Positions 1 through 64,000 of a stretch of 64,000 bases of DNA are shown here, piece by piece (position 1 is the first letter of the stretch; each line of letters starts with the position of its first letter). The position numbers were made by a program, and so were the translations under genes. The notes under the pieces are model-generated. The model searched no databases. It saw only the letters and a program-made list of their open reading frames with translations, and had not been told where the DNA came from. Where the stretch lies: contig JAGORO010000004.1 in the NCBI GenBank assembly GCA_018062785.1, positions 1 through 64,000 on the forward strand, in the 5' to 3' direction. The stretch comes from Candidatus Saccharimonadota bacterium (GTDB taxonomy: Bacteria > Patescibacteriota > Saccharimonadia > Saccharimonadales > UBA4665).

Positions 1-1644
1 CACCACACCTGCGGCATGTACACCGTGGCTACGCACTGTACCCTCCAAAATAACAGCGTAATCAAGCACCTGCTTACTGACTTCGTTCGTCTGATATTCT
101 TGCTTAAGATCGGCATCAGACTCGAGCGATGTCATGAGCGGGATATGCCGCCCCTGTACCGGCGCTGGGATCATCTTGGCCAAACGATCGGCGTCGGCAT
201 ATGGCACCTGGAGTACGCGCGCAACATCGCGAACGGCATTGCGAGCAAACATCCGACCAAACGTCACGATATTAGCCACGCGCTCTTTGCCGTACTTCTC
301 GACGCAATACTGAATAACCTCGTCTCGTCTGGTATCTTGAATGTCGATGTCGACATCGGGCATAGAGATACGGTCGGGGTTTAGGAATCTCTCAAAGAGC
401 AGATCATATGTTAGTGGGTCCAGTTCGGTTATCTTGAGTGCGTAGGATATAAGCGAACCAGCCGCGCTACCCCTGCCTGGGCCAAACACAATGCCACGGT
501 CCTTACCCCAGTTAATAAAATCTTGGATGATCAAAAAATAGCCATCGAATCCCATCCGCTCAATCACACCCAATTCATACTCGGCGCGCTCCAGAACTTT
601 CTTGGGTAATGTCTTTTTGGCGGCTGCAACCGATAATTTTGCGGCCGCTTCTTCTGTTTGGTTACCATATCGCCAAGCCAAGCCTTGGAATGCCAGTGTG
701 TCTAGGTATGATTTTTCCGTCTGGCCCTCTGGAACGGGGAACTTGGGGATCAATATTTTGCCGAGTTCAATGTCGACATCACAGCGATCGGCGATAGCTT
801 TTGTATTGGTCAGGATCTCTGGGTGCGTCGAGCCCCATCGCTTAATAAGTTGATCCGGCGGTATAACGTGCAGCTCATAGTCCTTGAGACTCATGCGCTT
901 TTCGTCGGACAAAAACGCACCTGTCCCAACACATAGCAATATTTCGTGCGCGTCTTGGTCTTGATGCTTCAAATAGTGCGCATCGCACGTGAGCACAACG
1001 GGAATTTCTAGTTCTTTGCTAAGTTTAAATACGCCGTCGTTTACCACTTTCTGTTCGGTGCTATGCGACGGAGCCTCTGGGTGCCCATGGTCCTGAATTT
1101 CTAGATAGTATCGGTCGCCAAACACACTTTTGTACCATGCGGCGACTTCTTTGGCCTTTGTGTAATCATTATTCTTGAGCGCATCGCCGATTTCACTGCC
1201 GAGGCATGCACTTGTCGCGATAATCCCCTCGCTGTACTTCTCTAGAAGTTCATGATCGATCCGAGGAAAGTAATAGAATCCGTCGAGATTGGCGGCCGTA
1301 CTCAGCTTCATTAAATTTTGATAGCCAGTGTTGTTCATGGCCAACAAAATGAGATGAAAACGATTTTTGTCTTTTTGAGGGTCTTTATCGGTATGTTTAC
1401 GTGCAGCCACGTATGTTTCGATACCGATGAGCGGTTTTACGCCTTGCTCCTTGCATTCTTTATAAAATTCAATGGTACCACTGAGAGTACCGTGATCGGT
1501 CATCGCAACGGCTTCCATGCCTGTCTCTTTGGCGAAGGCAACAAGTTCTGGAATCTTCGTCAATCCATCGAGCAGGCTAAACTGTGTATGGTTATGCAGG
1601 TGAACATACTCTGCCGGAGTAACCTCGGCAGCTTTTGTAGTCAT
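1..1644 (-). CDS. dnaE: DNA polymerase III alpha subunit, 3' end outside window
   Basis: This is the N-terminal 548 codons of the replicative polymerase subunit DnaE, read on the minus strand; the gene runs off the left edge. The translation opens with the PHP-domain signature VHLHNHTQFSLLDG (residues about 14-27) and contains PDVDIDIQDTRRDE near residue 427, which carries the paired catalytic aspartates of the C-family palm. The visible part ends at HGVHAAGVV, still inside the palm and fingers. The ATG at 1644 was chosen because AAGGTGG lies just upstream; a GTG at 1659 is in frame and would add five residues. Family assignment is secure. PHP proofreading activity is not judged here. Confidence 0.97.
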   Translation of the reverse strand, partial: MTTKAAEVTPAEYVHLHNHTQFSLLDGLTKIPELVAFAKETGMEAVAMTDHGTLSGTIEFYKECKEQGVKPLIGIETYVAARKHTDKDPQKDKNRFHLILLAMNNTGYQNLMKLSTAANLDGFYYFPRIDHELLEKYSEGIIATSACLGSEIGDALKNNDYTKAKEVAAWYKSVFGDRYYLEIQDHGHPEAPSHSTEQKVVNDGVFKLSKELEIPVVLTCDAHYLKHQDQDAHEILLCVGTGAFLSDEKRMSLKDYELHVIPPDQLIKRWGSTHPEILTNTKAIADRCDVDIELGKILIPKFPVPEGQTEKSYLDTLAFQGLAWRYGNQTEEAAAKLSVAAAKKTLPKKVLERAEYELGVIERMGFDGYFLIIQDFINWGKDRGIVFGPGRGSAAGSLISYALKITELDPLTYDLLFERFLNPDRISMPDVDIDIQDTRRDEVIQYCVEKYGKERVANIVTFGRMFARNAVRDVARVLQVPYADADRLAKMIPAPVQGRHIPLMTSLESDADLKQEYQTNEVSKQVLDYAVILEGTVRSHGVHAAGVV

Positions 1645-1753
1645 TTTTTTGGCGGCCACCTTCGTAGGCACGCTAAGTATTTCCCCTCATTGCTACCCTT
1701 AAGTATACCTTACACTGAGTACTGAAGGGTATAACTACTTTTACAACGAAAGT

Positions 1754-2179
1754 CTACTTCTTTAGGAAGTTGCGGAGATTTTCGACTGCCTTGCTAGCTT
1801 CTTGGATGGCTTTTTTGAGGTCTTTGTCGTCGATTTCACCTTCGTGGAAACTGCTCAGGACATCTCGTGCCTTTTCTTTTGCATCCTTGCCTTTACTGAG
1901 CGCTTCGTCGAGCTTTTTACTTCCCTCGGATTGCAGCACGCCGGCTTTTTTGCCTATCTCGGCGAGTGTATCGCCAAGTTCGGTGTGAAGTTTCTTTAGC
2001 TCTTTTTCGGCCGCGCTGTATGTTTCAACTGCTGCATTTTTGAGATCTTCGCGTGTCTCGACACCACTCTTTGGTGCCGTCAGTACGCCTGCAACGTATC
2101 CTGCTGCGGCGGTCAGTGCGGCTCCAAGCGCAAATTTTGCAGCTGTATTATCTTTTTTGGGAGGTTGTTTTGCAAACAT
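1754..2179 (-). CDS. YtxH-like envelope stress protein
   Basis: A 141-aa protein with one hydrophobic segment near residues 15-33 (alanine and glycine rich, followed by the LTAPKSG pattern typical of YtxH/gas-vesicle-GvpP-like proteins) and a long charged helical tail rich in lysine and glutamate. Such proteins are usually small membrane-associated coiled-coil proteins of unclear role. AAGGAG precedes the ATG at 2179. It follows the 83-aa membrane protein at 2214-2465 by 34 nt and is probably co-transcribed with it. Together they resemble the YtxH plus DUF948-type pair seen in Firmicutes. Family call is by pattern only. Confidence 0.75.
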   Translation of the reverse strand: MFAKQPPKKDNTAAKFALGAALTAAAGYVAGVLTAPKSGVETREDLKNAAVETYSAAEKELKKLHTELGDTLAEIGKKAGVLQSEGSKKLDEALSKGKDAKEKARDVLSSFHEGEIDDKDLKKAIQEASKAVENLRNFLKK

Positions 2180-2213
2180 AATTTCCGTGCTCCTTCTAGC
2201 GTCTACCGCGTTA

Positions 2214-2465
2214 TTACTTCTTTGACTTTACTGCCTTAGCGACCTGCCGAACGAGCAGACTCGCCAATCCCGCAGCCGATGCATTTCGTTTCAGTGTTTG
2301 GCCGAGTTCCTCGGCCCCCGCAACAAACTGCTCGCCGCGATCAACCACCTGTCGGACCGCAGTAATAAGCTTGTACATCATTACGCTGATCGTAATGGCA
2401 ACAATGAGAAAAACTGCCAATAGCGTACTGAGAATAATAACTAAAATATCAAATGATTGTTCCAT
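2214..2465 (-). CDS. small membrane protein, DUF948-like
   Basis: An 83-aa protein with a strong N-terminal membrane helix (residues about 6-29) and a short amphipathic tail ending in a basic patch. No enzymatic motif is visible. Its place directly upstream of the YtxH-like gene suggests a two-gene envelope unit. Upstream of the ATG at 2465 lies TATAGT, 8 nt away, with only a short AGGT, so the mRNA may be nearly leaderless. The DUF948 resemblance is inferred from size, topology and the neighbouring gene, not from a search. Confidence 0.65.
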   Translation of the reverse strand: MEQSFDILVIILSTLLAVFLIVAITISVMMYKLITAVRQVVDRGEQFVAGAEELGQTLKRNASAAGLASLLVRQVAKAVKSKK

Positions 2466-2510
2466 ATACCTGCACTATAGCATACTTTATGCTCTGTTCT
2501 GTTAGGATGC

Positions 2511-3419
2511 TTACTTTTTATCACCATCGAAATGCTTACCGCGGAGATATGCAGACAGCTGTAGGCCATACTCCTTGTGAGCTAGGCCAAAATCTATAAC
2601 AGTCTTGAGGTATTCCAGCGGATCGCCGGTGTCATAGCGCGTGCCCTTCACTTCGTACCCATAAAAATCATGACCATCACGCAGCATAGGCGCAATAAGA
2701 CAATCAGTGGCATAAAATTCTTGATCGGGATTAAGGTTTCTCAGTCCTTCATCTAGGTATCTGAACACTTCAGGCTTAAATAAGTAGCCTCCCACAGCCG
2801 CAAAATCACTCGGCGCATGCTCTTGGCCCGGCTTCTCGATAATGCCAGACATTTTAATAACATCGTCCGCAACCTCCTCGCCGGCAATAATGCCGTACCG
2901 GCTGTAGTCCACAGGATCCTGTACCTTTACGCAGGGCAAAATACTTGCGTCATACGTTTCATAACAAGACACTAGTTGCTGAAACGTATTTGGCTGGCCT
3001 ACTGTGATGTCATCGGCAAATGCGTAGATAAATGGCTCATCGCCTATCAGATGCGCAGCATTGAGTATCGGCGTACCGGTACCATATGGTCCTTTCTGAC
3101 GTACATAAATAAAGTTTGCAAGGTTTGCAACAGTTTCGATTTTGTCGATATACAGTTGTTTTTTGGGCCCACCCGCTCGTAAGTTGGCGAGCAAATCCTC
3201 TCTCGGCACGTCAAAATGGTCTTCGATAGATCGCTTAGTACTGCTACCAACGATGATAATGTCTTCGATACCTGCGGCCACCAAATCTTCGACGATGTAC
3301 TGGATGATCGGCTTATCGATAAGGGGCAGCATTTCTTTCGGCATGGCTTTAGTCTGGGGCAAAAATCGCGTGCCAAACCCCGCCGCCGCAATGACCGCCT
3401 TCGTAACCTTCTTAGCCAC
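2511..3419 (-). CDS. galU: UTP--glucose-1-phosphate uridylyltransferase
   Basis: A 302-aa nucleotidyltransferase that makes UDP-glucose from UTP and glucose-1-phosphate in the cytosol, feeding polysaccharide or glycolipid synthesis. The nucleotide-binding loop AAGFGTRFLPQTKAMPKEML (residues about 12-31) is canonical for bacterial GalU, and the full length fits the family. The ATG at 3419 lies inside the end of the upstream Nudix gene (8-nt overlap), so the two are translationally linked. A phosphohexomutase that could supply glucose-1-phosphate is encoded elsewhere in the window at 41228-42655. Confidence 0.95.
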   Translation of the reverse strand: MAKKVTKAVIAAAGFGTRFLPQTKAMPKEMLPLIDKPIIQYIVEDLVAAGIEDIIIVGSSTKRSIEDHFDVPREDLLANLRAGGPKKQLYIDKIETVANLANFIYVRQKGPYGTGTPILNAAHLIGDEPFIYAFADDITVGQPNTFQQLVSCYETYDASILPCVKVQDPVDYSRYGIIAGEEVADDVIKMSGIIEKPGQEHAPSDFAAVGGYLFKPEVFRYLDEGLRNLNPDQEFYATDCLIAPMLRDGHDFYGYEVKGTRYDTGDPLEYLKTVIDFGLAHKEYGLQLSAYLRGKHFDGDKK

Positions 3420-3963
3420 CGTTTTTTAACTCCATCAATTTGTCGTACGCCAAAAAAACGCCCTCAACATCTGTCATTTCTGCCTGTCTTGCATGGAGCA
3501 TTAAGCCATCGATACTCACTAGCTCTACTTGGATAAACTCAGTTGCTTCCGTCTGCTGTCCTTCGGCATGAGGTGTACAATTGGTCGCCAAGAAATAATG
3601 CCAAATTGTATTAGTGTAGGCATCCTTGTAGCAGTCGCCTACGTGCACAATTTGGCCGACTTGGTAGCCAGTCTCCTCAAGGAGCTCTCGTTTCGCGGCT
3701 TCTATATGCTGCTCGCCATCCTCCGACTCTCCGCCCGGTAGCTCATAGAAAATTTTTTCAGGCCCAGGACGAAATTGCCTTGCTAAAATTACCTCGTTAG
3801 TAGCCGTAAGTGCGACCGTTGCTACACAGTGACCATTTTCTGCGTCCTTTGTGCCATACTCGTGTACGGTTCCGTCTGGCAATCTAAAATGTTTCGTAAC
3901 GATCGTACGCCAAGCTACCTTTTCTGTATTGGTGGGTTCAATTCGCTCCCAGTCTATTTGCAT
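3412..3963 (-). CDS. Nudix hydrolase, ADP-ribose pyrophosphatase-like
   Basis: A 183-aa Nudix protein. The Nudix box begins at GGESEDGEQHIEAAKRELLE (residues about 77-96) and continues ETGY, matching GX5EX7REUXEEXGU. The preceding FRPGPEKIFYELPGGE stretch is the usual lead-in of ADP-ribose or nucleoside-diphosphate-sugar pyrophosphatases. It overlaps the start of galU by 8 nt and lies 3 nt after gatB, so it belongs to the gat-galU transcription unit. Substrate cannot be read from sequence; coupling to galU suggests a nucleotide-sugar as one option. Confidence 0.88.
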   Translation of the reverse strand: MQIDWERIEPTNTEKVAWRTIVTKHFRLPDGTVHEYGTKDAENGHCVATVALTATNEVILARQFRPGPEKIFYELPGGESEDGEQHIEAAKRELLEETGYQVGQIVHVGDCYKDAYTNTIWHYFLATNCTPHAEGQQTEATEFIQVELVSIDGLMLHARQAEMTDVEGVFLAYDKLMELKNGG

Positions 3964-3966
3964 TTG

Positions 3967-5418
3967 CTATACTCCTAGTTGTTTTTTGATAAGTTGGGTG
4001 GCGAGAGCTGGATTGGCCTTGCCTTGGCTGGCTTTCATAACCTGACCAACAAGGAAGCCAATGACCTTCATTTCACCCCGTTTAATATCCGCGGCAGCCG
4101 CTTCGTTCGCGGCAATAACCTGACCAACTATCTTCGCCACAGCACCCTCGTCACTTACCTGAAGTAAGTTTTTGGATTCGGCGATTCGCTCGGGGTTTTC
4201 ACCAGTTTTCTGCACTTCGGCAAACACTTCTTTAGCGGCCGTCGAGCTCAGCTTATTATCGGCAACCATTTGGCTCAGCGTGATGTACCGTGCAGCAAAT
4301 TCATTCTGGGAGGTGGTTTTTTCCTCTGTCGGCTCATCTTCATTCTGGGCAGTATCACCAAGCATCATCCAGAAGGTAATCCTTTTGGCATGTTCTGGGC
4401 CAGCAGACTCAAGCACATGCAGGACCAACTTTGCTGTCTCTGGCACGGCAATGATATCTTCGATAACGGCTGTATCGAGTCCAATATCAGCCAACTCCTG
4501 TCGATACACTGCGGGCAAAACAGGCATGCCTTGACGAATGGTATCAATGTACTCAGGGCTCAGCTCGACGGGCGGCAAATCTGGATCGGGCATGTAGCGA
4601 TAATCGTGAGCATCTTCTTTGGTACGTTGGCTAAAGGTTTGTTGGGCCCCGTCATCCCAGCCGCGCGTTTCCTGAACGACCTGTTCGCCGTTTTCGAGTA
4701 GTGCAACTTGGCGCTCTATCTCGTATTCGACTGCCTTCTCGACGCTCCGGAAACTGTTGAGATTTTTGGTCTCGGTGCGTGTGCCGAGCTCGCTACTCTT
4801 ACTAACGCTCACATTAACATCGAACCGCATATTGCCATAAAACAAGTTAGCGTACGAAACTTCTGCATATTTCATCGCAAGGTACAGCTCGTAAGCATAG
4901 GCCTTGGCCTCGGCTGCGGTGTGCATATCTGGTTCGGACACAATCTCGAGTAAAGGCGTTCCAGCTCGGTTCAAGTCCACAAGGCTATACTCTGCACCCG
5001 CGGGGTGGGTAGATTTGCCAGCATCGGCTTCGAGATGTGCTCTAGTAACCCCAATTCTTCGTACTTCGCCGTTAACAACAATATCGACATGACCGCCCAA
5101 GATGATTGGTTCGTCGAACTGCGTTATTTGGTAGCCCATCGGCAGATCGGGGTAGAAATAGTGTTTTCGGTCGAACTTACTAAATACCTGTGGTGTAGTA
5201 TTGAGCGCAAACGCAGCCTTGCTGGCCAGCTCGACGGCCATCTCGTTGAGCACGGGCAAAGCGCCCGGCAAGCCAAAATCGATATGGTTTACGAGCGTGT
5301 TTGGTGCTGCCTCCCTCGCATCGTTATCGGCCGCACTGAAAAGCTTCGACTTTGTCTTAAGCTGCACATGACACTCAATACCAATAGTTGCGGTGTACTG
5401 ACCCCGTGTATCACTCAT
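3967..5418 (-). CDS. gatB: Asp-tRNA(Asn)/Glu-tRNA(Gln) amidotransferase subunit B
   Basis: A 483-aa GatB, which binds the mischarged tRNA and phosphorylates the acyl group in the GatCAB complex. The signature VDLNRAGTPLLEIVSEPD lies near residue 150, HYFYPDLPMGYQIT near residue 88, and the C-terminal part has the YqeY-like tail (helical, ending with IGFLVGQVMKASQGKANPAL). The ATG overlaps the stop of the 140-aa membrane protein by 4 nt (ATGA). It lies downstream of gatC and gatA in the same operon, and all three subunits are intact. Confidence 0.97.
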   Translation of the reverse strand: MSDTRGQYTATIGIECHVQLKTKSKLFSAADNDAREAAPNTLVNHIDFGLPGALPVLNEMAVELASKAAFALNTTPQVFSKFDRKHYFYPDLPMGYQITQFDEPIILGGHVDIVVNGEVRRIGVTRAHLEADAGKSTHPAGAEYSLVDLNRAGTPLLEIVSEPDMHTAAEAKAYAYELYLAMKYAEVSYANLFYGNMRFDVNVSVSKSSELGTRTETKNLNSFRSVEKAVEYEIERQVALLENGEQVVQETRGWDDGAQQTFSQRTKEDAHDYRYMPDPDLPPVELSPEYIDTIRQGMPVLPAVYRQELADIGLDTAVIEDIIAVPETAKLVLHVLESAGPEHAKRITFWMMLGDTAQNEDEPTEEKTTSQNEFAARYITLSQMVADNKLSSTAAKEVFAEVQKTGENPERIAESKNLLQVSDEGAVAKIVGQVIAANEAAAADIKRGEMKVIGFLVGQVMKASQGKANPALATQLIKKQLGV

Positions 5419-5837
5419 AGTGCTCCTAAGTCCTTGAGCGCGCCTCGGACACCAAGTAGCGCATCCTTGACATCAGTTTTTCGCAGCTTAACGTCGTGTT
5501 CGTGGACGAGTCGATTGCGCAGCTTGTGGGCAAACCATACCTCGTTGTTATTGCGGAGATCGTGCTGGGCAGCAACTAGTCGTTCGCCCATTGTCTTGCC
5601 CTTGTAGCGCTTGGTTCGCAAAGCTTCGTCGAGTAGCTTATCGGCATCAATAATCGCCAAGGACCACGTCTTTTTATCACTCAAGTAGCTTTGCAGCTCC
5701 TTCCAGCGACGCTCAAACTCTTCGGGGTTTATTTTGCGAGGCGGTCGCTTTTTGAGGTGCAGCGTCAGCGCGACGATACCAAGCACCACAATAAGTCCTG
5801 CTAGCACCGCGCCACCGGTAAGTAGTTGGTTCATCAT
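5415..5837 (-). CDS. membrane-anchored protein of unknown function inside the gat operon
   Basis: A 140-aa protein with one N-terminal membrane helix (residues about 8-27) and a soluble charged helical domain containing the stretch HKLRNRLVHEHDVKLRK near residues 104-120. I do not recognise a named family. It is joined to gatA upstream and gatB downstream by 4-nt ATGA overlaps on both sides, so its synthesis should be translationally coupled to GatCAB. The soluble part faces the cytoplasm if the positive-inside rule holds (basic residues follow the helix). The conserved-looking LxNRLVHxH pattern recalls HEPN/DUF86-like RNxxxH motifs, but this is only a resemblance. Confidence 0.8.
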   Translation of the reverse strand: MMNQLLTGGAVLAGLIVVLGIVALTLHLKKRPPRKINPEEFERRWKELQSYLSDKKTWSLAIIDADKLLDEALRTKRYKGKTMGERLVAAQHDLRNNNEVWFAHKLRNRLVHEHDVKLRKTDVKDALLGVRGALKDLGAL

Positions 5838-7267
5838 TTCAGTAATCCTTCCACTGAGCGTGCAAGCTCAAACACTTGTCTGTCCTTTTTCTGAGCGGCC
5901 ATAATTTGTAGGCCTACCGGCATTCCTTCGCTCGTACCACACGGGATACTAATAGCTGGTACGCCCGCTAAGTTAGCGGCAACGGTCATGATGTCTGCAA
6001 GATACATCTTGAGTGGATCGGCGGCGTTCTCGCCGACCTTAAAGGCGATACTTGGCGATGTCGGACCAATCAAAAAGTCTACCTGCCTAAAAGCTTCGGC
6101 GAATTCTTCGATCACCTTAGTGCGCACCGTCTGCGCCTTTTTGTAGTAGGCATCGTAGTAGCCACTGCTGAGCACATACGTGCCAATTAGCACACGTCGC
6201 TTGGCCTCGCTGCCGAAGCCTGTTTCGCGCGTACGGGTGTAACTCTCTTCGAGATTTTTTGCGTCCGGCATATGGTGCGCATAGCGTTGGCCGTCGTAGC
6301 GACTAAGATTACTGCTAACTTCGGCTGGACACAGCACGTAGTAGACGGCCAGCCCGAGCGGTAATGACGGCAGGCTAATATCGACCAGCTCTGCACCGGC
6401 AGCCTTCATGGCATCGAGTGTCTGCTGCACCGCATTTCGGACACCTTCGTCTAGACCTGATTGCATATATTCGGTAATAACGCCAATTTTCATCCCCATT
6501 AGCGGCTTTGTAGCCTCGGTAAGCACATAGCCATCCTCGTCGCGCGAAACCATAGTGCTATCGAGAGGGTCCTTTTGGGCGATCACATCGACCACAAGCG
6601 CGGCATCCTCTACGCGAGTGGTTATGGGGCCAATCGTGTCAAGGCTGCTGCCCATTGCTACCACCCCGCTGCGACTAACAAGGCCATAGGTAGGCTTAAA
6701 GCCGACGGTACCGGTAAAGCTGGCTGGCAAGCGGATCGATCCGCCGGTATCGCTGCCAAGCGCAAATGGCGCCAGCTGAAGAGCGACTGCCGCGCCCGAA
6801 CCACCCGAAGAGCCACCAGGTACACGAGTCTTGTCGTGTGGGTTAAGGGTCGTAAAGAAGTCGGAGTTTTCAGTCGATGAGCCGTGCGCAAAAGCATCGA
6901 GATTGGCCTTAGCCACGCAAATTGCACCCTCGGCTTCGAGCAGCTCGATAACGGTTGATTGGTACGGTGCATTGAAACCCTTGAGAATATTACTCGCTGC
7001 GGTCGTCTCGGCACCGAACACCAAAAAATTGTCTTTGGCAATAAACGGCACGCCGGCCAAACGACCGACTTCATCGCCACTTGCCACTTTTTGATCTATA
7101 AATTTCGCCCGGGAGCGTGCCGATTCAGCAAGAGGGGCGATGATGGCATTGAATTCTTTGTGTTCTTCGATTGCCGCCAGTGATCGCTCGACAAGCTCGG
7201 TGGCCGTAGTGGCGCCCGACTGTACCTCGGCGGCAAGTTCGGCAATTGGCTTCCAGTTAGTACTCAT
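5834..7267 (-). CDS. gatA: Asp-tRNA(Asn)/Glu-tRNA(Gln) amidotransferase subunit A
   Basis: A 477-aa amidase-signature enzyme that releases ammonia from glutamine for the GatCAB complex. The Ser-cisSer-Lys triad is visible: K78 in PFIAKDN, the serine pair in GGSSGGSGAAVA (residues 151-162) and S177 in GSDTGGSIRLPAS. Length is normal for GatA. The ATG overlaps the end of gatC by 4 nt and the stop overlaps the start of the 140-aa membrane protein. Presence of GatCAB implies that Gln-tRNA and/or Asn-tRNA is made by the indirect route. Confidence 0.97.
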   Translation of the reverse strand: MSTNWKPIAELAAEVQSGATTATELVERSLAAIEEHKEFNAIIAPLAESARSRAKFIDQKVASGDEVGRLAGVPFIAKDNFLVFGAETTAASNILKGFNAPYQSTVIELLEAEGAICVAKANLDAFAHGSSTENSDFFTTLNPHDKTRVPGGSSGGSGAAVALQLAPFALGSDTGGSIRLPASFTGTVGFKPTYGLVSRSGVVAMGSSLDTIGPITTRVEDAALVVDVIAQKDPLDSTMVSRDEDGYVLTEATKPLMGMKIGVITEYMQSGLDEGVRNAVQQTLDAMKAAGAELVDISLPSLPLGLAVYYVLCPAEVSSNLSRYDGQRYAHHMPDAKNLEESYTRTRETGFGSEAKRRVLIGTYVLSSGYYDAYYKKAQTVRTKVIEEFAEAFRQVDFLIGPTSPSIAFKVGENAADPLKMYLADIMTVAANLAGVPAISIPCGTSEGMPVGLQIMAAQKKDRQVFELARSVEGLLK

Positions 7268-7557
7268 CCGATCATCCTCTTTACCTTGATTTGATCGCCT
7301 TGAGTAGCAGGCACATTTTGGAGCAGACTGCTTGGTTCGTAGCCGTAGCTGCGCACTTCGTCTGGGCGCATAACGTTTGTTAGGCCGGTAACTTGGTTGG
7401 TTGGCTTGAGCCCATCCGTATCAACTGCCGACAACTGTTCGACATAGTCTAAGATTGCCGTCAGGTCTGTGACTAGCGCATCGACTTCATCGTCTTCAAT
7501 CGAAATTCGTGCTAGGCTCGCAAGCCTCTGCACGTCATCACGTGTTAGTTTGCTCAT
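7264..7557 (-). CDS. gatC: Asp-tRNA(Asn)/Glu-tRNA(Gln) amidotransferase subunit C
   Basis: A 97-aa GatC, the small belt subunit that holds GatA and GatB together. It starts MSKLTRDDVQRLASLARIS and keeps the LxxILDYVEQLSAVDTDGL pattern and the RPDEV motif of the family. An in-frame upstream extension to 7674 has no GatC character and overlaps a promoter on the other strand, so the ATG at 7557 is taken. There is no clear Shine-Dalgarno; TATACT lies 11 nt upstream. It is the first gene of the gat operon. Confidence 0.94.
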   Translation of the reverse strand: MSKLTRDDVQRLASLARISIEDDEVDALVTDLTAILDYVEQLSAVDTDGLKPTNQVTGLTNVMRPDEVRSYGYEPSSLLQNVPATQGDQIKVKRMIG

Positions 7558-7568
7558 TTCTATATTCA

Positions 7569-7574
7569 AGTATA
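7569..7574 (-). promoter_or_regulatory. -10 box of the gat operon
   Basis: TATACT on the minus strand ends 11 nt before the gatC ATG, with no Shine-Dalgarno between. The transcript leader would be only about 4-5 nt. It faces a divergent TATACT at 7623-7628 that would serve the hydrolase. Confidence 0.6.
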
Positions 7575-7652
7575 GCAGAGATTTTGCTGTATAACCTATT
7601 TGCAAAGCGCTTGTGACAAGCCTATACTTCGAGTTAGGACAACAAGAATGAC

Positions 7653-8591
7653 ATGAAAAACCAAACAACGTCATTGCCTTCCCCCTCGTTCGAAATCGAA
7701 CGTGCTCCGAGAGCGCTCGGACAGTTTGATTACTATGCCCAGCACTCTCAAGCTGCCAGCTACGATAATCACCCCGTCAAATATGACTTCTTTGAGCCCG
7801 ATATTTCACAGAATGATGACCCGACGCCAATTCTCATCAATAACGGCTACTGTGCGCCTGCAATTGTCTACGATGCACTAGCGATTGGATTGGCCCAAAA
7901 CGGTAGACGTGTCATTCGCATCCATCCACCTAGGTGCGTATCGCTTGGACGGCGATTCTTTGGTGGTCATGTTACCAATCCACTCAAGAAACACGCTCAG
8001 GCCGCTTGGGCCGTAACGAAACACGCCTCTCAAGAATTTGGTTTCGATCAAATTGATACGCTCGGCCACTCTATGGGTACGCCCATCTCACTGATGCTCG
8101 CCGCCGAAAAACCGCAAGCCGTGCGTTCGGTTATGTGCACGGGCGGCGCTGGTCTCGACGGGGCCGGCGGATTCATTGCCATGAGCGCAAAAGGAGCCGC
8201 ACTACTTAAGCACGAGGTGTATGATGAACGAGCGAAAATTGGCGCTATTGGCGATAGAAATGCCGTGGGCCGCGAAGTAGCCCGCCATATCTTGAGCCAT
8301 CCACTCGACACCCTCGCCGAGGGCTACTACGTCTCGCGAGCCAATGCTACGCCGAGTCTACGAAGGGCTCGTGCGGCTGGCGTACTTGTCGGTGCACTAT
8401 TGTTCGAAAAAGACAGCTTTTTTAAGGCCGATGCAGTTCTTCGGCACATTGGGTCGGAGCTAGACTACTCCGTCGTCATCCCAGATGCAAAACATATCCA
8501 TCCGCAGCTTTATCCCACCGAGCACGCCCGCGAACAAGTCGAGGCCTTTGCCGCACTCAACACACCTCGATTCCGCAATTCCGCCGCCTAG
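7653..8591 (+). CDS. alpha/beta hydrolase
   Basis: A 312-aa alpha/beta-hydrolase-fold protein. The nucleophile elbow GHSMG places the catalytic serine at about residue 140, the oxyanion region follows PILINNGYCAP (residues about 59-69), and a late histidine in DAKHIHPQLYP could complete the triad. There is no signal peptide. It is monocistronic and divergent from the gat operon, with TATACT at 7623-7628 about 24 nt upstream of the ATG. Substrate is unknown; esterase, lipase or thioesterase activity are all possible. Confidence 0.82.
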   Translation: MKNQTTSLPSPSFEIERAPRALGQFDYYAQHSQAASYDNHPVKYDFFEPDISQNDDPTPILINNGYCAPAIVYDALAIGLAQNGRRVIRIHPPRCVSLGRRFFGGHVTNPLKKHAQAAWAVTKHASQEFGFDQIDTLGHSMGTPISLMLAAEKPQAVRSVMCTGGAGLDGAGGFIAMSAKGAALLKHEVYDERAKIGAIGDRNAVGREVARHILSHPLDTLAEGYYVSRANATPSLRRARAAGVLVGALLFEKDSFFKADAVLRHIGSELDYSVVIPDAKHIHPQLYPTEHAREQVEAFAALNTPRFRNSAA

Positions 8592-8599
8592 GTCTAGAC

Positions 8600-10564
8600 T
8601 TACACTTTAGCTTTGATGTCAGTAATAATGTCGCGGAGTTCGGCAGCTTTCTCGAACTCGAGATTTGCCGAAGCTAGGTCCATTTGGGCAGTGAGGTCTT
8701 TGATCAAATGCGCGTATTCGTCCTTGGGTATTTTCTTGAGGTTAAGCTTGGCGGTCTTGGCTTCTTCGGGCAAATCGGGTCGCAAACCCTTGTCAATGTC
8801 TTTTGAAACACCGCGCGGTGTGATGCCGTGTTTCGTGTTGTAGGCTTCTTGTATGGTGCGGCGACGGTTTGTCTCGTCGATAGTACGCTGCATACTACCG
8901 GTAATGCGGTCTGCGTACATAATCACTCGGCCCTTTTCGTGACGGGCCGCCCGACCGACAGTCTGGATCAACGCTTGCTCGCTTCGCAGAAAGCCCTCTT
9001 TGTCTGCATCGAGAATTGCCACCAAGCTTACCTCTGGCAGGTCGAGGCCTTCGCGGAGTAAGTTGATACCTACCAGCACATCGTAGACACCGAGCCGTAG
9101 GTCGCGCAAAATGTCGGTACGATCAAGCGTGTCGACATCACTATGCAGGTAGGCCACCTTGAGATTGAGATCCTTTAGATACTCTGTTAGGTCTTCGCTC
9201 ATGCGCTTGGTGAGCGTCGTAATAAGTACGCGTTCGCCCTTGGCGATAGTGTCGCGAACTTCGGCCAGCAAATCGTCGATCTGCCCCTCGATGGGGCGAA
9301 CCTCTATCGGCGGATCTAGTAGTCCTGTCGGGCGAATAACTTGCTGAACAGGTTCGGGACTGCGATTTAGCTCGTACTCTGCAGGAGTGGCGCTAACATA
9401 CACTACTTGATTAACGTGTCGCTCAAATTCCGTAAAGGTTAATGGGCGGTTATCGAGTGCGCTCGGCAAACGGAAGCCGTGCTCGACCAGCACCTCTTTG
9501 CGCGCCCGGTCGCCATTGTACATACCGCGGACCTGCGGGACAGTCATGTGGCTTTCGTCGATAAGCAGCAAGAAATCGTCCGGAAAGTAATCGAGGAGCG
9601 TTGCCGGTTGTTCGCCAGGCTCACGATTTGTGAGGTATCGACTATAGTTCTCGATGCCTTTTACAAAGCCGGTTTCTTCGAGCATTTCTAAGTCAAATCT
9701 GGTACGCTGACCAAGCCGCTGCGCCTCGAGTAGCTTGCCCTCGTTTTTGAATTGACCAAGCCTGTCATCTAGCTCCATCTCTATCTGGCCGAGTGCTACC
9801 TTGAGTTTGTCTTGTGGCGTCACGTAGTGGCTGCCCGGAAACACTTTGTAGCTCTGTAGTTTGGCCATTATCTCGCCTGTCAGCGGGTCTATTTTGGTAA
9901 TTCTATCTACCACATCGCCAAAAAATTCTACACGGTACGCCCACTCCTCGCTGGCCGGAAAAATATCGACCACATCGCCGCGGACACGAAAAGTACCTCT
10001 GTGAAAATCAACGTCATTTCGCTGATACTGGATGTCGGTGAGTTGTCTGAGCAGCTTGTCTCGGACACGTTTTTCGCCCACCGAAATATCGACCGACAAG
10101 CCATCGTAGTCTTCGACCGACCCAATGCCATAAATACAGCTTACACTGGCAACAATCAATACATCTTTGCGACTGAGCAGTGCGTCGGTGGCGGCATGGC
10201 GCATACGATCAATTTCTTCGTTGATCTGGCTATCTTTTTCGATGTAGGTGTCGCTGCGAGCAATGTAGGCTTCGGGCTGGTAGTAGTCGAAGTAGCTTAC
10301 AAAGTAGTGAACGGCGTTATCGGGGAAAAAGTGCTTAAACTCCGTATAGAGCTGGGCGGCAAGGGTTTTATTATGGCTCAGTACAAGTGTAGGTTTTTGG
10401 ATATTTTGCACCAGATTCGCCATGGTAAACGTCTTGCCCGATCCGGTCACGCCGAGCAAGGTCTGCTCTTTCACCCCATTTTGGAGCCCATTGGTGAGCA
10501 GCCGAATAGCCTCAGGCTGATCACCTTGCGGCGTATAGCTACTTTTAAGCTGAAACTTTGCCAT
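8600..10564 (-). CDS. uvrB: excinuclease ABC subunit B
   Basis: A 654-aa UvrB, the damage-verification helicase of nucleotide excision repair. Visible are Walker [13 protein letters not shown] (residues about 38-49), the beta-hairpin region with [20 protein letters not shown], helicase motifs with LLIDESH, the TVGRAARH motif, and the C-terminal UVR domain ([17 protein letters not shown]) that binds UvrC. It is a full-length copy standing alone, with no uvrA or uvrC in the window. The ATG lies 6 nt after TACACT, so the message is probably leaderless. Confidence 0.98.
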
Positions 10565-10570
10565 CTCTAC

Positions 10571-10576
10571 AGTGTA
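10571..10576 (-). promoter_or_regulatory. -10 box for leaderless uvrB mRNA
   Basis: TACACT on the minus strand is followed by 6 nt and the uvrB ATG at 10564; no Shine-Dalgarno fits in between. This spacing puts the transcription start at or next to the A of the start codon. Confidence 0.6.
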
Positions 10577-10650
10577 GCAGCTTGACCGTTTTTGACTACC
10601 ACCCGTCTCAATCTAGACCAAAAATTGAGAGGTTTTGTTTGTTGAAACGC

Positions 10651-11244
10651 TTAAAGCTTAATGATGTCTTTTATTGCGTTGTGTTGAGCATTCTTGAACA
10701 TTGAATAGTCACCATTGCATGCTTGCTGCGGGCCGCTGGGAACGTAGTAAAAATCATTTATGACAGCTTTTGCGCCATAGTTTTCGTTAGCACCATATTT
10801 GGCAATTGAACCTGGAGCAACATAGGAAGCCTGAGCTTTCGTTAATCTTACGATATTTTGCGTAACGTATTTACAATCCTTCACCAGCGGATCCTCACTG
10901 TTACTTAAGCTAATCGATGAGTCGCTCTGGGAGATATCGCTTGTTCCCTTCTTAAAAACATACGAAAGATTGCTCTTTTTAATTTCATCATTCAGTAAAA
11001 GTTTTACACCCCATTCTTTAATTTCCAAGTAATTTTCATCTGTCGTGTTTATTGCCGTTTCGACCGGCTTGGTAATAGCAGTTTTCTTCTTGGCCACGAA
11101 ACCAGAAGTAACAGTCTGTTCAGTGGTTTTATTTGTTTGTCGTTGGCTGTTCCAGACGAACCAGCCGGTGAATCCTAAAATACCGACCAGTATAATTACT
11201 AATAGCCCCTCGATGGCTGTAAATCCTTTTTGACTCTTGACCAT
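10651..11244 (-). CDS. type IV pilin-like protein, copy 1
   Basis: A 197-aa pilin-like protein with a prepilin N-terminus: basic MVKSQKG, then FTAIEGLLVIILVGILGFTG, with Glu at +5 after the presumed Gly|Phe cleavage and a membrane helix to about residue 30. The rest is a globular extracellular domain sharing the YLxIKEWGVK and NDxYYV motifs with the tandem copy at 11300-11884. The ATG at 11244 is preferred over an in-frame GTG at 11265 because GAGGGGG lies just upstream and the leader matches that of the sister gene. No pilus assembly genes are in the window. Confidence 0.88.
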   Translation of the reverse strand: MVKSQKGFTAIEGLLVIILVGILGFTGWFVWNSQRQTNKTTEQTVTSGFVAKKKTAITKPVETAINTTDENYLEIKEWGVKLLLNDEIKKSNLSYVFKKGTSDISQSDSSISLSNSEDPLVKDCKYVTQNIVRLTKAQASYVAPGSIAKYGANENYGAKAVINDFYYVPSGPQQACNGDYSMFKNAQHNAIKDIIKL

Positions 11245-11270
11245 TGTCACCCCCTCGTTAGTCACTTTTT

Positions 11271-11276
11271 ATTATA
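11271..11276 (-). promoter_or_regulatory. -10 box of pilin copy 1
   Basis: TATAAT on the minus strand, followed by an A-rich run and CTAACGAGGGGG before the ATG. The same promoter and leader occur upstream of copy 2, showing that the regulatory region was duplicated with the gene. Confidence 0.65.
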
Positions 11277-11299
11277 ATCCAGCCAGGCGCTTGCTATAT

Positions 11300-11884
11300 C
11301 TATTCTTTCTCTAGCATCTGCCACACGAGGTCAAAGCCCTTTCCGTGAGCAAATACTGGCTCCATAAAGGCAATATCTGCTTCTGGGGCATTACCAAACC
11401 CTGTTGATGGCTGCAACACGTAGTAGTAATCGTTTACCTGAATAAAGCTGCTCGCCGGATACTGTACGCCGGCATTGACGAGTGCTTCTTTAGTTTTTGC
11501 CCTATAAAGACTAATCCCTGCATTGGCGGTCGTGGGATTGTTCTGAATTTCCGTCGTACTCAGCGTGATCCTTTCTACGCTACCAGCAGTAGAAGGAGCA
11601 ACAGTATATACAGCATGCTGTACTGCCGTATTAGTTAACGGCATTTTAACGCCCCACTCTTTAATTATTAAATACGGCTTCGACACTTCTTTCTGTTTGC
11701 TAGCTGGGGCTGTTACCTTCGCTTTTTTGGATACATTGTAAGCATTTTTCACCATATCGTTATTTGTGTGGTCTAACTTTTGTTGGCTTTGCCAGACGAA
11801 CCAGCCAGTGAATCCTAAAATACCGACCAGAATAATTACTAATAGCCCTTCGATGGCTGTAAATCCTTTTTGACTCCTATTCAT
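11300..11884 (-). CDS. type IV pilin-like protein, copy 2
   Basis: A 194-aa pilin-like protein whose first 30 residues are almost identical to copy 1 (SQKGFTAIEGLLVIILVGIL), with Gly|Phe cleavage and Glu at +5. The extracellular domain has diverged strongly but keeps YLIIKEWGVK near residue 65 and the NDYYYVLQPSTGFG segment, so the pair arose by tandem duplication. GAGGGGG precedes the ATG at 11884. The two genes may encode different subunits, or variants, of one surface filament; the machinery to export them must be encoded elsewhere. Confidence 0.88.
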   Translation of the reverse strand: MNRSQKGFTAIEGLLVIILVGILGFTGWFVWQSQQKLDHTNNDMVKNAYNVSKKAKVTAPASKQKEVSKPYLIIKEWGVKMPLTNTAVQHAVYTVAPSTAGSVERITLSTTEIQNNPTTANAGISLYRAKTKEALVNAGVQYPASSFIQVNDYYYVLQPSTGFGNAPEADIAFMEPVFAHGKGFDLVWQMLEKE

Positions 11885-11912
11885 TATGCCCCCTCGTTAG
11901 TTAGTTACTTTT

Positions 11913-11918
11913 ATTATA
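11913..11918 (-). promoter_or_regulatory. -10 box of pilin copy 2
   Basis: TATAAT on the minus strand with the same downstream leader (A run, CTAACGAGGGGG) as the copy-1 promoter, so each pilin gene has its own promoter. Confidence 0.65.
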
Positions 11919-11986
11919 CCCCTGACCAGACGGAGCACAAGCGGTATTCCAAATTTGTGCCAAACACCGTACAATGGGGTCACACT

Positions 11987-12703
11987 ATGGCACACAAACA
12001 CATTCACGAACACAAAATATGGAAAATGAGCCCAGCGCAGATCGAAGCAATCAAGCATTCTGCACGTAATCTGAAATCTAGCGATGAAGAATTTGAGGAA
12101 GCCTTTGAAATTCTTCGGAAATACCCAAAAAGAGTAACCTTTTTTGGGTCTGCTCGAACCTCATCTCGGCACAAAGCCTACCATCGCTCTCACGACTTAG
12201 CTGCGGCATTGGCCGAGGATGGTTTTGCAATCGTTTCTGGCGGAGGTGGTGGCATTATGGAAGCCAGCAATCGTGGAGCGTTCGACGAGCAAGAGGTGTC
12301 CGTTGGCTTTAATATTGTCCTGCCCCACGAGCAACACCTAAACCCCTACACTACAGACAGTCTCGCCTTTAACTATTTCTTTACGCGCAAGGTGATGATG
12401 GCGTTTTATTCGCACGGATTCGTGTATTTTCCGGGTGGGTTCGGCACTTTTGATGAGCTTTTCGAAGTACTTACGCTTATTCAAACGGGCAAAACGGCAC
12501 CTGTTCCTGTAGTTTTAGTCGGCAAAAAATTCTGGAAACCACTCGATAAATACCTGCGCGTGCACATGGAACGGAATGGCCTGATATCTCCCGGAGATCG
12601 AAAACTCTACCACATTACCGATGATTTAACCTACGCCCGTAGGCTCGTCAACCAAGGGTACGAACACAACAAAACTCGTATCGGTAATATTTACGTAAAA
12701 TAA
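11987..12703 (+). CDS. LOG family protein (Rossmann-fold nucleotide phosphoribohydrolase-like)
   Basis: A 238-aa protein of the LOG/TIGR00730 family, often mislabelled lysine decarboxylase. The diagnostic PGGxGTxxE motif is PGGFGTFDE (residues 149-157), preceded by the SGGGGGIMEASNRGA loop (residues 84-98). Family members cleave nucleoside 5'-monophosphates to base and ribose-5-phosphate. The start is the ATG at 11987; the open frame extends upstream to 11870, but that stretch runs back over the divergent pilin promoter. TACAAT lies 11 nt before the ATG and no Shine-Dalgarno is evident. Substrate in this lineage is unknown. Confidence 0.87.
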   Translation: MAHKHIHEHKIWKMSPAQIEAIKHSARNLKSSDEEFEEAFEILRKYPKRVTFFGSARTSSRHKAYHRSHDLAAALAEDGFAIVSGGGGGIMEASNRGAFDEQEVSVGFNIVLPHEQHLNPYTTDSLAFNYFFTRKVMMAFYSHGFVYFPGGFGTFDELFEVLTLIQTGKTAPVPVVLVGKKFWKPLDKYLRVHMERNGLISPGDRKLYHITDDLTYARRLVNQGYEHNKTRIGNIYVK

Positions 12704-12710
12704 ACCGTCT

Positions 12711-13946
12711 TTACTCGATAGCATACTCGGGAACAAGTTGGCGCTCAATCGATTGAAGTACCTCTTTTTGTAAGACTGGGTATCCTAGATACCTGCCGAT
12801 AATCTCCCGCTGTAATGCCTTGCTCATGTAGCCGACCAACCGTTCTGCATACTTGCGAGCATTGCACACCGAAAGTGCAACATCGAGAATATTGAGAGAG
12901 ACTGCTCGCTTGCCATCGAGTAAGCCAAGAAAGTGAGAATTCTTCCAAAAAGATAGCGAAGGATCAAGCCCGATTAGAATATCTTCGGTTTCCGCTAGCC
13001 ACATGTCTTCTGGCTGCATGTGGGGCTCAAATAGTTCTGAATGACTACTACCGTTACTATGCTCGCTTCCAAAGAACCAGTGAAGCGTATTCCAATGCAC
13101 CTGCCTGTTTCGTAGCTCAACCACCTGTGACCATTCCCTTGCAGACAGCCCTGCGATGACCTCGCCGAAATCTGGACGAACTTGGTGCATTTTTAGAAAC
13201 GCACTGGTCGAACGAATGGTATTCAGCTCGTGAATGCACATAGTTATTACCGTAATTGCTAGTGCCGGTAGTTTACATGACAACGGTAAGACCACTATAG
13301 TTCCGAGCTCTGCAACAGAAACAATATTCTGCCTGTTTCGCTGCGTATACTCCTCTGATACGACGGGCCATTTTTTGCCAGTAGGTATTGTGAAGTGCAC
13401 CTTTCGTGTCTCAAAATCACTCGGTGTAAGTGCTTGGTACGCCGCAAGGCGTTTTTTGTGCCATGCCTCCGATTCGGCAATAAAGGTCGCTGCGAGTAAC
13501 TCTGCTGTCGATTCATGCTTAAGCATGCTGTCGAGACTGCGGTAGCCCAAAAGCTTCATAGTATTCTTGGGAGCAAGCTTCTTGAGGATACGCTTAGCGA
13601 CAACCGGTTTCATGGCAATCACTTCACTCTTCTGCTCGACGGTATTGAGGTGCGAGACAATTGCAGCTAACAGCTTCTCTGGCTTGCCATCTGCAAGTCC
13701 CAGCCCAGCTTCAATGCGTGCATCGTCGGCGAGTAATCTGGCTTTGAGCGCTCCGTATAGCTCTTCTCCGGTTGTGTCGGTTGGGTCTAGACCAAGCTGT
13801 ACGGTCTTGTCTCGCACTTCGTTCGCAATATGCAGCGAGAGCCGAATATCAGTACCTCTCGAGCCAGTAGCATTTTCAAGGCCTCGCAGCCATACCTGAT
13901 ACTCGGGAAGATCCTTCCCTGCTAGTTGTGCCAATACCCTCGACAT
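12711..13946 (-). CDS. hypothetical protein, 411 aa, mostly helical
   Basis: I do not recognise this family. The 411-aa product is soluble and predicted largely helical, with a basic segment KPVVAKRILKKLAPKNTMKL near residue 112 followed by LGYRSLDSMLKHE. Later come an aromatic-rich VHWNTLHWFFGSEH stretch (around residue 284) and a C-terminal helical part with KAERLVGYMSKALQ-like character. No membrane helix or nucleotide-binding motif is visible. It converges with the LOG gene (7 nt between stops). The ATG at 13946 has no Shine-Dalgarno; TAAACT lies 9 nt upstream. Probably a lineage-specific conserved protein. Confidence 0.75.
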   Translation of the reverse strand: MSRVLAQLAGKDLPEYQVWLRGLENATGSRGTDIRLSLHIANEVRDKTVQLGLDPTDTTGEELYGALKARLLADDARIEAGLGLADGKPEKLLAAIVSHLNTVEQKSEVIAMKPVVAKRILKKLAPKNTMKLLGYRSLDSMLKHESTAELLAATFIAESEAWHKKRLAAYQALTPSDFETRKVHFTIPTGKKWPVVSEEYTQRNRQNIVSVAELGTIVVLPLSCKLPALAITVITMCIHELNTIRSTSAFLKMHQVRPDFGEVIAGLSAREWSQVVELRNRQVHWNTLHWFFGSEHSNGSSHSELFEPHMQPEDMWLAETEDILIGLDPSLSFWKNSHFLGLLDGKRAVSLNILDVALSVCNARKYAERLVGYMSKALQREIIGRYLGYPVLQKEVLQSIERQLVPEYAIE

Positions 13947-13999
13947 CTTGCTTATAGTTTAGCAGAATAGAGGCAAAAACACAGATATATTTCGCTTTG

Positions 14000-15016
14000 T
14001 TAGAAACTTTCTGGCTTGTACCAGTCTGGCGCTTTTTCTAGCCATGCTTCGATTTCGCGCTCAGTCAGAAGACCATTTTGTGCTCCAACTTGCTGGACCA
14101 CGCTCATAGAGTTAATTGGCGCCCACTGCAATGCGCCGGCGAGGTCAAAACCTCGCGCCAGTGCCGCAACAAGTGTACTCGCGAAAGCGTCACCCGCTCC
14201 AGTTCGTTCAAACGGTGGTGCTGGGTCTGGATATAACGGCATCTTGTATCGATTTACGCCGTCAGATGCGTACGCACCATCTGGACCGTCGGTAATAACG
14301 ACGATTTTGCAACCATATGAGTGGAATCTGTCGAGCAAATCATGCAGATTGTGATAATCGCCGCCAGAGACTAAAACAGCCTCTTCTCTGTTTAGTATGA
14401 CGACTTCGGTTCGGGCATAGAGTCTCTTGAGTCGCTCAACGCCTGTCTTCATCTGGAATGTTCCCGGCTGAAATGCAAGCTTAACCTCTGGATATTTTTC
14501 GAGCCAACCGGCGATTTCGTCGCTATAATCTAGAGCGTTTTCGCTGATCGAGCTAAAGTAGACCCATTTTGGCATTTCGGCAGGGCGGAAGTGCGGCCAA
14601 TTGTAGTCATACTCTTCGTGATTAATTAAGATTGTACGCTCTTCTTTGTACCACAAAACGAAGTGCAGATTGCTAGCCTTCTTAGGATTCACATGCACAA
14701 AACGATGATCAACATCTTCTTTTGCCAGCGCCTTAATGATATCGCGGCCAGCATCATCACCACCAACATTCGTCTCAAAGGCAACGTTTAGACCGAGTCG
14801 CGAGCATGAAACGGCTGCATTTGCAGCATTTCCCACGGCGTGCAGGGTCTCGGCATGATCGAACGGTAGCTTCATGCCGAATTGCATGGCAATCCATTGG
14901 CCATGCTCATTTTTGTACGTGTGCGCCTGGTCATCGTATAACTTGATGAATATATCGGTTACCACGTCCCCGATACAGAGTATGTCGATTGGTTTATGCT
15001 TAGTCACGTTTTCCAC
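14000..15016 (-). CDS. PfkB family carbohydrate kinase
   Basis: A 338-aa ribokinase/PfkB-fold sugar kinase. The family end motif RTGAGDAFASTL places the catalytic aspartate at about residue 276; NREEAVLVSGG and the GNAANAAVSCSRLG substrate-side segment are also present. Adenosine, ribose, fructose or 2-keto-deoxy sugar kinases share this fold, so the substrate is open. It lies 56 nt downstream of the class II aldolase on the same strand, which makes a sugar-phosphate role likely. The start is a GTG at 15016 or the GTG 9 nt further in, which is better spaced from AAGGGG. Confidence 0.87.
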   Translation of the reverse strand: MENVTKHKPIDILCIGDVVTDIFIKLYDDQAHTYKNEHGQWIAMQFGMKLPFDHAETLHAVGNAANAAVSCSRLGLNVAFETNVGGDDAGRDIIKALAKEDVDHRFVHVNPKKASNLHFVLWYKEERTILINHEEYDYNWPHFRPAEMPKWVYFSSISENALDYSDEIAGWLEKYPEVKLAFQPGTFQMKTGVERLKRLYARTEVVILNREEAVLVSGGDYHNLHDLLDRFHSYGCKIVVITDGPDGAYASDGVNRYKMPLYPDPAPPFERTGAGDAFASTLVAALARGFDLAGALQWAPINSMSVVQQVGAQNGLLTEREIEAWLEKAPDWYKPESF

Positions 15017-15072
15017 CCCTTATATTGTTCTTGTTGCTTATGCTTAATTGTAGCTTACTACCCCAGAAAAGG

Positions 15073-15993
15073 CTAGCAAACCTTGACCGCCTTATAGGCC
15101 GACCCGAACATGTCGATCTTCGATTCGACAACTTGCTGCACGCTATCGAGCACTGGTCCACCGATAAGCTTAGCGACGCTCGATTCTTTTGGATTCCCCT
15201 TGAGCGCTTTTTCGAGCGCTTCGCGGTATGCAATCCGCATATCGCTATTGATATTAATCTTGCTAACCCCGATATTCACGGCTGACTGGAAGAAATGTCC
15301 GGGCGTACCACTGCCACCGTGCAGGCTAATGTTGCAGCCAATTGTGTCCCTGATTTCCTGCAACAGTGATAGGTCGAGTTGCTTTGGAACCGGATACTTG
15401 CCGTGCAGATTTCCAACAGCGGCCGCAAACGTATCTATGCCTGTCGCTTCGACAAATTTGTGCGCACCGTCGGGGGTGCTAAAGGTTTTCTTAATCTCTG
15501 CATAGTTGATTTTTTCGGTATGTAGATTGCTGCTACCACCGAAGTAATGTGGCTCGCTTTCAACGAGTGCACCAGTAAACTTTGCGTACTCTACGACTTC
15601 CTTTGTAGCTGCAATGATTTCCTCGTCGGTAGCATCATGATTAGCCTGACTCACGTCGATATGGATAAACTCATACCCAGCATCTACACCTTTTTTGGCT
15701 GCTTCTACGCTTGGGCTATGATCGAGGTTAATGTAGATTTCTACCCCATACTCTTCACGCAGATTGTCGACCATATCTCGGACCGTATCGAGTCCTAGGT
15801 CATCGACTTCACCTTGGCTAACCTCTACCAGAACTGGGGAGTTCTTGACCGCCGCAGCGCGGACAACAGCCTTGAGGGTCGTAGCATCATCGAGATTAAA
15901 TGCGCCAAACGCCCATCCGTTTCTTCGCGCCTCATCCATCCGAGCCCGAGCCCGAACGCAGTTTTTACGCATTTCTACCAATGTTAGTGACAT
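15073..15993 (-). CDS. fba: class II fructose-bisphosphate aldolase
   Basis: A 306-aa zinc-dependent aldolase of the FbaA/GatY/KbaY superfamily, which splits fructose-1,6-bisphosphate or a related ketose-phosphate. The metal-ligand and catalytic motif INLDHSPSVEAAKKGVDAGY starts near residue 88, with D91 and H92; SEPHYFGG supplies the glutamate and a second histidine, and SLHGGSGTP the third. SD-like GGGAGGG precedes the ATG, with TATACT further upstream. It is followed by the PfkB kinase. Exact substrate (FBP or tagatose-BP) cannot be settled by eye. Confidence 0.93.
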   Translation of the reverse strand: MSLTLVEMRKNCVRARARMDEARRNGWAFGAFNLDDATTLKAVVRAAAVKNSPVLVEVSQGEVDDLGLDTVRDMVDNLREEYGVEIYINLDHSPSVEAAKKGVDAGYEFIHIDVSQANHDATDEEIIAATKEVVEYAKFTGALVESEPHYFGGSSNLHTEKINYAEIKKTFSTPDGAHKFVEATGIDTFAAAVGNLHGKYPVPKQLDLSLLQEIRDTIGCNISLHGGSGTPGHFFQSAVNIGVSKININSDMRIAYREALEKALKGNPKESSVAKLIGGPVLDSVQQVVESKIDMFGSAYKAVKVC

Positions 15994-16052
15994 AATCCCT
16001 CCCTTTTACACCTAGTATAGATGGTTATGCTTGCTTCCGCAATCTCAAGGAC

Positions 16053-16058
16053 TATACT
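16053..16058 (+). promoter_or_regulatory. -10 box in front of the receiver-like fragment
   Basis: TATACT followed by 7 nt and an ATG at 16066. This is the leaderless spacing seen elsewhere in the window, but that ATG is one frame off from the receiver-like reading frame that begins at 16074. Confidence 0.5.
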
Positions 16059-16073
16059 ATCAGCCATGAAATC

Positions 16074-16400
16074 GTGTATCGGGCACATACCCTTCAAGAA
16101 GCCGAAGAAGGCATCCGAAAAGTCAAGACTGGCGGGCTAGCCATCCAAGCGGTCTTGCTTGATGGCAATATAAACCCAAGGTCAAGACTTGGCGAAGATG
16201 TGTTGCGTCTCGCCACTGCTATACAGCAGACACCCGAGGAAAAACGTCCATATACCGTCGGCTTCTCGATAGATTCGATAGATACCTATGGGATAGTTAT
16301 AGATGTCGATATGACGAAAGAGCATGTCTACGAGTTACCGCTGATACTAGACACACTCAGCACACAAGCTATACACGAGCGTCGGTTTTCTGGCCAATAA
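16074..16400 (+). CDS. truncated response-regulator receiver-like protein
   Basis: A 108-aa reading frame whose IQAVLLDGNI segment (residues about 27-36) looks like strand beta3 of a receiver domain with its phospho-accepting aspartate, followed by a YTVGFSID beta4-like segment. The N-terminal acidic pair of receivers is missing. The frame opens at a GTG, 8 nt after an ATG that is correctly spaced from TATACT but out of frame. One extra A in the AAA run after that ATG would join them and read MKIVYRAHTL. The 3' end overlaps the convergent transketolase gene by 32 nt. It may be a degraded or frameshifted gene. Confidence 0.5.
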   Translation: MYRAHTLQEAEEGIRKVKTGGLAIQAVLLDGNINPRSRLGEDVLRLATAIQQTPEEKRPYTVGFSIDSIDTYGIVIDVDMTKEHVYELPLILDTLSTQAIHERRFSGQ

Positions 16401-17355
16401 CGTGGTGAGCCGCAAGACGAATGTGCTTGGCGTCTAGGCCAAAGTGCTCCAAAAGTTCGTTGCCATCACCGCTCTCGCCATAGCGGTCTTGCATGCCAAG
16501 CCGCTTTAGGTATGCTGGGCATTTATCGCCAAGCAGTTCTGCTACAGCTCCGCCAAGCCCACCGACGATCTGTGCCTCCTCGACCGTAACAACGCAGCGT
16601 GTTTTTTTAACACTGCGAGCAATAGTAGCTACATCGAGGGGCTTGATAGTTGGCACATGGATCACCTCGGCATCGATACCATCCTTGAACAGCTGTTCGG
16701 CCGCGAGCAGTGCATGGTATGTCATTGTGCCGGTGGCAATAATCGTAACGTCTTCGCCCGGTTCAAATACATAGGCTTTACCTATCTCGAAAGGCGTCTT
16801 ATCTGTCGTTATGACTGGGGTTGCCTCGCGACAAAGTCGGATGTAATTCGGATGTGGGTTCTTGGCCATAGCGAGTGTCGCTTTCTCGGCCTCGACAGAA
16901 TCGCAAGGATTTATAACAACCATACCTGGCATGACACGCATCAGCGCAAGGTCTTCAAGCATCTGGTGCGTTGCGCCATCTGGACCCGTATATAAACCGG
17001 CGTGGCCACCAACAATCTTAACAGGCGCATCATTGAGACAAGCGGTCGTCTTAATCTGCTCCCAGTTACGCCCAGGACTAAATGCTGCGTAACTGGCTGC
17101 AAACGGGATTTTGCCAGCCAGTGCCATACCAGCAGCTACAGTTGCTAGGTTTTGCTCGGCCACCCCAATCTGCACAAACCGCTCTGGGAATTTCTCGGCG
17201 AAGCCATCCATCTTAACCGACCCTGTAAGGTCGGCACACAAGCCTACGACGTTCTCGTCTTGCTCTCCTGCAGCCACAAGCCCGCGCCCAAATCCAGCAC
17301 GAATTGGCTCGGTTTTCATTTCCTTTTTTAGTTCCTCTAGATGTAAATCACTCAT
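16369..17355 (-). CDS. tktC: transketolase, C-terminal subunit
   Basis: A 328-aa protein equal to the pyrimidine-binding and C-terminal domains of transketolase. It carries MDGFAEKFPERFVQIGVAEQ (residues about 49-68) with the glutamate that activates thiamine diphosphate, and the C-terminal VVTVEEAQIVGGLGGAVAE. It works with the N-terminal subunit encoded just upstream to move two-carbon units between sugar phosphates. Split transketolases of this kind are common in archaea and many bacteria. It lies 153 nt after the N-subunit stop, an unusually long gap for this compact region. Confidence 0.95.
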   Translation of the reverse strand: MSDLHLEELKKEMKTEPIRAGFGRGLVAAGEQDENVVGLCADLTGSVKMDGFAEKFPERFVQIGVAEQNLATVAAGMALAGKIPFAASYAAFSPGRNWEQIKTTACLNDAPVKIVGGHAGLYTGPDGATHQMLEDLALMRVMPGMVVINPCDSVEAEKATLAMAKNPHPNYIRLCREATPVITTDKTPFEIGKAYVFEPGEDVTIIATGTMTYHALLAAEQLFKDGIDAEVIHVPTIKPLDVATIARSVKKTRCVVTVEEAQIVGGLGGAVAELLGDKCPAYLKRLGMQDRYGESGDGNELLEHFGLDAKHIRLAAHHVIGQKTDARV

Positions 17356-17509
17356 AATTCATCCCCATTTCGTTTGGTAGCATAATGTCGAGACGACCCC
17401 CTGCACACTTAAGCGAGTGTTTTGAAGAAGGGTACTCGGGCGAAACGCAGCCCAAGCTATTTGTGGTAGCGTGGCGCGAAAGTGGTACCCTGCGGCAAAA
17501 TGTGAGCGA
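17356..17509 (-). other. structured spacer between the two transketolase subunit genes
   Basis: The 154-nt gap between the subunit genes can fold on the minus strand: GGGTAC near its start pairs with GTACCC about 55 nt later, enclosing a GGGC/GCCC hairpin. It also holds the 10-mer CCACGCTACC, which occurs in the three-hairpin element at 26034-26138 on the same strand. It could modulate subunit ratio, or be a decayed copy of that element. No credible ORF was accepted here. Confidence 0.35.
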
Positions 17510-18367
17510 CTACTCATGCTCGCTCCGGATCCTACCCCTAAGCGTACGCAGCTCATGCAGCGCCTCTTTGGCCTGCTCGTGATTGGGCGGCACGCCGTGC
17601 CACTTAAAATCGTACTCCATAAAGTCCACACCCTTTCCGGGAATGGTATAGGCAATAATACAAACCGGCTGCTCAGTAATCGCCTTAGCCATCGCGCAAG
17701 CGTCAATGACGGCTTCGATATCATTACCATTGATTTCTAGAACATGCCAGCCAAAGGCCGTCCATTTGTCTTTGAGGTCGTTGAGTGGCATAACCGTCTC
17801 GGTCGGGCCATCGATCTGAATGTTGTTGCGGTCGATAATCGCGGTAATGTTGTTGAGGCCATACTTTGGACCGAGCATGGCTGCTTCCCAAACATTACCC
17901 TCGTCGAGCTCACCGTCGCCCATCACGACATAGATATGCCGCTGTGTCTGCTTGTCGAGGCGAAATGCCAAGCCCATACCACAAGCTTGGCTCAGGCCGC
18001 AGCCCAAGGGACCACTCGTGCCCTCAACACCGGGTAGCTTACTCCGCTCTGGATGTCCTTGGAGCCTACTGCCTAGTTTACGCAAAGTGGTTAGCTCACT
18101 TTTAGGAAAATAGCCCGCTTCAGCCATGGTAGCGTACCGCACTGGAACACAGTGCCCGTTGCTAAGAAGTAGCACGTCCCGCTCTGGCCAATCAGGTTTT
18201 TTGGGATCATGCCGCATGACATCAAAGTACAGTGCCGTAAATATATCAGCCAAGCCGAGTGGGCCAGCGCTGTGGCCACTACCGGCAGCTTCGAGCATCC
18301 GAATAATGCTCTCCCTGATAGAGGTAGCTTTTAGGTCAAGCTCTTGAACTGTGTATGTTTTACTCAT
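17510..18367 (-). CDS. tktN: transketolase, N-terminal subunit
   Basis: A 285-aa protein matching the pyrophosphate-binding domain of transketolase. The thiamine-diphosphate motif is GDGELDEGNVWEAA (near residue 150) followed by IDRNNIQIDG; SGHSAGPLGLAD near residue 30 and NGHCVP further on carry substrate and cofactor histidines. It pairs with the C-terminal subunit downstream. TATAAT lies 10 nt before the ATG, so this subunit pair probably has its own promoter, separate from rpe 45 nt upstream. Confidence 0.95.
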   Translation of the reverse strand: MSKTYTVQELDLKATSIRESIIRMLEAAGSGHSAGPLGLADIFTALYFDVMRHDPKKPDWPERDVLLLSNGHCVPVRYATMAEAGYFPKSELTTLRKLGSRLQGHPERSKLPGVEGTSGPLGCGLSQACGMGLAFRLDKQTQRHIYVVMGDGELDEGNVWEAAMLGPKYGLNNITAIIDRNNIQIDGPTETVMPLNDLKDKWTAFGWHVLEINGNDIEAVIDACAMAKAITEQPVCIIAYTIPGKGVDFMEYDFKWHGVPPNHEQAKEALHELRTLRGRIRSEHE

Positions 18368-18377
18368 AATGCTTACG

Positions 18378-18383
18378 ATTATA
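18378..18383 (-). promoter_or_regulatory. -10 box of the transketolase pair
   Basis: TATAAT on the minus strand, 10 nt upstream of the tktN ATG with no Shine-Dalgarno, suggesting a leader of only 3-4 nt. Confidence 0.55.
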
Positions 18384-18412
18384 CAGTAGTTATAGCCATC
18401 CAGCTACTAGGG

Positions 18413-19042
18413 TTAGTGAGTGAGTAATGTTTTGATACGCGTGTACGCCTCGGCGGGATTATCACCGTGGAGATAGCCACCTGCATTCAAGACATCTACG
18501 CCACCTTCGGCGAGCGCACGTGCGTTTGTATCGTTCACGCCGCCATCCCAGCCAATCTCGAGCTGTGGCTTGTGAGAACGCAAGGCCCGAACCTTCGCAA
18601 GCAGGCCGAGATCGGCCACTCCACGCTGGCCTAAGATCCCAGAAAAAATCAAAACATGGTCGATATGCTGCAACGCTGGCAGAATTGCCTCGACCGGCGT
18701 TTCCTGAAGTAAGCAGACTCCAGATTCAATGCCGTGCGCTCGCAAGCGCGTCGCAAATTCTACAAAATCTCCTTCGGCTTCTGCGTGTACGATAACCAGC
18801 TGGGGGCCAAGGGCAAGCATAGCTTCCACATGCTCAAATGGCCGCTGATACATGACGTGCAGGTCGGCACGTACTCCGCCCGGCCACCAGATATTCTCGA
18901 CTTCGACAAACCGTTTTGCAAAAACACCATCACCAAGATCAATGTGGACACGGCTTGCGTACTGTGCAGCTTCCTCCATCTGTTTCTGGAAAACCGATGG
19001 ATCGTCGGTCATGATAGTCGGACAGATGTGTACGTTTTTCAT
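18413..19042 (-). CDS. ribulose-phosphate 3-epimerase family protein
   Basis: A 209-aa TIM-barrel protein of the Rpe family, which interconverts ribulose-5-phosphate and xylulose-5-phosphate. It shows CPTIMTDD at the N-terminus, VHIDLGDGVF (where typical Rpe has HxDxMDG), LHVMYQRPFEHV, and the C-terminal IGWDGGVN and DVLNAGGYL phosphate-site motifs. The HIDLGDG change means the exact reaction could differ. The ATG overlaps the stop of the membrane protein gene upstream by 4 nt. Its place with rpiB, gap and transketolase supports a pentose-phosphate role. Confidence 0.83.
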   Translation of the reverse strand: MKNVHICPTIMTDDPSVFQKQMEEAAQYASRVHIDLGDGVFAKRFVEVENIWWPGGVRADLHVMYQRPFEHVEAMLALGPQLVIVHAEAEGDFVEFATRLRAHGIESGVCLLQETPVEAILPALQHIDHVLIFSGILGQRGVADLGLLAKVRALRSHKPQLEIGWDGGVNDTNARALAEGGVDVLNAGGYLHGDNPAEAYTRIKTLLTH

Positions 19043-19545
19043 TTTTTACGGCTCAAACGAGCATCCCATATGCCAAGTATGGCTACGTAGGTCGCAAGGC
19101 CGATAAATAAGAAAGTGATATCAGTCTGGTATGCCTCCCAAAAGCTGGGCTGAGTAACGTATTGCGTCGGCGGGAACCAACGATAACGAATAAATGTCTC
19201 TACCTGTACGAATGCACCGTAAGAAATCGTGCCAACGAGTCCCAGAAAACCCACCATAAACCATCGAAGGAGGGCACCTCGGTAGTGGCGCCAGACGAAT
19301 GGCATCGCCAGAACAACAAAAACCGGCGGCACAAAAGATTGCAGACCAATGTAGGCATATAAATTCTCATTAACGCGTACGCTCGTCATAAGCATACTCA
19401 TCACTGGCACCAGTAACGTCCCCATCCAGTTCACCACCAAAAGCACGAGGAATACCTTTTGCACAGTTGGCGTAATGAGCGCGGTATTCACGGCGACTCG
19501 ACGCTCGGGCGATGAAGCCGTGACTTTTTTGGTTACGCTCCTCAT
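19039..19545 (-). CDS. four-helix membrane protein in the pentose-phosphate operon
   Basis: A 168-aa protein with four predicted membrane helices (about residues 30-52, 62-84, 91-113 and 143-160) and a basic N-terminus and C-terminus. I do not recognise a family. It starts directly after the rpiB stop and overlaps rpe by 4 nt, so it is translated as part of gap-rpiB-rpe. Nothing in it marks a transporter, although the setting invites the idea of a small sugar or ion channel, or a membrane anchor. Confidence 0.78.
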   Translation of the reverse strand: MRSVTKKVTASSPERRVAVNTALITPTVQKVFLVLLVVNWMGTLLVPVMSMLMTSVRVNENLYAYIGLQSFVPPVFVVLAMPFVWRHYRGALLRWFMVGFLGLVGTISYGAFVQVETFIRYRWFPPTQYVTQPSFWEAYQTDITFLFIGLATYVAILGIWDARLSRKK

Positions 19546-19989
19546 TTAAAATTCATCCATTTCTTGAATTCTGCGTCGAAAACGAGGCGCCTCAGCAAAT
19601 GGCGTTATCAGCCACGTGTGCATGATGCCGAGTACTTGGTCGTACGTCAGAGATCGCGCAGGTAAACAGAGCACATTACTATTATCATCGTTGCGAGAAC
19701 TCCGAGCCGACTCTTGATCGTACGCTAGCACCGCTCGAATTCCTCTAAAGCGATTGGCCGCCATGGCCATCCCCTGCCCGCTTCCACACAGCAAAATCCC
19801 ACGACTGTTTTCGAAATCCTTGTCGCCAAGCATGCCGTTGCACACTCGCGCAGCAAACTGGGGAAAATCATCCTGAGGTTGTCTTGTACCACCTTGGTCT
19901 TGAACCTCGTAGCCACCACGAATCAGGTAGGCTTCGAGCTTTTCCTTTAGATCGTAACCGTTATGATCGGCCCCAAGATAAATCTTCAT
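19546..19989 (-). CDS. rpiB: ribose-5-phosphate isomerase B
   Basis: A 147-aa RpiB/LacAB-family enzyme, interconverting ribose-5-phosphate and ribulose-5-phosphate. The N-terminus MKIYLGADHNGYDLK, the catalytic cysteine C68 in ILLCGSGQGMAMAANR, and the RNDDNSNVLCLPAR segment are all family marks. The ATG overlaps the stop of the 100-aa membrane protein by 4 nt. With Rpe and split transketolase it forms the non-oxidative pentose-phosphate route. Confidence 0.94.
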   Translation of the reverse strand: MKIYLGADHNGYDLKEKLEAYLIRGGYEVQDQGGTRQPQDDFPQFAARVCNGMLGDKDFENSRGILLCGSGQGMAMAANRFRGIRAVLAYDQESARSSRNDDNSNVLCLPARSLTYDQVLGIMHTWLITPFAEAPRFRRRIQEMDEF

Positions 19990-20288
19990 TGCTTATGCCT
20001 CGTATACGAAATAAGGAACGGTATCCACCCAACGAACATGTAGAGAGCAAGAAGTATTGAAAGAATACTACACAGATGTTTCACGAGTGTAGCTGTATCC
20101 GACAATCCTATACTCCCCCCAAAGACAAACTGCGTAACAAACGAAATGACCAAACCTAGTGGCAGTGCTACTAGCCAGAGCACCAGCCATTTCACCCAAG
20201 ACCTAGACTGTGTCTGCTCCCCCAAGGTGGTCTGAGGCGCTTGAGCCACATCTGGCGTAAATGGTTCGTTTGGATTATCTGTCTGCAC
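19986..20288 (-). CDS. small membrane protein downstream of gap
   Basis: A 100-aa protein with a proline- and glutamine-rich polar N-terminus and two membrane helices (about residues 31-56 and 70-94). No family recognised. It begins at a GTG 2 nt after the GAPDH stop and overlaps rpiB by 4 nt, so it is part of the same operon. The N-terminal part is probably cytoplasmic. Confidence 0.75.
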   Translation of the reverse strand: MQTDNPNEPFTPDVAQAPQTTLGEQTQSRSWVKWLVLWLVALPLGLVISFVTQFVFGGSIGLSDTATLVKHLCSILSILLALYMFVGWIPFLISYTRHKQ

Positions 20289-20290
20289 TG

Positions 20291-21310
20291 CTACGCCTTC
20301 TTTTTCAAAAGCTTACCGACGTCGGCGACAACTTCGACTAGGCGGTTACTGTAGCCCCATTCGTTGTCGTACCACACCATTACCTTCACTAGATTGCCGT
20401 CGACTACCTTAGTGAGCTGGAGGTCTACCGTTCCCGAATGACTATTACCGATGTAATCACTCGATACGAGCGCTTCGTCGCTCACACCCAAAATGCCTTC
20501 ATAAAACGGCTCTTTGGCCGCCTTTTTAAATGCAGCATTGAGCTCATCGACTGTTACATCGCGCTTCAAAAGCGCAGTAACATCACTGAGTGAAACTACG
20601 GGCGTCGGCACGCGTACGCTTACTCCATCGAACTTATCCTTGAGCTGAGGAAGCGTAAGCGTAACAGCAACTGCTGCCCCGGTGCTCGTTGGCACCATAT
20701 TTTCGGCGGCGTTGCGTCCTTCGCGCAAATCTTTTGATGGTGCATCCTGTAGCGCTTGGCTAGCAGTGTAACTGTGAACTGTTGTTAGCATGGACTTCTC
20801 GACGCCAAATTCCGAATCCAAGATCGCCATAACAGCACCCAGAGAGTTGGTTGTGCAGCTCGCATTACTGATAATATCGGTTGAGCTTTCTAACTTATCG
20901 TCGTTAGCGCCAAGTACAATTGTGTCGACACCCTTACTCTTGGTAGGACCAGATATGACGACACGCTTGGCCCCAGCTCGCAGGTGGCCCGATGCTCCTT
21001 CTTTGTCTGTGAATCGACCGGTACTCTCGATAACCACATCCACATCGAGCTTCTTCCACGGGAGTAAGGCTGGATCTTTTTCGGCGCATACCTCTATTTT
21101 GTGTCCGTTTACTATAATGTGCTCGTCGTCACTCGACACCTTGTGCTCATACGTGCCGTAGTTGCTGTCGTGCTTCAAGAGGTACGCTAAGGTTTTGGTA
21201 TCCGTCAGATCGTTCACTGCGACTACTTCTAGGTCACTGCGATCAAATGCGATCCGAAATGCGTTCCGCCCAATGCGTCCGAAGCCGTTGATTGCTATTC
21301 TCGTTTTCAT
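20291..21310 (-). CDS. gap: glyceraldehyde-3-phosphate dehydrogenase
   Basis: A 339-aa GAPDH, oxidising and phosphorylating glyceraldehyde-3-phosphate. The catalytic cysteine is C152 in SNASCTTNSLGAVM, the partner histidine lies in TTVHSYTASQ (about residue 179), and the N-terminal NAD-binding motif is INGFGRIGRNAFRIA. GAGGTGG precedes the ATG. It heads a five-gene run with a small membrane protein, rpiB, a four-helix membrane protein and an Rpe-like gene. Confidence 0.98.
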   Translation of the reverse strand: MKTRIAINGFGRIGRNAFRIAFDRSDLEVVAVNDLTDTKTLAYLLKHDSNYGTYEHKVSSDDEHIIVNGHKIEVCAEKDPALLPWKKLDVDVVIESTGRFTDKEGASGHLRAGAKRVVISGPTKSKGVDTIVLGANDDKLESSTDIISNASCTTNSLGAVMAILDSEFGVEKSMLTTVHSYTASQALQDAPSKDLREGRNAAENMVPTSTGAAVAVTLTLPQLKDKFDGVSVRVPTPVVSLSDVTALLKRDVTVDELNAAFKKAAKEPFYEGILGVSDEALVSSDYIGNSHSGTVDLQLTKVVDGNLVKVMVWYDNEWGYSNRLVEVVADVGKLLKKKA

Positions 21311-21404
21311 ATTCCACCTCTGTTGTTACTAGGTATTTTCATTCCCATTTTTCTTATGCTTCTATTGTAAACCAATTACGCCACCGTCGGCAAGTTATGA
21401 ACAG

Positions 21405-21938
21405 CTACGCCCGCGATAGAACCACAAGGCTAGACAGCGGAATCACCCACCCCCTGTCTGATTGGGCGCCAATATCCATATCCACGATATTACCAAGACC
21501 TCTTGACACCAAGATAGTAGCCGTCTCCGGAGAATCGAACGACCCGATCTCGACCCCGACAACGGTCAGCACTCCCTGTATGGCATTTGCAGAAGGGTCA
21601 CTGTCATAGCTACCGATTTCGTGACGAAACAGCTCTCTATACTCTCTGCTCAGCGGATGTCCGACAAAACGCATCGCGTGCGATGATCTGCCTGCTAGGT
21701 ACAGCTCTTCGCCGGTTGTCGCTTGGAGCGATCCTACTAGCTCACTATTTGCTACCACGTATGCTGCCCTTGCCCGCCGAACGTTTGGTGGCAGCTGATC
21801 CTCATGGTAACGATTTTGTCCCGCAATAGCTCTATGAAGCGTCGCATAGAAGTCGTTTCGGGTTTGCTTTCGCGCTTGGTGTAATTCCTCGAGAGACCGA
21901 GCGCTAGGGTAGCTGGAGGCTGTTTGTTCGAATGACAT
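21405..21938 (-). CDS. hypothetical protein, 177 aa
   Basis: A soluble protein of no recognised family. The first 75 residues are charged and helical (SLEELHQARKQTRNDFYATL), then come RFVGHPLSREYRELFRHEIG and a beta-rich C-terminal end with VLTVVGVEIGSFDSPETATI and ILVSRGLGNIVDMDIG. The ATG at 21938 is taken because the in-frame upstream extension is out of character. TATAGT and AAGGT lie upstream, but AAGGT is too far away to act as an ideal ribosome-binding site. It stands alone between gap and a Nudix gene. Confidence 0.72.
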   Translation of the reverse strand: MSFEQTASSYPSARSLEELHQARKQTRNDFYATLHRAIAGQNRYHEDQLPPNVRRARAAYVVANSELVGSLQATTGEELYLAGRSSHAMRFVGHPLSREYRELFRHEIGSYDSDPSANAIQGVLTVVGVEIGSFDSPETATILVSRGLGNIVDMDIGAQSDRGWVIPLSSLVVLSRA

Positions 21939-22063
21939 AGTGTTTGTTGTTAGTACCTTACAGCAGGTACTATACACTCCTCTGAGCAGACGTCCAGAAG
22001 CTGTGATAAAAATCACTACCTACCCGATGACGTGCAAGAGTTAGTCGATAGTAGCGGTTAGCA

Positions 22064-22513
22064 TTACGGTTGTTGGTCTGTCAGCAAACCACTCTCTTGT
22101 GCAAAGCGTAACCCTGTGCAGTACACCCGATGGGGGAAGGCTAGGAGTGCCTCCTCGACGGTCATCCATTCGTATGCATCATGTTCAAAACTCAATACTA
22201 CGTCTGTCTCGACCGCTAGTTTTGCTACGTATACAAACCGGTGGATTATCTTTGATCGGCGCTGATCATGCTCGGAGTTAGCATATGCGAGCACAAGTTT
22301 TGCCGGTTCAATCTCTATTCCCGACTCTTCGAGAGCCTCTCTGCGTACTGCGGCAACATACTCTTCGCCAACGTCCACACCGCCCCCAGGGAAATCCCAA
22401 TCACCGGCACGATTTTCATCACCCGCGTGCCTGCGCAAAAGGAGCACTTGTCCTTCTGGGTTGACTACGATCACCTTGGTGACGTAATCGATTGTAGTTA
22501 TCTCTGATTCCAT
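22064..22513 (-). CDS. Nudix hydrolase
   Basis: A 149-aa Nudix protein. The box starts GGGVDVGEEYVAAVRREALE near residue 41 and continues ESGIEI, close to consensus, and the preceding LLRRHAGDENRAGDWDFPGG is typical of small nucleotide or sugar-nucleotide hydrolases. Its ATG lies inside the 3' end of ppa (16-nt overlap), so the two are translationally coupled. Pyrophosphatase next to a pyrophosphate-releasing hydrolase is a plausible pairing, but the substrate is unknown. Confidence 0.86.
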   Translation of the reverse strand: MESEITTIDYVTKVIVVNPEGQVLLLRRHAGDENRAGDWDFPGGGVDVGEEYVAAVRREALEESGIEIEPAKLVLAYANSEHDQRRSKIIHRFVYVAKLAVETDVVLSFEHDAYEWMTVEEALLAFPHRVYCTGLRFAQESGLLTDQQP

Positions 22514-23028
22514 CTTTCGACTGACTGACTAATAATAGTCTTGGCTGCCTCGGCATCACCCCACCCTTCGACAATTGTAGACCCAGGCTTCTTGAGATCT
22601 TTGTAGTGCGCAAAGTGCTCACTAATCTTCTGCTTCCAACGCTCACCGAGGTCATCGAGGCTTCTAATACTGTCGCCAGTGTCTCTGTCGTCAGCAGGCA
22701 CTACCACCACTTTGTGATCGGCCTCGCCATCATCGATAAAGTTCAGTACGCCAATAACGCGTGCTTCGAGCCAAATTCCAGTTGGCAGCGGTTCGCTACA
22801 GACGATAAGTGTATCGAGCTCATCACCGTCTTCGTCGAGCGTCTGGGGTATGAAACCGTAGTTTACGGGTTTTGCATAAATACTTGGTTCGACGCGATCG
22901 AGCATAAAACAAGCTCGCTCCCTATCCCACTCCACCTTCAACATACTGCCCTGCGGGATTTCTACTACCGTATTTACTGTCGCATTCTGCCAGTCGCCAG
23001 GTGTTAGTACTTGGTTAAAATCTGCCAT
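22498..23028 (-). CDS. ppa: inorganic pyrophosphatase, family I
   Basis: A 176-aa soluble pyrophosphatase. The metal-binding motif EDGDELDTLIV (about residues 64-74) and the NYGFIPQTL and IVEGWGDAEAA segments fit family I. AAAGGAGGAG gives a strong ribosome-binding site before the ATG. It runs divergently from the phosphodiesterase gene, with only 50 nt between start codons, so the two promoters overlap. Confidence 0.95.
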   Translation of the reverse strand: MADFNQVLTPGDWQNATVNTVVEIPQGSMLKVEWDRERACFMLDRVEPSIYAKPVNYGFIPQTLDEDGDELDTLIVCSEPLPTGIWLEARVIGVLNFIDDGEADHKVVVVPADDRDTGDSIRSLDDLGERWKQKISEHFAHYKDLKKPGSTIVEGWGDAEAAKTIISQSVERWNQR

Positions 23029-23066
23029 ATTCTCCTCCTTTAGCTACGTTTACCCTGTAGATATTG

Positions 23067-23072
23067 TACTAT
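23067..23072 (+). promoter_or_regulatory. -10 box of the glycerophosphodiesterase gene
   Basis: TACTAT followed by 6 nt and the ATG at 23079, the leaderless spacing. TACAAT on the opposite strand (23063-23068) overlaps it and would serve ppa. Confidence 0.5.
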
Positions 23073-23078
23073 AAAGAA

Positions 23079-23771
23079 ATGAAAATTATTGGACATCGGG
23101 GTGCCGCTGGCTTGGCGCCCGAAAACACCATTGCCGCTTTTGAGGTGGCCCTTCGTCTCGGCGTTGATGCAATCGAGTGTGACGTACACGAAACCCGAGA
23201 TGGCAAACTCGTACTCTTCCACGATCACTATTTTGAAGTTGCATCAAAAAATGGCGACAAACGGCAGGTCTACATCCACAAGCATTCACTGTCCGAACTA
23301 CAGAAACTCAAACCGAACATCGCTACCTTCGAGCAAGCTCTTATGACCGTCGATGGAGCCTGTGAACTCCTCGTCGAACTCAAGAAAAACGTACCGTATC
23401 TACAGGTCGCCAAGCTAGTAGACCAGTACAACAGGGGCTTGACCACCGATAAAACCGCCAAAATTATATCGTTTGAGTTCGCTACGCTCAAAGCAGTCCA
23501 TCGAGATTTTCCCCATATCTATCTCGTCGTGAACGAAAAATGGTCCAGTATCCGCGCTATACTGCGTGCAAAATATCTCCACACTAACCGGATTCAGATG
23601 GATCAAAAGTGGCTGTGGCGTGGCGTTGTTAAGCATGTACATAAAAAAGGGATTGCCCTCGCTCCCTATACTGTCAACGACCCAGCGCGAATCCGCTCAT
23701 GGGAACCGTATCTTTACGGCGTGGTGACGGATCGGCCAGACCTATTCATCACCTCAAGAGATACGCTATAA
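23079..23771 (+). CDS. glycerophosphodiester phosphodiesterase
   Basis: A 230-aa GDPD-family TIM-barrel enzyme that releases an alcohol from glycerophosphodiesters, giving glycerol-3-phosphate. The N-terminal motif MKIIGHRGAAGLAPENTIAA and the metal-site segment AIECDVHETRDGKLVLFHD (about residues 34-52) are diagnostic. The product is cytoplasmic, with no signal peptide. The start is the ATG at 23079, since the 15-nt upstream extension begins at a TTG inside the promoter. Its stop codon TAA forms part of the TATAAT box of the next gene. Confidence 0.92.
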   Translation: MKIIGHRGAAGLAPENTIAAFEVALRLGVDAIECDVHETRDGKLVLFHDHYFEVASKNGDKRQVYIHKHSLSELQKLKPNIATFEQALMTVDGACELLVELKKNVPYLQVAKLVDQYNRGLTTDKTAKIISFEFATLKAVHRDFPHIYLVVNEKWSSIRAILRAKYLHTNRIQMDQKWLWRGVVKHVHKKGIALAPYTVNDPARIRSWEPYLYGVVTDRPDLFITSRDTL

Positions 23772-23782
23772 TACCTCCTATC
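23772..23782 (+). promoter_or_regulatory. intergenic start region of the PLD-like gene
   Basis: TATAAT at 23768-23773 contains the TAA stop of the preceding gene and lies 10 nt before the ATG at 23783. No Shine-Dalgarno is present; the intervening bases read ACCTCCT, the reverse sense of one. Confidence 0.5.
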
Positions 23783-24769
23783 ATGAAACGACAGCCTGAG
23801 CTCCTGCTGCCACAAGCCTTTGTCCAAGAAGCTATCAAAAAAATCGGTACTGCAAAAGTACGTGTTCGACTGATCTCAACGATTATGACCGAGGATGCTT
23901 CGACCCGACGGCTCATACGGGCGCTCGCTGCCGCATCAAAACGAGGAGTAGATATCGAAGTCGGTGCCGATGTGTTCACGTTTGGGGTCGTCAACAACGA
24001 TTGGAATCCGTTATCTTCCTTTAACCGTGGCCTCCGCTCTGCCAGACAAATGCGCAAACACTTATTGGCAGCTGGTGTAACATTTCAATGGATTGGTAGG
24101 CTCGGGCCAGTCCTGTTTGCCGGTCGTACCCACATCAAGTGGCTTATCGTTGACGATTACGTGTACTCATTCGGGGGTGTCAATCTTTACAAACCGGGTA
24201 TTAGCCATGCTGACTACATGCTCGGCATGGCTAATGGCAGTCTCGCCGACCGGCTCGAAGATGAACATCGACGCATCGTTCGAGCGGACAAAATCGACAA
24301 ATTTTATAAAAGTCACAGTTTTGAATCTATGTACGGCACAGTTTTGATCGATGGTGGTATTTTTAATAACTCGATCATTTACAATCGTGCCTGCAAGCTA
24401 GCCCTAGAGGCCGAGAAAGTTCTGCTGGTTTCACAGTACTGCCCTTCGGGTAAGCTTGGCAGAATTTTATCGCATACATCGACTCGTTTTTACTTTAATC
24501 ACTGGAAAAACGCCACCAAATTTAATCGTATCTTAATCCGTACTGGCATGTTCTTTAGCGGCATATTGACGGATTACACCCGCCGTGAATATATCCACGC
24601 CAAGTTTATGATCTTTGAGATGCCCGACGGACAGAAGATTGCCCTAACGGGCTCACACAATTTCGTCCACGGAGGCGTACTACTCGGCACGCGCGAGATC
24701 GCACTCGAGACAACCAACCCAACCATCATTGCCCAACTCGAAGGGTTTTGGAAAGAGCACATCGAGTAG
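23783..24769 (+). CDS. phospholipase D-like / cardiolipin synthase-type protein
   Basis: A 328-aa PLD-superfamily protein with two HKD motifs. The first reads HIKWLIVDD (about residues 118-126) and is canonical. The second is HAKFMIFE (about residues 272-279), with glutamate where aspartate is usual, followed by ALTGSHNF. Cardiolipin synthases normally have N-terminal membrane helices, which are lacking here, so phosphatidyltransferase, phosphodiesterase or another role is possible. It lies 11 nt after the glycerophosphodiesterase, which suggests a lipid-turnover pair. Confidence 0.83.
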   Translation: MKRQPELLLPQAFVQEAIKKIGTAKVRVRLISTIMTEDASTRRLIRALAAASKRGVDIEVGADVFTFGVVNNDWNPLSSFNRGLRSARQMRKHLLAAGVTFQWIGRLGPVLFAGRTHIKWLIVDDYVYSFGGVNLYKPGISHADYMLGMANGSLADRLEDEHRRIVRADKIDKFYKSHSFESMYGTVLIDGGIFNNSIIYNRACKLALEAEKVLLVSQYCPSGKLGRILSHTSTRFYFNHWKNATKFNRILIRTGMFFSGILTDYTRREYIHAKFMIFEMPDGQKIALTGSHNFVHGGVLLGTREIALETTNPTIIAQLEGFWKEHIE

Positions 24770-24777
24770 CAACCGCT

Positions 24778-25455
24778 ATGACAGATATACTTTTTCTCAA
24801 AAAACGACAGATCGGCCACAACACTTGGGAGTTTATTTTTCAGCCCAAACAACCGATACAATACGCATCTGGGCAGTATATTGATGTGTTTACTTTGCGA
24901 CTACTCGACGACCCACGAGGCCAGAGTCGCACCTTCTCTCTCACCTCGACTCCAGTCGACGACTTCATCTCATTTGCTACTTTTACCCCTGAAAATCCAT
25001 CGCCATTTAAGGAACTGTTGCTTGCACTGCAACCCGGCGAGGCACTACAAGCCTCCGAAGCCATGGGCGATATGGTCCTACCGAGGCTACAATCAACCTC
25101 GCTTGTGTTTGTGGCGGGTGGCCTAGGCATCGCTTCATTCATCTCGCACCTCAAGACGTGTGAAAGGTCTAACCTTTCACACCCCGTAACGCTTTTGTGG
25201 GCACTACGCAAGCTATCGGACGCGGCAGACTTTCCGGTTCTCGATACATTCGATTTTGCTTACCGGCATGATTATGTAGCGCCCGAGCGTGTACTGACTA
25301 GTGAAATTCTTGCACGTGCTGGCGCAACGGGGATGATTTATGTCTCGGGAAGTCAGAAGTTTACCGAGTCTATCGTTGCCGAGCTACGCGCGCTAGGGCA
25401 CCCAGATACTCGCCTCGCCTTCGACTATTTCACAGGCTACCAAGATATTCTTTAG
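24778..25455 (+). CDS. FAD/NAD(P)-binding ferredoxin reductase-like oxidoreductase
   Basis: A 225-aa flavoprotein reductase of the ferredoxin-NADP+ reductase fold. The FAD motif RTFSLTSTP (about residues 45-53) and the nucleotide-binding glycine loop VAGGLGIASFISHL (about residues 110-123) are clear, as is a C-terminal YVSGSQKFTESIVAELRALG stretch. It has no ferredoxin domain, so it probably passes electrons to a separate partner. The ATG at 24778 follows the PLD-like gene by 8 nt. A perfect hairpin lies inside the coding sequence. Confidence 0.85.
   Translation: MTDILFLKKRQIGHNTWEFIFQPKQPIQYASGQYIDVFTLRLLDDPRGQSRTFSLTSTPVDDFISFATFTPENPSPFKELLLALQPGEALQASEAMGDMVLPRLQSTSLVFVAGGLGIASFISHLKTCERSNLSHPVTLLWALRKLSDAADFPVLDTFDFAYRHDYVAPERVLTSEILARAGATGMIYVSGSQKFTESIVAELRALGHPDTRLAFDYFTGYQDIL
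25158..25182. repeat. perfect 11-bp inverted repeat inside a coding sequence
   Basis: GTGTGAAAGGT and ACCTTTCACAC flank a 3-nt loop (CTA) within the reductase gene, coding for the segment TCERSNLSHPV just after the glycine loop. Such a tight perfect stem is unexpected in coding DNA. It could be a small palindromic insertion or a regulatory hairpin. Confidence 0.8.
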
Positions 25456-25976
25456 TGTTTAGGTTCATATTTTACAGGATCTCTAAGCCATAACTGGACG
25501 GTAAACTCAAATTCAACGCCTGCACTGAATACATCTTCACTCAATTCCTCATTACATTCACTTTCATCCCAAAACTGACCATGATAGCCAAAATCCAACA
25601 AATGCGTTTTGCCATTTAGAACAATATGCCCGTACCCATCTCCTTGCTCACCACCATCTTCGATTAGTAGTACGCGAAATGCTTCTGCAACAATAAATTT
25701 ACCTATGCTGTTTGTTTGATGTTGTTCATAAAATTCTGCTGGTATTTCATCCCTGCCGCACGAACCGTCTGAGGCTGAGAATGCCCGAACACTCTTTCCC
25801 CATTCGTTAGGCGCAACACCTAAAAGTTCAGCGATAGCGTTAATGCGATTCTCGAGTTCAGTCGCATGTTCTTGCGGTTGGAACGCTGAATCTACGCTCC
25901 CAACCCAACATTCTCCGTCCTCTGGCCGCCAGTTTCGCAATACTCGTCTCTGGGATTGGCTCAAAACTTCACTCAT
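25452..25976 (-). CDS. hypothetical protein, 174 aa
   Basis: A soluble acidic protein of no recognised family. It has tryptophan- and cysteine-bearing N-terminal residues (RNWRPEDGECWVGSVD), a central SASDGSCGRDEIPAEFYEQH segment, and a beta-rich end with HIVLNGKTHLLDFGYHGQFW. It converges with the reductase gene, overlapping by 4 nt. TATGCT ends 6 nt before the ATG, with an extended TG and no Shine-Dalgarno, so it is probably leaderless. It might be a cargo-type or immunity-like protein, but nothing proves that. Confidence 0.7.
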   Translation of the reverse strand: MSEVLSQSQRRVLRNWRPEDGECWVGSVDSAFQPQEHATELENRINAIAELLGVAPNEWGKSVRAFSASDGSCGRDEIPAEFYEQHQTNSIGKFIVAEAFRVLLIEDGGEQGDGYGHIVLNGKTHLLDFGYHGQFWDESECNEELSEDVFSAGVEFEFTVQLWLRDPVKYEPKH

Positions 25977-25982
25977 ACAAAG

Positions 25983-25988
25983 AGCATA
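25983..25988 (-). promoter_or_regulatory. extended -10 box of the 174-aa gene
   Basis: TATGCT on the minus strand, preceded by TG one base upstream, and followed by 6 nt and the ATG at 25976. The spacing is leaderless. Confidence 0.55.
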
Positions 25989-26033
25989 CCACTTCTATTA
26001 CTCCATGTTCTAGGTTGCAAACCTACCACTGTT

Positions 26034-26138
26034 GCGGCGCTTGGCGGCCGCACGAGTGCGCAAGCGCGAGCATGCGGTAGCGTGGTGGAAGAGGCAATTC
26101 CGAATTTAGTTCGGAATGCCAGAGAGGGGCGAGCCCCT
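26034..26138 (-). repeat. three-hairpin intergenic element, copy 1
   Basis: Downstream of trxB on the same strand. Hairpin A is AGGGGC-TC-GCCCCT (26125-26138), hairpin B pairs GGCATTCCGAA with TTCGGAATTGCC around a 5-nt loop (26093-26120), and after 41 GC-rich nt hairpin C pairs GCGGC with GCCGC (26034-26051). Hairpins A and B are 4 nt apart. The same order and spacing occur at 43240-43333. It could act as a terminator or RNA-stability element, or be a small mobile palindromic repeat. Confidence 0.7.
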
Positions 26139-26148
26139 TATTTACCTA

Positions 26149-27081
26149 TTACCCTTCGAGGTATTCGCGGATTTTTAGGGCGGCGGTGGCACCTTCACCG
26201 GTTGCCGAAGCAATTTGCATGGTGGCACCCGAGCGAATGTCGCCAGCCACAAAAACGCCTGGCATGGATGTTTGGAGATTTTTGTCCGACTTAATGAGTC
26301 CAACTTCATCGAGTTCAACTGCGCCATTTAGAAATGCGCTATTGGGGCTTAGCCCTACAAACACAAACACACCATCTGTCTCGAATTCTACTTTTTGGCC
26401 TTCGTGAGTGCCGATGACCTTTTTTACCATGCCGTCTTGGCCGACGATTTCGTCGGTCGTGGTAGCTAAGTGTACAGTGATCTTATCGGCATATTTTTCA
26501 GCCAACTCCTTTTGGAGTATTTCGCTAGCGCGCAGTTTGGAGCGAACAAGTAAGTCAATATGCGAGGTAAACCGTGTCAAGAACATTGCCTCTTGTACAG
26601 CCGAGTTTCCACCGCCGACTACCACCAGTCGCTTGTCGCGGTAAAACGCACCGTCGCACGTGGCACAGTAGTGAACGCCTCGAGCATAGTATTCTTCTTC
26701 GCCCGGAATGCCGAGCTTCTTGTACTCGCTACCGGTGGCAATCAACACTGCTCGAGCATATATATCACCGCTTGTCGTCTCCATTCGCTTCCATTCGCCT
26801 TCGTCATGCAAAGCCGTCACTTCCGCTGGCTCAATGACTGCACCAAACCGCTCGGCTTGCGCCTGAAGGTTCTGTGCAAGCGTTAAACCCTCGATACCCT
26901 CTGGAAAACCAGGATAATTATCGACCATGTCGGTAATGGCTGCCAAGCCCCCGGGTATAGCCTTTTCGAGTAGCAATGTCTCGACATCTTCACGGGTAGT
27001 ATAGATAGCAGCACTCAGAGCCGCTGGACCAGCGCCAATTATGACTACTTGGTGTTGGTTCTTTGCTGTCTGATCGCTCAT
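26149..27081 (-). CDS. trxB: thioredoxin reductase
   Basis: A 310-aa low-molecular-weight thioredoxin reductase that passes electrons from NADPH to a thioredoxin-like partner. The FAD motif is VVIIGAGPAALSAAIYTTRE, the redox-active pair C139/C142 lies in HYCATCDGAFYRDK, the NADPH motif is VVGGGNSAVQEAMFL and the C-terminal FAD site is GVFVAGDIRSGATMQIA. The ATG at 27081 has GGAG upstream; the longer frame to 27276 lies within the FemX gene. It follows the FemX-like gene by 1 nt. The glutaredoxin-like protein nearby is a possible substrate. Confidence 0.96.
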   Translation of the reverse strand: MSDQTAKNQHQVVIIGAGPAALSAAIYTTREDVETLLLEKAIPGGLAAITDMVDNYPGFPEGIEGLTLAQNLQAQAERFGAVIEPAEVTALHDEGEWKRMETTSGDIYARAVLIATGSEYKKLGIPGEEEYYARGVHYCATCDGAFYRDKRLVVVGGGNSAVQEAMFLTRFTSHIDLLVRSKLRASEILQKELAEKYADKITVHLATTTDEIVGQDGMVKKVIGTHEGQKVEFETDGVFVFVGLSPNSAFLNGAVELDEVGLIKSDKNLQTSMPGVFVAGDIRSGATMQIASATGEGATAALKIREYLEG

Positions 27082-27082
27082 G

Positions 27083-28045
27083 CTATTTTCTCCTGTTTCT
27101 TCTAATGTTATTAAGTGTCTGGTATGCTTTGTAGCCATAGTACTTGCCCGGCCTGAGAGGTATATCCCAGGTGCCGACGTACTCACGCCGCTCACCCCCA
27201 AACCGTTGTTTAAACTTAGTAAACCCTGCCCACGCGTGCCGTGGGTCTTCCTCGGGGCTCTTTGGAGCAATCCCAAAAAGATCGAACTCTTTTTTGCCAG
27301 ACTTCATGGCATCGATAATCATATAGGTGACCAACGCCGTACCGGCAGAAAGCTTGCGAAAGTCATCATCGGCGGCAGCGTGTGCGTAGTACCGAGTTGT
27401 TTCGTCGTCGTAGACAATGCTCGCCGCAATTGGCCTACCCTCGTACTCGGCATAAAACAGTTTAGCGGCCCCAGTACGAAATAACGAGGCTGCCTGTTTC
27501 TTAAAATACTCATCGCTGTGCGGTCGCAATCCCGTGCGGCCTGCCACCTTGTGTATAAACCGCAAAAAGATCGCTACGTCGGCCGAGTCGCTCGACTCAC
27601 GCATAGCAAGACCCTTCTTGGCATACGCCCGATACAGGTTGCGATTATTAGACTGCATGCCGGCCAGTATTTCGTCTTCTGTCTTGTTCGCAAGGGTGAT
27701 TATTTGGGTTTGCGCAGGCTGTAATTGATTGTACAAAACCTCTTTGCACCCCATTTTTTGCACGGCCTTTTTAGTGACACTGCCTGTTGGCTCGATGCGC
27801 AAAAATGTTGCGCCCTGCTCGCGGCCTAAGTCTTTGAGCGATAGGATTGCCTCCTCAAAGGCGTCGTCATTCGTACACACTGGACCGTACGGACAGTATA
27901 ACCGTGTGTTTCCGCGACCCGTCTCAAGTACGGCCATGTAGCTCCAACCGCGCCCCGCCTTCGCGAAGACCTTATGCCCGAGCGCACGCTGAAAACCAGC
28001 CCAAGCTTCGCTCTGCAAAAAATGCACCTTACTCATATTGCCCAT
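27083..28045 (-). CDS. FemABX-type aminoacyl-tRNA-dependent ligase
   Basis: A 320-aa protein of the FemAB/GNAT-fold family, which adds amino acids from aminoacyl-tRNA to peptidoglycan precursors on the inner face of the membrane. Supporting stretches are FLQSEAWAGFQRALGHKVF, the YCPYGPVC segment, LAGMQSNNRNLYRAYAKKGL and the C-terminal EFDLFGIAPKSPEEDPRHAW followed by GFTKFKQRFGG. It may make the interpeptide bridge of the wall. TATACT lies 11 nt before the ATG at 28045. It is transcribed with trxB, an odd partner. Confidence 0.9.
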   Translation of the reverse strand: MGNMSKVHFLQSEAWAGFQRALGHKVFAKAGRGWSYMAVLETGRGNTRLYCPYGPVCTNDDAFEEAILSLKDLGREQGATFLRIEPTGSVTKKAVQKMGCKEVLYNQLQPAQTQIITLANKTEDEILAGMQSNNRNLYRAYAKKGLAMRESSDSADVAIFLRFIHKVAGRTGLRPHSDEYFKKQAASLFRTGAAKLFYAEYEGRPIAASIVYDDETTRYYAHAAADDDFRKLSAGTALVTYMIIDAMKSGKKEFDLFGIAPKSPEEDPRHAWAGFTKFKQRFGGERREYVGTWDIPLRPGKYYGYKAYQTLNNIRRNRRK

Positions 28046-28203
28046 TTCTATGTATTAGTATACCGCACTGGTGTGCTGCCTTCCGTATTTTACCGTATTC
28101 ATCGAATACACCAGCATATGTTCGTAGCCAAATGAAAACCTCGCCCATCTTGCCTCTTGCGGTGACTAGGACGAGGTTTACTATGTAGCCTACCTCATGT
28201 GTA

Positions 28204-28452
28204 TTAGGCAATTGCAGGCGCAAGCTTAGCGAGGTTGTAGCCAACGACTACTTCGCGGCTGTCATCTTGCTTTGTGACAACGGTCACTGGTACGGTCAGC
28301 GCACCAGAAATCGCCAAGGCCTCTTGCTGACGGTGCGGCTGCTCGTCGAGGTTAACCTCTTCGTACTGCACACCTTTGGCCGCTAGGTACTTCTTGACCA
28401 TCGGACAGTACGCACACGTTTTGGTAGTAAAAACAGTTATATTTTTGACCAT
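28204..28452 (-). CDS. glutaredoxin-like thioredoxin-fold protein
   Basis: An 82-aa protein with a CxxC redox site, C13-A-Y-C16 in KTCAYCPMVKKYL, the cis-proline segment LTVPVTVV and the GYNLAKLAP end, which fits the glutaredoxin/NrdH fold. Size and motif suggest a thiol-disulfide carrier. With no glutathione genes seen, reduction by TrxB nearby is plausible. The ATG at 28452 has GGAGGGGG just upstream; the in-frame GTG at 28470 would place that site inside the gene. A strong consensus promoter lies further upstream. Confidence 0.88.
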   Translation of the reverse strand: MVKNITVFTTKTCAYCPMVKKYLAAKGVQYEEVNLDEQPHRQQEALAISGALTVPVTVVTKQDDSREVVVGYNLAKLAPAIA

Positions 28453-28537
28453 GAATCGCCCCCTCCACACTTTGGGTTTTTTGGTTATTTTATATGTTCA
28501 GCTTTGTTTTGAGAGAATTACTAAAACTGTATGTATC

Positions 28538-28566
28538 AGTATATATAGTGCTTATGAATCCGTCAA
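28538..28566 (-). promoter_or_regulatory. full -35/-10 promoter of the glutaredoxin-like gene
   Basis: On the minus strand TTGACG (28561-28566) is separated by exactly 17 nt from TATACT (28538-28543). The leader to the ATG is about 80 nt and carries a good Shine-Dalgarno, in contrast to the leaderless genes around it. Confidence 0.65.
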
Positions 28567-28608
28567 GACACCACATATTGTGTTTTTGAGTACAATTTGG
28601 CCCGCAGT

Positions 28609-28971
28609 CTAGTCTATCGACATAAGTTCGATATCAAAAACTAGGTCGGCATCGGCGGGAATACCGCTGCCGTATGGCGGCCGGGATCCATACGCCTTTG
28701 CAGCTGGGATGACAAGTCGACGTTTGCCGCCAACTTTCATGCCGGGTACGCCTTCTGTCCAGCCAGCAATTACGCCACTGAGCGGAAAACTGATGGGTTT
28801 ACCAAAGTCTTTAGAACTCTGGAATACCTCCCCAGTCTTGGCCACCGCGCCAGTGTAGTGGCAGGTCACCGTTGCGTTGGGCTGTACCTCATCCCCATCG
28901 CCGGTAATGAGATCGATTTTTTGAAGCTCCGAAACGTTGTCGATTGGGTCAAAATTATCTAGCATAGACAT
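28609..28971 (-). CDS. FKBP-type peptidyl-prolyl isomerase, cytoplasmic
   Basis: A 120-aa single-domain FKBP, which catalyses proline cis-trans isomerisation. The fold marks are CHYTGAVAKTGEVFQSSKDF, GVIAGWTEGVPGMKVGGKRR and LVIPAAKAYGSR, ending DADLVFDIELMSID. There is no signal peptide. AAAGGT precedes the ATG at 28971. It lies downstream of the membrane-anchored FKBP with a short gap, so one transcript probably makes both an inside and an outside isomerase. Confidence 0.94.
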   Translation of the reverse strand: MSMLDNFDPIDNVSELQKIDLITGDGDEVQPNATVTCHYTGAVAKTGEVFQSSKDFGKPISFPLSGVIAGWTEGVPGMKVGGKRRLVIPAAKAYGSRPPYGSGIPADADLVFDIELMSID

Positions 28972-28992
28972 ACTACCTTTCTACGAGGTTGC

Positions 28993-29565
28993 TTATTTTT
29001 TGATACGGAGCAGTTCGACGGTAAATACGAGGTCGGCATTAGCTGGAATCGTACCCGCAGATTGCGCACCATAGCCCATTTCTGCTGGGATGATGAGCCG
29101 TCGTGTACCGCCTTCCTTGATACCAACAAGCCCTTGGTCCCAACCCTTTATGACTGCGCCTGCACCGAGCGTAAAGGCAAATGCCTGTGGCTTGGTGTAG
29201 TTTTGGTCAAACATAGTCCCATCTTGGGCGAGCGTACCATAGTACTTCATAACGAGGCAGTCGCCAGCCTTAGCCGTCGCACCGGTACCAACCTTGGTGT
29301 CTTCAGTTTTGAGGGCCGTTACATCCCCTTCAGCCTTGAATACTTCTGGAGCCGGCAGGTTGATTTCGGTTTGGTTTGCCTCACACGCCACTTGTGATTG
29401 CTGGTTTTGAGACCCTTGCTTAGTGTTCTGAGACGTTAGATCAGTCTTGTCCTTTGGTTTAAGCATGTCCACCACCACAAACACCGTTAGTGCAGAAGCG
29501 CTTAAAAGAAATACAATCGCGCCCGTACCAGCTATGATACGATCGCGCAGTCTAATAGATGCCAT
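28993..29565 (-). CDS. FKBP-type peptidyl-prolyl isomerase, membrane-anchored
   Basis: A 190-aa protein with a basic N-terminus, one membrane helix (about residues 13-33), a polar Q/S/T linker and a C-terminal FKBP domain (YYGTLAQDGTMFDQN, VIKGWDQGLVGIKEGGTRRL, IPAEMGYGAQSAG). The isomerase domain should face outside and help fold exported proteins. GAGGGT precedes the ATG. It heads the two-FKBP unit. Confidence 0.93.
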   Translation of the reverse strand: MASIRLRDRIIAGTGAIVFLLSASALTVFVVVDMLKPKDKTDLTSQNTKQGSQNQQSQVACEANQTEINLPAPEVFKAEGDVTALKTEDTKVGTGATAKAGDCLVMKYYGTLAQDGTMFDQNYTKPQAFAFTLGAGAVIKGWDQGLVGIKEGGTRRLIIPAEMGYGAQSAGTIPANADLVFTVELLRIKK

Positions 29566-29617
29566 ACATTATTACCCTCACTTAGTTTTACCGTACTAGT
29601 GTGCCACGTCGAGCGAT

Positions 29618-30064
29618 TTATTTCCAGTTAAGTTGCTGGACCTCCTCTGGGAATCCATTGGCGCAAGCCGCAAGAATCGCTTCCTTAAGCGAAGAAGACA
29701 CAAAGAATGACCGTTCCAACTCATCGAGCGGTAGCCACATCGGCGTATAGGTGTTTTGGCCCATGGCAGATATTTTTGACTCCTCGGCGTCTGGACTTAG
29801 TGCGGGCTCACCCCCCAAGTACTCGCACCAAAAAACATGCTGCATACCGTACATATCGCCTGCATCTTCTACGAAAACCTTGCGATATTGGCCAATAGAT
29901 ATTCCCGTTTCTTCACGTACCTCTCGGACTAGGGCCTGTTCGATCGTTTCGCCAGCATCCACCCCGCCACCGATGAGAGTGTAGTACTCTTTGCCAAATT
30001 TGTTGCGCTTCATGACAAGCAGATTGTTGTCTTTAAAAATGATTGCTCGTACCGCATCTCGCAT
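29618..30064 (-). CDS. Nudix hydrolase
   Basis: A 148-aa Nudix protein with box GGGVDAGETIEQALVREVRE (about residues 33-52) continuing ETGISI, an intact catalytic helix. AAAGGGG precedes the ATG. It begins 5 nt after the ABC exporter stop, so the two form a unit. Substrate is not readable; the KRNKFGKEYYTLIGGG lead-in resembles general nucleotide-sanitising Nudix enzymes. Confidence 0.86.
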   Translation of the reverse strand: MRDAVRAIIFKDNNLLVMKRNKFGKEYYTLIGGGVDAGETIEQALVREVREETGISIGQYRKVFVEDAGDMYGMQHVFWCEYLGGEPALSPDAEESKISAMGQNTYTPMWLPLDELERSFFVSSSLKEAILAACANGFPEEVQQLNWK

Positions 30065-30069
30065 ATGTA

Positions 30070-31848
30070 TTACCCCTTTAACTCGTACTTGGTTAATTGT
30101 TTTTTGCGCTGCGCACTGCTTCCGGTTTGCAGCGCCAGAAGCTGTGCATAAATACCACCCGATGCAGCCAGCTGCGCCGGTGGGCCGACCTCGTCAACCC
30201 GTCCACCCTTAAGCGTAATGATACTGTCGACCGATTCGATGGTGCTTAGACGATGCGCGATCACCAAAGTAGTTCGCCCTCTCATCAGTTTTTGTAGCGC
30301 CTCATGAACGAGCCTTTCGCTACGCGTGTCAAGACTACTCGTCGCCTCATCAAGAATGAGTATTGGAGCATCCTTGAGGAGCGCGCGTGCAATCGCGACT
30401 CGTTGCTTTTGGCCGCCACTTAGCTTCAGGCCTCTTTCGCCAACTTTTGTCTGGTAGCCATCGGGTAGTTTTGCGATGAACTCTTCGGCATTGGCAGCAC
30501 GCGCGGCTCTTTCGATATCCTTTTTTGAAGCGGATGGGCGACCGTAGGCGATGTTTTCGTACACCGACCCGCTAAAGAGTGCTGCGTCCTGGAACACAAC
30601 CCCGATGTGCTCCAGCAGATTAGCTGCCTGTACTTCCCCGATGTCTTGCTGGCCAATAGTGATCGACCCAGAGGTTGGCTGATACAGACCTAAGAGTAAG
30701 TTAGTGATGGTCGTTTTGCCCTCACCGCTCTCCCCTACCAGAGCGCTAGAGGTGTTTGGCTTAAGTGTAAAAGATACTCCCTTAAGAACTTGCTTTTTAG
30801 CCTCGTAGCCAAACGTAACATCGGTGAACTTCACCTCATTTTGTAATGGCGATAGTATGTTCGGCGCATCCACTCGACGCTCGATCGGTACGTCCATTGC
30901 CTCGAAGTATTCTTTTGAGTTGGCGATTGCCCGCTGCGACTGGTCGACAAGGAAGCTAATTGAGAAGATTGGTATGCGAATGCTAGCCGCGTACTGTATA
31001 AGCAGTACCATAGTACCTATGCTGTAGTTGCCTTTTACCGTCTGAACAAACACCCATGCGTATACTAAAAAGAAAATCACGTTAAGAACTGTTCGACGGA
31101 TAATATCCTGCTTGTGCCAAAGGCGACTCTGGGGGTACGTATTCTCGATCGCCTTCGAGTAGCGACTGCCAAAGAGGTTGAGCTCTCGGGCTTGGCCGCC
31201 AAAACTTTTTACAACCTTGACTTGCCCGATCACCTCAGCGAATCGACCCGTAGCTTCATCGTACTGCTCATTAATTTTAGTCTGGTATTTTTGCCACGTA
31301 ACACTCGTTCTGGTCGTCAGCCAGATGAATATTGGGTACAGTGATAGCAGCAAAAATCCTACCTGCCAAGAGTAGAAAAATACAATTGCCAGCGACAGTA
31401 CGGTGCTAAAAATGAACTGCAAAAAGTTATTGCTGAACATATGCGTAAAATTCACAATCTGGTCGATGCTGCGATTGAGTCGGTTGATAATCTTGCCCGA
31501 TGTCTCAGTATCGAAGTATGACTGTGGCAGCTGCAGTAAATGCGCAAAGTACTTTTCGCTTAGATGCTTGCGCATTTTATTTTGCAAAATATCGCCGTAG
31601 TAGCCGCCAACATTGCTGAATATCGTACCTAGCCAGTCGGATATAAATATCAGGACCACACAAATAATGGCGACCTTCATGCTGTTGTGCCCACTACCCG
31701 CAAGCTTGGTCACCTCGTCGATAACACGCTTTATGAGCAGTGGCTGGATTTGGGCCGAGAAGGCCAAAAGAATCGAAAAAACACTGATCACACCATACAG
31801 AGGCCATAGTTGTCGTGTGAACGATATTATCCGCCATAAACTTTTCAT
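30070..31848 (-). CDS. ABC exporter, fused permease and ATPase
   Basis: A 592-aa half-transporter of the MsbA/LmrA type, probably working as a homodimer. The first about 320 residues contain six membrane helices; the ATPase domain follows with Walker A GESGEGKTT, signature LSGGQKQRVAIARALL, Walker B ILILDEATSSLDTRSE and the H-loop IAHRLST. The Walker A has Glu where most have Gly or Ser, a mild variant. Cargo (lipid, peptide or drug) cannot be inferred. TATGAT lies 6 nt before the ATG. Confidence 0.93.
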   Translation of the reverse strand: MKSLWRIISFTRQLWPLYGVISVFSILLAFSAQIQPLLIKRVIDEVTKLAGSGHNSMKVAIICVVLIFISDWLGTIFSNVGGYYGDILQNKMRKHLSEKYFAHLLQLPQSYFDTETSGKIINRLNRSIDQIVNFTHMFSNNFLQFIFSTVLSLAIVFFYSWQVGFLLLSLYPIFIWLTTRTSVTWQKYQTKINEQYDEATGRFAEVIGQVKVVKSFGGQARELNLFGSRYSKAIENTYPQSRLWHKQDIIRRTVLNVIFFLVYAWVFVQTVKGNYSIGTMVLLIQYAASIRIPIFSISFLVDQSQRAIANSKEYFEAMDVPIERRVDAPNILSPLQNEVKFTDVTFGYEAKKQVLKGVSFTLKPNTSSALVGESGEGKTTITNLLLGLYQPTSGSITIGQQDIGEVQAANLLEHIGVVFQDAALFSGSVYENIAYGRPSASKKDIERAARAANAEEFIAKLPDGYQTKVGERGLKLSGGQKQRVAIARALLKDAPILILDEATSSLDTRSERLVHEALQKLMRGRTTLVIAHRLSTIESVDSIITLKGGRVDEVGPPAQLAASGGIYAQLLALQTGSSAQRKKQLTKYELKG

Positions 31849-31854
31849 AGTTGT

Positions 31855-31860
31855 ATCATA
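31855..31860 (-). promoter_or_regulatory. -10 box for leaderless ABC exporter mRNA
   Basis: TATGAT on the minus strand, followed by 6 nt and the ATG at 31848, with no Shine-Dalgarno. Confidence 0.55.
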
Positions 31861-31930
31861 CCGGTTTTTGCCCCAGATGTGCAGTGCCTATACACTAAAG
31901 ACCGAGCAGTAGGCAGGCCTTGACACGATA

Positions 31931-34483
31931 TTACGCCCGTTCGGCCGAGAATTTGACTGCAGCCGCATCAGCAACCGCGTCGAGCAGTGGAGTAACTTCG
32001 GAGTCTTTAAGTGTTTTTTGCGTATCAGTGATCTTCACGCGAAGTGTGATAGTTTTATGGTCCGAATCTTCCGGCCAGTACACGCCACGCCCGCTCAGCT
32101 CAACCCGAAGATTGTCGTGACCCGATTCATCCAGCGCTTGGCTGGCCACTTGGTACACGTCTTGGTACTGTACCGAGGTTTGAACTTTGAGTGAAATATC
32201 TTGGCTTATGGATGGGTAGCGACTAAGTGGGTGGTACGGCTTCTCGGCTTGTTCGGATGCACGCACTAATCCATCGAGGTCGAGAGTCATGGCAGCGGAG
32301 TAATCGGGCAGCTTGAAGCCCTTACGAACCATCTGTCGTAACTCGCCTATCATGCCAATAAATACACCTGAAGGCGTTTCGATCAGCGCACTTCGTTGCT
32401 GGTTAAATGGCGCTGTTACAGGGAAGTCGAGCGGCTCTTCCAAGGGCTTATAGACAAGTTCTATGCCCAGTGAACTACAAAGCGAATCGACGAGTGCGCG
32501 AATATGGTAGTACGCTGCCCCGTCTCGTGGGTTCTTACTTGCATACACGGCATCTACAAATTCAAGCTCTTTTGGCAACCCATTATCGTCGTTGGCATGG
32601 TAGCGTTGGTTATGCCCCTTGCCAATCTCGAACAGCACAAATTCATCGTATCCGGCCTTGATGTTGGCATGCACTTTATCGAGTAAACTTGGAAGTACGC
32701 TGAGCCTGAAGTACTGCAGTTCTGGACTAAGCGCGTTACTAAGGCGAAAGGCTTGAGTTGCATCTTGTCCAGCTCTTTGGAAGGTTTTTTCGTGGACAAA
32801 ACTATACGTAAGCAGCTCGTTCGCACCAGCACGACTTAGAGCTTCGCGGACCCGTTGTTTAATAGCTAGTTTTTGATTCTTAACCACAGGGCGTACGGTC
32901 CGTACTGGCAGTGCTTGAGGTAAGACATCATAGCCGCGCAGACGTCCAAGCTCCTCAATCACATCTTCGTCGATGGCAATGTCCGTCCGCCAAAATGGCA
33001 TATTGACGTGCAAATCATCCCGATTATCTTCTGGGTCTTCTGGACTCCAGCCACAATCTTCACACAGTGGAAATTCAACATTGCCGAGCAAGCTTACCAT
33101 ATCTGTTTTAGGCATGTCATAGCCAAGCATTGTACGAATCTTTTGAAGATTGACACTGAGCGGTAGCGCCACTTCGTCTGACTCGATCTGTCCGGCGATC
33201 TTCTCGCTCGTCAGATCGTACACATCACTTGCCTGCTCGCCTCCAGCAAATTCTGTCAACATTCTCATGAGCTCACGCAGCACACGAGGATTCTGGAGCG
33301 GTGACTGCCCTTTATTAAAGCGGGCTAATGCGTCGGTGAACAAACCGTGGCGCATCGAACTACGACGGACGGCATACATATCAAAAGAGGCACATTCGAG
33401 TACAATCGTTTTCGTTGACTGACTGACTTCGCTGGTATTACCGCCCATGACACCAGCGAGCCCCACTGGACCTTCGGCGTCCGCAATAACAATATCGTCC
33501 GCTGTGAATGTATACGTCTTGCCGTTGAGCAGCCTTACCGACTCGCCATCATTTGCCATTCTAACACCAAGTTTTCCACCACGCAGCTTGTCATAGTCGT
33601 AGGCGTGGGTTGGCTGGGCAGTCAGGAGCATGATGAAGTTCGTAGTATCGACGATGTTATTGATAGGCTTGCCGCCCATAGCTACGAGCGCGCACTGCAA
33701 CCAAAGGGGACTTGGCTTTACTTCTACATTGCGCATCACAACTGCCATAAAACGCGGTGCCAGATTTGGACAATCATTAAAAACCTCAATTTTCATGTCA
33801 TTTCTGGACTCGAACACCGCCCTCTGCAAGTACCACTCAGGACTTTCGAATTTTTGACCCATGATGCCGGCTAACTCACGCGCGATACCGAGCTGGCCAA
33901 AACAATCTGGTCGGTGAGTGAGCATTTTGTTTTCTATATCAATGATCGTATCATCTAGGCCAAATACCTTGGCAAACCTAGCTCCGGGTGTGATTTTCTC
34001 GTCCGATGGGAGGTACTCGTCCGGACTAATCTCGACAATTCCATCGTGATCATTTCCTAGGGCTAGTTCGTCTGCAGCCGCAAGCATGCCTTGGCTCAAA
34101 ACACCACGTAGCTCGCGTGCACTGAGCACAAAAGGCTCGCTGTCGTCGAAACTTGCTGGTACGGTTGAGCCCGGTGGCAACCAAGCGGCGTACATACCCT
34201 CGCTCACATTTGGTGCACCACACACCACCTGCACGAGACCATCATCGTTGCGTTCGACCTCAGGCCATGCTCCACTATCATCGACTAGACAAATATTGAG
34301 CCTATCAGCATCCGGATGCTTGCTGACTTTAACTACCTTAACAATTACTACGTCTCGGTACTTTTTGGCAAGATCGATCACTGCTTCGACCTGTCCAAGC
34401 TGAGCGTTGATTTTCTGCAGCAACTCATCGGTCGAACCGTCGAGACGCATTAGCTTATTAACTTGGTTTACGCTAACTTTCAT
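31931..34483 (-). CDS. pheT: phenylalanine--tRNA ligase beta subunit
   Basis: An 850-aa PheT with all usual parts: an N-terminal tRNA-binding OB domain (about residues 40-150, with KVSKHPDADRLNICLVDD), the B3/B4 editing region, the B5 domain, the catalytic-like core containing RTDIAIDEDVIEELGRLRGY, and a C-terminal ferredoxin-like anticodon-binding domain (YPSISQDISLKV to the end). It forms the alpha2beta2 enzyme with PheS, encoded 43 nt upstream. GGAG lies about 11 nt before the ATG. Confidence 0.97.
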   Translation of the reverse strand: MKVSVNQVNKLMRLDGSTDELLQKINAQLGQVEAVIDLAKKYRDVVIVKVVKVSKHPDADRLNICLVDDSGAWPEVERNDDGLVQVVCGAPNVSEGMYAAWLPPGSTVPASFDDSEPFVLSARELRGVLSQGMLAAADELALGNDHDGIVEISPDEYLPSDEKITPGARFAKVFGLDDTIIDIENKMLTHRPDCFGQLGIARELAGIMGQKFESPEWYLQRAVFESRNDMKIEVFNDCPNLAPRFMAVVMRNVEVKPSPLWLQCALVAMGGKPINNIVDTTNFIMLLTAQPTHAYDYDKLRGGKLGVRMANDGESVRLLNGKTYTFTADDIVIADAEGPVGLAGVMGGNTSEVSQSTKTIVLECASFDMYAVRRSSMRHGLFTDALARFNKGQSPLQNPRVLRELMRMLTEFAGGEQASDVYDLTSEKIAGQIESDEVALPLSVNLQKIRTMLGYDMPKTDMVSLLGNVEFPLCEDCGWSPEDPEDNRDDLHVNMPFWRTDIAIDEDVIEELGRLRGYDVLPQALPVRTVRPVVKNQKLAIKQRVREALSRAGANELLTYSFVHEKTFQRAGQDATQAFRLSNALSPELQYFRLSVLPSLLDKVHANIKAGYDEFVLFEIGKGHNQRYHANDDNGLPKELEFVDAVYASKNPRDGAAYYHIRALVDSLCSSLGIELVYKPLEEPLDFPVTAPFNQQRSALIETPSGVFIGMIGELRQMVRKGFKLPDYSAAMTLDLDGLVRASEQAEKPYHPLSRYPSISQDISLKVQTSVQYQDVYQVASQALDESGHDNLRVELSGRGVYWPEDSDHKTITLRVKITDTQKTLKDSEVTPLLDAVADAAAVKFSAERA

Positions 34484-34526
34484 CTTTTATTGCTCCGATT
34501 TTGTAGGCTGTCGTGTATACGTGTCA

Positions 34527-35573
34527 TCATGCGAACTGCCTCAAAAAGTCCAATTTGCCAGACTCGAAATGACGTATATCTTCCACGCCATATTTCATCA
34601 TCACCAGTCGCTCTAGGCCGCAACCCCAAGCAAAACCAGAGTATGTTTGTGGATCAATTCCTGCCATCTTAAGCACAGTAGGGTGGATCATGCCGCAACC
34701 GAGCAATTCGATCCAGCCAGCTTGGCTGCAAATATGACAGCCCTCGGCATCACAAAATGGACAACTCAGTGCCATCTCAAAACTTGGCTCCGTAAATGGG
34801 AAGTAGTACGGGTTGACTCGCACCTGAAGGCGCTTGCCGTAATATGACTCGAGAAATGTCTGTAGTGTTGCAATGAGGTTGCCGATGTTTACGCCCTTGG
34901 AAACATATATACCCTCGAACTGGTAAAACGTGTGTTCATGCCGTGCATCAAGATCTTCATTTCTAAAAACACGATCGGGCACGACAACAGCAATTGGTTC
35001 GTCGTGCTCGAGGTTGCGGGCATACTTTTTGAGCATGCGATTCTGCATTGTACTGGTATGCGCCGGTGCAACGAGTGGTTCGCCGCGCCGATCGACCTCG
35101 ACTGTCTTGAAGGTATCGTAATCATCACGCGCCGGATGGCCCTTGGGAAAATTAAGTGACTCAAACATGTGGTATTCATCATCGATCTCTCGCGATTCTT
35201 CAACTGCAAATCCCATTCGATAAAAAATATCATGTATTGCATCGAGCTCCTGCATAAGTGGATGGATTGAGCCTTGCTCGGTGGGCAGCAAGGCCGGCCG
35301 ACTCACGTTGCTATCAAAGGGCGCTGTGACATCAATCGGTGTCATTTGCTCTTGCACTTCGGGCGAGGCATTGACAAGACCCTGTAGTGCTTGTTTTAGA
35401 TCGTTGAGCTCTTTGCCAAATTTTGCTCGCTGCTCAACCGGCAATGATGCCAGTACCCCGTACAGTTGTCGCAGTTCAGGGGCTTTTAAAATCTCTGCTT
35501 TTTGCTCTAGGGTGACGATGCGGTCATTAAGCAGTGTGGCGACGTTTGCTATATTTTCATTTTCATACTTCAT
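34527..35573 (-). CDS. pheS: phenylalanine--tRNA ligase alpha subunit
   Basis: A 348-aa class II synthetase subunit that carries the active site. An N-terminal coiled-coil is followed by the catalytic domain, with motif 2 region DEYHMFESLNFPKGHPARDD, NPYYFPFTEPSFEMAL and motif 3 GCGLERLVMMKYGVEDIR near residues 318-335. A CPFCDAEGCHICSQAGW segment (around residue 270) has four cysteines that could bind zinc, as in some bacterial PheS. TATACT lies 11 nt before the ATG. It is first in the pheS-pheT pair. Confidence 0.97.
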   Translation of the reverse strand: MKYENENIANVATLLNDRIVTLEQKAEILKAPELRQLYGVLASLPVEQRAKFGKELNDLKQALQGLVNASPEVQEQMTPIDVTAPFDSNVSRPALLPTEQGSIHPLMQELDAIHDIFYRMGFAVEESREIDDEYHMFESLNFPKGHPARDDYDTFKTVEVDRRGEPLVAPAHTSTMQNRMLKKYARNLEHDEPIAVVVPDRVFRNEDLDARHEHTFYQFEGIYVSKGVNIGNLIATLQTFLESYYGKRLQVRVNPYYFPFTEPSFEMALSCPFCDAEGCHICSQAGWIELLGCGMIHPTVLKMAGIDPQTYSGFAWGCGLERLVMMKYGVEDIRHFESGKLDFLRQFA

Positions 35574-35661
35574 ACTTAGTTAGTAGTATACACTGCTATA
35601 CCCCTGTCGCACCACCAAAATACTTCCCGTTCTGTTGGTCTTGCGCAGCCCAAAGGGCCTA

Positions 35662-35946
35662 TTATTCGATGGTGATGCCTTCTATCTCTTTTTCTAGCCT
35701 AGAAGTGTCGATGCTCGTTGTGGCATTTTTTTCTGTAACTTGAGGTTGAGCTTCGACTTTCTGGGGCGACGGAGTGCCTCGCGTAACATCGGACTTGGTC
35801 GTAACACTAGATGAACGTTGAGCAGGCGCCGGTGCCGAGCCACTCTGACGCGTTACGTAGAGCCAGCCAGCAATCCCCATGCCGAAGGCTACTACAGCAA
35901 CAAGTAGCGCTAGCCTGCCGCCGAAGTGTCTTTTGCTACTAACCAT
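35662..35946 (-). CDS. single-pass membrane protein, 94 aa
   Basis: A small protein with a basic start, one membrane helix (about residues 11-31) and a polar S/T/P/Q-rich outer tail ending in an acidic short helix (SRLEKEIEGITIE). No family recognised. It follows the secreted 209-aa gene by 6 nt, so both are probably envelope parts made together. Confidence 0.72.
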   Translation of the reverse strand: MVSSKRHFGGRLALLVAVVAFGMGIAGWLYVTRQSGSAPAPAQRSSSVTTKSDVTRGTPSPQKVEAQPQVTEKNATTSIDTSRLEKEIEGITIE

Positions 35947-35952
35947 GCCCAG

Positions 35953-36582
35953 TTAGCTCGCCTTACGTCCTTTTTGAGGTGTAGTCGCGGAAACCGAGTG
36001 TTTAACTGCTGCCAGTAGAGACTTCACACTTTTCTTGTAGTTGTGCAGTGATATTCGAGCTTGAGCAGCCCTTTGCTTGATGAGCGCAGGGTCGGCGGTT
36101 GATGCTGTTGGGTCGGCGGCACAATCGACGTGAGCCGCCAAAACCTCGAGCTTACTGATACTCGCCGCCGCCAGTTCCTGATTTGATGCCGCCATAGAGA
36201 GAAGTTCCTCGTATTTGTCGGTTTGGACACTCGACGCCTCCTTCAGGGCAATTATTTTGGTAAACACTTGAGTGATCTGGTCGTAGCTCTTGTGCGTCGA
36301 GTTACTAAACGCCTTCACCTTGTTCTCGGCTGTATTGCGACGATTCTCGCATTGTTTTTGAGCCTTAGAGCTGCTCGTCTCCCGCCTTGTAGAAGACGCT
36401 TTTTCGCTAGCGCCATTACCATTGGCTTGCTTTGCCCAGTTTTTCTGTCCATTCTGATTACTCTGTGACTGCTGGCTAGGTACTGCTCCTGCCGCTGGCG
36501 CCACCAGAAATAGTACGGCGCAAACTGCAAGTGCTGTGTTGCGCGCAAGCAAACGTAACGCTACTGGGTTGTTTCTACTCAT
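35953..36582 (-). CDS. secreted helical protein, 209 aa
   Basis: The N-terminus is a signal peptide (basic start, hydrophobic LAVCAVLFLVAPAAGAVPS, likely cleavage after AGA). The mature part begins with a Q/N/S-rich, low-complexity stretch and continues as charged helices with two cysteines (C77 in QKQCENRR and C161 in HVDCAADP by rough count). I do not recognise a family. It is probably exported to the cell surface. Together with the 94-aa gene it makes a two-gene envelope unit. Confidence 0.75.
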   Translation of the reverse strand: MSRNNPVALRLLARNTALAVCAVLFLVAPAAGAVPSQQSQSNQNGQKNWAKQANGNGASEKASSTRRETSSSKAQKQCENRRNTAENKVKAFSNSTHKSYDQITQVFTKIIALKEASSVQTDKYEELLSMAASNQELAAASISKLEVLAAHVDCAADPTASTADPALIKQRAAQARISLHNYKKSVKSLLAAVKHSVSATTPQKGRKAS

Positions 36583-36725
36583 ATTTACTGTGTATTTCCT
36601 TGCGATTAAGACGTTAGTGGATGGCGTCTACTATAGCTGATTTTTTAGCCATAAAAAGTAATGCAGGTTACAAATGGTTGAGTATTTTGTAGTAATCTGT
36701 ACAACTACTATACGGGAGTCTATGG

Positions 36726-36731
36726 TATAGT
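36726..36731 (+). promoter_or_regulatory. extended -10 box for leaderless yajQ mRNA
   Basis: TATAGT preceded by TGG, followed by 6 nt and the ATG at 36738. No Shine-Dalgarno is present. Confidence 0.6.
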
Positions 36732-36737
36732 TAGTGT

Positions 36738-37235
36738 ATGGCAAATTTTTCATTTGATATCGTAAGCGAGTACGACAAGGCCGAGATGAATAACGTCTTT
36801 GACCAGACCCTGCGAGAGATTGATAATCGGTACGATTTTAAGGGTACTCCCGCCGCCGTGGAATGGCTCGATGACAAAAAAGGGATAAAAGTAACCGGTA
36901 ACGGTGAGTGGCAGATCGATGCCATCCTTGATGTCGTCCGCAAAAAGCTCTCCACTCGCGGCCAGAGCCAAAAAGTCTTAGACACTACGAAAGAGTCGGT
37001 CGAATCCAACCTCAAGACCACCAAAGAAGTGCTCTTTAAGCAAGGGCTAGACCAAGACAAAGCCAAAGCGCTTACCAAGCTTATTCGCGAACAATTCCCT
37101 AAGGTTAAGACCCAGATTCAGGGCGATGCAGTACGTGTTATGAGCAATTCCAAGGATGAACTCCAAGGCGTTATGAACCACCTCCGAGGCCAAGAAGACT
37201 TAGATTTCCCCCTTTCTTTCACGAACTACCGCTAA
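36738..37235 (+). CDS. yajQ: YajQ family nucleotide-binding protein
   Basis: A 165-aa UPF0234/YajQ protein. Marks are MANFSFDIVSEYDKAEMNNV, the FDQTLREIDNRYDFKGTPAA segment and VRVMSNSKDELQGVMNHLRG at the end. Family members bind nucleotides, including cyclic di-GMP in some proteobacteria, and have two ferredoxin-like folds. The role in this organism is unknown. It is monocistronic and converges with the 168-aa gene (6 nt between ends). Confidence 0.94.
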   Translation: MANFSFDIVSEYDKAEMNNVFDQTLREIDNRYDFKGTPAAVEWLDDKKGIKVTGNGEWQIDAILDVVRKKLSTRGQSQKVLDTTKESVESNLKTTKEVLFKQGLDQDKAKALTKLIREQFPKVKTQIQGDAVRVMSNSKDELQGVMNHLRGQEDLDFPLSFTNYR

Positions 37236-37241
37236 TCTCCT

Positions 37242-37748
37242 TTATTGCGGAAACCATGTGTCTATTTTACTGCTAAGTTTAGCTTGATCTGAAATGTCTA
37301 TGCCCCAGACTGTCGGGTAGTCCATTTTTAGATGGTGAACTGACGAGGGCAATACTTCCTCGCCAATACATCCTTCGATAACCCATTCATTGGGCTGAAA
37401 ATCGTTGGCTGCAGTGTACGCAACAACCGCCAAAGGCCCTAAGTGATACCCAACTTCCACAAAACTCTGCTGATACATTCGTTCGGCTGATATTCTTGGC
37501 TGGCGAGTAGCCTGCTCTGCCCGCCTAAGCGCCAACTCTGCCGTGTGTGCCAAGCCCACGACACTACTGCGCAAAAGATATACAAAGTTTCCCTCGTCCA
37601 GTCCAGCCTCGATAGCGCGCCCCGACCACTGCATCAAAGCATGCTTTTTACCCTGTTCTACGACCTCCGCAAACGACATCTCCTCTTTTGGCCGAAATGC
37701 CCACCACTTATCTTCTTTTTCCTGATAGGTCCAGTATTGCTCACTCAT
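37242..37748 (-). CDS. hypothetical protein, 168 aa
   Basis: A soluble protein rich in tryptophan at its start (EQYWTYQEKEDKWWAFRP), with a helical middle (VVGLAHTAELALRRAEQATR) and an end KMDYPTVWGIDISDQAKLSS. No family recognised. Its ATG overlaps the stop of the 66-aa gene upstream by 4 nt, so the two are coupled. Size and arrangement resemble a two-gene toxin-antitoxin or immunity unit, but no known toxin motif is seen. Confidence 0.68.
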   Translation of the reverse strand: MSEQYWTYQEKEDKWWAFRPKEEMSFAEVVEQGKKHALMQWSGRAIEAGLDEGNFVYLLRSSVVGLAHTAELALRRAEQATRQPRISAERMYQQSFVEVGYHLGPLAVVAYTAANDFQPNEWVIEGCIGEEVLPSSVHHLKMDYPTVWGIDISDQAKLSSKIDTWFPQ

Positions 37749-37945
37749 GCCACGACACCTACAAGCTCACGAAAGATTTCATCGCTGGGCAAGGATGGCC
37801 AGGGTCGACGTAACTCCCTTACACCATCAAAATCTGGCGGGAACATATCCTCAACAAACACGACTCGGCCGAGCTGTCGAGCGAAATCCTCGGCCAATAC
37901 TTCCTGCTCTCGGGGCAAAAATACTTCTGGGTTAGGTTGATACAT
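37745..37945 (-). CDS. small protein coupled to the 168-aa gene
   Basis: A 66-aa acidic protein (MYQPNPEVFLPREQEVLAED start, FEDMFPPDFDGVRELRRPW-like middle, EIFRELVGVVA end). AAGGAG lies just before the ATG at 37945. It overlaps the 168-aa gene by ATGA. It is too short for family recognition, but the ribosome-binding site and coupling argue that it is real. Confidence 0.65.
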   Translation of the reverse strand: MYQPNPEVFLPREQEVLAEDFARQLGRVVFVEDMFPPDFDGVRELRRPWPSLPSDEIFRELVGVVA

Positions 37946-38035
37946 ACTGAGACTCCTTGATTACATTTCTTGTTTTTCTAGCTAAAGCATATGTTGTTCT
38001 TGCACGTTCATCTAGGCAAAACTTTTTGCCTTAGC

Positions 38036-38041
38036 TACACT
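38036..38041 (+). promoter_or_regulatory. -10 box for leaderless HTH-Nudix mRNA
   Basis: TACACT followed by 7 nt and the ATG at 38049, with no Shine-Dalgarno. Confidence 0.5.
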
Positions 38042-38048
38042 ACAGGGC

Positions 38049-38711
38049 ATGATCGAGCACCATATCCAAAGACAAATCATTCGGCTCTTGGGTGCAACGT
38101 CTCACGCGCGGTTTACCGACATTAAGCCAAATGGTCTAGCGAATAATGCGTTTCAGTACCACCTAAAGCAGCTCATGAGCGAGGGTATTGTAGGTAAGCA
38201 CTCAGATGGAACTTACGAGCTGACTCCCAAGGGTACTGGCGAGTACATTACAAGCCACTTGACGCCTACAGAGGCGGCCGCACAAGCGCATGCAATATTT
38301 CTGCTTGCCATTCAAGACGGCGACAAGTGGCTACTCGTCACCAGAAATGTGAAGCCCCAGCAGGGTTTGGCCGGCTTTTTGCATGGCGAGCCGGTATGGA
38401 ACCTTTCTCTTCAAGAAAGTGCGAGACAGCGACTCGAGAGCAAAACTGGTCTTCGAGCCACCTTTGAGGTACGTGGCTCGGGCTATATTCGTATGATTTC
38501 AAATGGCGCCTACAGTAGTTTTGTGCATGCTACTCTACTCCACGCCTACACGTTCGAAGGGGTATTCGACCCTAGCCTCTCATTTAATACCCTCGCTTGG
38601 CACACCCGTGAAAATCTTGAGCAGCAAAATCTCATCCCAAGCATGCCTCATTTGTGGAATATTCTTAATGACAAAGCAGAGCCATTTTTTGACCTGACTT
38701 TTGACGTTTAG
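38049..38711 (+). CDS. winged-helix regulator with a degenerate Nudix domain
   Basis: A 220-aa protein. Residues 1-65 form a winged helix (NNAFQYHLKQLMSEGIVGKH as recognition region, then TYELTPKG wing). Residues about 75-200 look Nudix-like: the position of the box reads GEPVWNLSLQESARQRLESK then TGL, so the catalytic glutamates are replaced by Ser and Lys. It is probably a ligand-sensing transcription factor with a dead Nudix domain, in the manner of NrtR-type regulators, though with reversed domain order. It sits 24 nt before the glycosidase gene it might control. Confidence 0.72.
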   Translation: MIEHHIQRQIIRLLGATSHARFTDIKPNGLANNAFQYHLKQLMSEGIVGKHSDGTYELTPKGTGEYITSHLTPTEAAAQAHAIFLLAIQDGDKWLLVTRNVKPQQGLAGFLHGEPVWNLSLQESARQRLESKTGLRATFEVRGSGYIRMISNGAYSSFVHATLLHAYTFEGVFDPSLSFNTLAWHTRENLEQQNLIPSMPHLWNILNDKAEPFFDLTFDV

Positions 38712-38722
38712 GAGTAACTCTT

Positions 38723-38728
38723 TATACT
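38723..38728 (+). promoter_or_regulatory. -10 box for leaderless glycosidase mRNA
   Basis: TATACT followed by 7 nt (GATAACC) and the ATG at 38736, with no Shine-Dalgarno. It lies in the 24-nt gap after the HTH-Nudix gene. Confidence 0.6.
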
Positions 38729-38735
38729 GATAACC

Positions 38736-40154
38736 ATGAGCGATATTCCCCAAGATCTTGAACGCGACGTAGACGAACAGTTAGATGCGCTAGAAGCTCT
38801 CGAGGATGATACCGACACCATCGACACCACACCGAATACGTCACCCCTCGACGAACAGGCAAAAACCATCCTAGATGAAAACTACAGAGGTAGCTACACC
38901 GTCCCAGCCGAAAACCTGTACCCACACCAGTGGCTGTGGGATAGTTGTTTTATTGCCATTGGCTTACGACACTGTGACATCGATCGCGCCAAAACGGAGC
39001 TTCGCAGCCTTGTGCGTGGCCAATGGGCCAATGGCATGCTCCCCAACATGATATTTAGTGACTTACCACAATACCAAAACGACCGAAACTATTGGCGCTC
39101 TTGGGTAAGCCCAGACTCGCCAGATGGATTAGCAACAAGCGGCATCACTCAGCCACCTATGCTTGCAGAGGCTGTTTGGCAGATTGGTCAAAAACTTCCT
39201 GCACCGGAGCGACGGGCTTGGTTCAAATCTATGCTGCCTCATATTCAGGCATACCACGAGTGGCTGTACACTGAGCGCGATCCGCACAACGAAGGCTTAG
39301 TGCTACTCGTTCACCCGTGGGAAACAGGGCTCGATAACACACCACCTTGGATGTATGAACTTCATGAGCACTCAATGCCCAGCTGGATCAGGCTTGTGCA
39401 AACGACCCATCTCGATAAGATCATTGGGCTATTCCGCCGTGATAGTCACTACATCCCCCCTGGTCAACGATTTTCTACCATCGAAATACTAAGCTTGTTC
39501 GATGCTCAGCGTCGTTTGCGTCGCAAAAAATACCAAACTGCCAAGATACTCGACCGTGGGCTCTTTAGCATTGAAGACCTGAGTTTTAACTGTATATTCA
39601 TTCGTGCCAACGAACACTTGCGTGCTATCGCCAAGGCCGTTCGTCACACACTGCCAGGGGAGCTTCTTGACAACATGAAGCGCACCGAAAAAGCTCTGGA
39701 CAGTCTGTGGGACCCCTATGCAAACACGCATTGGTCGCGAGTCTTTATTACGCATACGTTGCTCAAACAGTCCAGCATTGCCACTTTTTTGCCGCTGTAT
39801 GCTGGCAGTATCAGCAAAGATAAAGCCGAGAAGATTGTCCAACATCTCGAAAACGAAACAAAATTTGGCGCACCCTTTGCCGTACCGAGCGTACCACTCG
39901 ACAGCGCCCAGTTCGATGAAAACCGTTACTGGCAGGGTCCGACCTGGGTCAATACCAACTGGCTCATCATCGACGGCTTACGCAGGTATGGCTATAACGA
40001 CCACGCCGATGCCCTCACCGAATCTACGCTCGATATGGTCGCCAAAAGCGGTTTTTATGAGTATTTTAACCCTCTTACCGCAGAGCCGCTCGGCGCACGT
40101 AATTTTTCTTGGACAGCCGCGCTTGTTCTTGACCTTTTACAGACCTCCGAGTAG
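38736..40154 (+). CDS. GH63-like glycoside hydrolase (glycerate-glycoside hydrolase type)
   Basis: A 472-aa (alpha/alpha)6-barrel enzyme. After an acidic N-terminal tail, NLYPHQWLWDSCFIAIGLRH (about residues 59-78) and LVRGQWANGMLPNMIF match the GH63 group that includes mannosylglycerate and glucosylglycerate hydrolases; GPTWVNTNWLIIDGLRRYGY and YFNPLTAEPLGARNFSWTA close the barrel. There is no signal peptide, so it acts in the cytosol, perhaps on compatible solutes or trehalose-like sugars. It is possibly under control of the adjacent HTH-Nudix regulator. Confidence 0.85.
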   Translation: MSDIPQDLERDVDEQLDALEALEDDTDTIDTTPNTSPLDEQAKTILDENYRGSYTVPAENLYPHQWLWDSCFIAIGLRHCDIDRAKTELRSLVRGQWANGMLPNMIFSDLPQYQNDRNYWRSWVSPDSPDGLATSGITQPPMLAEAVWQIGQKLPAPERRAWFKSMLPHIQAYHEWLYTERDPHNEGLVLLVHPWETGLDNTPPWMYELHEHSMPSWIRLVQTTHLDKIIGLFRRDSHYIPPGQRFSTIEILSLFDAQRRLRRKKYQTAKILDRGLFSIEDLSFNCIFIRANEHLRAIAKAVRHTLPGELLDNMKRTEKALDSLWDPYANTHWSRVFITHTLLKQSSIATFLPLYAGSISKDKAEKIVQHLENETKFGAPFAVPSVPLDSAQFDENRYWQGPTWVNTNWLIIDGLRRYGYNDHADALTESTLDMVAKSGFYEYFNPLTAEPLGARNFSWTAALVLDLLQTSE

Positions 40155-40248
40155 AGATTTATGGCTCGGTTCTACCTCGTCCGATCTGCTTTTCCGACCA
40201 AACGATGCGAACCATCATTTGCAATTTGGCGGCTCGGCCTTGGGCTCG

Positions 40249-40254
40249 TATACT
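40249..40254 (+). promoter_or_regulatory. -10 box of uppP
   Basis: TATACT followed by 8 nt (containing GAGG) and the ATG at 40263. Confidence 0.5.
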
Positions 40255-40262
40255 TATGAGGT

Positions 40263-41081
40263 ATGCTACACGTCATCCAAGCAATCATCCTCGGTATCGT
40301 AGAGGGTATTACCGAATTTTTGCCCATTTCCAGCACTGGACATCTCATTTTGACGCAGAAACTACTCGGTTTCAAAGACCACCATGATTTATATACTGTA
40401 GTCATTCAAGTCGGTGCCATCGCAGCAGTTATGTGGTTTTACCGCGAGGATCTATGGAAAAAAACGGTTGGTTTATTTCGTCGTCAGCCCGAAGCACTTA
40501 ACTTCTGGAAAATCATCATCATCGCAACAATTCCTGCTGGAATTATCGGTTTGGCACTCGATAAAGCCCTCGAAAAGTTTACGACGCCGCTCGTAATCGC
40601 CATTTCGCTCATCTTTGGCGCCATTGTGCTTTGGATAGTCGACAATAAGCCAGCTCGTACGACAGAACTGGCGACACCGCTCGAAAATATTTCGGCAAAG
40701 AAAGCCCTGCTGGTGGGCCTCGGACAGTGCGTCGCAATGGTTCCTGGCATATCGCGATCGGGCGCAACCATAGTCAGCGGCTTGGCCGTAGGCCTCAATA
40801 GACCTACGGCAACCGCACTATCCTTCTACCTAAGCATTCCCGTGCTGCTACTGGCAAGTGCCTATAAACTTGCTAAGTATCATGCTGAGATACCCAACAT
40901 AACCGGTGGTTACACGGCTCTTTTTGTTGGGCTGCTCGTATCATTCATTACAGCCCTCTTGGCCGTCAATTGGCTGCTGCGGTATATATCCAGCCATAAT
41001 TTCCGACCATTTGCGATCTATCGGTTTATTGCCGGTATCGTTGTGCTCCTGTTGATTGCTCTAAAAATCCTGCCAAGCTAG
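40263..41081 (+). CDS. uppP: undecaprenyl-diphosphatase
   Basis: A 272-aa BacA-type integral membrane phosphatase that recycles the undecaprenyl carrier for wall synthesis. Motif 1 is GIVEGITEFLPISSTGHLIL (residues 11-30, with E14 and E18) and motif 2 PGISRSGATIVSGLAVGL, both intact. Multiple membrane helices follow. The gene lies 108 nt after the glycosidase and has its own -10 box. It shows that a polyprenyl-linked wall or glycan pathway is active. Confidence 0.96.
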   Translation: MLHVIQAIILGIVEGITEFLPISSTGHLILTQKLLGFKDHHDLYTVVIQVGAIAAVMWFYREDLWKKTVGLFRRQPEALNFWKIIIIATIPAGIIGLALDKALEKFTTPLVIAISLIFGAIVLWIVDNKPARTTELATPLENISAKKALLVGLGQCVAMVPGISRSGATIVSGLAVGLNRPTATALSFYLSIPVLLLASAYKLAKYHAEIPNITGGYTALFVGLLVSFITALLAVNWLLRYISSHNFRPFAIYRFIAGIVVLLLIALKILPS

Positions 41082-41227
41082 TTCAAACCTTCCAAAGCGA
41101 ATAGTACCGCTGTTATTTTGAGCTTCCGAGATAAAAGCTTCTGTTTGGTGTCATAAAAAATCAGCCGTTTTGGGTAGCTACCGTGTGATATTTCGCACAT
41201 ACTCCGTATCTACAAAGAAAGGAATAT

Positions 41228-42655
41228 ATGAGTCGACATGAACTTACTGGCACTGACGGATTCCGTGATATTGCCACTACTAGCCTAGTACCCGGCGAGA
41301 TGAACCAGCCAACTATCTTTGCGCTCTCTAAAGCTCTTACCGAGTACGCCCTCGAGCGCAACCCCCTAGCTGTGGAGGTATGCATCGGCGAAGATACCCG
41401 ACCTTGTAATAGATTGCTTACTCCGGCGGCAATCAGCGGTGTACTCTCGGCGGGAGGCGTCGTGCGATACTTAGGCGTATCACCGACACCCACTACACTA
41501 CGAGCTGCTCAAAACTATGGCGCAGCGGCGGCCATCTCTATGTCAGCTAGTCATAATTCCGCCGAGTATGGCGGGTGGAAAGGCACTGTAGGACCCGACA
41601 AATTATCTGGCGTTGAGCCCCAAAAAATTAGCAACCGAGCGTGGCAAATCATGGATACCAAATCGCCGTTACATGCCGTCTCAAAGATGGGTGCTCGGCT
41701 ACGACCGCGCTATCGCCACGACTACATTGATGCATACGTAACCGATGTGGCAGAAGCTATTGAGTCTTCATTTGGTGCACAGCCACTTATGGACAAAGCG
41801 TTTGTAATCGACGCTGCTCAAGGTGCGGCGCAACAGGTTACCCCTCAGGTCTTTCGGAGGCTCGGCGCAACGGTCCACGAATTCGCCTGCGACGGCGAAA
41901 CACCAATCAATGATGGCTGCGGCGCAACCGACCTTTCTGGCGCACAACGCTATGCATACACACAAGATCTGCATAAAGACCCAAATTTTGTTGGCATTAT
42001 CGCCAACGATGGCGACGCCGACCGCATCATTGGCGCATTTCCATCCATCGACACCTCGGGCAACATTCATCCAGCAACTGTAGATGGCAATCGATTGCTC
42101 GAATACATGTCCGAAAATGAACGAGGCGTTGTCGGCACTGTGTATACGAACGATGCGTCCGTTGAGCGCATCCGAGAGCGCGATGTTGACTTTGCGTTTT
42201 GCGGAAATGGAGATGTGGCAGTTACCCAAAAACTTTATGAACACGGTTGGAGAATTGGTAGCGAATTTAGTGGTCACCACGTAGATCTTGCTTGGCTTTC
42301 GAGCGGTGACGGTATTCTTAAAGGCGCTTGGCTCGCGGCGTATGCCGTCAAAAATGGGATGAACTTTGCTGATCTCGTCAATTCAACACCCCTATACCCA
42401 GAGGTTATGCGCAAATTACAGCTGCCCCAAGGTACTCGATCCATTGATATTGGCAAGCTTTCGCTCGGAACGGTTCTCGATAGCAGCCCTGCGGATCAAG
42501 CACAGTCTTTTCGGCACGTAACGCGTGCTTCGGGCACGGAGCCTGTTGTCCGCATTTGGGGTGTCGGCAAGAGTCAGGAATACGTCAATAAACGCACCAA
42601 GCTCATCGAACAAGCAATTTCCCAATCATTACATCTAGGTACCCCGAAGAGGTAG
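41228..42655 (+). CDS. phosphoglucomutase/phosphomannomutase family protein
   Basis: A 475-aa alpha-D-phosphohexomutase. The phosphoserine loop is SMSASHNSAEYGGWKG, with S108 as the active serine, the metal loop is ANDGDADRIIGAF, the sugar-specificity loop is GSEFSGHHVD and the phosphate-binding end is RASGTEPVVRIWG. SASHNS replaces the common TASHNP, a small variation. AAAGGAAT precedes the ATG. It could supply glucose-1-phosphate, mannose-1-phosphate or glucosamine-1-phosphate; GalU at 2511-3419 would use the first. Confidence 0.92.
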   Translation: MSRHELTGTDGFRDIATTSLVPGEMNQPTIFALSKALTEYALERNPLAVEVCIGEDTRPCNRLLTPAAISGVLSAGGVVRYLGVSPTPTTLRAAQNYGAAAAISMSASHNSAEYGGWKGTVGPDKLSGVEPQKISNRAWQIMDTKSPLHAVSKMGARLRPRYRHDYIDAYVTDVAEAIESSFGAQPLMDKAFVIDAAQGAAQQVTPQVFRRLGATVHEFACDGETPINDGCGATDLSGAQRYAYTQDLHKDPNFVGIIANDGDADRIIGAFPSIDTSGNIHPATVDGNRLLEYMSENERGVVGTVYTNDASVERIRERDVDFAFCGNGDVAVTQKLYEHGWRIGSEFSGHHVDLAWLSSGDGILKGAWLAAYAVKNGMNFADLVNSTPLYPEVMRKLQLPQGTRSIDIGKLSLGTVLDSSPADQAQSFRHVTRASGTEPVVRIWGVGKSQEYVNKRTKLIEQAISQSLHLGTPKR

Positions 42656-42658
42656 TTT

Positions 42659-43174
42659 GTGGCACGATTTATAAGACTATATAATTCCCCAAATCCCGAG
42701 CAGCCTGGTTCGGTGCTTGGCTTTAGCAGGGGCATAAGCGAAGCAGCCTACGACCCTTTTTTACACAAAAGATTGAAAAATCTCGGCTATCTCGTTACCC
42801 AGGAAAGCACACGGCAAAAGGAGTGCCACATAAAGTTACCATCACCGCCAAAGAACTTAGTTAGGCTGCAACTCGGTCTACTCGGTATCAGCGAAATACA
42901 GCTGAGTATGCTCGCAACTAGTTACGTTGTACCAACTCCAGAATATTACGATGCTCCTGGTATACCCATTCCCGAAGAAACTGTCTCTGTAACGCATCTG
43001 TTAGTCGAGCCACCACTTAAAAATGAGGATGTGGGAGTTGTGGCGGACTGCCTTCGATCTCTGGAGTCAGTGTATGACGCCGGCCTCAGGCAACACTACT
43101 TCATCGATAATCGTGAGGCTATGCCAAAAGCAGAAAACGCCGAACAAGGCTCTATAATAGCTTTCTGGAATTAA
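42659..43174 (+). CDS. hypothetical protein, 171 aa
   Basis: A soluble protein starting at a GTG 3 nt after the mutase stop, so it is probably co-translated. It shows VLGFSRGISEAAYDPFLHKR, LKNLGYLVTQES and a proline-rich VPTPEYYDAPGIPIPEE stretch. No family recognised. Its stop codon TAA is the first part of a 59-bp repeat copied from the end of rmuC, so the original C-terminus may have been altered by that duplication. Confidence 0.68.
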   Translation: MARFIRLYNSPNPEQPGSVLGFSRGISEAAYDPFLHKRLKNLGYLVTQESTRQKECHIKLPSPPKNLVRLQLGLLGISEIQLSMLATSYVVPTPEYYDAPGIPIPEETVSVTHLLVEPPLKNEDVGVVADCLRSLESVYDAGLRQHYFIDNREAMPKAENAEQGSIIAFWN

Positions 43175-43229
43175 TCGTCGGAGGTGGGCTTGTCGAGGAG
43201 GAGTGGTTCTACGCTGTTGGTGGTGTCGG
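43171..43229. repeat. 59-bp direct repeat, left copy
   Basis: An exact copy of 43358-43416, which is the 3' end of rmuC including its stop codon. It starts at the stop codon of the 171-aa gene. The two copies are 187 nt apart, start to start, and bracket the three-hairpin element. Confidence 0.95.
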
Positions 43230-43239
43230 GATTGATAAA

Positions 43240-43333
43240 AGAGGGGCACGCCCCTCTGCTGAGGTATTCGAGGTAAATTCGAATACCTTGCACTCCCCCG
43301 TCTCGCTGCACTCGCGATTTGGCTAACGCCAAA
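43240..43333 (+). repeat. three-hairpin intergenic element, copy 2
   Basis: Hairpin A is AGAGGGGC-AC-GCCCCTCT (43240-43257). After 4 nt, hairpin B is AGGTATTCGA, a 7-nt loop and TCGAATACCT (43262-43288). After 29 nt, hairpin C is TTTGGC-TAAC-GCCAAA (43318-43333). Order and spacing match copy 1 at 26034-26138 while the arms differ in paired fashion. It lies between convergent genes and inside the 59-bp direct repeats. Confidence 0.75.
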
Positions 43334-43357
43334 CAAAATTGCCGAGCGTATCGCTAC

Positions 43358-43416
43358 TTAATCGTCGGAGGTGGGCTTGTCGAGGAGGAGTGGTTCTACG
43401 CTGTTGGTGGTGTCGG
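43358..43416. repeat. 59-bp direct repeat, right copy (end of rmuC)
   Basis: Identical to 43171-43229. This copy is the functional one, encoding the last residues of RmuC and its stop codon. Confidence 0.95.
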
Positions 43417-44434
43417 CAATTTTAACCACTTCTTTGTCGATTTTGCCTAGGGACTTATGGGCGGCATTGTAGTGGTTGACAGTTGTGCCCAATGTGTTGC
43501 CAAGCTTTTGCATGTACGTCTCGTGGGCGGCAATGTGACGGCCAAGTTCGCCAACTCGCTTCTGAATGTCTTTGGCCTGCTGCTCAATCTGTAAAGACTT
43601 GAGGCCTTGCATGACCGTTTGTAAGTATGCAAGCAATGTCGTTGGGCTGACAATAATCACCTTTTTGTCGATAAATGCATACTCTATAAGATCACGCGAA
43701 TTCGTACCGGTCGAGCCAACATTGTTTACAAGCAAATCGTAGTATATCGCCTCGCTAGGGATGAACATAAAAGCGTAATCGAGTGTATTCTCGCGTGGGC
43801 GAATGTATTTGCTCGTTTCGTCGATCCGGTTTTTGAGGTCGGTTTTGAATGTTTTTACCAATACCTCCCGTTGGGTCTTGTCTTTTTCGTCGATGAGGCG
43901 GTTGTAGTTCTCTAGTGAAAATTTGCTGTCTATTGGGAGAATCCGATTTTGATCAAGCTTGATGATAGCATCGACGATTTCGCCGTCCTTAAACTTATAT
44001 TGAGTCTCGTAGATATGCGGCGGCAAAACGTTGCCCAGTACTGTATCGAGGTAGTATTCGCCGAGGCCTCCGCGCTGCTTAGGGTTCTGTAGCACGTTCT
44101 GCAGGGTTTTGAGCTCGTCCGCAACGTCGACAACACGTTTGTTGCTGTCCTTTAACTCGGTTAAGTTACGTGTAATCTCGGCGATGATCTTGTTGCTCTC
44201 ACTGCTTTGCTTTTGCAAGGCGCCCATCATTGTGGCCTGAGACTTGTCTAGTCGGTCACTTATTTGCCCTTGCATACCATCTTTGAGCCTAGTGATATCC
44301 TCGGACAGCGCACGCAAATCCTCCTTGAGAAGTAACGCACCCTCTGAGCCGCTAGATTTGCGGGTTAATGCAAGAATAAGTGCCCCCAAAAGCACAAGAA
44401 CTGCCACTGCAAGAATGCCTACCACCATTTCCAT
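43358..44434 (-). CDS. rmuC: RmuC family DNA recombination protein
   Basis: A 358-aa RmuC-like protein, a nuclease-fold factor that limits inversions and rearrangements at repeats. It has an N-terminal membrane helix (residues about 4-25), a coiled coil (about 30-115) and the RmuC core with GGLGEYYLDTVLGNVLPPHI and YKFKDGEIVDAIIKLDQNRI, then LPIDSKFSLENY. The stop codon lies in a 59-bp sequence repeated just beyond the gene. TATACT ends 6 nt before the ATG. Confidence 0.94.
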   Translation of the reverse strand: MEMVVGILAVAVLVLLGALILALTRKSSGSEGALLLKEDLRALSEDITRLKDGMQGQISDRLDKSQATMMGALQKQSSESNKIIAEITRNLTELKDSNKRVVDVADELKTLQNVLQNPKQRGGLGEYYLDTVLGNVLPPHIYETQYKFKDGEIVDAIIKLDQNRILPIDSKFSLENYNRLIDEKDKTQREVLVKTFKTDLKNRIDETSKYIRPRENTLDYAFMFIPSEAIYYDLLVNNVGSTGTNSRDLIEYAFIDKKVIIVSPTTLLAYLQTVMQGLKSLQIEQQAKDIQKRVGELGRHIAAHETYMQKLGNTLGTTVNHYNAAHKSLGKIDKEVVKIADTTNSVEPLLLDKPTSDD

Positions 44435-44440
44435 CTGCCT

Positions 44441-44446
44441 AGTATA
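44441..44446 (-). promoter_or_regulatory. -10 box for leaderless rmuC mRNA
   Basis: TATACT on the minus strand followed by 6 nt (AGGCAG) and the ATG at 44434. Confidence 0.6.
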
Positions 44447-44454
44447 TCATCTGG

Positions 44455-45177
44455 TCAGGCAAGCCGAGTTACAAAATACATTATTGTCGCACCGAGTACA
44501 GTTAGCGCAATCGTACCGTACGACGATTTACCACTATGCGCCTCGGGCAAAATCTCAGCGGCAGCGATATATAGCAAAAAGCCCGCAAAGAAAGATAGGT
44601 ATAGCACTACGAATGCGCTGCTTAATGCCACCGTCATACTCAGCAGCACACCTGCAACGGGCGCAAGAGCGGCGATAACCAACATACGCTTTGCTTTTTT
44701 GCGATCATTTTTGTTGGATAGCATCAAATTGACGGTGTTAAGGCCGTCTGAAAAGCTGTGCGTGACCACCGCAATCGCCACGGCAGTACCAATCACCGCG
44801 TTTTGCTGAAATGCCAAGCCAATGCCGAAGCCGTCCAGTAGGCTGTGCCCAGCTAGGGCAAGAGCGCTCGCCCAACCAACATGGGGGTGATGATGCTCGC
44901 CGTATTGTTTTTCATCTGCATGGGAGATAAGGATCGATTTTTCAACGATATGAAAAAGCAAAAATCCTGCCATCAATGCAATCATAGCAGTATGGAGTCC
45001 AAATGATTTTTGACTCAGTTCCACAATCTCCGGCAAGAGCCCAAACACCACTAGACCCATAACTATGCCGGCGGTTAGGCCCAGTAAGCGCTGTAATCGA
45101 TCTTGGTTTTTAAGCGCAACGAATCCGCCAAACAATACGGAGGCGAAGGCACAGGCAGCCAAAAGGATTGGTATCAT
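44455..45177 (-). CDS. ZIP family metal transporter
   Basis: A 240-aa ZIP-type permease for zinc or another divalent metal. The metal-site helices carry HSLLDG (H111) and HSFSDG (H140, D144), and the AAAEILPEAH segment near the end is typical. A histidine-rich loop between helices (about residues 86-99) is also a ZIP trait. TAAAAT lies 7 nt before the ATG and no ribosome-binding site is seen. Confidence 0.91.
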   Translation of the reverse strand: MIPILLAACAFASVLFGGFVALKNQDRLQRLLGLTAGIVMGLVVFGLLPEIVELSQKSFGLHTAMIALMAGFLLFHIVEKSILISHADEKQYGEHHHPHVGWASALALAGHSLLDGFGIGLAFQQNAVIGTAVAIAVVTHSFSDGLNTVNLMLSNKNDRKKAKRMLVIAALAPVAGVLLSMTVALSSAFVVLYLSFFAGFLLYIAAAEILPEAHSGKSSYGTIALTVLGATIMYFVTRLA

Positions 45178-45184
45178 TACGCTA

Positions 45185-45190
45185 ATTTTA
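45185..45190 (-). promoter_or_regulatory. -10 box of the ZIP transporter gene
   Basis: TAAAAT on the minus strand followed by 7 nt and the ATG at 45177; leaderless spacing. Confidence 0.45.
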
Positions 45191-45236
45191 GCACTTCGGC
45201 TTTTGCGTTACTACTCAATGCCACTCATAAACACTT

Positions 45237-45264
45237 AAAAAAGGCCGGAAGTATCGGCCTTTTT
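45237..45264. terminator. bidirectional intrinsic terminator
   Basis: AAAAAGGCCG, a 7-nt loop and CGGCCTTTTT form a stem with U runs in both directions. It closes the transcript of the large surface-protein gene, whose 3' end lies about 110 nt away on the minus strand. On the plus strand there is no gene end close by. Confidence 0.85.
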
Positions 45265-45375
45265 GGCGGAAAAATCTCTTTCCATGCATTACTGTACTCC
45301 GTTCCTTCTTTCGTGCCAGTAATCTTTATCACTGCAATGTATTTTTCCTATGTTTCACTCTGTCGCTGGGCGCAT

Positions 45376-48300
45376 TTACCTACCCCGAACAGTCCACCGC
45401 AACCGACTCACCCCAACCCGCCAAGCGAGGTAGAGGATTGCTCCGGCTACTCCCACAGCTCCGAATGTCGTGGCACCGGTCTTGAGTAGTTGTCCGCCCA
45501 TACTACCGCCTGAGGCAGTTGGTACGTCGGCGGGTTTGGTTATGCCGAGTACGTGCTGTGAACTTGTGCTGTTACCAGCTGCATCAGTTACCGTAACGGT
45601 AACGTCATAGCTACCGGGCTTCAGTGGAGTGATGGTACCAGCTCCAAGTACCCAGCTACCATTGCCGTCGTTGGTAGCGGTGTACGTCTTGCCGTCTATG
45701 GTCACCGTGACGGTTGCACTTGGATCAGAGACGGTACCGGTCAGGGCTGGGGAGACAGAGGCTTGGGTAGTGGTGAGGTTTGCCGTTGGGTTAGTCAGGT
45801 CAACAATGAGGCCTCCGAGTAACGGATGAGTAAAGTTATCCCTGTTCACACCGGCACCAATCAGGTAGATGTCGTAGCTACCTTCTGGGAAAGCGGTGAA
45901 GTCGTAATGAGAGCTAGCGCTATTGGCGTCGTCAATATAAGCTTGGAGATCATCGTCGATACTCTGTAGGCGACTGTTGTACTGTTGCTGCATCCAGTCA
46001 CGACAGTCTTGTTCGCTCACAATAGTCACACCCCACCAGTCACGGATACGCTGTTGGACGTCGGTGTTAGTACAGAGACCTTGGAGACTACTCAACGAAG
46101 TGACGGTTGTTGCGTCAACGCCAGGAATACTAGCAAACCAGTTTGCCATGTCTTTATAGAGTGATAGTTTTCGTTCAGCTGCGTCGGCTGTGATCTTAGT
46201 GACATAGTCTGTCTTGCTGGTTACTATCTTCCACGAGCCAGTCGTGAGTTCATTGCCACTCGCGTCTTTGTCGGCTTGCCAGACAAGGACACGTTCTTTG
46301 GGCGGAGTGTTCCAGTCGATAGCCGTTCCTTTGGGAACAATATAGGCGTTGCTGAGCCAATACACATCAGTTGCACTCCCATGCAAAGTTGGCGTTTGGT
46401 TGTTGGTGATCATTGTGGTGTAGGTGATCTTCGGTGCCTTGACAGTAAGGCCCTTGACGTAGGTATGGGTCATGCTGAGGCCGGTGATAGGGTCAGTCAG
46501 AGTGAGGGTAACGTCGTACTGACCGTCTGGAAGGGCGGTAGTGAGGTGGCCGATAGCATTCCAGCCACTACCCGAAAAGCTATAGAGACTATTCCACTGG
46601 GCGGGTGGTTCGGTGTACTGCAGGGGTTGACCGTTGACAGTGAGCGAGACGGTCAGTCCAGTTTTTTGGATATTGTCTTCGTACTGGCTAGTGGTGTCGT
46701 TCCAGGTTGGGTAGTTACTGTACTGGATAGTGGGGATATCGGTCCCCGTCCAGTTAGCACCGAGCCGAAAGTCTTTAGAAGTGTCTATGACAACCTGATC
46801 CATTGTCTGACAGTCATCGAAGCGCATGGTGTTGATAGAACCGAATTCACTAGTGTTGCCACTTGGGTCAGTCGCGGTGGCTGAGGGATAAGTAATGTTC
46901 GGGATGGTTAGGCTGGCGTTACCCTGAGCATCAGTCGTGACGGTTTCACTACTGTGCCAAGTTTCACCTTGACGAGGTATCGTACCACTTGGGTCCCATG
47001 AGGGATTAGCGTAATAGTCGATAGTAAAGGTAGTGTTAGGAGTCGAGCTGAACATAGGAACGTTACTAGTATCAGTGGTGCCGTCACACTTTATCATACT
47101 GCTGGTAGTGATAGGGTAGTTTTGGAGGTTGTTGGGGCCGGTGTCGGAGTCGAGGGGGTCATTGGGGGTGGGGCCATCAAAGAATAGATCGATACCCATG
47201 CCGCCATTCATATACATAGAATTACCTCGAATAACGTTGTTGACTGCATTATACGCATGGATACTAACGCCTAGCGAAGTGTTATAGGCAATAACATTGC
47301 CCTCGCCCGCTCCAGTGCCCCCAAACTGATTATTTGCACCCCCGTAAGTAGCTATCCCGTACTGGTTAGGATGCTGTCTGCCACTCCTATCAACGCCCGA
47401 AAAGTTGCCATATACCGCAATCCCGATGACGCTTTCGGTGTAAATACCTATTTCAGTGTTCCCTACTACATTTCCGTCATTGGGTGCGCTGCCACCAACG
47501 GTAGTGTTTGTGCAACTTCCTCCCCCGATTAAGATACCGGCGTTCATAGTTGTAGTAGCGGTACTTTCTCCAGTCGGCGCCACGCCAATGTAGTTGCCCT
47601 TATAGCTCCTGCCGTCACAACTCCCAGAAAAATCCGTTATACCCCTGTACTCTGCCGTGATAACATTGCCCTCCGCGGGCGATCCACCCCCTATGACGAT
47701 ATTATTAGCTGAACCTCCTATGCCAATACCCACTTCGTTGCTACCTACATGCGTTTTTTTATCGATACCAACACCGAGCATATTACCTACCACTGATGTG
47801 TTAGGCGTATTCTGTAAAACAATGCCCCCACCAGTTCCGTCTTTGCCAGCGATAATATTACCCTCCCCAAGGTTACTGCCACCTATGATATGTCCAGTTC
47901 CACCACTGAAATATAATCCATGACCTCCATTAGGATGACTGCCTATGCCAGTTATATCGACGCCTATATAGTTACCCTTGACCACCGCAGAATCACCACC
48001 CATCAAGTTAAAGCTCGTTTCAGAATGAGCCATCATAACATTGTAGTTAAATTGCAGGTTATTCACCCATAGGTTAGAGAGTCCCCTTCCTACAAACGAT
48101 TCGTTAGATGTTGTGTTGGGAAGTGGTGTCTTGCCATCCGCTGCAGAGCCAATAAGATTGTGGTTGATATTCCAATTGTTGTGCGTTTGATTATAATGCC
48201 CCCCAATACCCCAACTACTACCACTCAGTAAGTTGTTTTGTATGGTGGTATCATCGCTCTGCAGCCATATCCCGACTGCTCCATTAGACACACCAGACAT

Positions 48301-48888
48301 CCCCGTGCTATCGGTGCCGATATAGTTACATTCGATGGTCATATTCTGCGCCTCAACTGTGATATGCGCGGAAGATGTCATTCCTAGTGGAGTTTTAACA
48401 CCATTTACTATCAATCCCTTCACTTTCGAGTTGGAGGCGGTTGATGAAAACCGCAACGTATCGTTAAATGGCGCGCTGCTGTAGCTTATCTCCACATTCA
48501 ACACATGCGGCGTATTACTACTAGCAGGCAACTCGGGCACTAACTCCCCGCAACTACTACCGGGTTGTGTGGTACCGTCGATCTCTGTCGGGTTAGTAAT
48601 AGCAGGGAGTAATGTCTGAGGTGCTATGGTATGCACTCCCGTCCCCGGTATGTTGAACTCTATACGGTGAGGAGCAGAGGGAGTAGTTGGCTCTGCATTA
48701 GCGTCGAGTATGGCTTGGCGGAGTGAGCCAGCACCAGCATCGGCGTTGGTAGTGACGGTATAGATATTCTGTGCAGCGCTAGCAGTATGTAGATCGTAGG
48801 CAAGCCAGCCAGCAGTAGCTGATAGGAACGTGCCTAGTAGAAATGAACTTATGAAGAGTATCTTCTGTTTTGTAATTTTTTTGAACAT
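45376..48888 (-). CDS. large surface protein: beta-helix, Ig-like repeats, LPXTG-like anchor
   Basis: A 1170-aa exported protein. A signal peptide (residues 1-40) is followed by YTVTTNADAGAGSLRQAILD, the lead-in of parallel beta-helix surface proteins, then a long right-handed beta-helix with many short N-G-I type turns (to about residue 640). Ig-like domains follow, one ending PGSYDVTVTVTDAAGNSTSS. The C-terminus has a sorting-like signal, LLKTG (residues 1134-1138), a hydrophobic stretch and a basic RLRWTVRGR tail. It could serve as adhesin or glycan-binding protein in host contact. No sortase is in the window. Confidence 0.88.
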   Translation of the reverse strand: MFKKITKQKILFISSFLLGTFLSATAGWLAYDLHTASAAQNIYTVTTNADAGAGSLRQAILDANAEPTTPSAPHRIEFNIPGTGVHTIAPQTLLPAITNPTEIDGTTQPGSSCGELVPELPASSNTPHVLNVEISYSSAPFNDTLRFSSTASNSKVKGLIVNGVKTPLGMTSSAHITVEAQNMTIECNYIGTDSTGMSGVSNGAVGIWLQSDDTTIQNNLLSGSSWGIGGHYNQTHNNWNINHNLIGSAADGKTPLPNTTSNESFVGRGLSNLWVNNLQFNYNVMMAHSETSFNLMGGDSAVVKGNYIGVDITGIGSHPNGGHGLYFSGGTGHIIGGSNLGEGNIIAGKDGTGGGIVLQNTPNTSVVGNMLGVGIDKKTHVGSNEVGIGIGGSANNIVIGGGSPAEGNVITAEYRGITDFSGSCDGRSYKGNYIGVAPTGESTATTTMNAGILIGGGSCTNTTVGGSAPNDGNVVGNTEIGIYTESVIGIAVYGNFSGVDRSGRQHPNQYGIATYGGANNQFGGTGAGEGNVIAYNTSLGVSIHAYNAVNNVIRGNSMYMNGGMGIDLFFDGPTPNDPLDSDTGPNNLQNYPITTSSMIKCDGTTDTSNVPMFSSTPNTTFTIDYYANPSWDPSGTIPRQGETWHSSETVTTDAQGNASLTIPNITYPSATATDPSGNTSEFGSINTMRFDDCQTMDQVVIDTSKDFRLGANWTGTDIPTIQYSNYPTWNDTTSQYEDNIQKTGLTVSLTVNGQPLQYTEPPAQWNSLYSFSGSGWNAIGHLTTALPDGQYDVTLTLTDPITGLSMTHTYVKGLTVKAPKITYTTMITNNQTPTLHGSATDVYWLSNAYIVPKGTAIDWNTPPKERVLVWQADKDASGNELTTGSWKIVTSKTDYVTKITADAAERKLSLYKDMANWFASIPGVDATTVTSLSSLQGLCTNTDVQQRIRDWWGVTIVSEQDCRDWMQQQYNSRLQSIDDDLQAYIDDANSASSHYDFTAFPEGSYDIYLIGAGVNRDNFTHPLLGGLIVDLTNPTANLTTTQASVSPALTGTVSDPSATVTVTIDGKTYTATNDGNGSWVLGAGTITPLKPGSYDVTVTVTDAAGNSTSSQHVLGITKPADVPTASGGSMGGQLLKTGATTFGAVGVAGAILYLAWRVGVSRLRWTVRGR

Positions 48889-48897
48889 TTTTGTCTC

Positions 48898-48923
48898 ATT
48901 TACTGTAGTGGACTATAGTAAAT
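48898..48923. promoter_or_regulatory. 26-bp near-perfect palindrome at the surface-protein promoter
   Basis: ATTTACTGTAGT and ACTATAGTAAAT, around GG, match at 11 of 12 arm positions. It lies 10-35 nt upstream of the ATG and includes a TATAGT -10 candidate, the expected layout for a repressor operator. A 5' RNA hairpin is the alternative. Confidence 0.6.
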
Positions 48924-49088
48924 GATACTACGAATTGGGGGTAAGTACAAGGGGAATAATTGTATTATCGTAGAGCTTGATTGTGTAATATTTTCTACCA
49001 AAAGATTGTGAATGGTCTTATGGAAGCGAACGGCCGATATTGCCATACTATAGGAGGGTAGTATTTAGGGATAAAGGAGCAACTGCAT

Positions 49089-49205
49089 ATGCAAACATTT
49101 CACAAGACTCGAGGTACATTTGACTACTGGAAGATGGTGGCAGATAAACAGTTTGAAAGTCTCGACAAAGAGACACGCGCTCAGTGGGAAGAATTGCGCC
49201 ACTAG
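49089..49205 (+). CDS. small protein, 38 aa
   Basis: A short ORF with a good ribosome-binding site (AAAGGAG, 9 nt before the ATG). It reads MQTFHKTRGTFDYWKMVADK and ends in a charged helix (WEELRH). There is no membrane helix. It stands 45 nt before the hydrolase gene on the same strand and after a promoter-like CATACT. No family recognised; it is probably real because of the ribosome-binding site and placement. Confidence 0.55.
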   Translation: MQTFHKTRGTFDYWKMVADKQFESLDKETRAQWEELRH

Positions 49206-49236
49206 AATTTTCTTCGCTCTTCTGCCCACGTACCTG

Positions 49237-49242
49237 TATAGT
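49237..49242 (+). promoter_or_regulatory. -10 box of the alpha/beta hydrolase gene
   Basis: TATAGT followed by 8 nt and the ATG at 49251, without a Shine-Dalgarno. Confidence 0.5.
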
Positions 49243-49250
49243 TATCGTTG

Positions 49251-50063
49251 ATGAATTGGGATATTTTCTGGCACAAGAAACTGGGCCGACCATATAAGCT
49301 GCACGTAGAACGGTACGGTACGGGTAAACACACCTCCAAGCCCGTTATATTGATGATCCACGGTCTAGCTGCTAGCGGCAAGGACTGGGAGGATTTTATT
49401 CCTCTCCTCGCGGCTGAGTTTGAATGCGTTACCATAGACCTGCTTGGCTTTGGCGCTTCGCCCAAACCAGACTGGAGCACTTATGATATGGATACGCACA
49501 TGTCATCCCTAAAGTACACCGTTGATAAGCTGCACCTGAGGAGTGATTTTATTATGCTCGGCCACTCGCTAGGCAGTCTCCTGAGTGTGCGCTACGCAAA
49601 AGAGAACCCCAAGCACATCACACGGCTTGTTCTACTCAGCCCTCCCGTTTACCCAGAGCTCAAAGACATCTCGGGTCGTTTTGCCAGAAGGCTCACCGGC
49701 ATTCTGCTGAAAGCCTATAGTTTTTTGCGCAAAAATCCGCGCGTTACACCCGAAAACTTTGCAAAGATTGCAAAAATTATACCGCTACCCAGAGGTATCA
49801 TTCTTGATCCTGAAACTTGGCAGCCATTTATGCGCACTCTGCAGAATTGCATAGAGCAGCAAACAATCCTGAACGATGCCCAAGAGCTCACGATGCCTAT
49901 TGACGTCTTTTATGGGTCGTTAGACCAAGTGCTCGTCAGCTCAAATGTTGAGTTACTTGCTCAGAACAAACAAGTTACCCTACACCAATACGTTGGCAAC
50001 CATGATCTCACTAAACGATACGCCCGTCTAGTCACGAAAGTCCTGCAAACTTCACCACAATAG
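49251..50063 (+). CDS. alpha/beta hydrolase
   Basis: A 270-aa alpha/beta-hydrolase-fold protein. The oxyanion motif ILMIHGLAASGKDW, the DLLGFGASPKPDW segment and the nucleophile elbow LGHSLGSLLS (serine near residue 105) are clear, and a C-terminal GNHDLTKRYARLV gives the likely histidine. It resembles small carboxylesterases and haloalkane dehalogenase-like enzymes. The start is the ATG at 49251; a TTG at 49248 is adjacent. Substrate unknown. Confidence 0.88.
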   Translation: MNWDIFWHKKLGRPYKLHVERYGTGKHTSKPVILMIHGLAASGKDWEDFIPLLAAEFECVTIDLLGFGASPKPDWSTYDMDTHMSSLKYTVDKLHLRSDFIMLGHSLGSLLSVRYAKENPKHITRLVLLSPPVYPELKDISGRFARRLTGILLKAYSFLRKNPRVTPENFAKIAKIIPLPRGIILDPETWQPFMRTLQNCIEQQTILNDAQELTMPIDVFYGSLDQVLVSSNVELLAQNKQVTLHQYVGNHDLTKRYARLVTKVLQTSPQ

Positions 50064-50123
50064 TCCTTCAGCACTCGTCATAGGTCGTTGTGTAAGCGTA
50101 AGTAGTATGGGAAAATAGAGTGA

Positions 50124-51803
50124 ATGGACCATTCTATTTTCTTGCAGCTTAGCGCTGTCCTAGCAGTCGCGGCAGGCGTATCAATCATCATGCGCATTTT
50201 GCGGCAACCGCTCGTCGTGGGGTATATATTAAGCGGCGTGTTAGTGGGCCCAACAATGCTCAACCTAATACACGACCGTCAAGCATTCGACTCATTTAGT
50301 GAAATTGGCATTATTTTGTTGCTGTTCATCGTTGGTCTCGGCCTAAATGTTGGCGTGATACGAGCGGCCGGCAAGCCGGTACTGTTGGTCTTTCTTATAA
50401 ATGCTCTCGTCATGACCCTGCTGGGCTTTAGCGCTTCCGAGCTCATGAGTCTTTCCGTGACAGAAGCTATTATTGTCGGCCTCGGGCTATTTTTTAGCAG
50501 TACCATCGTTATTGTAAAATCTCTCGTTGACAAGCGCGAACAGCATAGACTGTATGGGCAAATCGCGATCGGCGTAATCTTGCTCGATGATGTTTTGGCC
50601 ACCATTGCCCTGCTCTTCGTTGCGACCGCCAAAACCGGCGGCACCAGCGCAGCAGAAATTCTCTTGCTACTCGGCAAAGGCTTGGGCCTCGCAACACTCC
50701 TCATTGCTGTTGGGGGCTTTATTATGCCACATGTGGCAAGATTCTTTGCCAAGAGCCAAGAAATGCTTTTTGGATTCGCGCTAGCGTGGGCGTTCGGCAT
50801 TGCAAGCCTGTTTCATCTGGCTGGCTTTTCTGCCGAGGTTGGTGCCTTGCTCGCAGGCGTATCACTTGCTAGCTTGGCATACTCATCAGAGATCAGCACG
50901 AGACTTAAGCCACTGCGGGACTTTTTCTTGCTACTCTTCTTCGTGACGCTCGGCGAAAAACTCAATTTGGGGAATATTCAGGCAGCCTTTTTGCCAGCAG
51001 TTATTCTTTCGGCAATTGTACTCGTCGTAAAGCCGATTTCGACGCAAATTGGTATGGGAATCTTACACTTCACTAAGCAAACAGGGTTCAAGACCGGCCT
51101 GCACCTTTCGAATATCAGCGAATTTTCGGTTATTCTTGCTGTTTTGGCCCATAAGAACGCACTAATTCGCTCCGAGATTATCGATATCCTAACGGTCACC
51201 GCACTCATCACAATTGCTATCTCTACGTATCTCATGAAGTATGACGATGAGCTGTACGCCAAAATTGGTTGGATGACCAAAATTTTTGAACGCAAAGTTA
51301 CTAAGCCCGATGCCGCCAAAAAACCCGATAACAAACTGGTGCTGTTTGGGTATCACAAGGGTGGTCATGAGTTTGTAAATACCTTCCGGGACATGAATAA
51401 ACGCTATGTAGTTGTCGATTACGACCCAGAAGTGATCGAGACATTAGAGCGCCAGCACATTCGCCACATCTACGGCGACGCAACCGACTACGAGCTACTC
51501 GAAGAGATTGGCATCGAAAAAGCCGAGATGGTTGTAAGTATCCTACCCGGCTTTACTACCAACCGCGAACTACTCAAGTACTACTTGGCGCAAAATCCAG
51601 CTGGTATTTTCATTTGCAATGCGAGCGATTACGACAATGCTGCTTCGTTATACGAACACGGCGCAGCCTATGTCATGCTGCCTCGGCTGATCGGCACGGA
51701 AAAAATGAGTGCCTTCATCCGCAAAAACGGCAAAAACAAAAAGGCATTCAACGAATACCGCAAACACCACATTATCAGCCTTGGCAAAGCCGCTATTCGC
51801 TAG
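50124..51803 (+). CDS. monovalent cation/proton antiporter with TrkA-N domain
   Basis: A 559-aa protein of the CPA2 family, KefB-like. Residues 1-385 hold about 12 membrane helices of a Na+/H+ exchanger fold (IRAAGKPVLLVFLINALVMT, GLGLFFSSTIVIVKSL). Residues about 398-530 form a cytoplasmic RCK/TrkA-N Rossmann domain (LVLFGYHKGGHEFVNTF, HIYGDATDYELLEEIGIEKA) that would bind nucleotide and gate ion flow. It probably exchanges K+ or Na+ for protons. Confidence 0.92.
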   Translation: MDHSIFLQLSAVLAVAAGVSIIMRILRQPLVVGYILSGVLVGPTMLNLIHDRQAFDSFSEIGIILLLFIVGLGLNVGVIRAAGKPVLLVFLINALVMTLLGFSASELMSLSVTEAIIVGLGLFFSSTIVIVKSLVDKREQHRLYGQIAIGVILLDDVLATIALLFVATAKTGGTSAAEILLLLGKGLGLATLLIAVGGFIMPHVARFFAKSQEMLFGFALAWAFGIASLFHLAGFSAEVGALLAGVSLASLAYSSEISTRLKPLRDFFLLLFFVTLGEKLNLGNIQAAFLPAVILSAIVLVVKPISTQIGMGILHFTKQTGFKTGLHLSNISEFSVILAVLAHKNALIRSEIIDILTVTALITIAISTYLMKYDDELYAKIGWMTKIFERKVTKPDAAKKPDNKLVLFGYHKGGHEFVNTFRDMNKRYVVVDYDPEVIETLERQHIRHIYGDATDYELLEEIGIEKAEMVVSILPGFTTNRELLKYYLAQNPAGIFICNASDYDNAASLYEHGAAYVMLPRLIGTEKMSAFIRKNGKNKKAFNEYRKHHIISLGKAAIR

Positions 51804-52248
51804 TTGCGGTGCGTCCGAGCAGCATTCTTGCATGCCATTTCGCCCGTAGCTCCACCCCTGCCGGTACTTCTTCGACTACACGACCATCCATTACTGGACA
51901 GATATTTTCCTCCGGTCCTGCGCACTGTCGCAGGTCACTGCGCAACTCCTCAAGTTCATATCGAGCATCGGTATCGTTTACGACATCAGCACCAAATGCA
52001 GGTCCGATCCTGCCACTTTCATCTATAGGAAAAAGGGTGCGGCGTATATTCTGTGCTGGAAGCGGCAATCGAGACGTCGCCAGAGAAGCTACCCTGCCAG
52101 CAAGCCTAGACACCAAACCTTGGCTGGGCATAACTGCCTCTGGATCGTCCGGCGCCACGACAATGTCGGCAATTGGCGACTTGCAAAGATTCACCTCTGG
52201 GCAACGTTCGCAAAATTTGGATTGGGGAAATTCAATCATTTCAGACAT
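51793..52248 (-). CDS. cysteine-motif protein, 151 aa
   Basis: A soluble protein with CERCPEVNLC at residues 13-22 and a second CAGPEENICPV cluster near residue 110. The spacing CxxC...C and the paired cluster suggest zinc or an iron-sulfur site. The middle is alanine-, arginine- and leucine-rich. No named family recognised. The 3' end overlaps the antiporter gene by 11 nt on the opposite strand. TACACT with an extended TG ends 8 nt before the ATG. Confidence 0.68.
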   Translation of the reverse strand: MSEMIEFPQSKFCERCPEVNLCKSPIADIVVAPDDPEAVMPSQGLVSRLAGRVASLATSRLPLPAQNIRRTLFPIDESGRIGPAFGADVVNDTDARYELEELRSDLRQCAGPEENICPVMDGRVVEEVPAGVELRAKWHARMLLGRTATSE

Positions 52249-52256
52249 ACCGCGCT

Positions 52257-52262
52257 AGTGTA
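52257..52262 (-). promoter_or_regulatory. extended -10 box of the cysteine-motif gene
   Basis: TACACT preceded by TGG on the minus strand and followed by 8 nt before the ATG at 52248; no Shine-Dalgarno. Confidence 0.5.
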
Positions 52263-52293
52263 CCATAGCTACGGTACTATTCTGTCAAAAATA

Positions 52294-53361
52294 TTACTTC
52301 TTGTTCGAGGTACTTTTCGTAGATGCAGCCTTGTTTCGTACCCGAATCGACGCCGCAATAGAAGCCATAATAACACCAATACCGGTAAGACCGGGCACGA
52401 TTTCTGGTATGTGCCATAACGCGCTTGCGAGCATTACGATCGCCAATACAAACACCGTATAGTGCGCTCCGTGTTCTAGGTAAGCAAAGTTGTTTAGCGT
52501 GCCTTTTCGCACCATGTATACTGTCATGGACCGGACCCAGATTGCGCCAATACCAAGACCGGCTGCAATGATTAAGATATCGTTTGTAATCGCAAAAGCT
52601 CCTATAACACCGTCGAAACTAAAGCTCGCATCGAGTATCTGGAGGTAAATAAAGGTTACAAACGCCGCCATGCCGACTTGCTTGGCAGTGGAGCTACCTT
52701 TTTGTTTGGTTTGAAGTTTTTCCATCCAATGCACCAAGATCTGTATGGCAACGTAGGTTGCTGTACCGAAGGCTCCAGCCAAAATCGTCTGTCGGGCATG
52801 CGTATTCATCGGCAGAAATGCAACGAAAAACATAATAATCGACGTTACCGTCGGAGCCCACATCCAGTGGCTAAGCCGTTGCATTTTGCGCTCTATCCAT
52901 CTGATCCACAGCACATCTCGCTCGTCATTAAAGAAGAACTGGAATGCCAGCATCAACAAAAACGCACCTCCAAAGGCAGAAATCATCGGGTGCGCCTCGG
53001 TAAGGTGTTGGCCGTACACCTTTGGATCGTTAAGGGCCAAGCGGACAACCTCACCAAAACCAAGTCCGGCCGTCAATGAAACGATGAGTATCGGGAAAAA
53101 CACACGCATACCAAAAATGGCAATCAAAATGCCGATTGTTAGGAACATTTTTTGCCAAAATGGGCTGAGCCGTTCCAGTATTTTGGCGTTAATGATGGCG
53201 TTGTCGAAGCTAAAGGTAACCTCGACGATGACTAGAATAATCGCTACGTACAGCGCTTTCCAGCCTAAACCAACGGCCACTGCAATAAGCGAGGCAATAG
53301 TTACCAAGCCAGAAAATGCCAAAATGCGAAATGATGAGTTTGGATGAAAAAGATGCTTCAT
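52294..53361 (-). CDS. DUF475 / TerC-like membrane protein
   Basis: A 355-aa membrane protein with at least seven helices. IILVIVEVTFSFDNAIINAK (about residues 40-59) and ILDASFSFDGVIGAF (about residues 243-257) are the paired acidic FSFDN/FSFDG motifs of the TerC/YkoY/DUF475 group, linked to metal homeostasis (manganese efflux in some relatives) or tellurite resistance. The ATG at 53361 has GGGGGC upstream; an in-frame start at 53382 is less likely. Role in this cell is open. Confidence 0.85.
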   Translation of the reverse strand: MKHLFHPNSSFRILAFSGLVTIASLIAVAVGLGWKALYVAIILVIVEVTFSFDNAIINAKILERLSPFWQKMFLTIGILIAIFGMRVFFPILIVSLTAGLGFGEVVRLALNDPKVYGQHLTEAHPMISAFGGAFLLMLAFQFFFNDERDVLWIRWIERKMQRLSHWMWAPTVTSIIMFFVAFLPMNTHARQTILAGAFGTATYVAIQILVHWMEKLQTKQKGSSTAKQVGMAAFVTFIYLQILDASFSFDGVIGAFAITNDILIIAAGLGIGAIWVRSMTVYMVRKGTLNNFAYLEHGAHYTVFVLAIVMLASALWHIPEIVPGLTGIGVIMASIAASIRVRNKAASTKSTSNKK

Positions 53362-53422
53362 TTGCCCCCTAAGTATACACACTTTTGCGGGTAATCAAAT
53401 CGAGTTTTCTTGAGGAGATTAC

Positions 53423-54346
53423 TTAGATCCATTTTTTTTTGTGGAAGTACCACAAAAACAGCAGTGTAACACCACCGATAATGCTTAGTACAAACACAAA
53501 GGCGTGTGGATTGTCTCGAAACGGCAAAGCAACATTCATCCCCCATAACCCCCCGACAATCGTGGGGATTGTCATGAAAATGGCGATTGAGGTCAGCCGC
53601 TTAAACGTCGCGTTTAGATTGGTTGTTGCAATGGCATCGTATGCCTGACGCATGTTCACCAACGTTCTCAACCTGCCCTGTACGAGAGTAATTAGCTCGT
53701 CGGTACCACGCTCGATATCTTCTATCATATCGCGATCTTCTTCGTAGAGCCTAAAATACTTGCCGCTCAGCAGCGAACGAAAAAGCAATGACTGTGGCTG
53801 AAGTGCGCTCAAAAATTCATTAAGATCTTCCTCGAGCTCAATAATGCCTACAAATTCTCGTGTCGTAAGCTGCGATTGTCGCATTTTGGCCCGCAGCTGC
53901 AATATGCGTCGTGAAATCTTCGTTAGTTGTTGCTCGTAGCTTGTGTTTAATCCAGCCAAAATCTGTAGAACTGTTTTGGTTTTTTGGGTCGTCACAAATT
54001 CGACACGGTCGTGAGTAAGATTATCGAGAATCTTTGTTTCCAAGCGACCAATCGTAAACAGATGATCGGCGGTGTATGCCAAAAGCAACGGCTCGGTAGC
54101 GATTTCTTTGCCTTCGGGGTAGCAGTAGCGGGTAAATATATATACAACCCCTTCATCTACCTCAATACGGGGCGCCTCGTACAAATCTGCGGCATCCTCG
54201 AGAAAACTAGCATCTAGGCCGTACGACACAAGTCGTTGTATCTCATCTTTGTCCGGCGCCGTAGCCACAATCCAAGAGCCTGCCTTGGGTTGTTCGAGTT
54301 GCTGCAGATCTCTTTCTCGAGCGCGGCTGTAATATATTGTTATCAC
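53423..54346 (-). CDS. corA: CorA-like magnesium transporter
   Basis: A 307-aa CorA-family channel. The cytoplasmic N-terminal domain is followed by long helices and two C-terminal membrane helices, with the family signature GMN in GGLWGMNVALPF at about residues 269-271. The tail KKKWI ends in basic residues. It probably transports Mg2+ or Co2+. The start is a GTG at 54346. Confidence 0.93.
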   Translation of the reverse strand: MITIYYSRARERDLQQLEQPKAGSWIVATAPDKDEIQRLVSYGLDASFLEDAADLYEAPRIEVDEGVVYIFTRYCYPEGKEIATEPLLLAYTADHLFTIGRLETKILDNLTHDRVEFVTTQKTKTVLQILAGLNTSYEQQLTKISRRILQLRAKMRQSQLTTREFVGIIELEEDLNEFLSALQPQSLLFRSLLSGKYFRLYEEDRDMIEDIERGTDELITLVQGRLRTLVNMRQAYDAIATTNLNATFKRLTSIAIFMTIPTIVGGLWGMNVALPFRDNPHAFVFVLSIIGGVTLLFLWYFHKKKWI

Positions 54347-54540
54347 ATTTTCTCTTTTCGTTTGGTGAATATACGGTTATTTCTAGTGTACACCATTGAT
54401 ACGGCCGCGGCTAATCACTCCGATTTTTTCCGTTTTGCCCTACCTTTTTGTACTTCAATACCTTAAAGTTGTATTTTTTTACATTTTGTGTTATAGTGTA
54501 ACTATATCTACTAGAGGTGCTTTGCAGAGTTTGGAGTGTG

Positions 54541-55338
54541 ATGCAATACTTTCGCAATAAATCACTGAGTTTTTGGGCAGCCATTGCGGGTACGTGCCTT
54601 GGTGTTATGCTGTTCATTGGCTACAGCATACGTATAGGCGACAGTGCTACCCCCGTATCCGCGACGCAACCCACTAGTCGCCCAAAGCTCTCGACCGATG
54701 GTATTAAGCCACTCAATACAAACACTCCACCCCCGCCACCATCCGACAGAGTTTCTAGCACGTTCCAAGCCCAACCTGCGACATGCACAGGGAGTACCTA
54801 CCAAAAGCCCTCGGAGCTAAACCCTGCTAACCTGCCGCAAGGGCTAACCATTCAGCGCGACGCACCACAACGATATGAAATTTTTGGGTCGACTGTTCCT
54901 GATCTAAGGCGAGCAATCCGTGATTGCGCTATACGCGCTGCTTCGGTTGATACATTTCACGCACTTACCGGCTACCGCATGACTTGGTCGTATGTAACCA
55001 CTCCGAACGCAAGTGGCGTATGCTCGGTCGATTCTGTCCGCGTCGCTACGCACATTGCGCAGTACTTGCCACTATATCAACAATCTGGAGCGGCACGATC
55101 CCATTGGGATACCTACTTTGCCGCACTCGTGACACACGAAAACGGGCACGCCGATATCAATATTCAACACGCCGAGCGACTCGTTGCTCGGCTACAATCG
55201 CTAAAAAGCACTGATTGTGCGAATGCCGCCGAGCTTGCACAGCAGACCATACAATCCGAGCTCGCAATGCTCGCTTCCGCAAACGAAGTCTACGACGCCC
55301 AGACAGGCCATGGCCAAAATCAGGGCGCCAGTCTTTAG
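54541..55338 (+). CDS. exported DUF922-like protein with HExxH-type motif
   Basis: A 265-aa protein with an N-terminal membrane helix or signal peptide (about residues 11-32), a proline-, serine- and threonine-rich linker, and a C-terminal domain with ALVTHENGHADINIQHAERL (HENGH, residues 199-203), the DUF922 pattern. A HExxH with a following HxxR could be a zinc site, and family members are predicted secreted metal-dependent proteins of unknown activity. GGAG lies 7 nt before the ATG at 54541. Four cysteines in the outer part may form disulfides. Confidence 0.8.
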   Translation: MQYFRNKSLSFWAAIAGTCLGVMLFIGYSIRIGDSATPVSATQPTSRPKLSTDGIKPLNTNTPPPPPSDRVSSTFQAQPATCTGSTYQKPSELNPANLPQGLTIQRDAPQRYEIFGSTVPDLRRAIRDCAIRAASVDTFHALTGYRMTWSYVTTPNASGVCSVDSVRVATHIAQYLPLYQQSGAARSHWDTYFAALVTHENGHADINIQHAERLVARLQSLKSTDCANAAELAQQTIQSELAMLASANEVYDAQTGHGQNQGASL

Positions 55339-55346
55339 TACTAGGC

Positions 55347-56555
55347 CTAGTGCTTCTGAATGAACGTAAGGGCGTGGCCTATACGACCAGCACGGCCAGT
55401 TCGACCAATACGATGCACGTAATCTTCGTACGTCTGAGGCTGGGCGTAATTGACTACATGTGTAATGTCGGAAACGTCTATGCCTCGTGCCGCCACATCG
55501 GTTGCGACTAGGATCTTTACTTCATTGTTTTTGAATGACCGGAGCGCCCTGCTTCGTGCGCCTTGGCTTTTGCCACCATGAATACTGATCGCCTCAAAAC
55601 CTCGTTCTTTTAGTTCAATCTCAAGCCGCTCAACATTACGCTGTGTCTCTTCAAAAATGATCACTTTTTCGGTATCTGCATGGATCAAAATATCATGGAG
55701 CTTGTCTTGCTTGTCATACTTATCTTGGAAGCGCACTACATCTTGGTGGACCGTATCGCTTGTATCACCACTCTTGACCGTAACCGTACGGGCGTCTGGC
55801 GAAAACGTAGCTATCAACCCACTGACCCGCGCGTCCATCGTTGCCGAAAAGTAAAAAATCTGCCGTTCGTTCGAAAGCTTCGTCAGCAAAAGACGTACAT
55901 CGTCTACAAATCCCATGTCTAACATGCGATCTACCTCGTCGAGTACCGCAATATTAAACTCCGAAAGTCTGAGCGTTCCACGCTCGATGTGATCTTTGAT
56001 ACGACCCGGCGTTCCTATGACAATCGAGGGGTTCTGACGGAGCTGAAACAGTTGCTTACCATACGGTGACCCACCTATGAGAAGTGCGCGTTTTATCCCG
56101 TTTTCGGGACTAATCGAATGACACTCGGCTTCAATTTGTGCTGCAAGCTCGCGTGTTGGTGCGACAATTAGTGCCCTAGTGCGACGGTTAGTCAAGATTT
56201 GGCTCAGTACCGGTAGCGCGAAAGCTGCAGTCTTACCCGTTCCGGTATTGGCAATACCAATGACATCCAAGCCCTGCAGACCCAGTGGAATCGCTTGGTC
56301 TTGGATGGGGGTTGGCACCACGTAGCCCTTGCGAGCTATGGTTTTTTGCAACCGTTCATCGAGCGCGAAATCGGCAAACGTATGTGTTGGCGTATACTCT
56401 TCGACTGTCGTCGATGTGGCAACGCGCACAAAAAGCTCAGGGTTGATATACTGTCCGCGGCCAGAATTTTTTCGCTTTGATCGATTTGCGTTGTTGGCTC
56501 GTGCGTATGGTCGGCGACTGCCCCTGTAGGCATACCGACTGTTAGAATTTGGCAT
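55347..56555 (-). CDS. DEAD-box RNA helicase
   Basis: A 402-aa ATP-dependent RNA helicase. A basic, RG/RN-rich N-terminal tail (residues 1-35) precedes the helicase core: Q-motif around residues 60-92, Walker A ANTGTGKT (residues 102-109), DEVD in place of DEAD (VLDEVDRMLDMGF), SAT in YFSATMDARV, and motif VI HRIGRTGRAG. The C-terminus stops right after the core. Such proteins act in ribosome assembly and cold adaptation. AAAGGAT precedes the ATG; the longer frame to 56627 is rejected. Confidence 0.93.
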   Translation of the reverse strand: MPNSNSRYAYRGSRRPYARANNANRSKRKNSGRGQYINPELFVRVATSTTVEEYTPTHTFADFALDERLQKTIARKGYVVPTPIQDQAIPLGLQGLDVIGIANTGTGKTAAFALPVLSQILTNRRTRALIVAPTRELAAQIEAECHSISPENGIKRALLIGGSPYGKQLFQLRQNPSIVIGTPGRIKDHIERGTLRLSEFNIAVLDEVDRMLDMGFVDDVRLLLTKLSNERQIFYFSATMDARVSGLIATFSPDARTVTVKSGDTSDTVHQDVVRFQDKYDKQDKLHDILIHADTEKVIIFEETQRNVERLEIELKERGFEAISIHGGKSQGARSRALRSFKNNEVKILVATDVAARGIDVSDITHVVNYAQPQTYEDYVHRIGRTGRAGRIGHALTFIQKH

Positions 56556-56708
56556 AAAAATAGAATCCTTTTTGATTATTGTAGCTTGGTTATATTCATA
56601 GATTGCTACCATGAATCCGCTAAGCAAAACTACCGTAACTCTTGGACTCTATACGATTGGCGCGACTGTGCCCTACTGGGTGCACGCCCGTGTAATAACA
56701 ATGCATCC

Positions 56709-56717
56709 ATTATACCA
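56709..56717 (-). promoter_or_regulatory. extended -10 promoter of the DEAD-box gene
   Basis: TATAAT preceded by TGG on the minus strand, giving a leader of about 147 nt before the helicase ATG. The promoter lies in the typA-helicase gap. Long leaders are typical of cold-regulated helicase mRNAs, but that role is inferred. Confidence 0.55.
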
Positions 56718-56734
56718 TAAAAATCTAGGAATAC

Positions 56735-58558
56735 CTATTTTTGGCGTTTTCGCTTGTTTGGGTCGAGCTCTCGCTTACGCAAACGCAAGTTTTGAGGGGT
56801 TACTTCGAGCAGCTCGTCGTTCTCAATAAAATCAAGGCACTGCTCCAAACTAAAAATCGTAGGCGGTGTCAGCTGAACAACGCCATCTGACGAGCTTGAA
56901 CGCATGTTGGTAAGCTGCTTAGCCTTACAAATATTAATCTCCATGTCCTCTTGGCGAGTATTTAGGCCAATGATTTGTCCGGCATACACCTGTTCGGCTG
57001 GGCCAATGAAGGTCGTGCCCCGTGCTTCCGCATTTTGTAGCGCGTATGGTGTAGAGACTCCTGTCTCATACGAGATAAGCACGCCATTCCGTAACTGCGG
57101 CAGCGCTGCACCGACCGGCTTATAGCTCTTAACGAGGCTGTTCATCACAATAGTCCCTTTGGTGTTTGTAAGCAGAATATTTCGCATACCAATTAGCGTG
57201 CGTGTTGGCATTTCATATATAAGTTTAGTAACGTTTTTTGAGCCGACACTAAACTGTTCCTTGAGCGTAGCCTTGCGCTGCCCAAGCTCCATTTGCACCG
57301 TACCGACATGTTCGGCTGGAACTTCGATAATCACCTCTTCGACTGGCTCCACCTCGACATCATTCTCAATGTGCGTAACCACCTGCGGGCGACCAACCTC
57401 AAATTCGTAGCCTTCGCGGCGCATTGTTTCGATCAGCACACCTAGGTGTAGCTCGCCTCGGCCGGCTACCGTAAAGCCGATACCGTCTTCACTAACCTCG
57501 AGCCCGACATTAGTTTCAAGCTCTTTTTTGAGGCGCTCGGCAATCTGGCGTGATGTACTAAACTCACCTTCTTTGCCCTTAAGGGGACTCGTATTTGGCC
57601 CTAGGTAAATGCGAAGGGTTGGTGCCTCTACCTCAATGGTCGGTAGAGCCTCGGGATTCTCTGCATCCGCTACCGTCTCACCTATCTGTGCATCGCCCAC
57701 GCCCGTTAGTTGCACAATATCGCCGGCAACACCTTCGGGAACTTCATATTTGCTTACACCTTGGCTCATAAAAACCAGTTCGACCTTGGCTCTAGAAATC
57801 GTGCCGTCCTTTTTGCAGAGGGCTACTTGTGTACCTGCTTTGATTTTGCCACGCGAGATCCGTCCAATAGCATACTTACCCTTAAAGTTGTCCCATGCTA
57901 GTGCAGTAACCAGCATTTGGAATGGCTTGTCGAGTTCGACTTTTGGTGCTGGAATTTTTTCGATGATTGCGTCAAGCAGGGGTGAAAGATCGACATTTTC
58001 ATCGGCATTTACTGGGGGCGTTGCCCAAGATTTGCCCTCGCGACCGATTGCATAGTACACGGGATAATGCAGCTGATCCTCGTGCACGGCTAGCTCGAGG
58101 AACAGGTCCGCTAGTTCGTCTTCGACTTCCGAGATACGGGCACCTGGTTTATCGATTTTGTTCATAACGACGATTGGTGTCAGTTCGGCCCCTAGAGCTT
58201 TTTCTAGGACGAATTTTGTCTGAGGCATTGGGCCTTCTTGCGCATCGACGATCAAAACACAACCATCGGCCATATTAAGCGTACGCTCAACCTCACCAGA
58301 AAAGTCAGCATGACCGGGCGTATCGATAATGTTGATGCGGTAGTCGCCGTGTTGTACAGCCGTAACCTTGGCGGTGATAGTGATACCGCGCTCACGCTCT
58401 TGATCGCCACTGTCCATAATGAGTTCTTGGTTCATTTCAGCCTGATTATCACGGAACGTATGGCTCTGCTTGAGCAGCCCATCAACCATGGTTGTCTTGC
58501 CATGATCCACATGGGCAATGATGGCAATGTTTCGGATTTTGCTGGGGTCTTGTTTCAT
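56735..58558 (-). CDS. typA: translational GTPase TypA/BipA
   Basis: A 607-aa ribosome-associated GTPase of the BipA family. G motifs are AHVDHGKTT (residues about 15-23), DTPGHADF, NKIDKPGA and the following domains include HIENDVEVEPVEEVIIEVP and the C-terminal RLRKRELDPNKRKRQK basic tail. It takes part in ribosome assembly and stress adaptation. A hairpin-forming leader and TATACT lie upstream of the ATG at 58558. Confidence 0.96.
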   Translation of the reverse strand: MKQDPSKIRNIAIIAHVDHGKTTMVDGLLKQSHTFRDNQAEMNQELIMDSGDQERERGITITAKVTAVQHGDYRINIIDTPGHADFSGEVERTLNMADGCVLIVDAQEGPMPQTKFVLEKALGAELTPIVVMNKIDKPGARISEVEDELADLFLELAVHEDQLHYPVYYAIGREGKSWATPPVNADENVDLSPLLDAIIEKIPAPKVELDKPFQMLVTALAWDNFKGKYAIGRISRGKIKAGTQVALCKKDGTISRAKVELVFMSQGVSKYEVPEGVAGDIVQLTGVGDAQIGETVADAENPEALPTIEVEAPTLRIYLGPNTSPLKGKEGEFSTSRQIAERLKKELETNVGLEVSEDGIGFTVAGRGELHLGVLIETMRREGYEFEVGRPQVVTHIENDVEVEPVEEVIIEVPAEHVGTVQMELGQRKATLKEQFSVGSKNVTKLIYEMPTRTLIGMRNILLTNTKGTIVMNSLVKSYKPVGAALPQLRNGVLISYETGVSTPYALQNAEARGTTFIGPAEQVYAGQIIGLNTRQEDMEINICKAKQLTNMRSSSSDGVVQLTPPTIFSLEQCLDFIENDELLEVTPQNLRLRKRELDPNKRKRQK

Positions 58559-58685
58559 GGCAAAAAATAAAGCGCACTATTAGTCGCGCCCTTTCGTGCA
58601 GTAGTATAGCATATTTTGTTGTTTTTCCTGCGCCAGCCTATCGGGCCAACAAATATATTCCGTTGCAACAGGGGTAAAAAATCGC

Positions 58686-58691
58686 TATACT
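58686..58691 (+). promoter_or_regulatory. -10 box of the CNNM/CorC gene
   Basis: TATACT, 11 nt upstream of the GTG at 58703 chosen as start codon, with no Shine-Dalgarno. Confidence 0.45.
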
Positions 58692-58702
58692 GGCATGCAT
58701 AC

Positions 58703-59695
58703 GTGAACATCCTCATTGTCTTTTTCGAAGTAATTAGCCTCATCCTTGTTGCTGCAGTCTGCTCAGGGTTGAACGTTGCATTCATGTCTCTTAATATTGC
58801 TGACCTTAGGCGCAAGGCAAAACTCGGTAATGGCTATGCCAAAAAACTACTACCACTTAGACGAAATGCCCATCTTACACTGGCTGCTATTTTGCTTACC
58901 AATGTTGCCGCCGCTAGCATGACACCACTTGTGATCGACTCTCGGCTCAACGGACTTATGGCCGTCCTAATTAGTACCTTAATGCTAACTGTTTTTAGCG
59001 AGATTATGCCCCAGGCACTCTTTGTGCGGAACGCCGTTACCACCTGCGGCAGGCTGCATTGGCTCCTCGTCGGTATGATTGTCGTTACCTACCCAATTGC
59101 CAAGCCAATCCAGCTTTTACTCGACAAACTTTTTGGGACCGCCCGCCAAAACCTTCATTCTCGTCACGAACTCGGTCTGCTCATTAACGAACACCTCGGC
59201 AAGAAAGAGAGTGAGCTCGACGAAGACGAAATAGAGATCATCAAGGGCGCCCTGCAGCTCAGCGAAAAACGAGTACACAGTATTATGATGCCAATTCGCC
59301 AAGTTGCATGGCTTAAGCCGACCGATGTTATCGACGATGTACTGATAGACGAGATCAAGGCCACCGGCCATAGTCGTATTCCGATCTTCAATGCTGCTAA
59401 AACGATTTGTTTCGGCGTGTTACTTGTAAAAGAACTGGTCGATGTCGATTTCGACGAAAATCCGCCACGCGTCGACGAACTGCGGCTTCACCCTACTCAA
59501 ACCGTCGGCAGCATGACCGCGCTTGACACTATGTTCCGCAAATTTATTGCAGCGCAGTCTCACCTTATTCCTGTAGAAAGAGATGATAAAATTGTTGGTA
59601 TTGTCACCATCGAAGACTTGGTCGAAGAAATTGTTGGTCATGAAATCCACGACGAAACCGACCGCGATAAGCTCAAAACGTTGCAAAAAAAGTAA
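58703..59695 (+). CDS. CNNM/CorC-type membrane protein with CBS domains
   Basis: A 330-aa HlyC/CorC family protein. The N-terminal DUF21 domain has about three to four membrane helices (LLVAAVCSGLNVAFMSL-like, then VFSEIMPQALFVRNAVTTCG). It is followed by a CBS pair (around residues 190-305, with IMMPIRQVAWLKPTDVIDDV and LIPVERDDKIVGIVTIEDLV). Relatives move Mg2+ or Na+. The start is put at the GTG at 58703 because TATACT is correctly spaced from it; upstream in-frame codons lead back into the typA promoter region. It is divergent from typA. Confidence 0.85.
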   Translation: MNILIVFFEVISLILVAAVCSGLNVAFMSLNIADLRRKAKLGNGYAKKLLPLRRNAHLTLAAILLTNVAAASMTPLVIDSRLNGLMAVLISTLMLTVFSEIMPQALFVRNAVTTCGRLHWLLVGMIVVTYPIAKPIQLLLDKLFGTARQNLHSRHELGLLINEHLGKKESELDEDEIEIIKGALQLSEKRVHSIMMPIRQVAWLKPTDVIDDVLIDEIKATGHSRIPIFNAAKTICFGVLLVKELVDVDFDENPPRVDELRLHPTQTVGSMTALDTMFRKFIAAQSHLIPVERDDKIVGIVTIEDLVEEIVGHEIHDETDRDKLKTLQKK

Positions 59696-59713
59696 CACCC
59701 AAACTACCGCAGT

Positions 59714-59970
59714 AAATTTGACAAAACATATGCTTTATGGCTATTTTTTGCTTGACCTACGTACCAAGCCTACGTAGTCTAGCCTTTGCGTGTCAAATTT
59801 TATGTGTAATTTGGAGCGCAAGTGGACATGGTTTGTCTAGGCAACGATGAGCATTTGATTTTTAGTAACACCTAAATGCTACGGTCTCGATGTAAGTCGA
59901 CACCGAAACAAGGAACAATAATTAAACGCCCTAGAAGTACAACTGACCATTCCAAGGAGGTAAATAACAC
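59714..59970 (+). promoter_or_regulatory. structured leader and promoter region of the LysM gene
   Basis: AAATTTGACA (59714-59723) pairs with TGTCAAATTT (59791-59800) across 67 nt. Inside lie a 7-bp inverted repeat CTACGTA/TACGTAG (59757-59777) and a promoter, TTGACC, 17 nt, TAGTCT (59752-59780), which would give a leader of about 185 nt. AAGGAGG sits 10 nt before the ATG. The nested arms could be an operator or a riboswitch-like leader. Confidence 0.55.
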
Positions 59971-60687
59971 ATGCGAACATTCGCTTTCAGAGTGGTACCT
60001 GTAGTGGCTCTTTTTGCTGTTACAATCATTGCACCCGTTGGTGCAAGCGCTCAAAACGTTCTCGCAAACGTGAAACCGACAAAGCATTCTGTCGGCAAGA
60101 CAATCGCACAAGCAACCGAAAAGCCTGCTCCTGCAGCAAAGCCCGAGACAGCCCCAGCTGCCGAGGCTAGGCCAGCAGAAGTGAAAGTCACGGTGGCCGA
60201 AGGTGAAAGCCTAAGTAGTATTGCTACCACGCAAAACACAACTTGGGTTCGACTCTACAACGCAAACGAACAAATCGCTAACCCTAACATCATTAATCCA
60301 GGTGACCAACTTCGTGTACCAAATGCCGATGAGCAGCTTGCCGACCGGCCTTTGCCAGTCGAGCAGCCAGTAGCTGTAGCCGCTCCAGCGGCAGCAGGTA
60401 GCTACACAGCCTACCGAGCTCCCACACGAACGTATGCAGCAGCGACTGGCCCAGTATCAGGAAACGCTGCCAAGGACTTCATTTATAGTCGCGAGAGCGG
60501 CAATAACCCAAATGCAACTAACCCAGGCGGATGCTACGGTATTGGTCAGGACTGCAATGGCGTCGTCCGGAGCCAGTGTGGCGCCGACTACGCCTGCCAA
60601 GACGCATACTTTACTGGCTACGCCGAGCGACGCTACGGTGGCTGGGAGGGTGCGTATAGCTTCTGGCAGAACAACGGCTGGTGGTAG
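59971..60687 (+). CDS. secreted LysM protein with transglycosylase-like domain
   Basis: A 238-aa secreted protein. A signal peptide (residues 1-28, ending GASAQ) is followed by an alanine- and proline-rich linker, a LysM domain (about residues 71-116, VTVAEGESLSSIATTQNTTW) that binds peptidoglycan, and a C-terminal domain (about residues 165-238) with FIYSRESGNNPNATNPGGCY and RYGGWEGAYSFWQNNGWW, an IsaA/Apf-type soluble transglycosylase fold. It likely trims the cell's own or the host's wall. Strong AAGGAGG before the ATG suggests high expression. Confidence 0.9.
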   Translation: MRTFAFRVVPVVALFAVTIIAPVGASAQNVLANVKPTKHSVGKTIAQATEKPAPAAKPETAPAAEARPAEVKVTVAEGESLSSIATTQNTTWVRLYNANEQIANPNIINPGDQLRVPNADEQLADRPLPVEQPVAVAAPAAAGSYTAYRAPTRTYAAATGPVSGNAAKDFIYSRESGNNPNATNPGGCYGIGQDCNGVVRSQCGADYACQDAYFTGYAERRYGGWEGAYSFWQNNGWW

Positions 60688-60989
60688 AGTACTAGAGACA
60701 AACATGCGCCGCCCCATTTTCTTCCAGAAAATAGGGACCCGCGAGCCTGCTTTTCTCATTGCTCACTAACCGTTCGCTGCTCTTTTCAATACTGAGACGA
60801 CCGAGAGAGGTTCTCTCATCGTGCGGCTACACGCCAGCAAGCTGGCGTTTCGTTCGGGCTGCTCTTTCCTGAGTACTGCGACGTTTACCGGAATACATCC
60901 GACAAAATTTCAACTCGATACAGTAGAAAACGGGGTTTGTACGCCCCGTTTTTTATATTCTTTTTATACTCTGGTGTCTGTGTTTGGAA
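60688..60989. other. 302-nt intergenic region with several hairpins
   Basis: This stretch has no credible ORF. It holds a CCCCATTTTCT/AGAAAATAGGG hairpin (60712-60736), GAGAGA-GGT-TCTCTC (60803-60817), ACGCCAGC-AA-GCTGGCGT (60831-60848) and the terminator at 60927-60954. It could be a processed 3' UTR of the LysM gene or a separate small RNA. No match to tmRNA, RNase P or SRP consensus was seen. Confidence 0.5.
60927..60954. terminator. intrinsic terminator between convergent genes
   Basis: AAAACGGGG, an 8-nt loop and CCCCGTTTTTT form a stem with a U run on the plus strand and a weaker one on the minus strand. It would end the LysM-gene transcript and the 76-aa gene transcript. Confidence 0.82.
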
Positions 60990-61220
60990 TTACGTTACGA
61001 CCTCGAAGAGTTTTAGCGCCCGAGCGACTATTGCTGGATCGTGCTGAATTTGGGAATACAGTCGCGTCATATCTTCACGTTGGTCAGGAGCCGTAGCCGT
61101 TTGGTCGCAAATCATATCAAAAAGGCGGTACTTTTCGGCCGTAACCTGAGCCGCTGCCTGTTCTTGAATCTGGTGTATAGGAACAAATAGATTATCGAGT
61201 GCGCGTGTTGTTTCGGCCAT
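60990..61220 (-). CDS. small helical protein, 76 aa
   Basis: A soluble helical protein (MAETTRALDNLFVPIHQIQE start, IVARALKLFEVV end) with no recognised family. AAAGGAAA lies before the ATG at 61220. It converges with the LysM gene across the terminator and is divergent from rarA. Likely real because of the ribosome-binding site. Confidence 0.6.
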   Translation of the reverse strand: MAETTRALDNLFVPIHQIQEQAAAQVTAEKYRLFDMICDQTATAPDQREDMTRLYSQIQHDPAIVARALKLFEVVT

Positions 61221-61344
61221 AGATTTTCCTTTTTGTTAGCTACTATGTGCACTTAGTTTTACGCTCATTTTCGCCAGAAGCAATAGATTGTGATAAATCA
61301 CACACATCATTTTGGTATTTTTAAGCATTCCGACGTGCGGCCTA

Positions 61345-61350
61345 TATACT
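61345..61350 (+). promoter_or_regulatory. -10 box for leaderless rarA mRNA
   Basis: TATACT followed by 6 nt and the ATG at 61357; no Shine-Dalgarno. Confidence 0.6.
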
Positions 61351-61356
61351 ATATGT

Positions 61357-62541
61357 ATGGACTCGAGACCATTGGCAGAGAAAATGCGACCAGAAAAGCT
61401 GGAGGATGTCGTCGGACAGCAGCACCTGATAGGCACACAGAAGATCATCCGCCAGATCATTGACAAGAAACAGCCGACCAGCCTTATTCTCTGGGGGCCG
61501 CCTGGCACTGGCAAAACAACGCTGGCGCGAATTATCGCCAAAGAAACAGGCGCAGAGTTCGTCGAACTGAGCGCAGTCACCAGTGGCAAGGCCGATGTGA
61601 CCAAAGTAATTGAGCACGCCAAGCAAAACAACCGGCTGGGGATGCAGACCGTGCTATTCGTGGATGAGATTCACCGCTTTAATAAAGCTCAGCAGGATGC
61701 GTTTTTGCCACACGTAGAAGACGGTACGGTAATCTTAATTGGTGCCACCACCGAAAATCCAAGCTTTGAGGTTATCAATCCACTGCTTTCTCGTGCCCGT
61801 GTATTGGTACTCGAGCCACTCAATGAGGATGAAATCATCACCATTATACAGAGGTCGGCAGAGCAAATGAAGATTAGCAAGAAAACGCTACCGCTCAAAT
61901 CCGTTCAGCTTCTTGCTCGGCTCTCGGGTGGCGATGCCCGCGTAGCCATTGGCAATCTAGAGCTATCGCATAAACTCGCCGCTGGCAAGACGATCACTAC
62001 GAAAATTGTCGAAACGGCCGCCCAAACACGTCTGCCTAGCTACGATAAAAACGGCGAGCAGCACTACAATATAATTAGCGCTTTTATAAAATCTATGCGT
62101 GGTGGCGACCCGACAGCCGCACTCTACTGGATGGCTCGCATGGTGCAAGCCGGTGAAGACCCAAAGTTTATTGCTCGGCGCATGGTAGTGTTTGCCAGCG
62201 AAGACATTGGACTCGCCGCTCCTGCTGCGCTCAATCTAGCTGTTTCGACTTTTTTGGCCGTGGAGCGGATCGGCATGCCCGAGGCGAGCATTACCCTTAG
62301 TCACTGTGCAGCCACGCTTGCCAAATCGCCCAAGAGTCGTGAAAGCTACGACGCATGGGGTCAGGCTCAGGCACTCGCCAAGCAGTACCCCGACCTGCCG
62401 GTACCGCTCGGCATTCGCAATGCTCCGACCAAGCTTATGAAGGACCTTGGCTACGGCAAAGGCGCCGAGTGGACTGCCGGCGCCAAGCACCCCGACGGTT
62501 TCCTACCCCCAGAACTCACAGACACTAGTCTTTTCGACTAA
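61357..62541 (+). CDS. rarA: replication-associated recombination protein A, AAA+ ATPase
   Basis: A 394-aa RarA/MgsA/WRNIP1-family ATPase acting at stalled forks. Walker A is [10 protein letters not shown] (about residues 46-55), Walker B is [11 protein letters not shown] (about residues 99-109), sensor 1 region [11 protein letters not shown] and the C-terminal MgsA domain with [20 protein letters not shown] are all present. The ATG at 61357 is preferred over 61312. The 3' end overlaps the membrane HExxH gene by 17 nt on the opposite strand. Confidence 0.97.
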
Positions 62542-63343
62542 CTAGGCTTTTTTTAGCCGCAAGCCCGTAGACAGTATTCACTGTCTCTAACGTACCTCTT
62601 GGGAGAACGACAGCTATTTGGCTATCTTTCATTTGCTCACCAACACTAAAACAATGGTCTTCTTCAATACTGCTGTCGTATGCCTGTCGTAATGCATTTT
62701 CGAGCAAATTCAGCAATTTGCGACTCCCAAGCTGGATAGTCATAAACGCTCCGGCAGTAGCGGCCAAAGAAACTGCGAGATTATCCGTATAGTGGGTTAC
62801 TGTGAGCACCGAACCGACATAGGTACTCATAAGGCCTGCCTGGCCAAGCACATGTTTTCCGAGTAGTCTTCTGCCCTCTCGACGATGTTGGCTACGCTCC
62901 TCACTAAATTCGTCCAACATATCTACTTTGTAGTGCTCAATCTCGTGCGCGAGGGTATCGGATGCCTCCATGGTGGTAAGTTCGGCAAGTATCAGCTTTG
63001 CAAAATCGTCTCTGGCTTCACCTATTTGGTCATTCAGTATCTCTGTAGTGTCGCTAAAGTATAGCTGAATTCCTTTGTTTTTTCTTGTGTAGCGGCCGTA
63101 CGTATGACTATCTGTATCGGCCAGCCTCTTGGGTTGGCGCGTAACATTGATCGTTAAGCCCGAAATTTGCTCGTCACTCAGTCCCGAATCACGCATATAT
63201 TGCGTCGTCTTGGTAAGATCGATATCAACGAGATCAAAATATTTGCCCGTGTTCCTGTCCATCACAATCGTTGGAAAAGCCTCTGGAACGTATGGTTCCG
63301 GTACGCCACTATCTGATCCTGTAATGTACTCATAGGAAATCAT
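62525..63343 (-). CDS. HExxH protein with membrane segments
   Basis: A 272-aa protein with a putative zinc motif HEIEH (residues 133-137) in TLAHEIEHYKVDMLDEFSEE, followed by one or two membrane helices (about residues 168-205). The N-terminal part is beta-rich and charged. It may be a membrane-associated metalloprotease; the third zinc ligand would be a nearby acidic residue. No named family recognised. TATAAT ends 7 nt before the ATG at 63343. It is divergent from the Nudix gene. Confidence 0.72.
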   Translation of the reverse strand: MISYEYITGSDSGVPEPYVPEAFPTIVMDRNTGKYFDLVDIDLTKTTQYMRDSGLSDEQISGLTINVTRQPKRLADTDSHTYGRYTRKNKGIQLYFSDTTEILNDQIGEARDDFAKLILAELTTMEASDTLAHEIEHYKVDMLDEFSEERSQHRREGRRLLGKHVLGQAGLMSTYVGSVLTVTHYTDNLAVSLAATAGAFMTIQLGSRKLLNLLENALRQAYDSSIEEDHCFSVGEQMKDSQIAVVLPRGTLETVNTVYGLAAKKSLVSRKD

Positions 63344-63350
63344 GTTTAGT

Positions 63351-63356
63351 ATTATA
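63351..63356 (-). promoter_or_regulatory. -10 box for leaderless HExxH-protein mRNA
   Basis: TATAAT on the minus strand followed by 7 nt and the ATG at 63343; no Shine-Dalgarno. Confidence 0.6.
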
Positions 63357-63449
63357 ACATTTTTGTATTGTTCCTTCAACTTTGCGAATCTTGGTTACCT
63401 ATGGGTTATTGATCGCGAGTGGCCATTAGGTTTGCGGGCTTGGACTATG

Positions 63450-63455
63450 TATACT
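63450..63455 (+). promoter_or_regulatory. -10 box for leaderless Nudix mRNA
   Basis: TATACT followed by 6 nt and the ATG at 63462; no Shine-Dalgarno. Confidence 0.6.
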
Positions 63456-63461
63456 GCTACC

Positions 63462-63947
63462 ATGATCGAAAAAATGGACAGTATAGCGCTACGGAAGCAC
63501 AAAGGGATTAGTTTCGTCGGTGTTACGGTGTCGTTTGTATGCTACGACAAGACAGGCCAAGTATTTATGGCGAAGCGCAGTAAAAATGCTCGAGACGAAC
63601 ACGGCAAGTGGGATGGAGGCGGTGGTGGCCTCAAGCACGGTGATACGCTGGAAAATACGGTGCGGCGAGAAATCCTAGAGGAATATGGTGCTGATGTACT
63701 GCAACTCGACTATCTTGGGCACTTCGAGGCTTTTCGGACCAACGAAGCCGGCCAAAAGACACACTGGATTGCACACTGCTACGCAGCGTTAGTCGATCAT
63801 GGTCGGGTGCGCATTATGGAGCCCGAGATATTTGACGATAGTGGCTGGTTTGACCTGGATGCACTGCCCGAGCCATTACATTCCCAATGGGTCGAGAAGT
63901 TTTTACCACTCTACGGTAAGAAACTCCGCAAAATTATTACACCGTAA
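63462..63947 (+). CDS. Nudix hydrolase
   Basis: A 161-aa Nudix protein. The box region reads GGGLKHGDTLENTVRREILE then EYGADV; the first glutamate of the consensus appears as aspartate (GD), the rest is intact. AKRSKNARDEHGKWDGGGGG before it is typical of ADP-ribose or nucleotide-sugar pyrophosphatases. The ATG at 63462 is chosen by its TATACT spacing over the upstream in-frame start. Confidence 0.87.
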   Translation: MIEKMDSIALRKHKGISFVGVTVSFVCYDKTGQVFMAKRSKNARDEHGKWDGGGGGLKHGDTLENTVRREILEEYGADVLQLDYLGHFEAFRTNEAGQKTHWIAHCYAALVDHGRVRIMEPEIFDDSGWFDLDALPEPLHSQWVEKFLPLYGKKLRKIITP

Positions 63948-63962
63948 GCACTTTTTTAGGCG

Positions 63963-63968
63963 TATACT
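63963..63968 (+). promoter_or_regulatory. -10 box in front of the truncated last gene
   Basis: TATACT followed by 7 nt and an ATG at 63976, the same leaderless spacing. Confidence 0.55.
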
Positions 63969-63975
63969 GTAGCCT

Positions 63976-64000
63976 ATGCGTGCAAGCATCGATATTAGAG
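63976..64000 (+). CDS. start of a gene running off the right edge
   Basis: Only eight codons are visible, MRASIDIR. The ATG is 7 nt after TATACT, matching the leaderless pattern, which is the main reason to call it. No function can be given. Confidence 0.4.

Follow-up and report, generated by a model that had tools for sequence, protein, structure and literature searches.

A dispersed intergenic palindromic repeat of Saccharibacteria that is probably a mobile element

Two copies of an intergenic element

The window, that is, the whole stretch of 64,000 nucleotides analysed here (positions 1 to 64,000 of contig JAGORO010000004.1 of a Candidatus Saccharimonadota bacterium), contains two copies of a previously unnamed repeat with a total length of about 100 bp, which is dispersed between genes (Table 1). 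Copy 1 follows trxB, an ORF with its stop at 26149, and lies 8 nt beyond this ORF. It is recovered at G000:C17:26082-26140, minus strand (E 2.8e-13), by R1, a covariance model of seven copies that encompasses hairpins A and B and the C-rich linker. Copy 2 lies between a gene for a 171-aa protein (42659-43174) and rmuC.

Table 1. Features of the two copies and of their immediate surroundings
Feature	Position	Strand	Sequence or remark
Copy 1, whole	26034..26149	-	AT-rich left end, hairpin A, hairpin B, linker, variable C region
Copy 1 AT-rich left end	about 26141-26149	-	extends up to the trxB stop codon
Copy 1 hairpin A	26125..26138	-	AGGGGCTCGCCCCT; sequence and pattern search
Copy 1 hairpin B	26093..26120	-	GGCATTCCGAA-CTAAA-TTCGGAATTGCC; sequence; folds on both strands
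Copy 1 C-rich linker	26081..26092	-	TCTTCCACCACG; sequence; aligned in A3
Copy 2 left direct repeat	43171..43229	+	dead duplicate of the last 59 nt of rmuC
Copy 2 AT-rich left end	43230..43239	+	10 nt, GATTGATAAA, between left direct repeat and hairpin A; family-wide AT-rich boundary
Copy 2 hairpin A	43240..43257	+	AGAGGGGCACGCCCCTCT; sequence, folding
Copy 2 hairpin B	43262..43288	+	AGGTATTCGAG-GTAAA-TTCGAATACCT; sequence, folding
Copy 2 linker	43289..43301	+	TGCACTCCCCCGT; R1 core stops at 43300
Copy 2 variable C region	43302..43357	+	not alignable to copy 1
Hairpin in copy 2 C region	43318-43333	+	TTTGGC-TAAC-GCCAAA
Copy 2 right direct repeat	43358..43416	-	functional rmuC 3' end (rmuC ORF 43358-44434, minus)

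In all copies read, hairpin A (GGAGGGGCNNGCCCCTCC) precedes hairpin B, after which come the C-rich linker and a third part that varies. The original prediction had located hairpin A correctly in both copies, at 26125-26138 (minus) and 43242-43255 (plus), and had missed the linker, CTCCTCCCCC, as a conserved part of the element. Hairpin B is a stem around TTCGAA-nTrAA-TTCGAA with the conserved tip GAARTRAATTC; in the window it comprises 11 bp with one bulged T and the loop CTAAA in copy 1, and 11 bp with the loop GTAAA in copy 2. The linker is usually followed by TAAAGC and then by hairpin C, which is a variable module. Positions -9 to -1 before hairpin A are 66-85% AT, as against about 49% further out, with A at position -1 in 82% and no fixed tetranucleotide across the nine positions. 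As this AT-rich stretch is sharply delimited, the left end of the element is probably formed by these approximately 9 nt.

Several further readings of the architecture were set aside. Hairpin A has no T-tract in either direction and T-runs follow hairpin C in few copies, which does not correspond to a canonical intrinsic terminator. An alternative pairing of the linker with the A arm, acting as an RNA switch or terminal repeat, gave a weak signal (complementarity of 4.88 for own pairs vs 4.73 with shuffled partners, with 8/500 shuffles as high). The motif CTCGCTGCGCTC of the C region is not a separate repeat, since the genome of the window (G000) has just 5 YTCGCTKCGCTC sites, 4 of them within the direct repeats of two copies. 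Contigs C13 and C6 of the same genome also contain a repeat of greater length (about 190-297 nt; identity 98-99.7%; L014:1517-1813, L111:717-1013 and L112:698-886), which includes a variant copy with GGGGAGGGCTCGCCCTCCCC as hairpin A along with additional conserved non-coding sequence, and which has distant relatives at L003, L016, L021, L022 and L116; it is possibly a composite or parent element.

Copy number and phyletic spread

The 14-mer AGGGGCNNGCCCCT occurs at 10 sites in the 862 kb (0.86 Mb) genome G000 and the reversed-pattern control at none, which places the motif far from chance expectation. R1 detected about 14 strong copies in this genome (best E 1e-14) and 2-29 copies in five of six congeners, so that the element is present in six of the seven genomes of the genus; the same model found no copy in the remaining congener, G006, nor in the 53 other genera searched. 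A richer covariance model of 53 sequences, R2, recovered scattered copies elsewhere in the family, and in the class as a whole 35 of 393 genomes and 14 of 153 genera have matches. A DNA pattern scan of named genomes further uncovered the full architecture in Saccharibacteria/Patescibacteria MAGs, such as UBA6664, UBA2952 and UBA2951, with the consensus GGAGGGGCTCGCCCCTCC-GCTTC-(hairpin B)-CTCCTCCCCC-TAAAGC-(variable hairpin), and the seven such MAGs tested with R2 have 4-20 copies each. In G001 and G003 the element forms tandem arrays with a period of 91-109 bp.

Pattern matches in Clostridia, Sphingomonas and Chloroflexi were rejected as members of the family: they differ by eye, and R2 had no match in either of the two such genomes examined outside the Saccharibacteria, which included one Clostridia carrier. 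Among viral contigs the pattern scan gave a single match, with a different structure. Rfam models, at gathering and permissive thresholds, had no match in the window, and at the loci only a neighbouring tRNA exceeded its gathering score; a literature search within openly accessible papers turned up no account of a repeat of this kind in Saccharibacteria. Both outcomes agree with the original prediction that no named family matches, and the covariance-model search of Saccharibacteria genomes that had been suggested there as a check yielded many further copies in relatives, with the arms of hairpins A and B paired.

Position relative to genes

A same-sense gene has its stop codon close to hairpin A (-4 to +14 nt) in about 30 copies, including copy 1 at trxB. 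Ten copies (L078, L086, L087, L088, L098, L281, L282, L297, L298 and L323) end close to a tRNA gene on the opposite strand, 6-13 nt from its mature 5' end, which implies that they inserted at the RNase P site or in its immediate vicinity. Across all copies there is no orientation bias relative to genes, same-sense and antisense contexts being similarly frequent by simple ORF calls as opposed to curated annotation.

Flanking direct repeats

Copy 2 is enclosed by a perfect 59-bp direct repeat of the 3' end of rmuC (43171-43229 vs 43358-43416, 59/59 identical), which had escaped the original prediction; the extra rmuC tail was also recovered by tblastn. The first bases of the left duplicate supply the TAA stop of the upstream 171-aa gene, and prior to the insertion this gene and rmuC, which are convergent, probably shared a TTAA. 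In six congeners rmuC is present and is followed neither by the element nor by a second rmuC tail; no exactly syntenic empty site was found among them, because the neighbours of rmuC differ there. Copy 2 is a lineage-specific insertion at rmuC.

Comparison of the 250 nt before with the 250 nt after each copy revealed direct repeats scoring at least 30, the threshold used, in 17 of 116 copies, with no score between 13 and 32; control positions gave none in 560 (0/400 in the window and 0/160 in the same loci), and most copies are without a detectable direct repeat. Eight of the 17 are situated in the tandem arrays of G001 and G003, where the repeated sequence is mostly the C module or the adjacent unit. 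The other nine loci duplicate adjacent sequence of 36-115 bp, in eight cases with a gene tail (copy 2, 59 bp; L002, 102; L004, 115; L019, 36; L113, 72, decayed; L115, 57; L285, 57; L294, 59; L302, 61). In eight of these loci a gap of 7-11 nt, in agreement with the independently delineated AT-rich boundary at -9, separates the end of the left repeat from hairpin A; in L019 the gap is 0 nt. Wherever a gene is recognisable (8/8 loci), it lies on the C side and on the opposite strand, and the duplicated piece includes its 3' tail; in L294, L302 and copy 2 the repeat starts where the stop codons of two convergent genes overlap.

As read from these sequences, the one-sided choice of gene would speak for later template switching as the origin of the repeats, and the shared stop codons for their formation at insertion. 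Under the former account, the hairpins would stall the replication machinery and a switch of template would carry a copy of the C-side flank over to the A side; the direct repeats would then be secondary, with the element still being a dispersed palindrome. We regard this as possible, though on balance doubtful. A simple target duplication does not predict that the C-side flank is copied in all eight gene-linked cases, which counts against insertion-made repeats; furthermore, the right repeat end (+74 to +116) is better defined than the start, and the C module itself is duplicated in arrays. However, the upstream convergent gene in copy 2, L294 and L302 takes its stop codon from the left repeat, an arrangement most simply understood as the ancestral junction.

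Candidate enzymes

Three families, DDE_Tnp_1 (PF01609), RVT_1 and Y1_Tnp, were searched for, and none could be tied to the element: DDE_Tnp_1 and RVT_1 are absent from G000, whose single Y1_Tnp (RAYT) gene has other palindromes around it and no adjoining copies. RAYT-like Y1_Tnp genes are present in all seven genomes of the genus, with 1-2 per genome in five of them and 4-5 matches in G001 and G003. In the four congeners that were read at recA, such a gene lies beside it (L121:1114-1752 on contig C14 of G000, L122, L123 and L124), and these genes have short palindromes of their own on their flanks, for example AAGGGTCCGTCCCTT and GGGAGGACTGTCCTCCC.

A REP/REPIN-type element moved by the host RAYT, a Y1 tyrosine transposase, would account for small intergenic palindromes of variable copy number, for the ubiquity of RAYT-like genes in the genus and, through single-strand hairpin recognition, for the conserved hairpin tips. 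We nevertheless consider this unlikely and rejected RAYT as the cognate enzyme: R1 found no copy in the retrieved flanks (mostly 1-2 kb) of 14 Y1_Tnp places, the RAYT genes read being accompanied by other palindromes, and G006 has RAYT and no element. Long flanking direct repeats are also at odds with insertion of the IS200/IS605 type, which to our knowledge makes no target duplication. In addition, the element has no unpaired GTAG or CGTC tag, a hallmark of REP elements (PMC3733652).

Derivation as a MITE from an insertion sequence with long, variable target duplications, like IS1634/IS1549 (PMC2266710), appears quite improbable. The direct repeats of 36-115 bp at nine loci, if they were made at insertion, would fit this in both length and variability, and TTAGGAGGGG vs CCCCTAA bears a weak resemblance to terminal inverted repeats; yet the complementarity of A arm and linker covaries weakly, the right end is variable, and G000, which holds the freshest copies, has no DDE_Tnp_1, so that an IS4/IS1634-type DDE transposase was discarded as the mobilising enzyme. 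Retroposition by an encoded reverse transcriptase was likewise discarded, with RVT_1 in only one of the seven genomes of the genus, at contig C157:658-1257 of G001 (L143).

Covariation and the question of RNA or DNA

Folded as RNA, both window copies are more stable than their dinucleotide shuffles, with z-scores of -2.5 and -5.3. The first seven sequences show double changes in 7 of the 17 pairs of hairpins A and B, with 10 doubly changed cells (0/500 shuffles). With 53 copies 94% of cells are paired and 14 of 17 pairs are doubly changed, giving 144 cells (0/500 shuffles; slid versions at most 40), and with another 62 copies, which come almost entirely from other genomes and lie outside the set used to build R2, but were aligned by it, all 17 pairs are doubly changed, giving 196 cells (0/500 shuffles); in these counts the shuffle statistic is the number of cells, relatedness is imperfectly controlled for, and the two large alignments were fitted to the model. 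The palindromes are real. The original prediction that the arms of B and C change and yet stay paired holds strongly for B, as well as for A, and is weaker for C, which is not alignable between the window copies and gave no clear covariation signal in a MAFFT alignment across relatives.

Covariation alone cannot separate an RNA from DNA palindromes, because selection or template-switch repair can keep the arms of a DNA palindrome complementary. A stem selected as RNA on the modelled strand should favour G-U mispairs; A-C is at least as frequent there (G-U 15 vs A-C 27 in alignment A3, and 19 vs 37 in A4), and the covariation is accordingly no proof of RNA. A structured RNA (an sRNA or 3'-UTR element) co-transcribed with the upstream gene, one of the two options originally raised, is very unlikely: the strong covariation and the roughly 30 copies close to same-sense stop codons are in its favour, but it is contradicted by the unbiased orientation, the want of a G-U excess, the ten copies next to opposite-strand tRNA 5' ends and the genus-mate that is wholly devoid of the element.

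A probable mobile palindrome and its significance

The occurrence in either orientation to genes, the mispair counts and the flanking repeats favour a mobile DNA palindrome over a 3' RNA. The other option of the original prediction, a small mobile palindromic repeat, gains support from copy number, patchy spread, the lineage-specific copy 2 and the flanking duplications. We consider it likely that this intergenic palindromic repeat of Saccharibacteria is a mobile, non-autonomous element that is mobilised in trans. A trans-acting enzyme would recognise the A/B hairpins, possibly in single-stranded DNA, and the target would be duplicated when the element inserts at breaks lying far apart, or through some equivalent copying step, so that it could settle between closely packed genes and leave them intact. 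Any putative host role, such as protection of mRNA 3' ends, would be secondary.

Genomes this small and streamlined are expected to rid themselves of repeats. A palindrome that is present in at least 14 genera of Saccharibacteria, lies between abutting genes and leaves long duplications is a marker of recent mobility, and raises the concrete mechanistic question of which enzyme moves it and how duplications of 36-115 bp arise. More tentatively, it may represent an approximately 100-bp non-coding mobile family of ultra-small epibiotic bacteria with an undescribed insertion route, which copies a gene tail of 36-115 bp and is harmless between abutting genes, in a genome with neither DDE_Tnp_1 nor reverse transcriptase. 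As some Saccharibacteria can be cultured and manipulated (PMC10633639), the question of the enzyme and of the duplications is testable.

Comparison with known systems

The element shares with REP elements and REPINs (PMC3116915) and their RAYTs the short, multi-copy, intergenic palindromes with complementary arms and a patchy distribution among relatives. It differs from them in its length of about 100 bp, its three hairpins and long flanking direct repeats, and in having neither the unpaired tag nor an adjoining RAYT gene. With IS1634/IS1549, which produce direct repeats of 8-514 bp on insertion by an unknown mechanism (PMC2266710), it has in common nothing but direct repeats that are long and variable in length; those are, however, full insertion sequences with a DDE transposase and terminal repeats, whereas the element is non-coding and such a transposase is absent from G000. 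An abundant GTAG-tagged REPIN, GTAGGGGAGGGGCTTGCCCCTCCCG...CGGGAGGGGCAAGCCCCTCCCCTAC, in which GTAGGGGAGGGGCTTGCCCCTCCCG recurs inverted, is found in MAGs of Oscillospiraceae and other Clostridia (L148-L150, L156-L172 and similar loci). Its hairpin is near-identical in sequence to hairpin A, but it consists of two inverted GTAG-tagged hairpins and has no hairpin B; the hairpin core common to this REPIN and hairpin A of the element is probably convergent.
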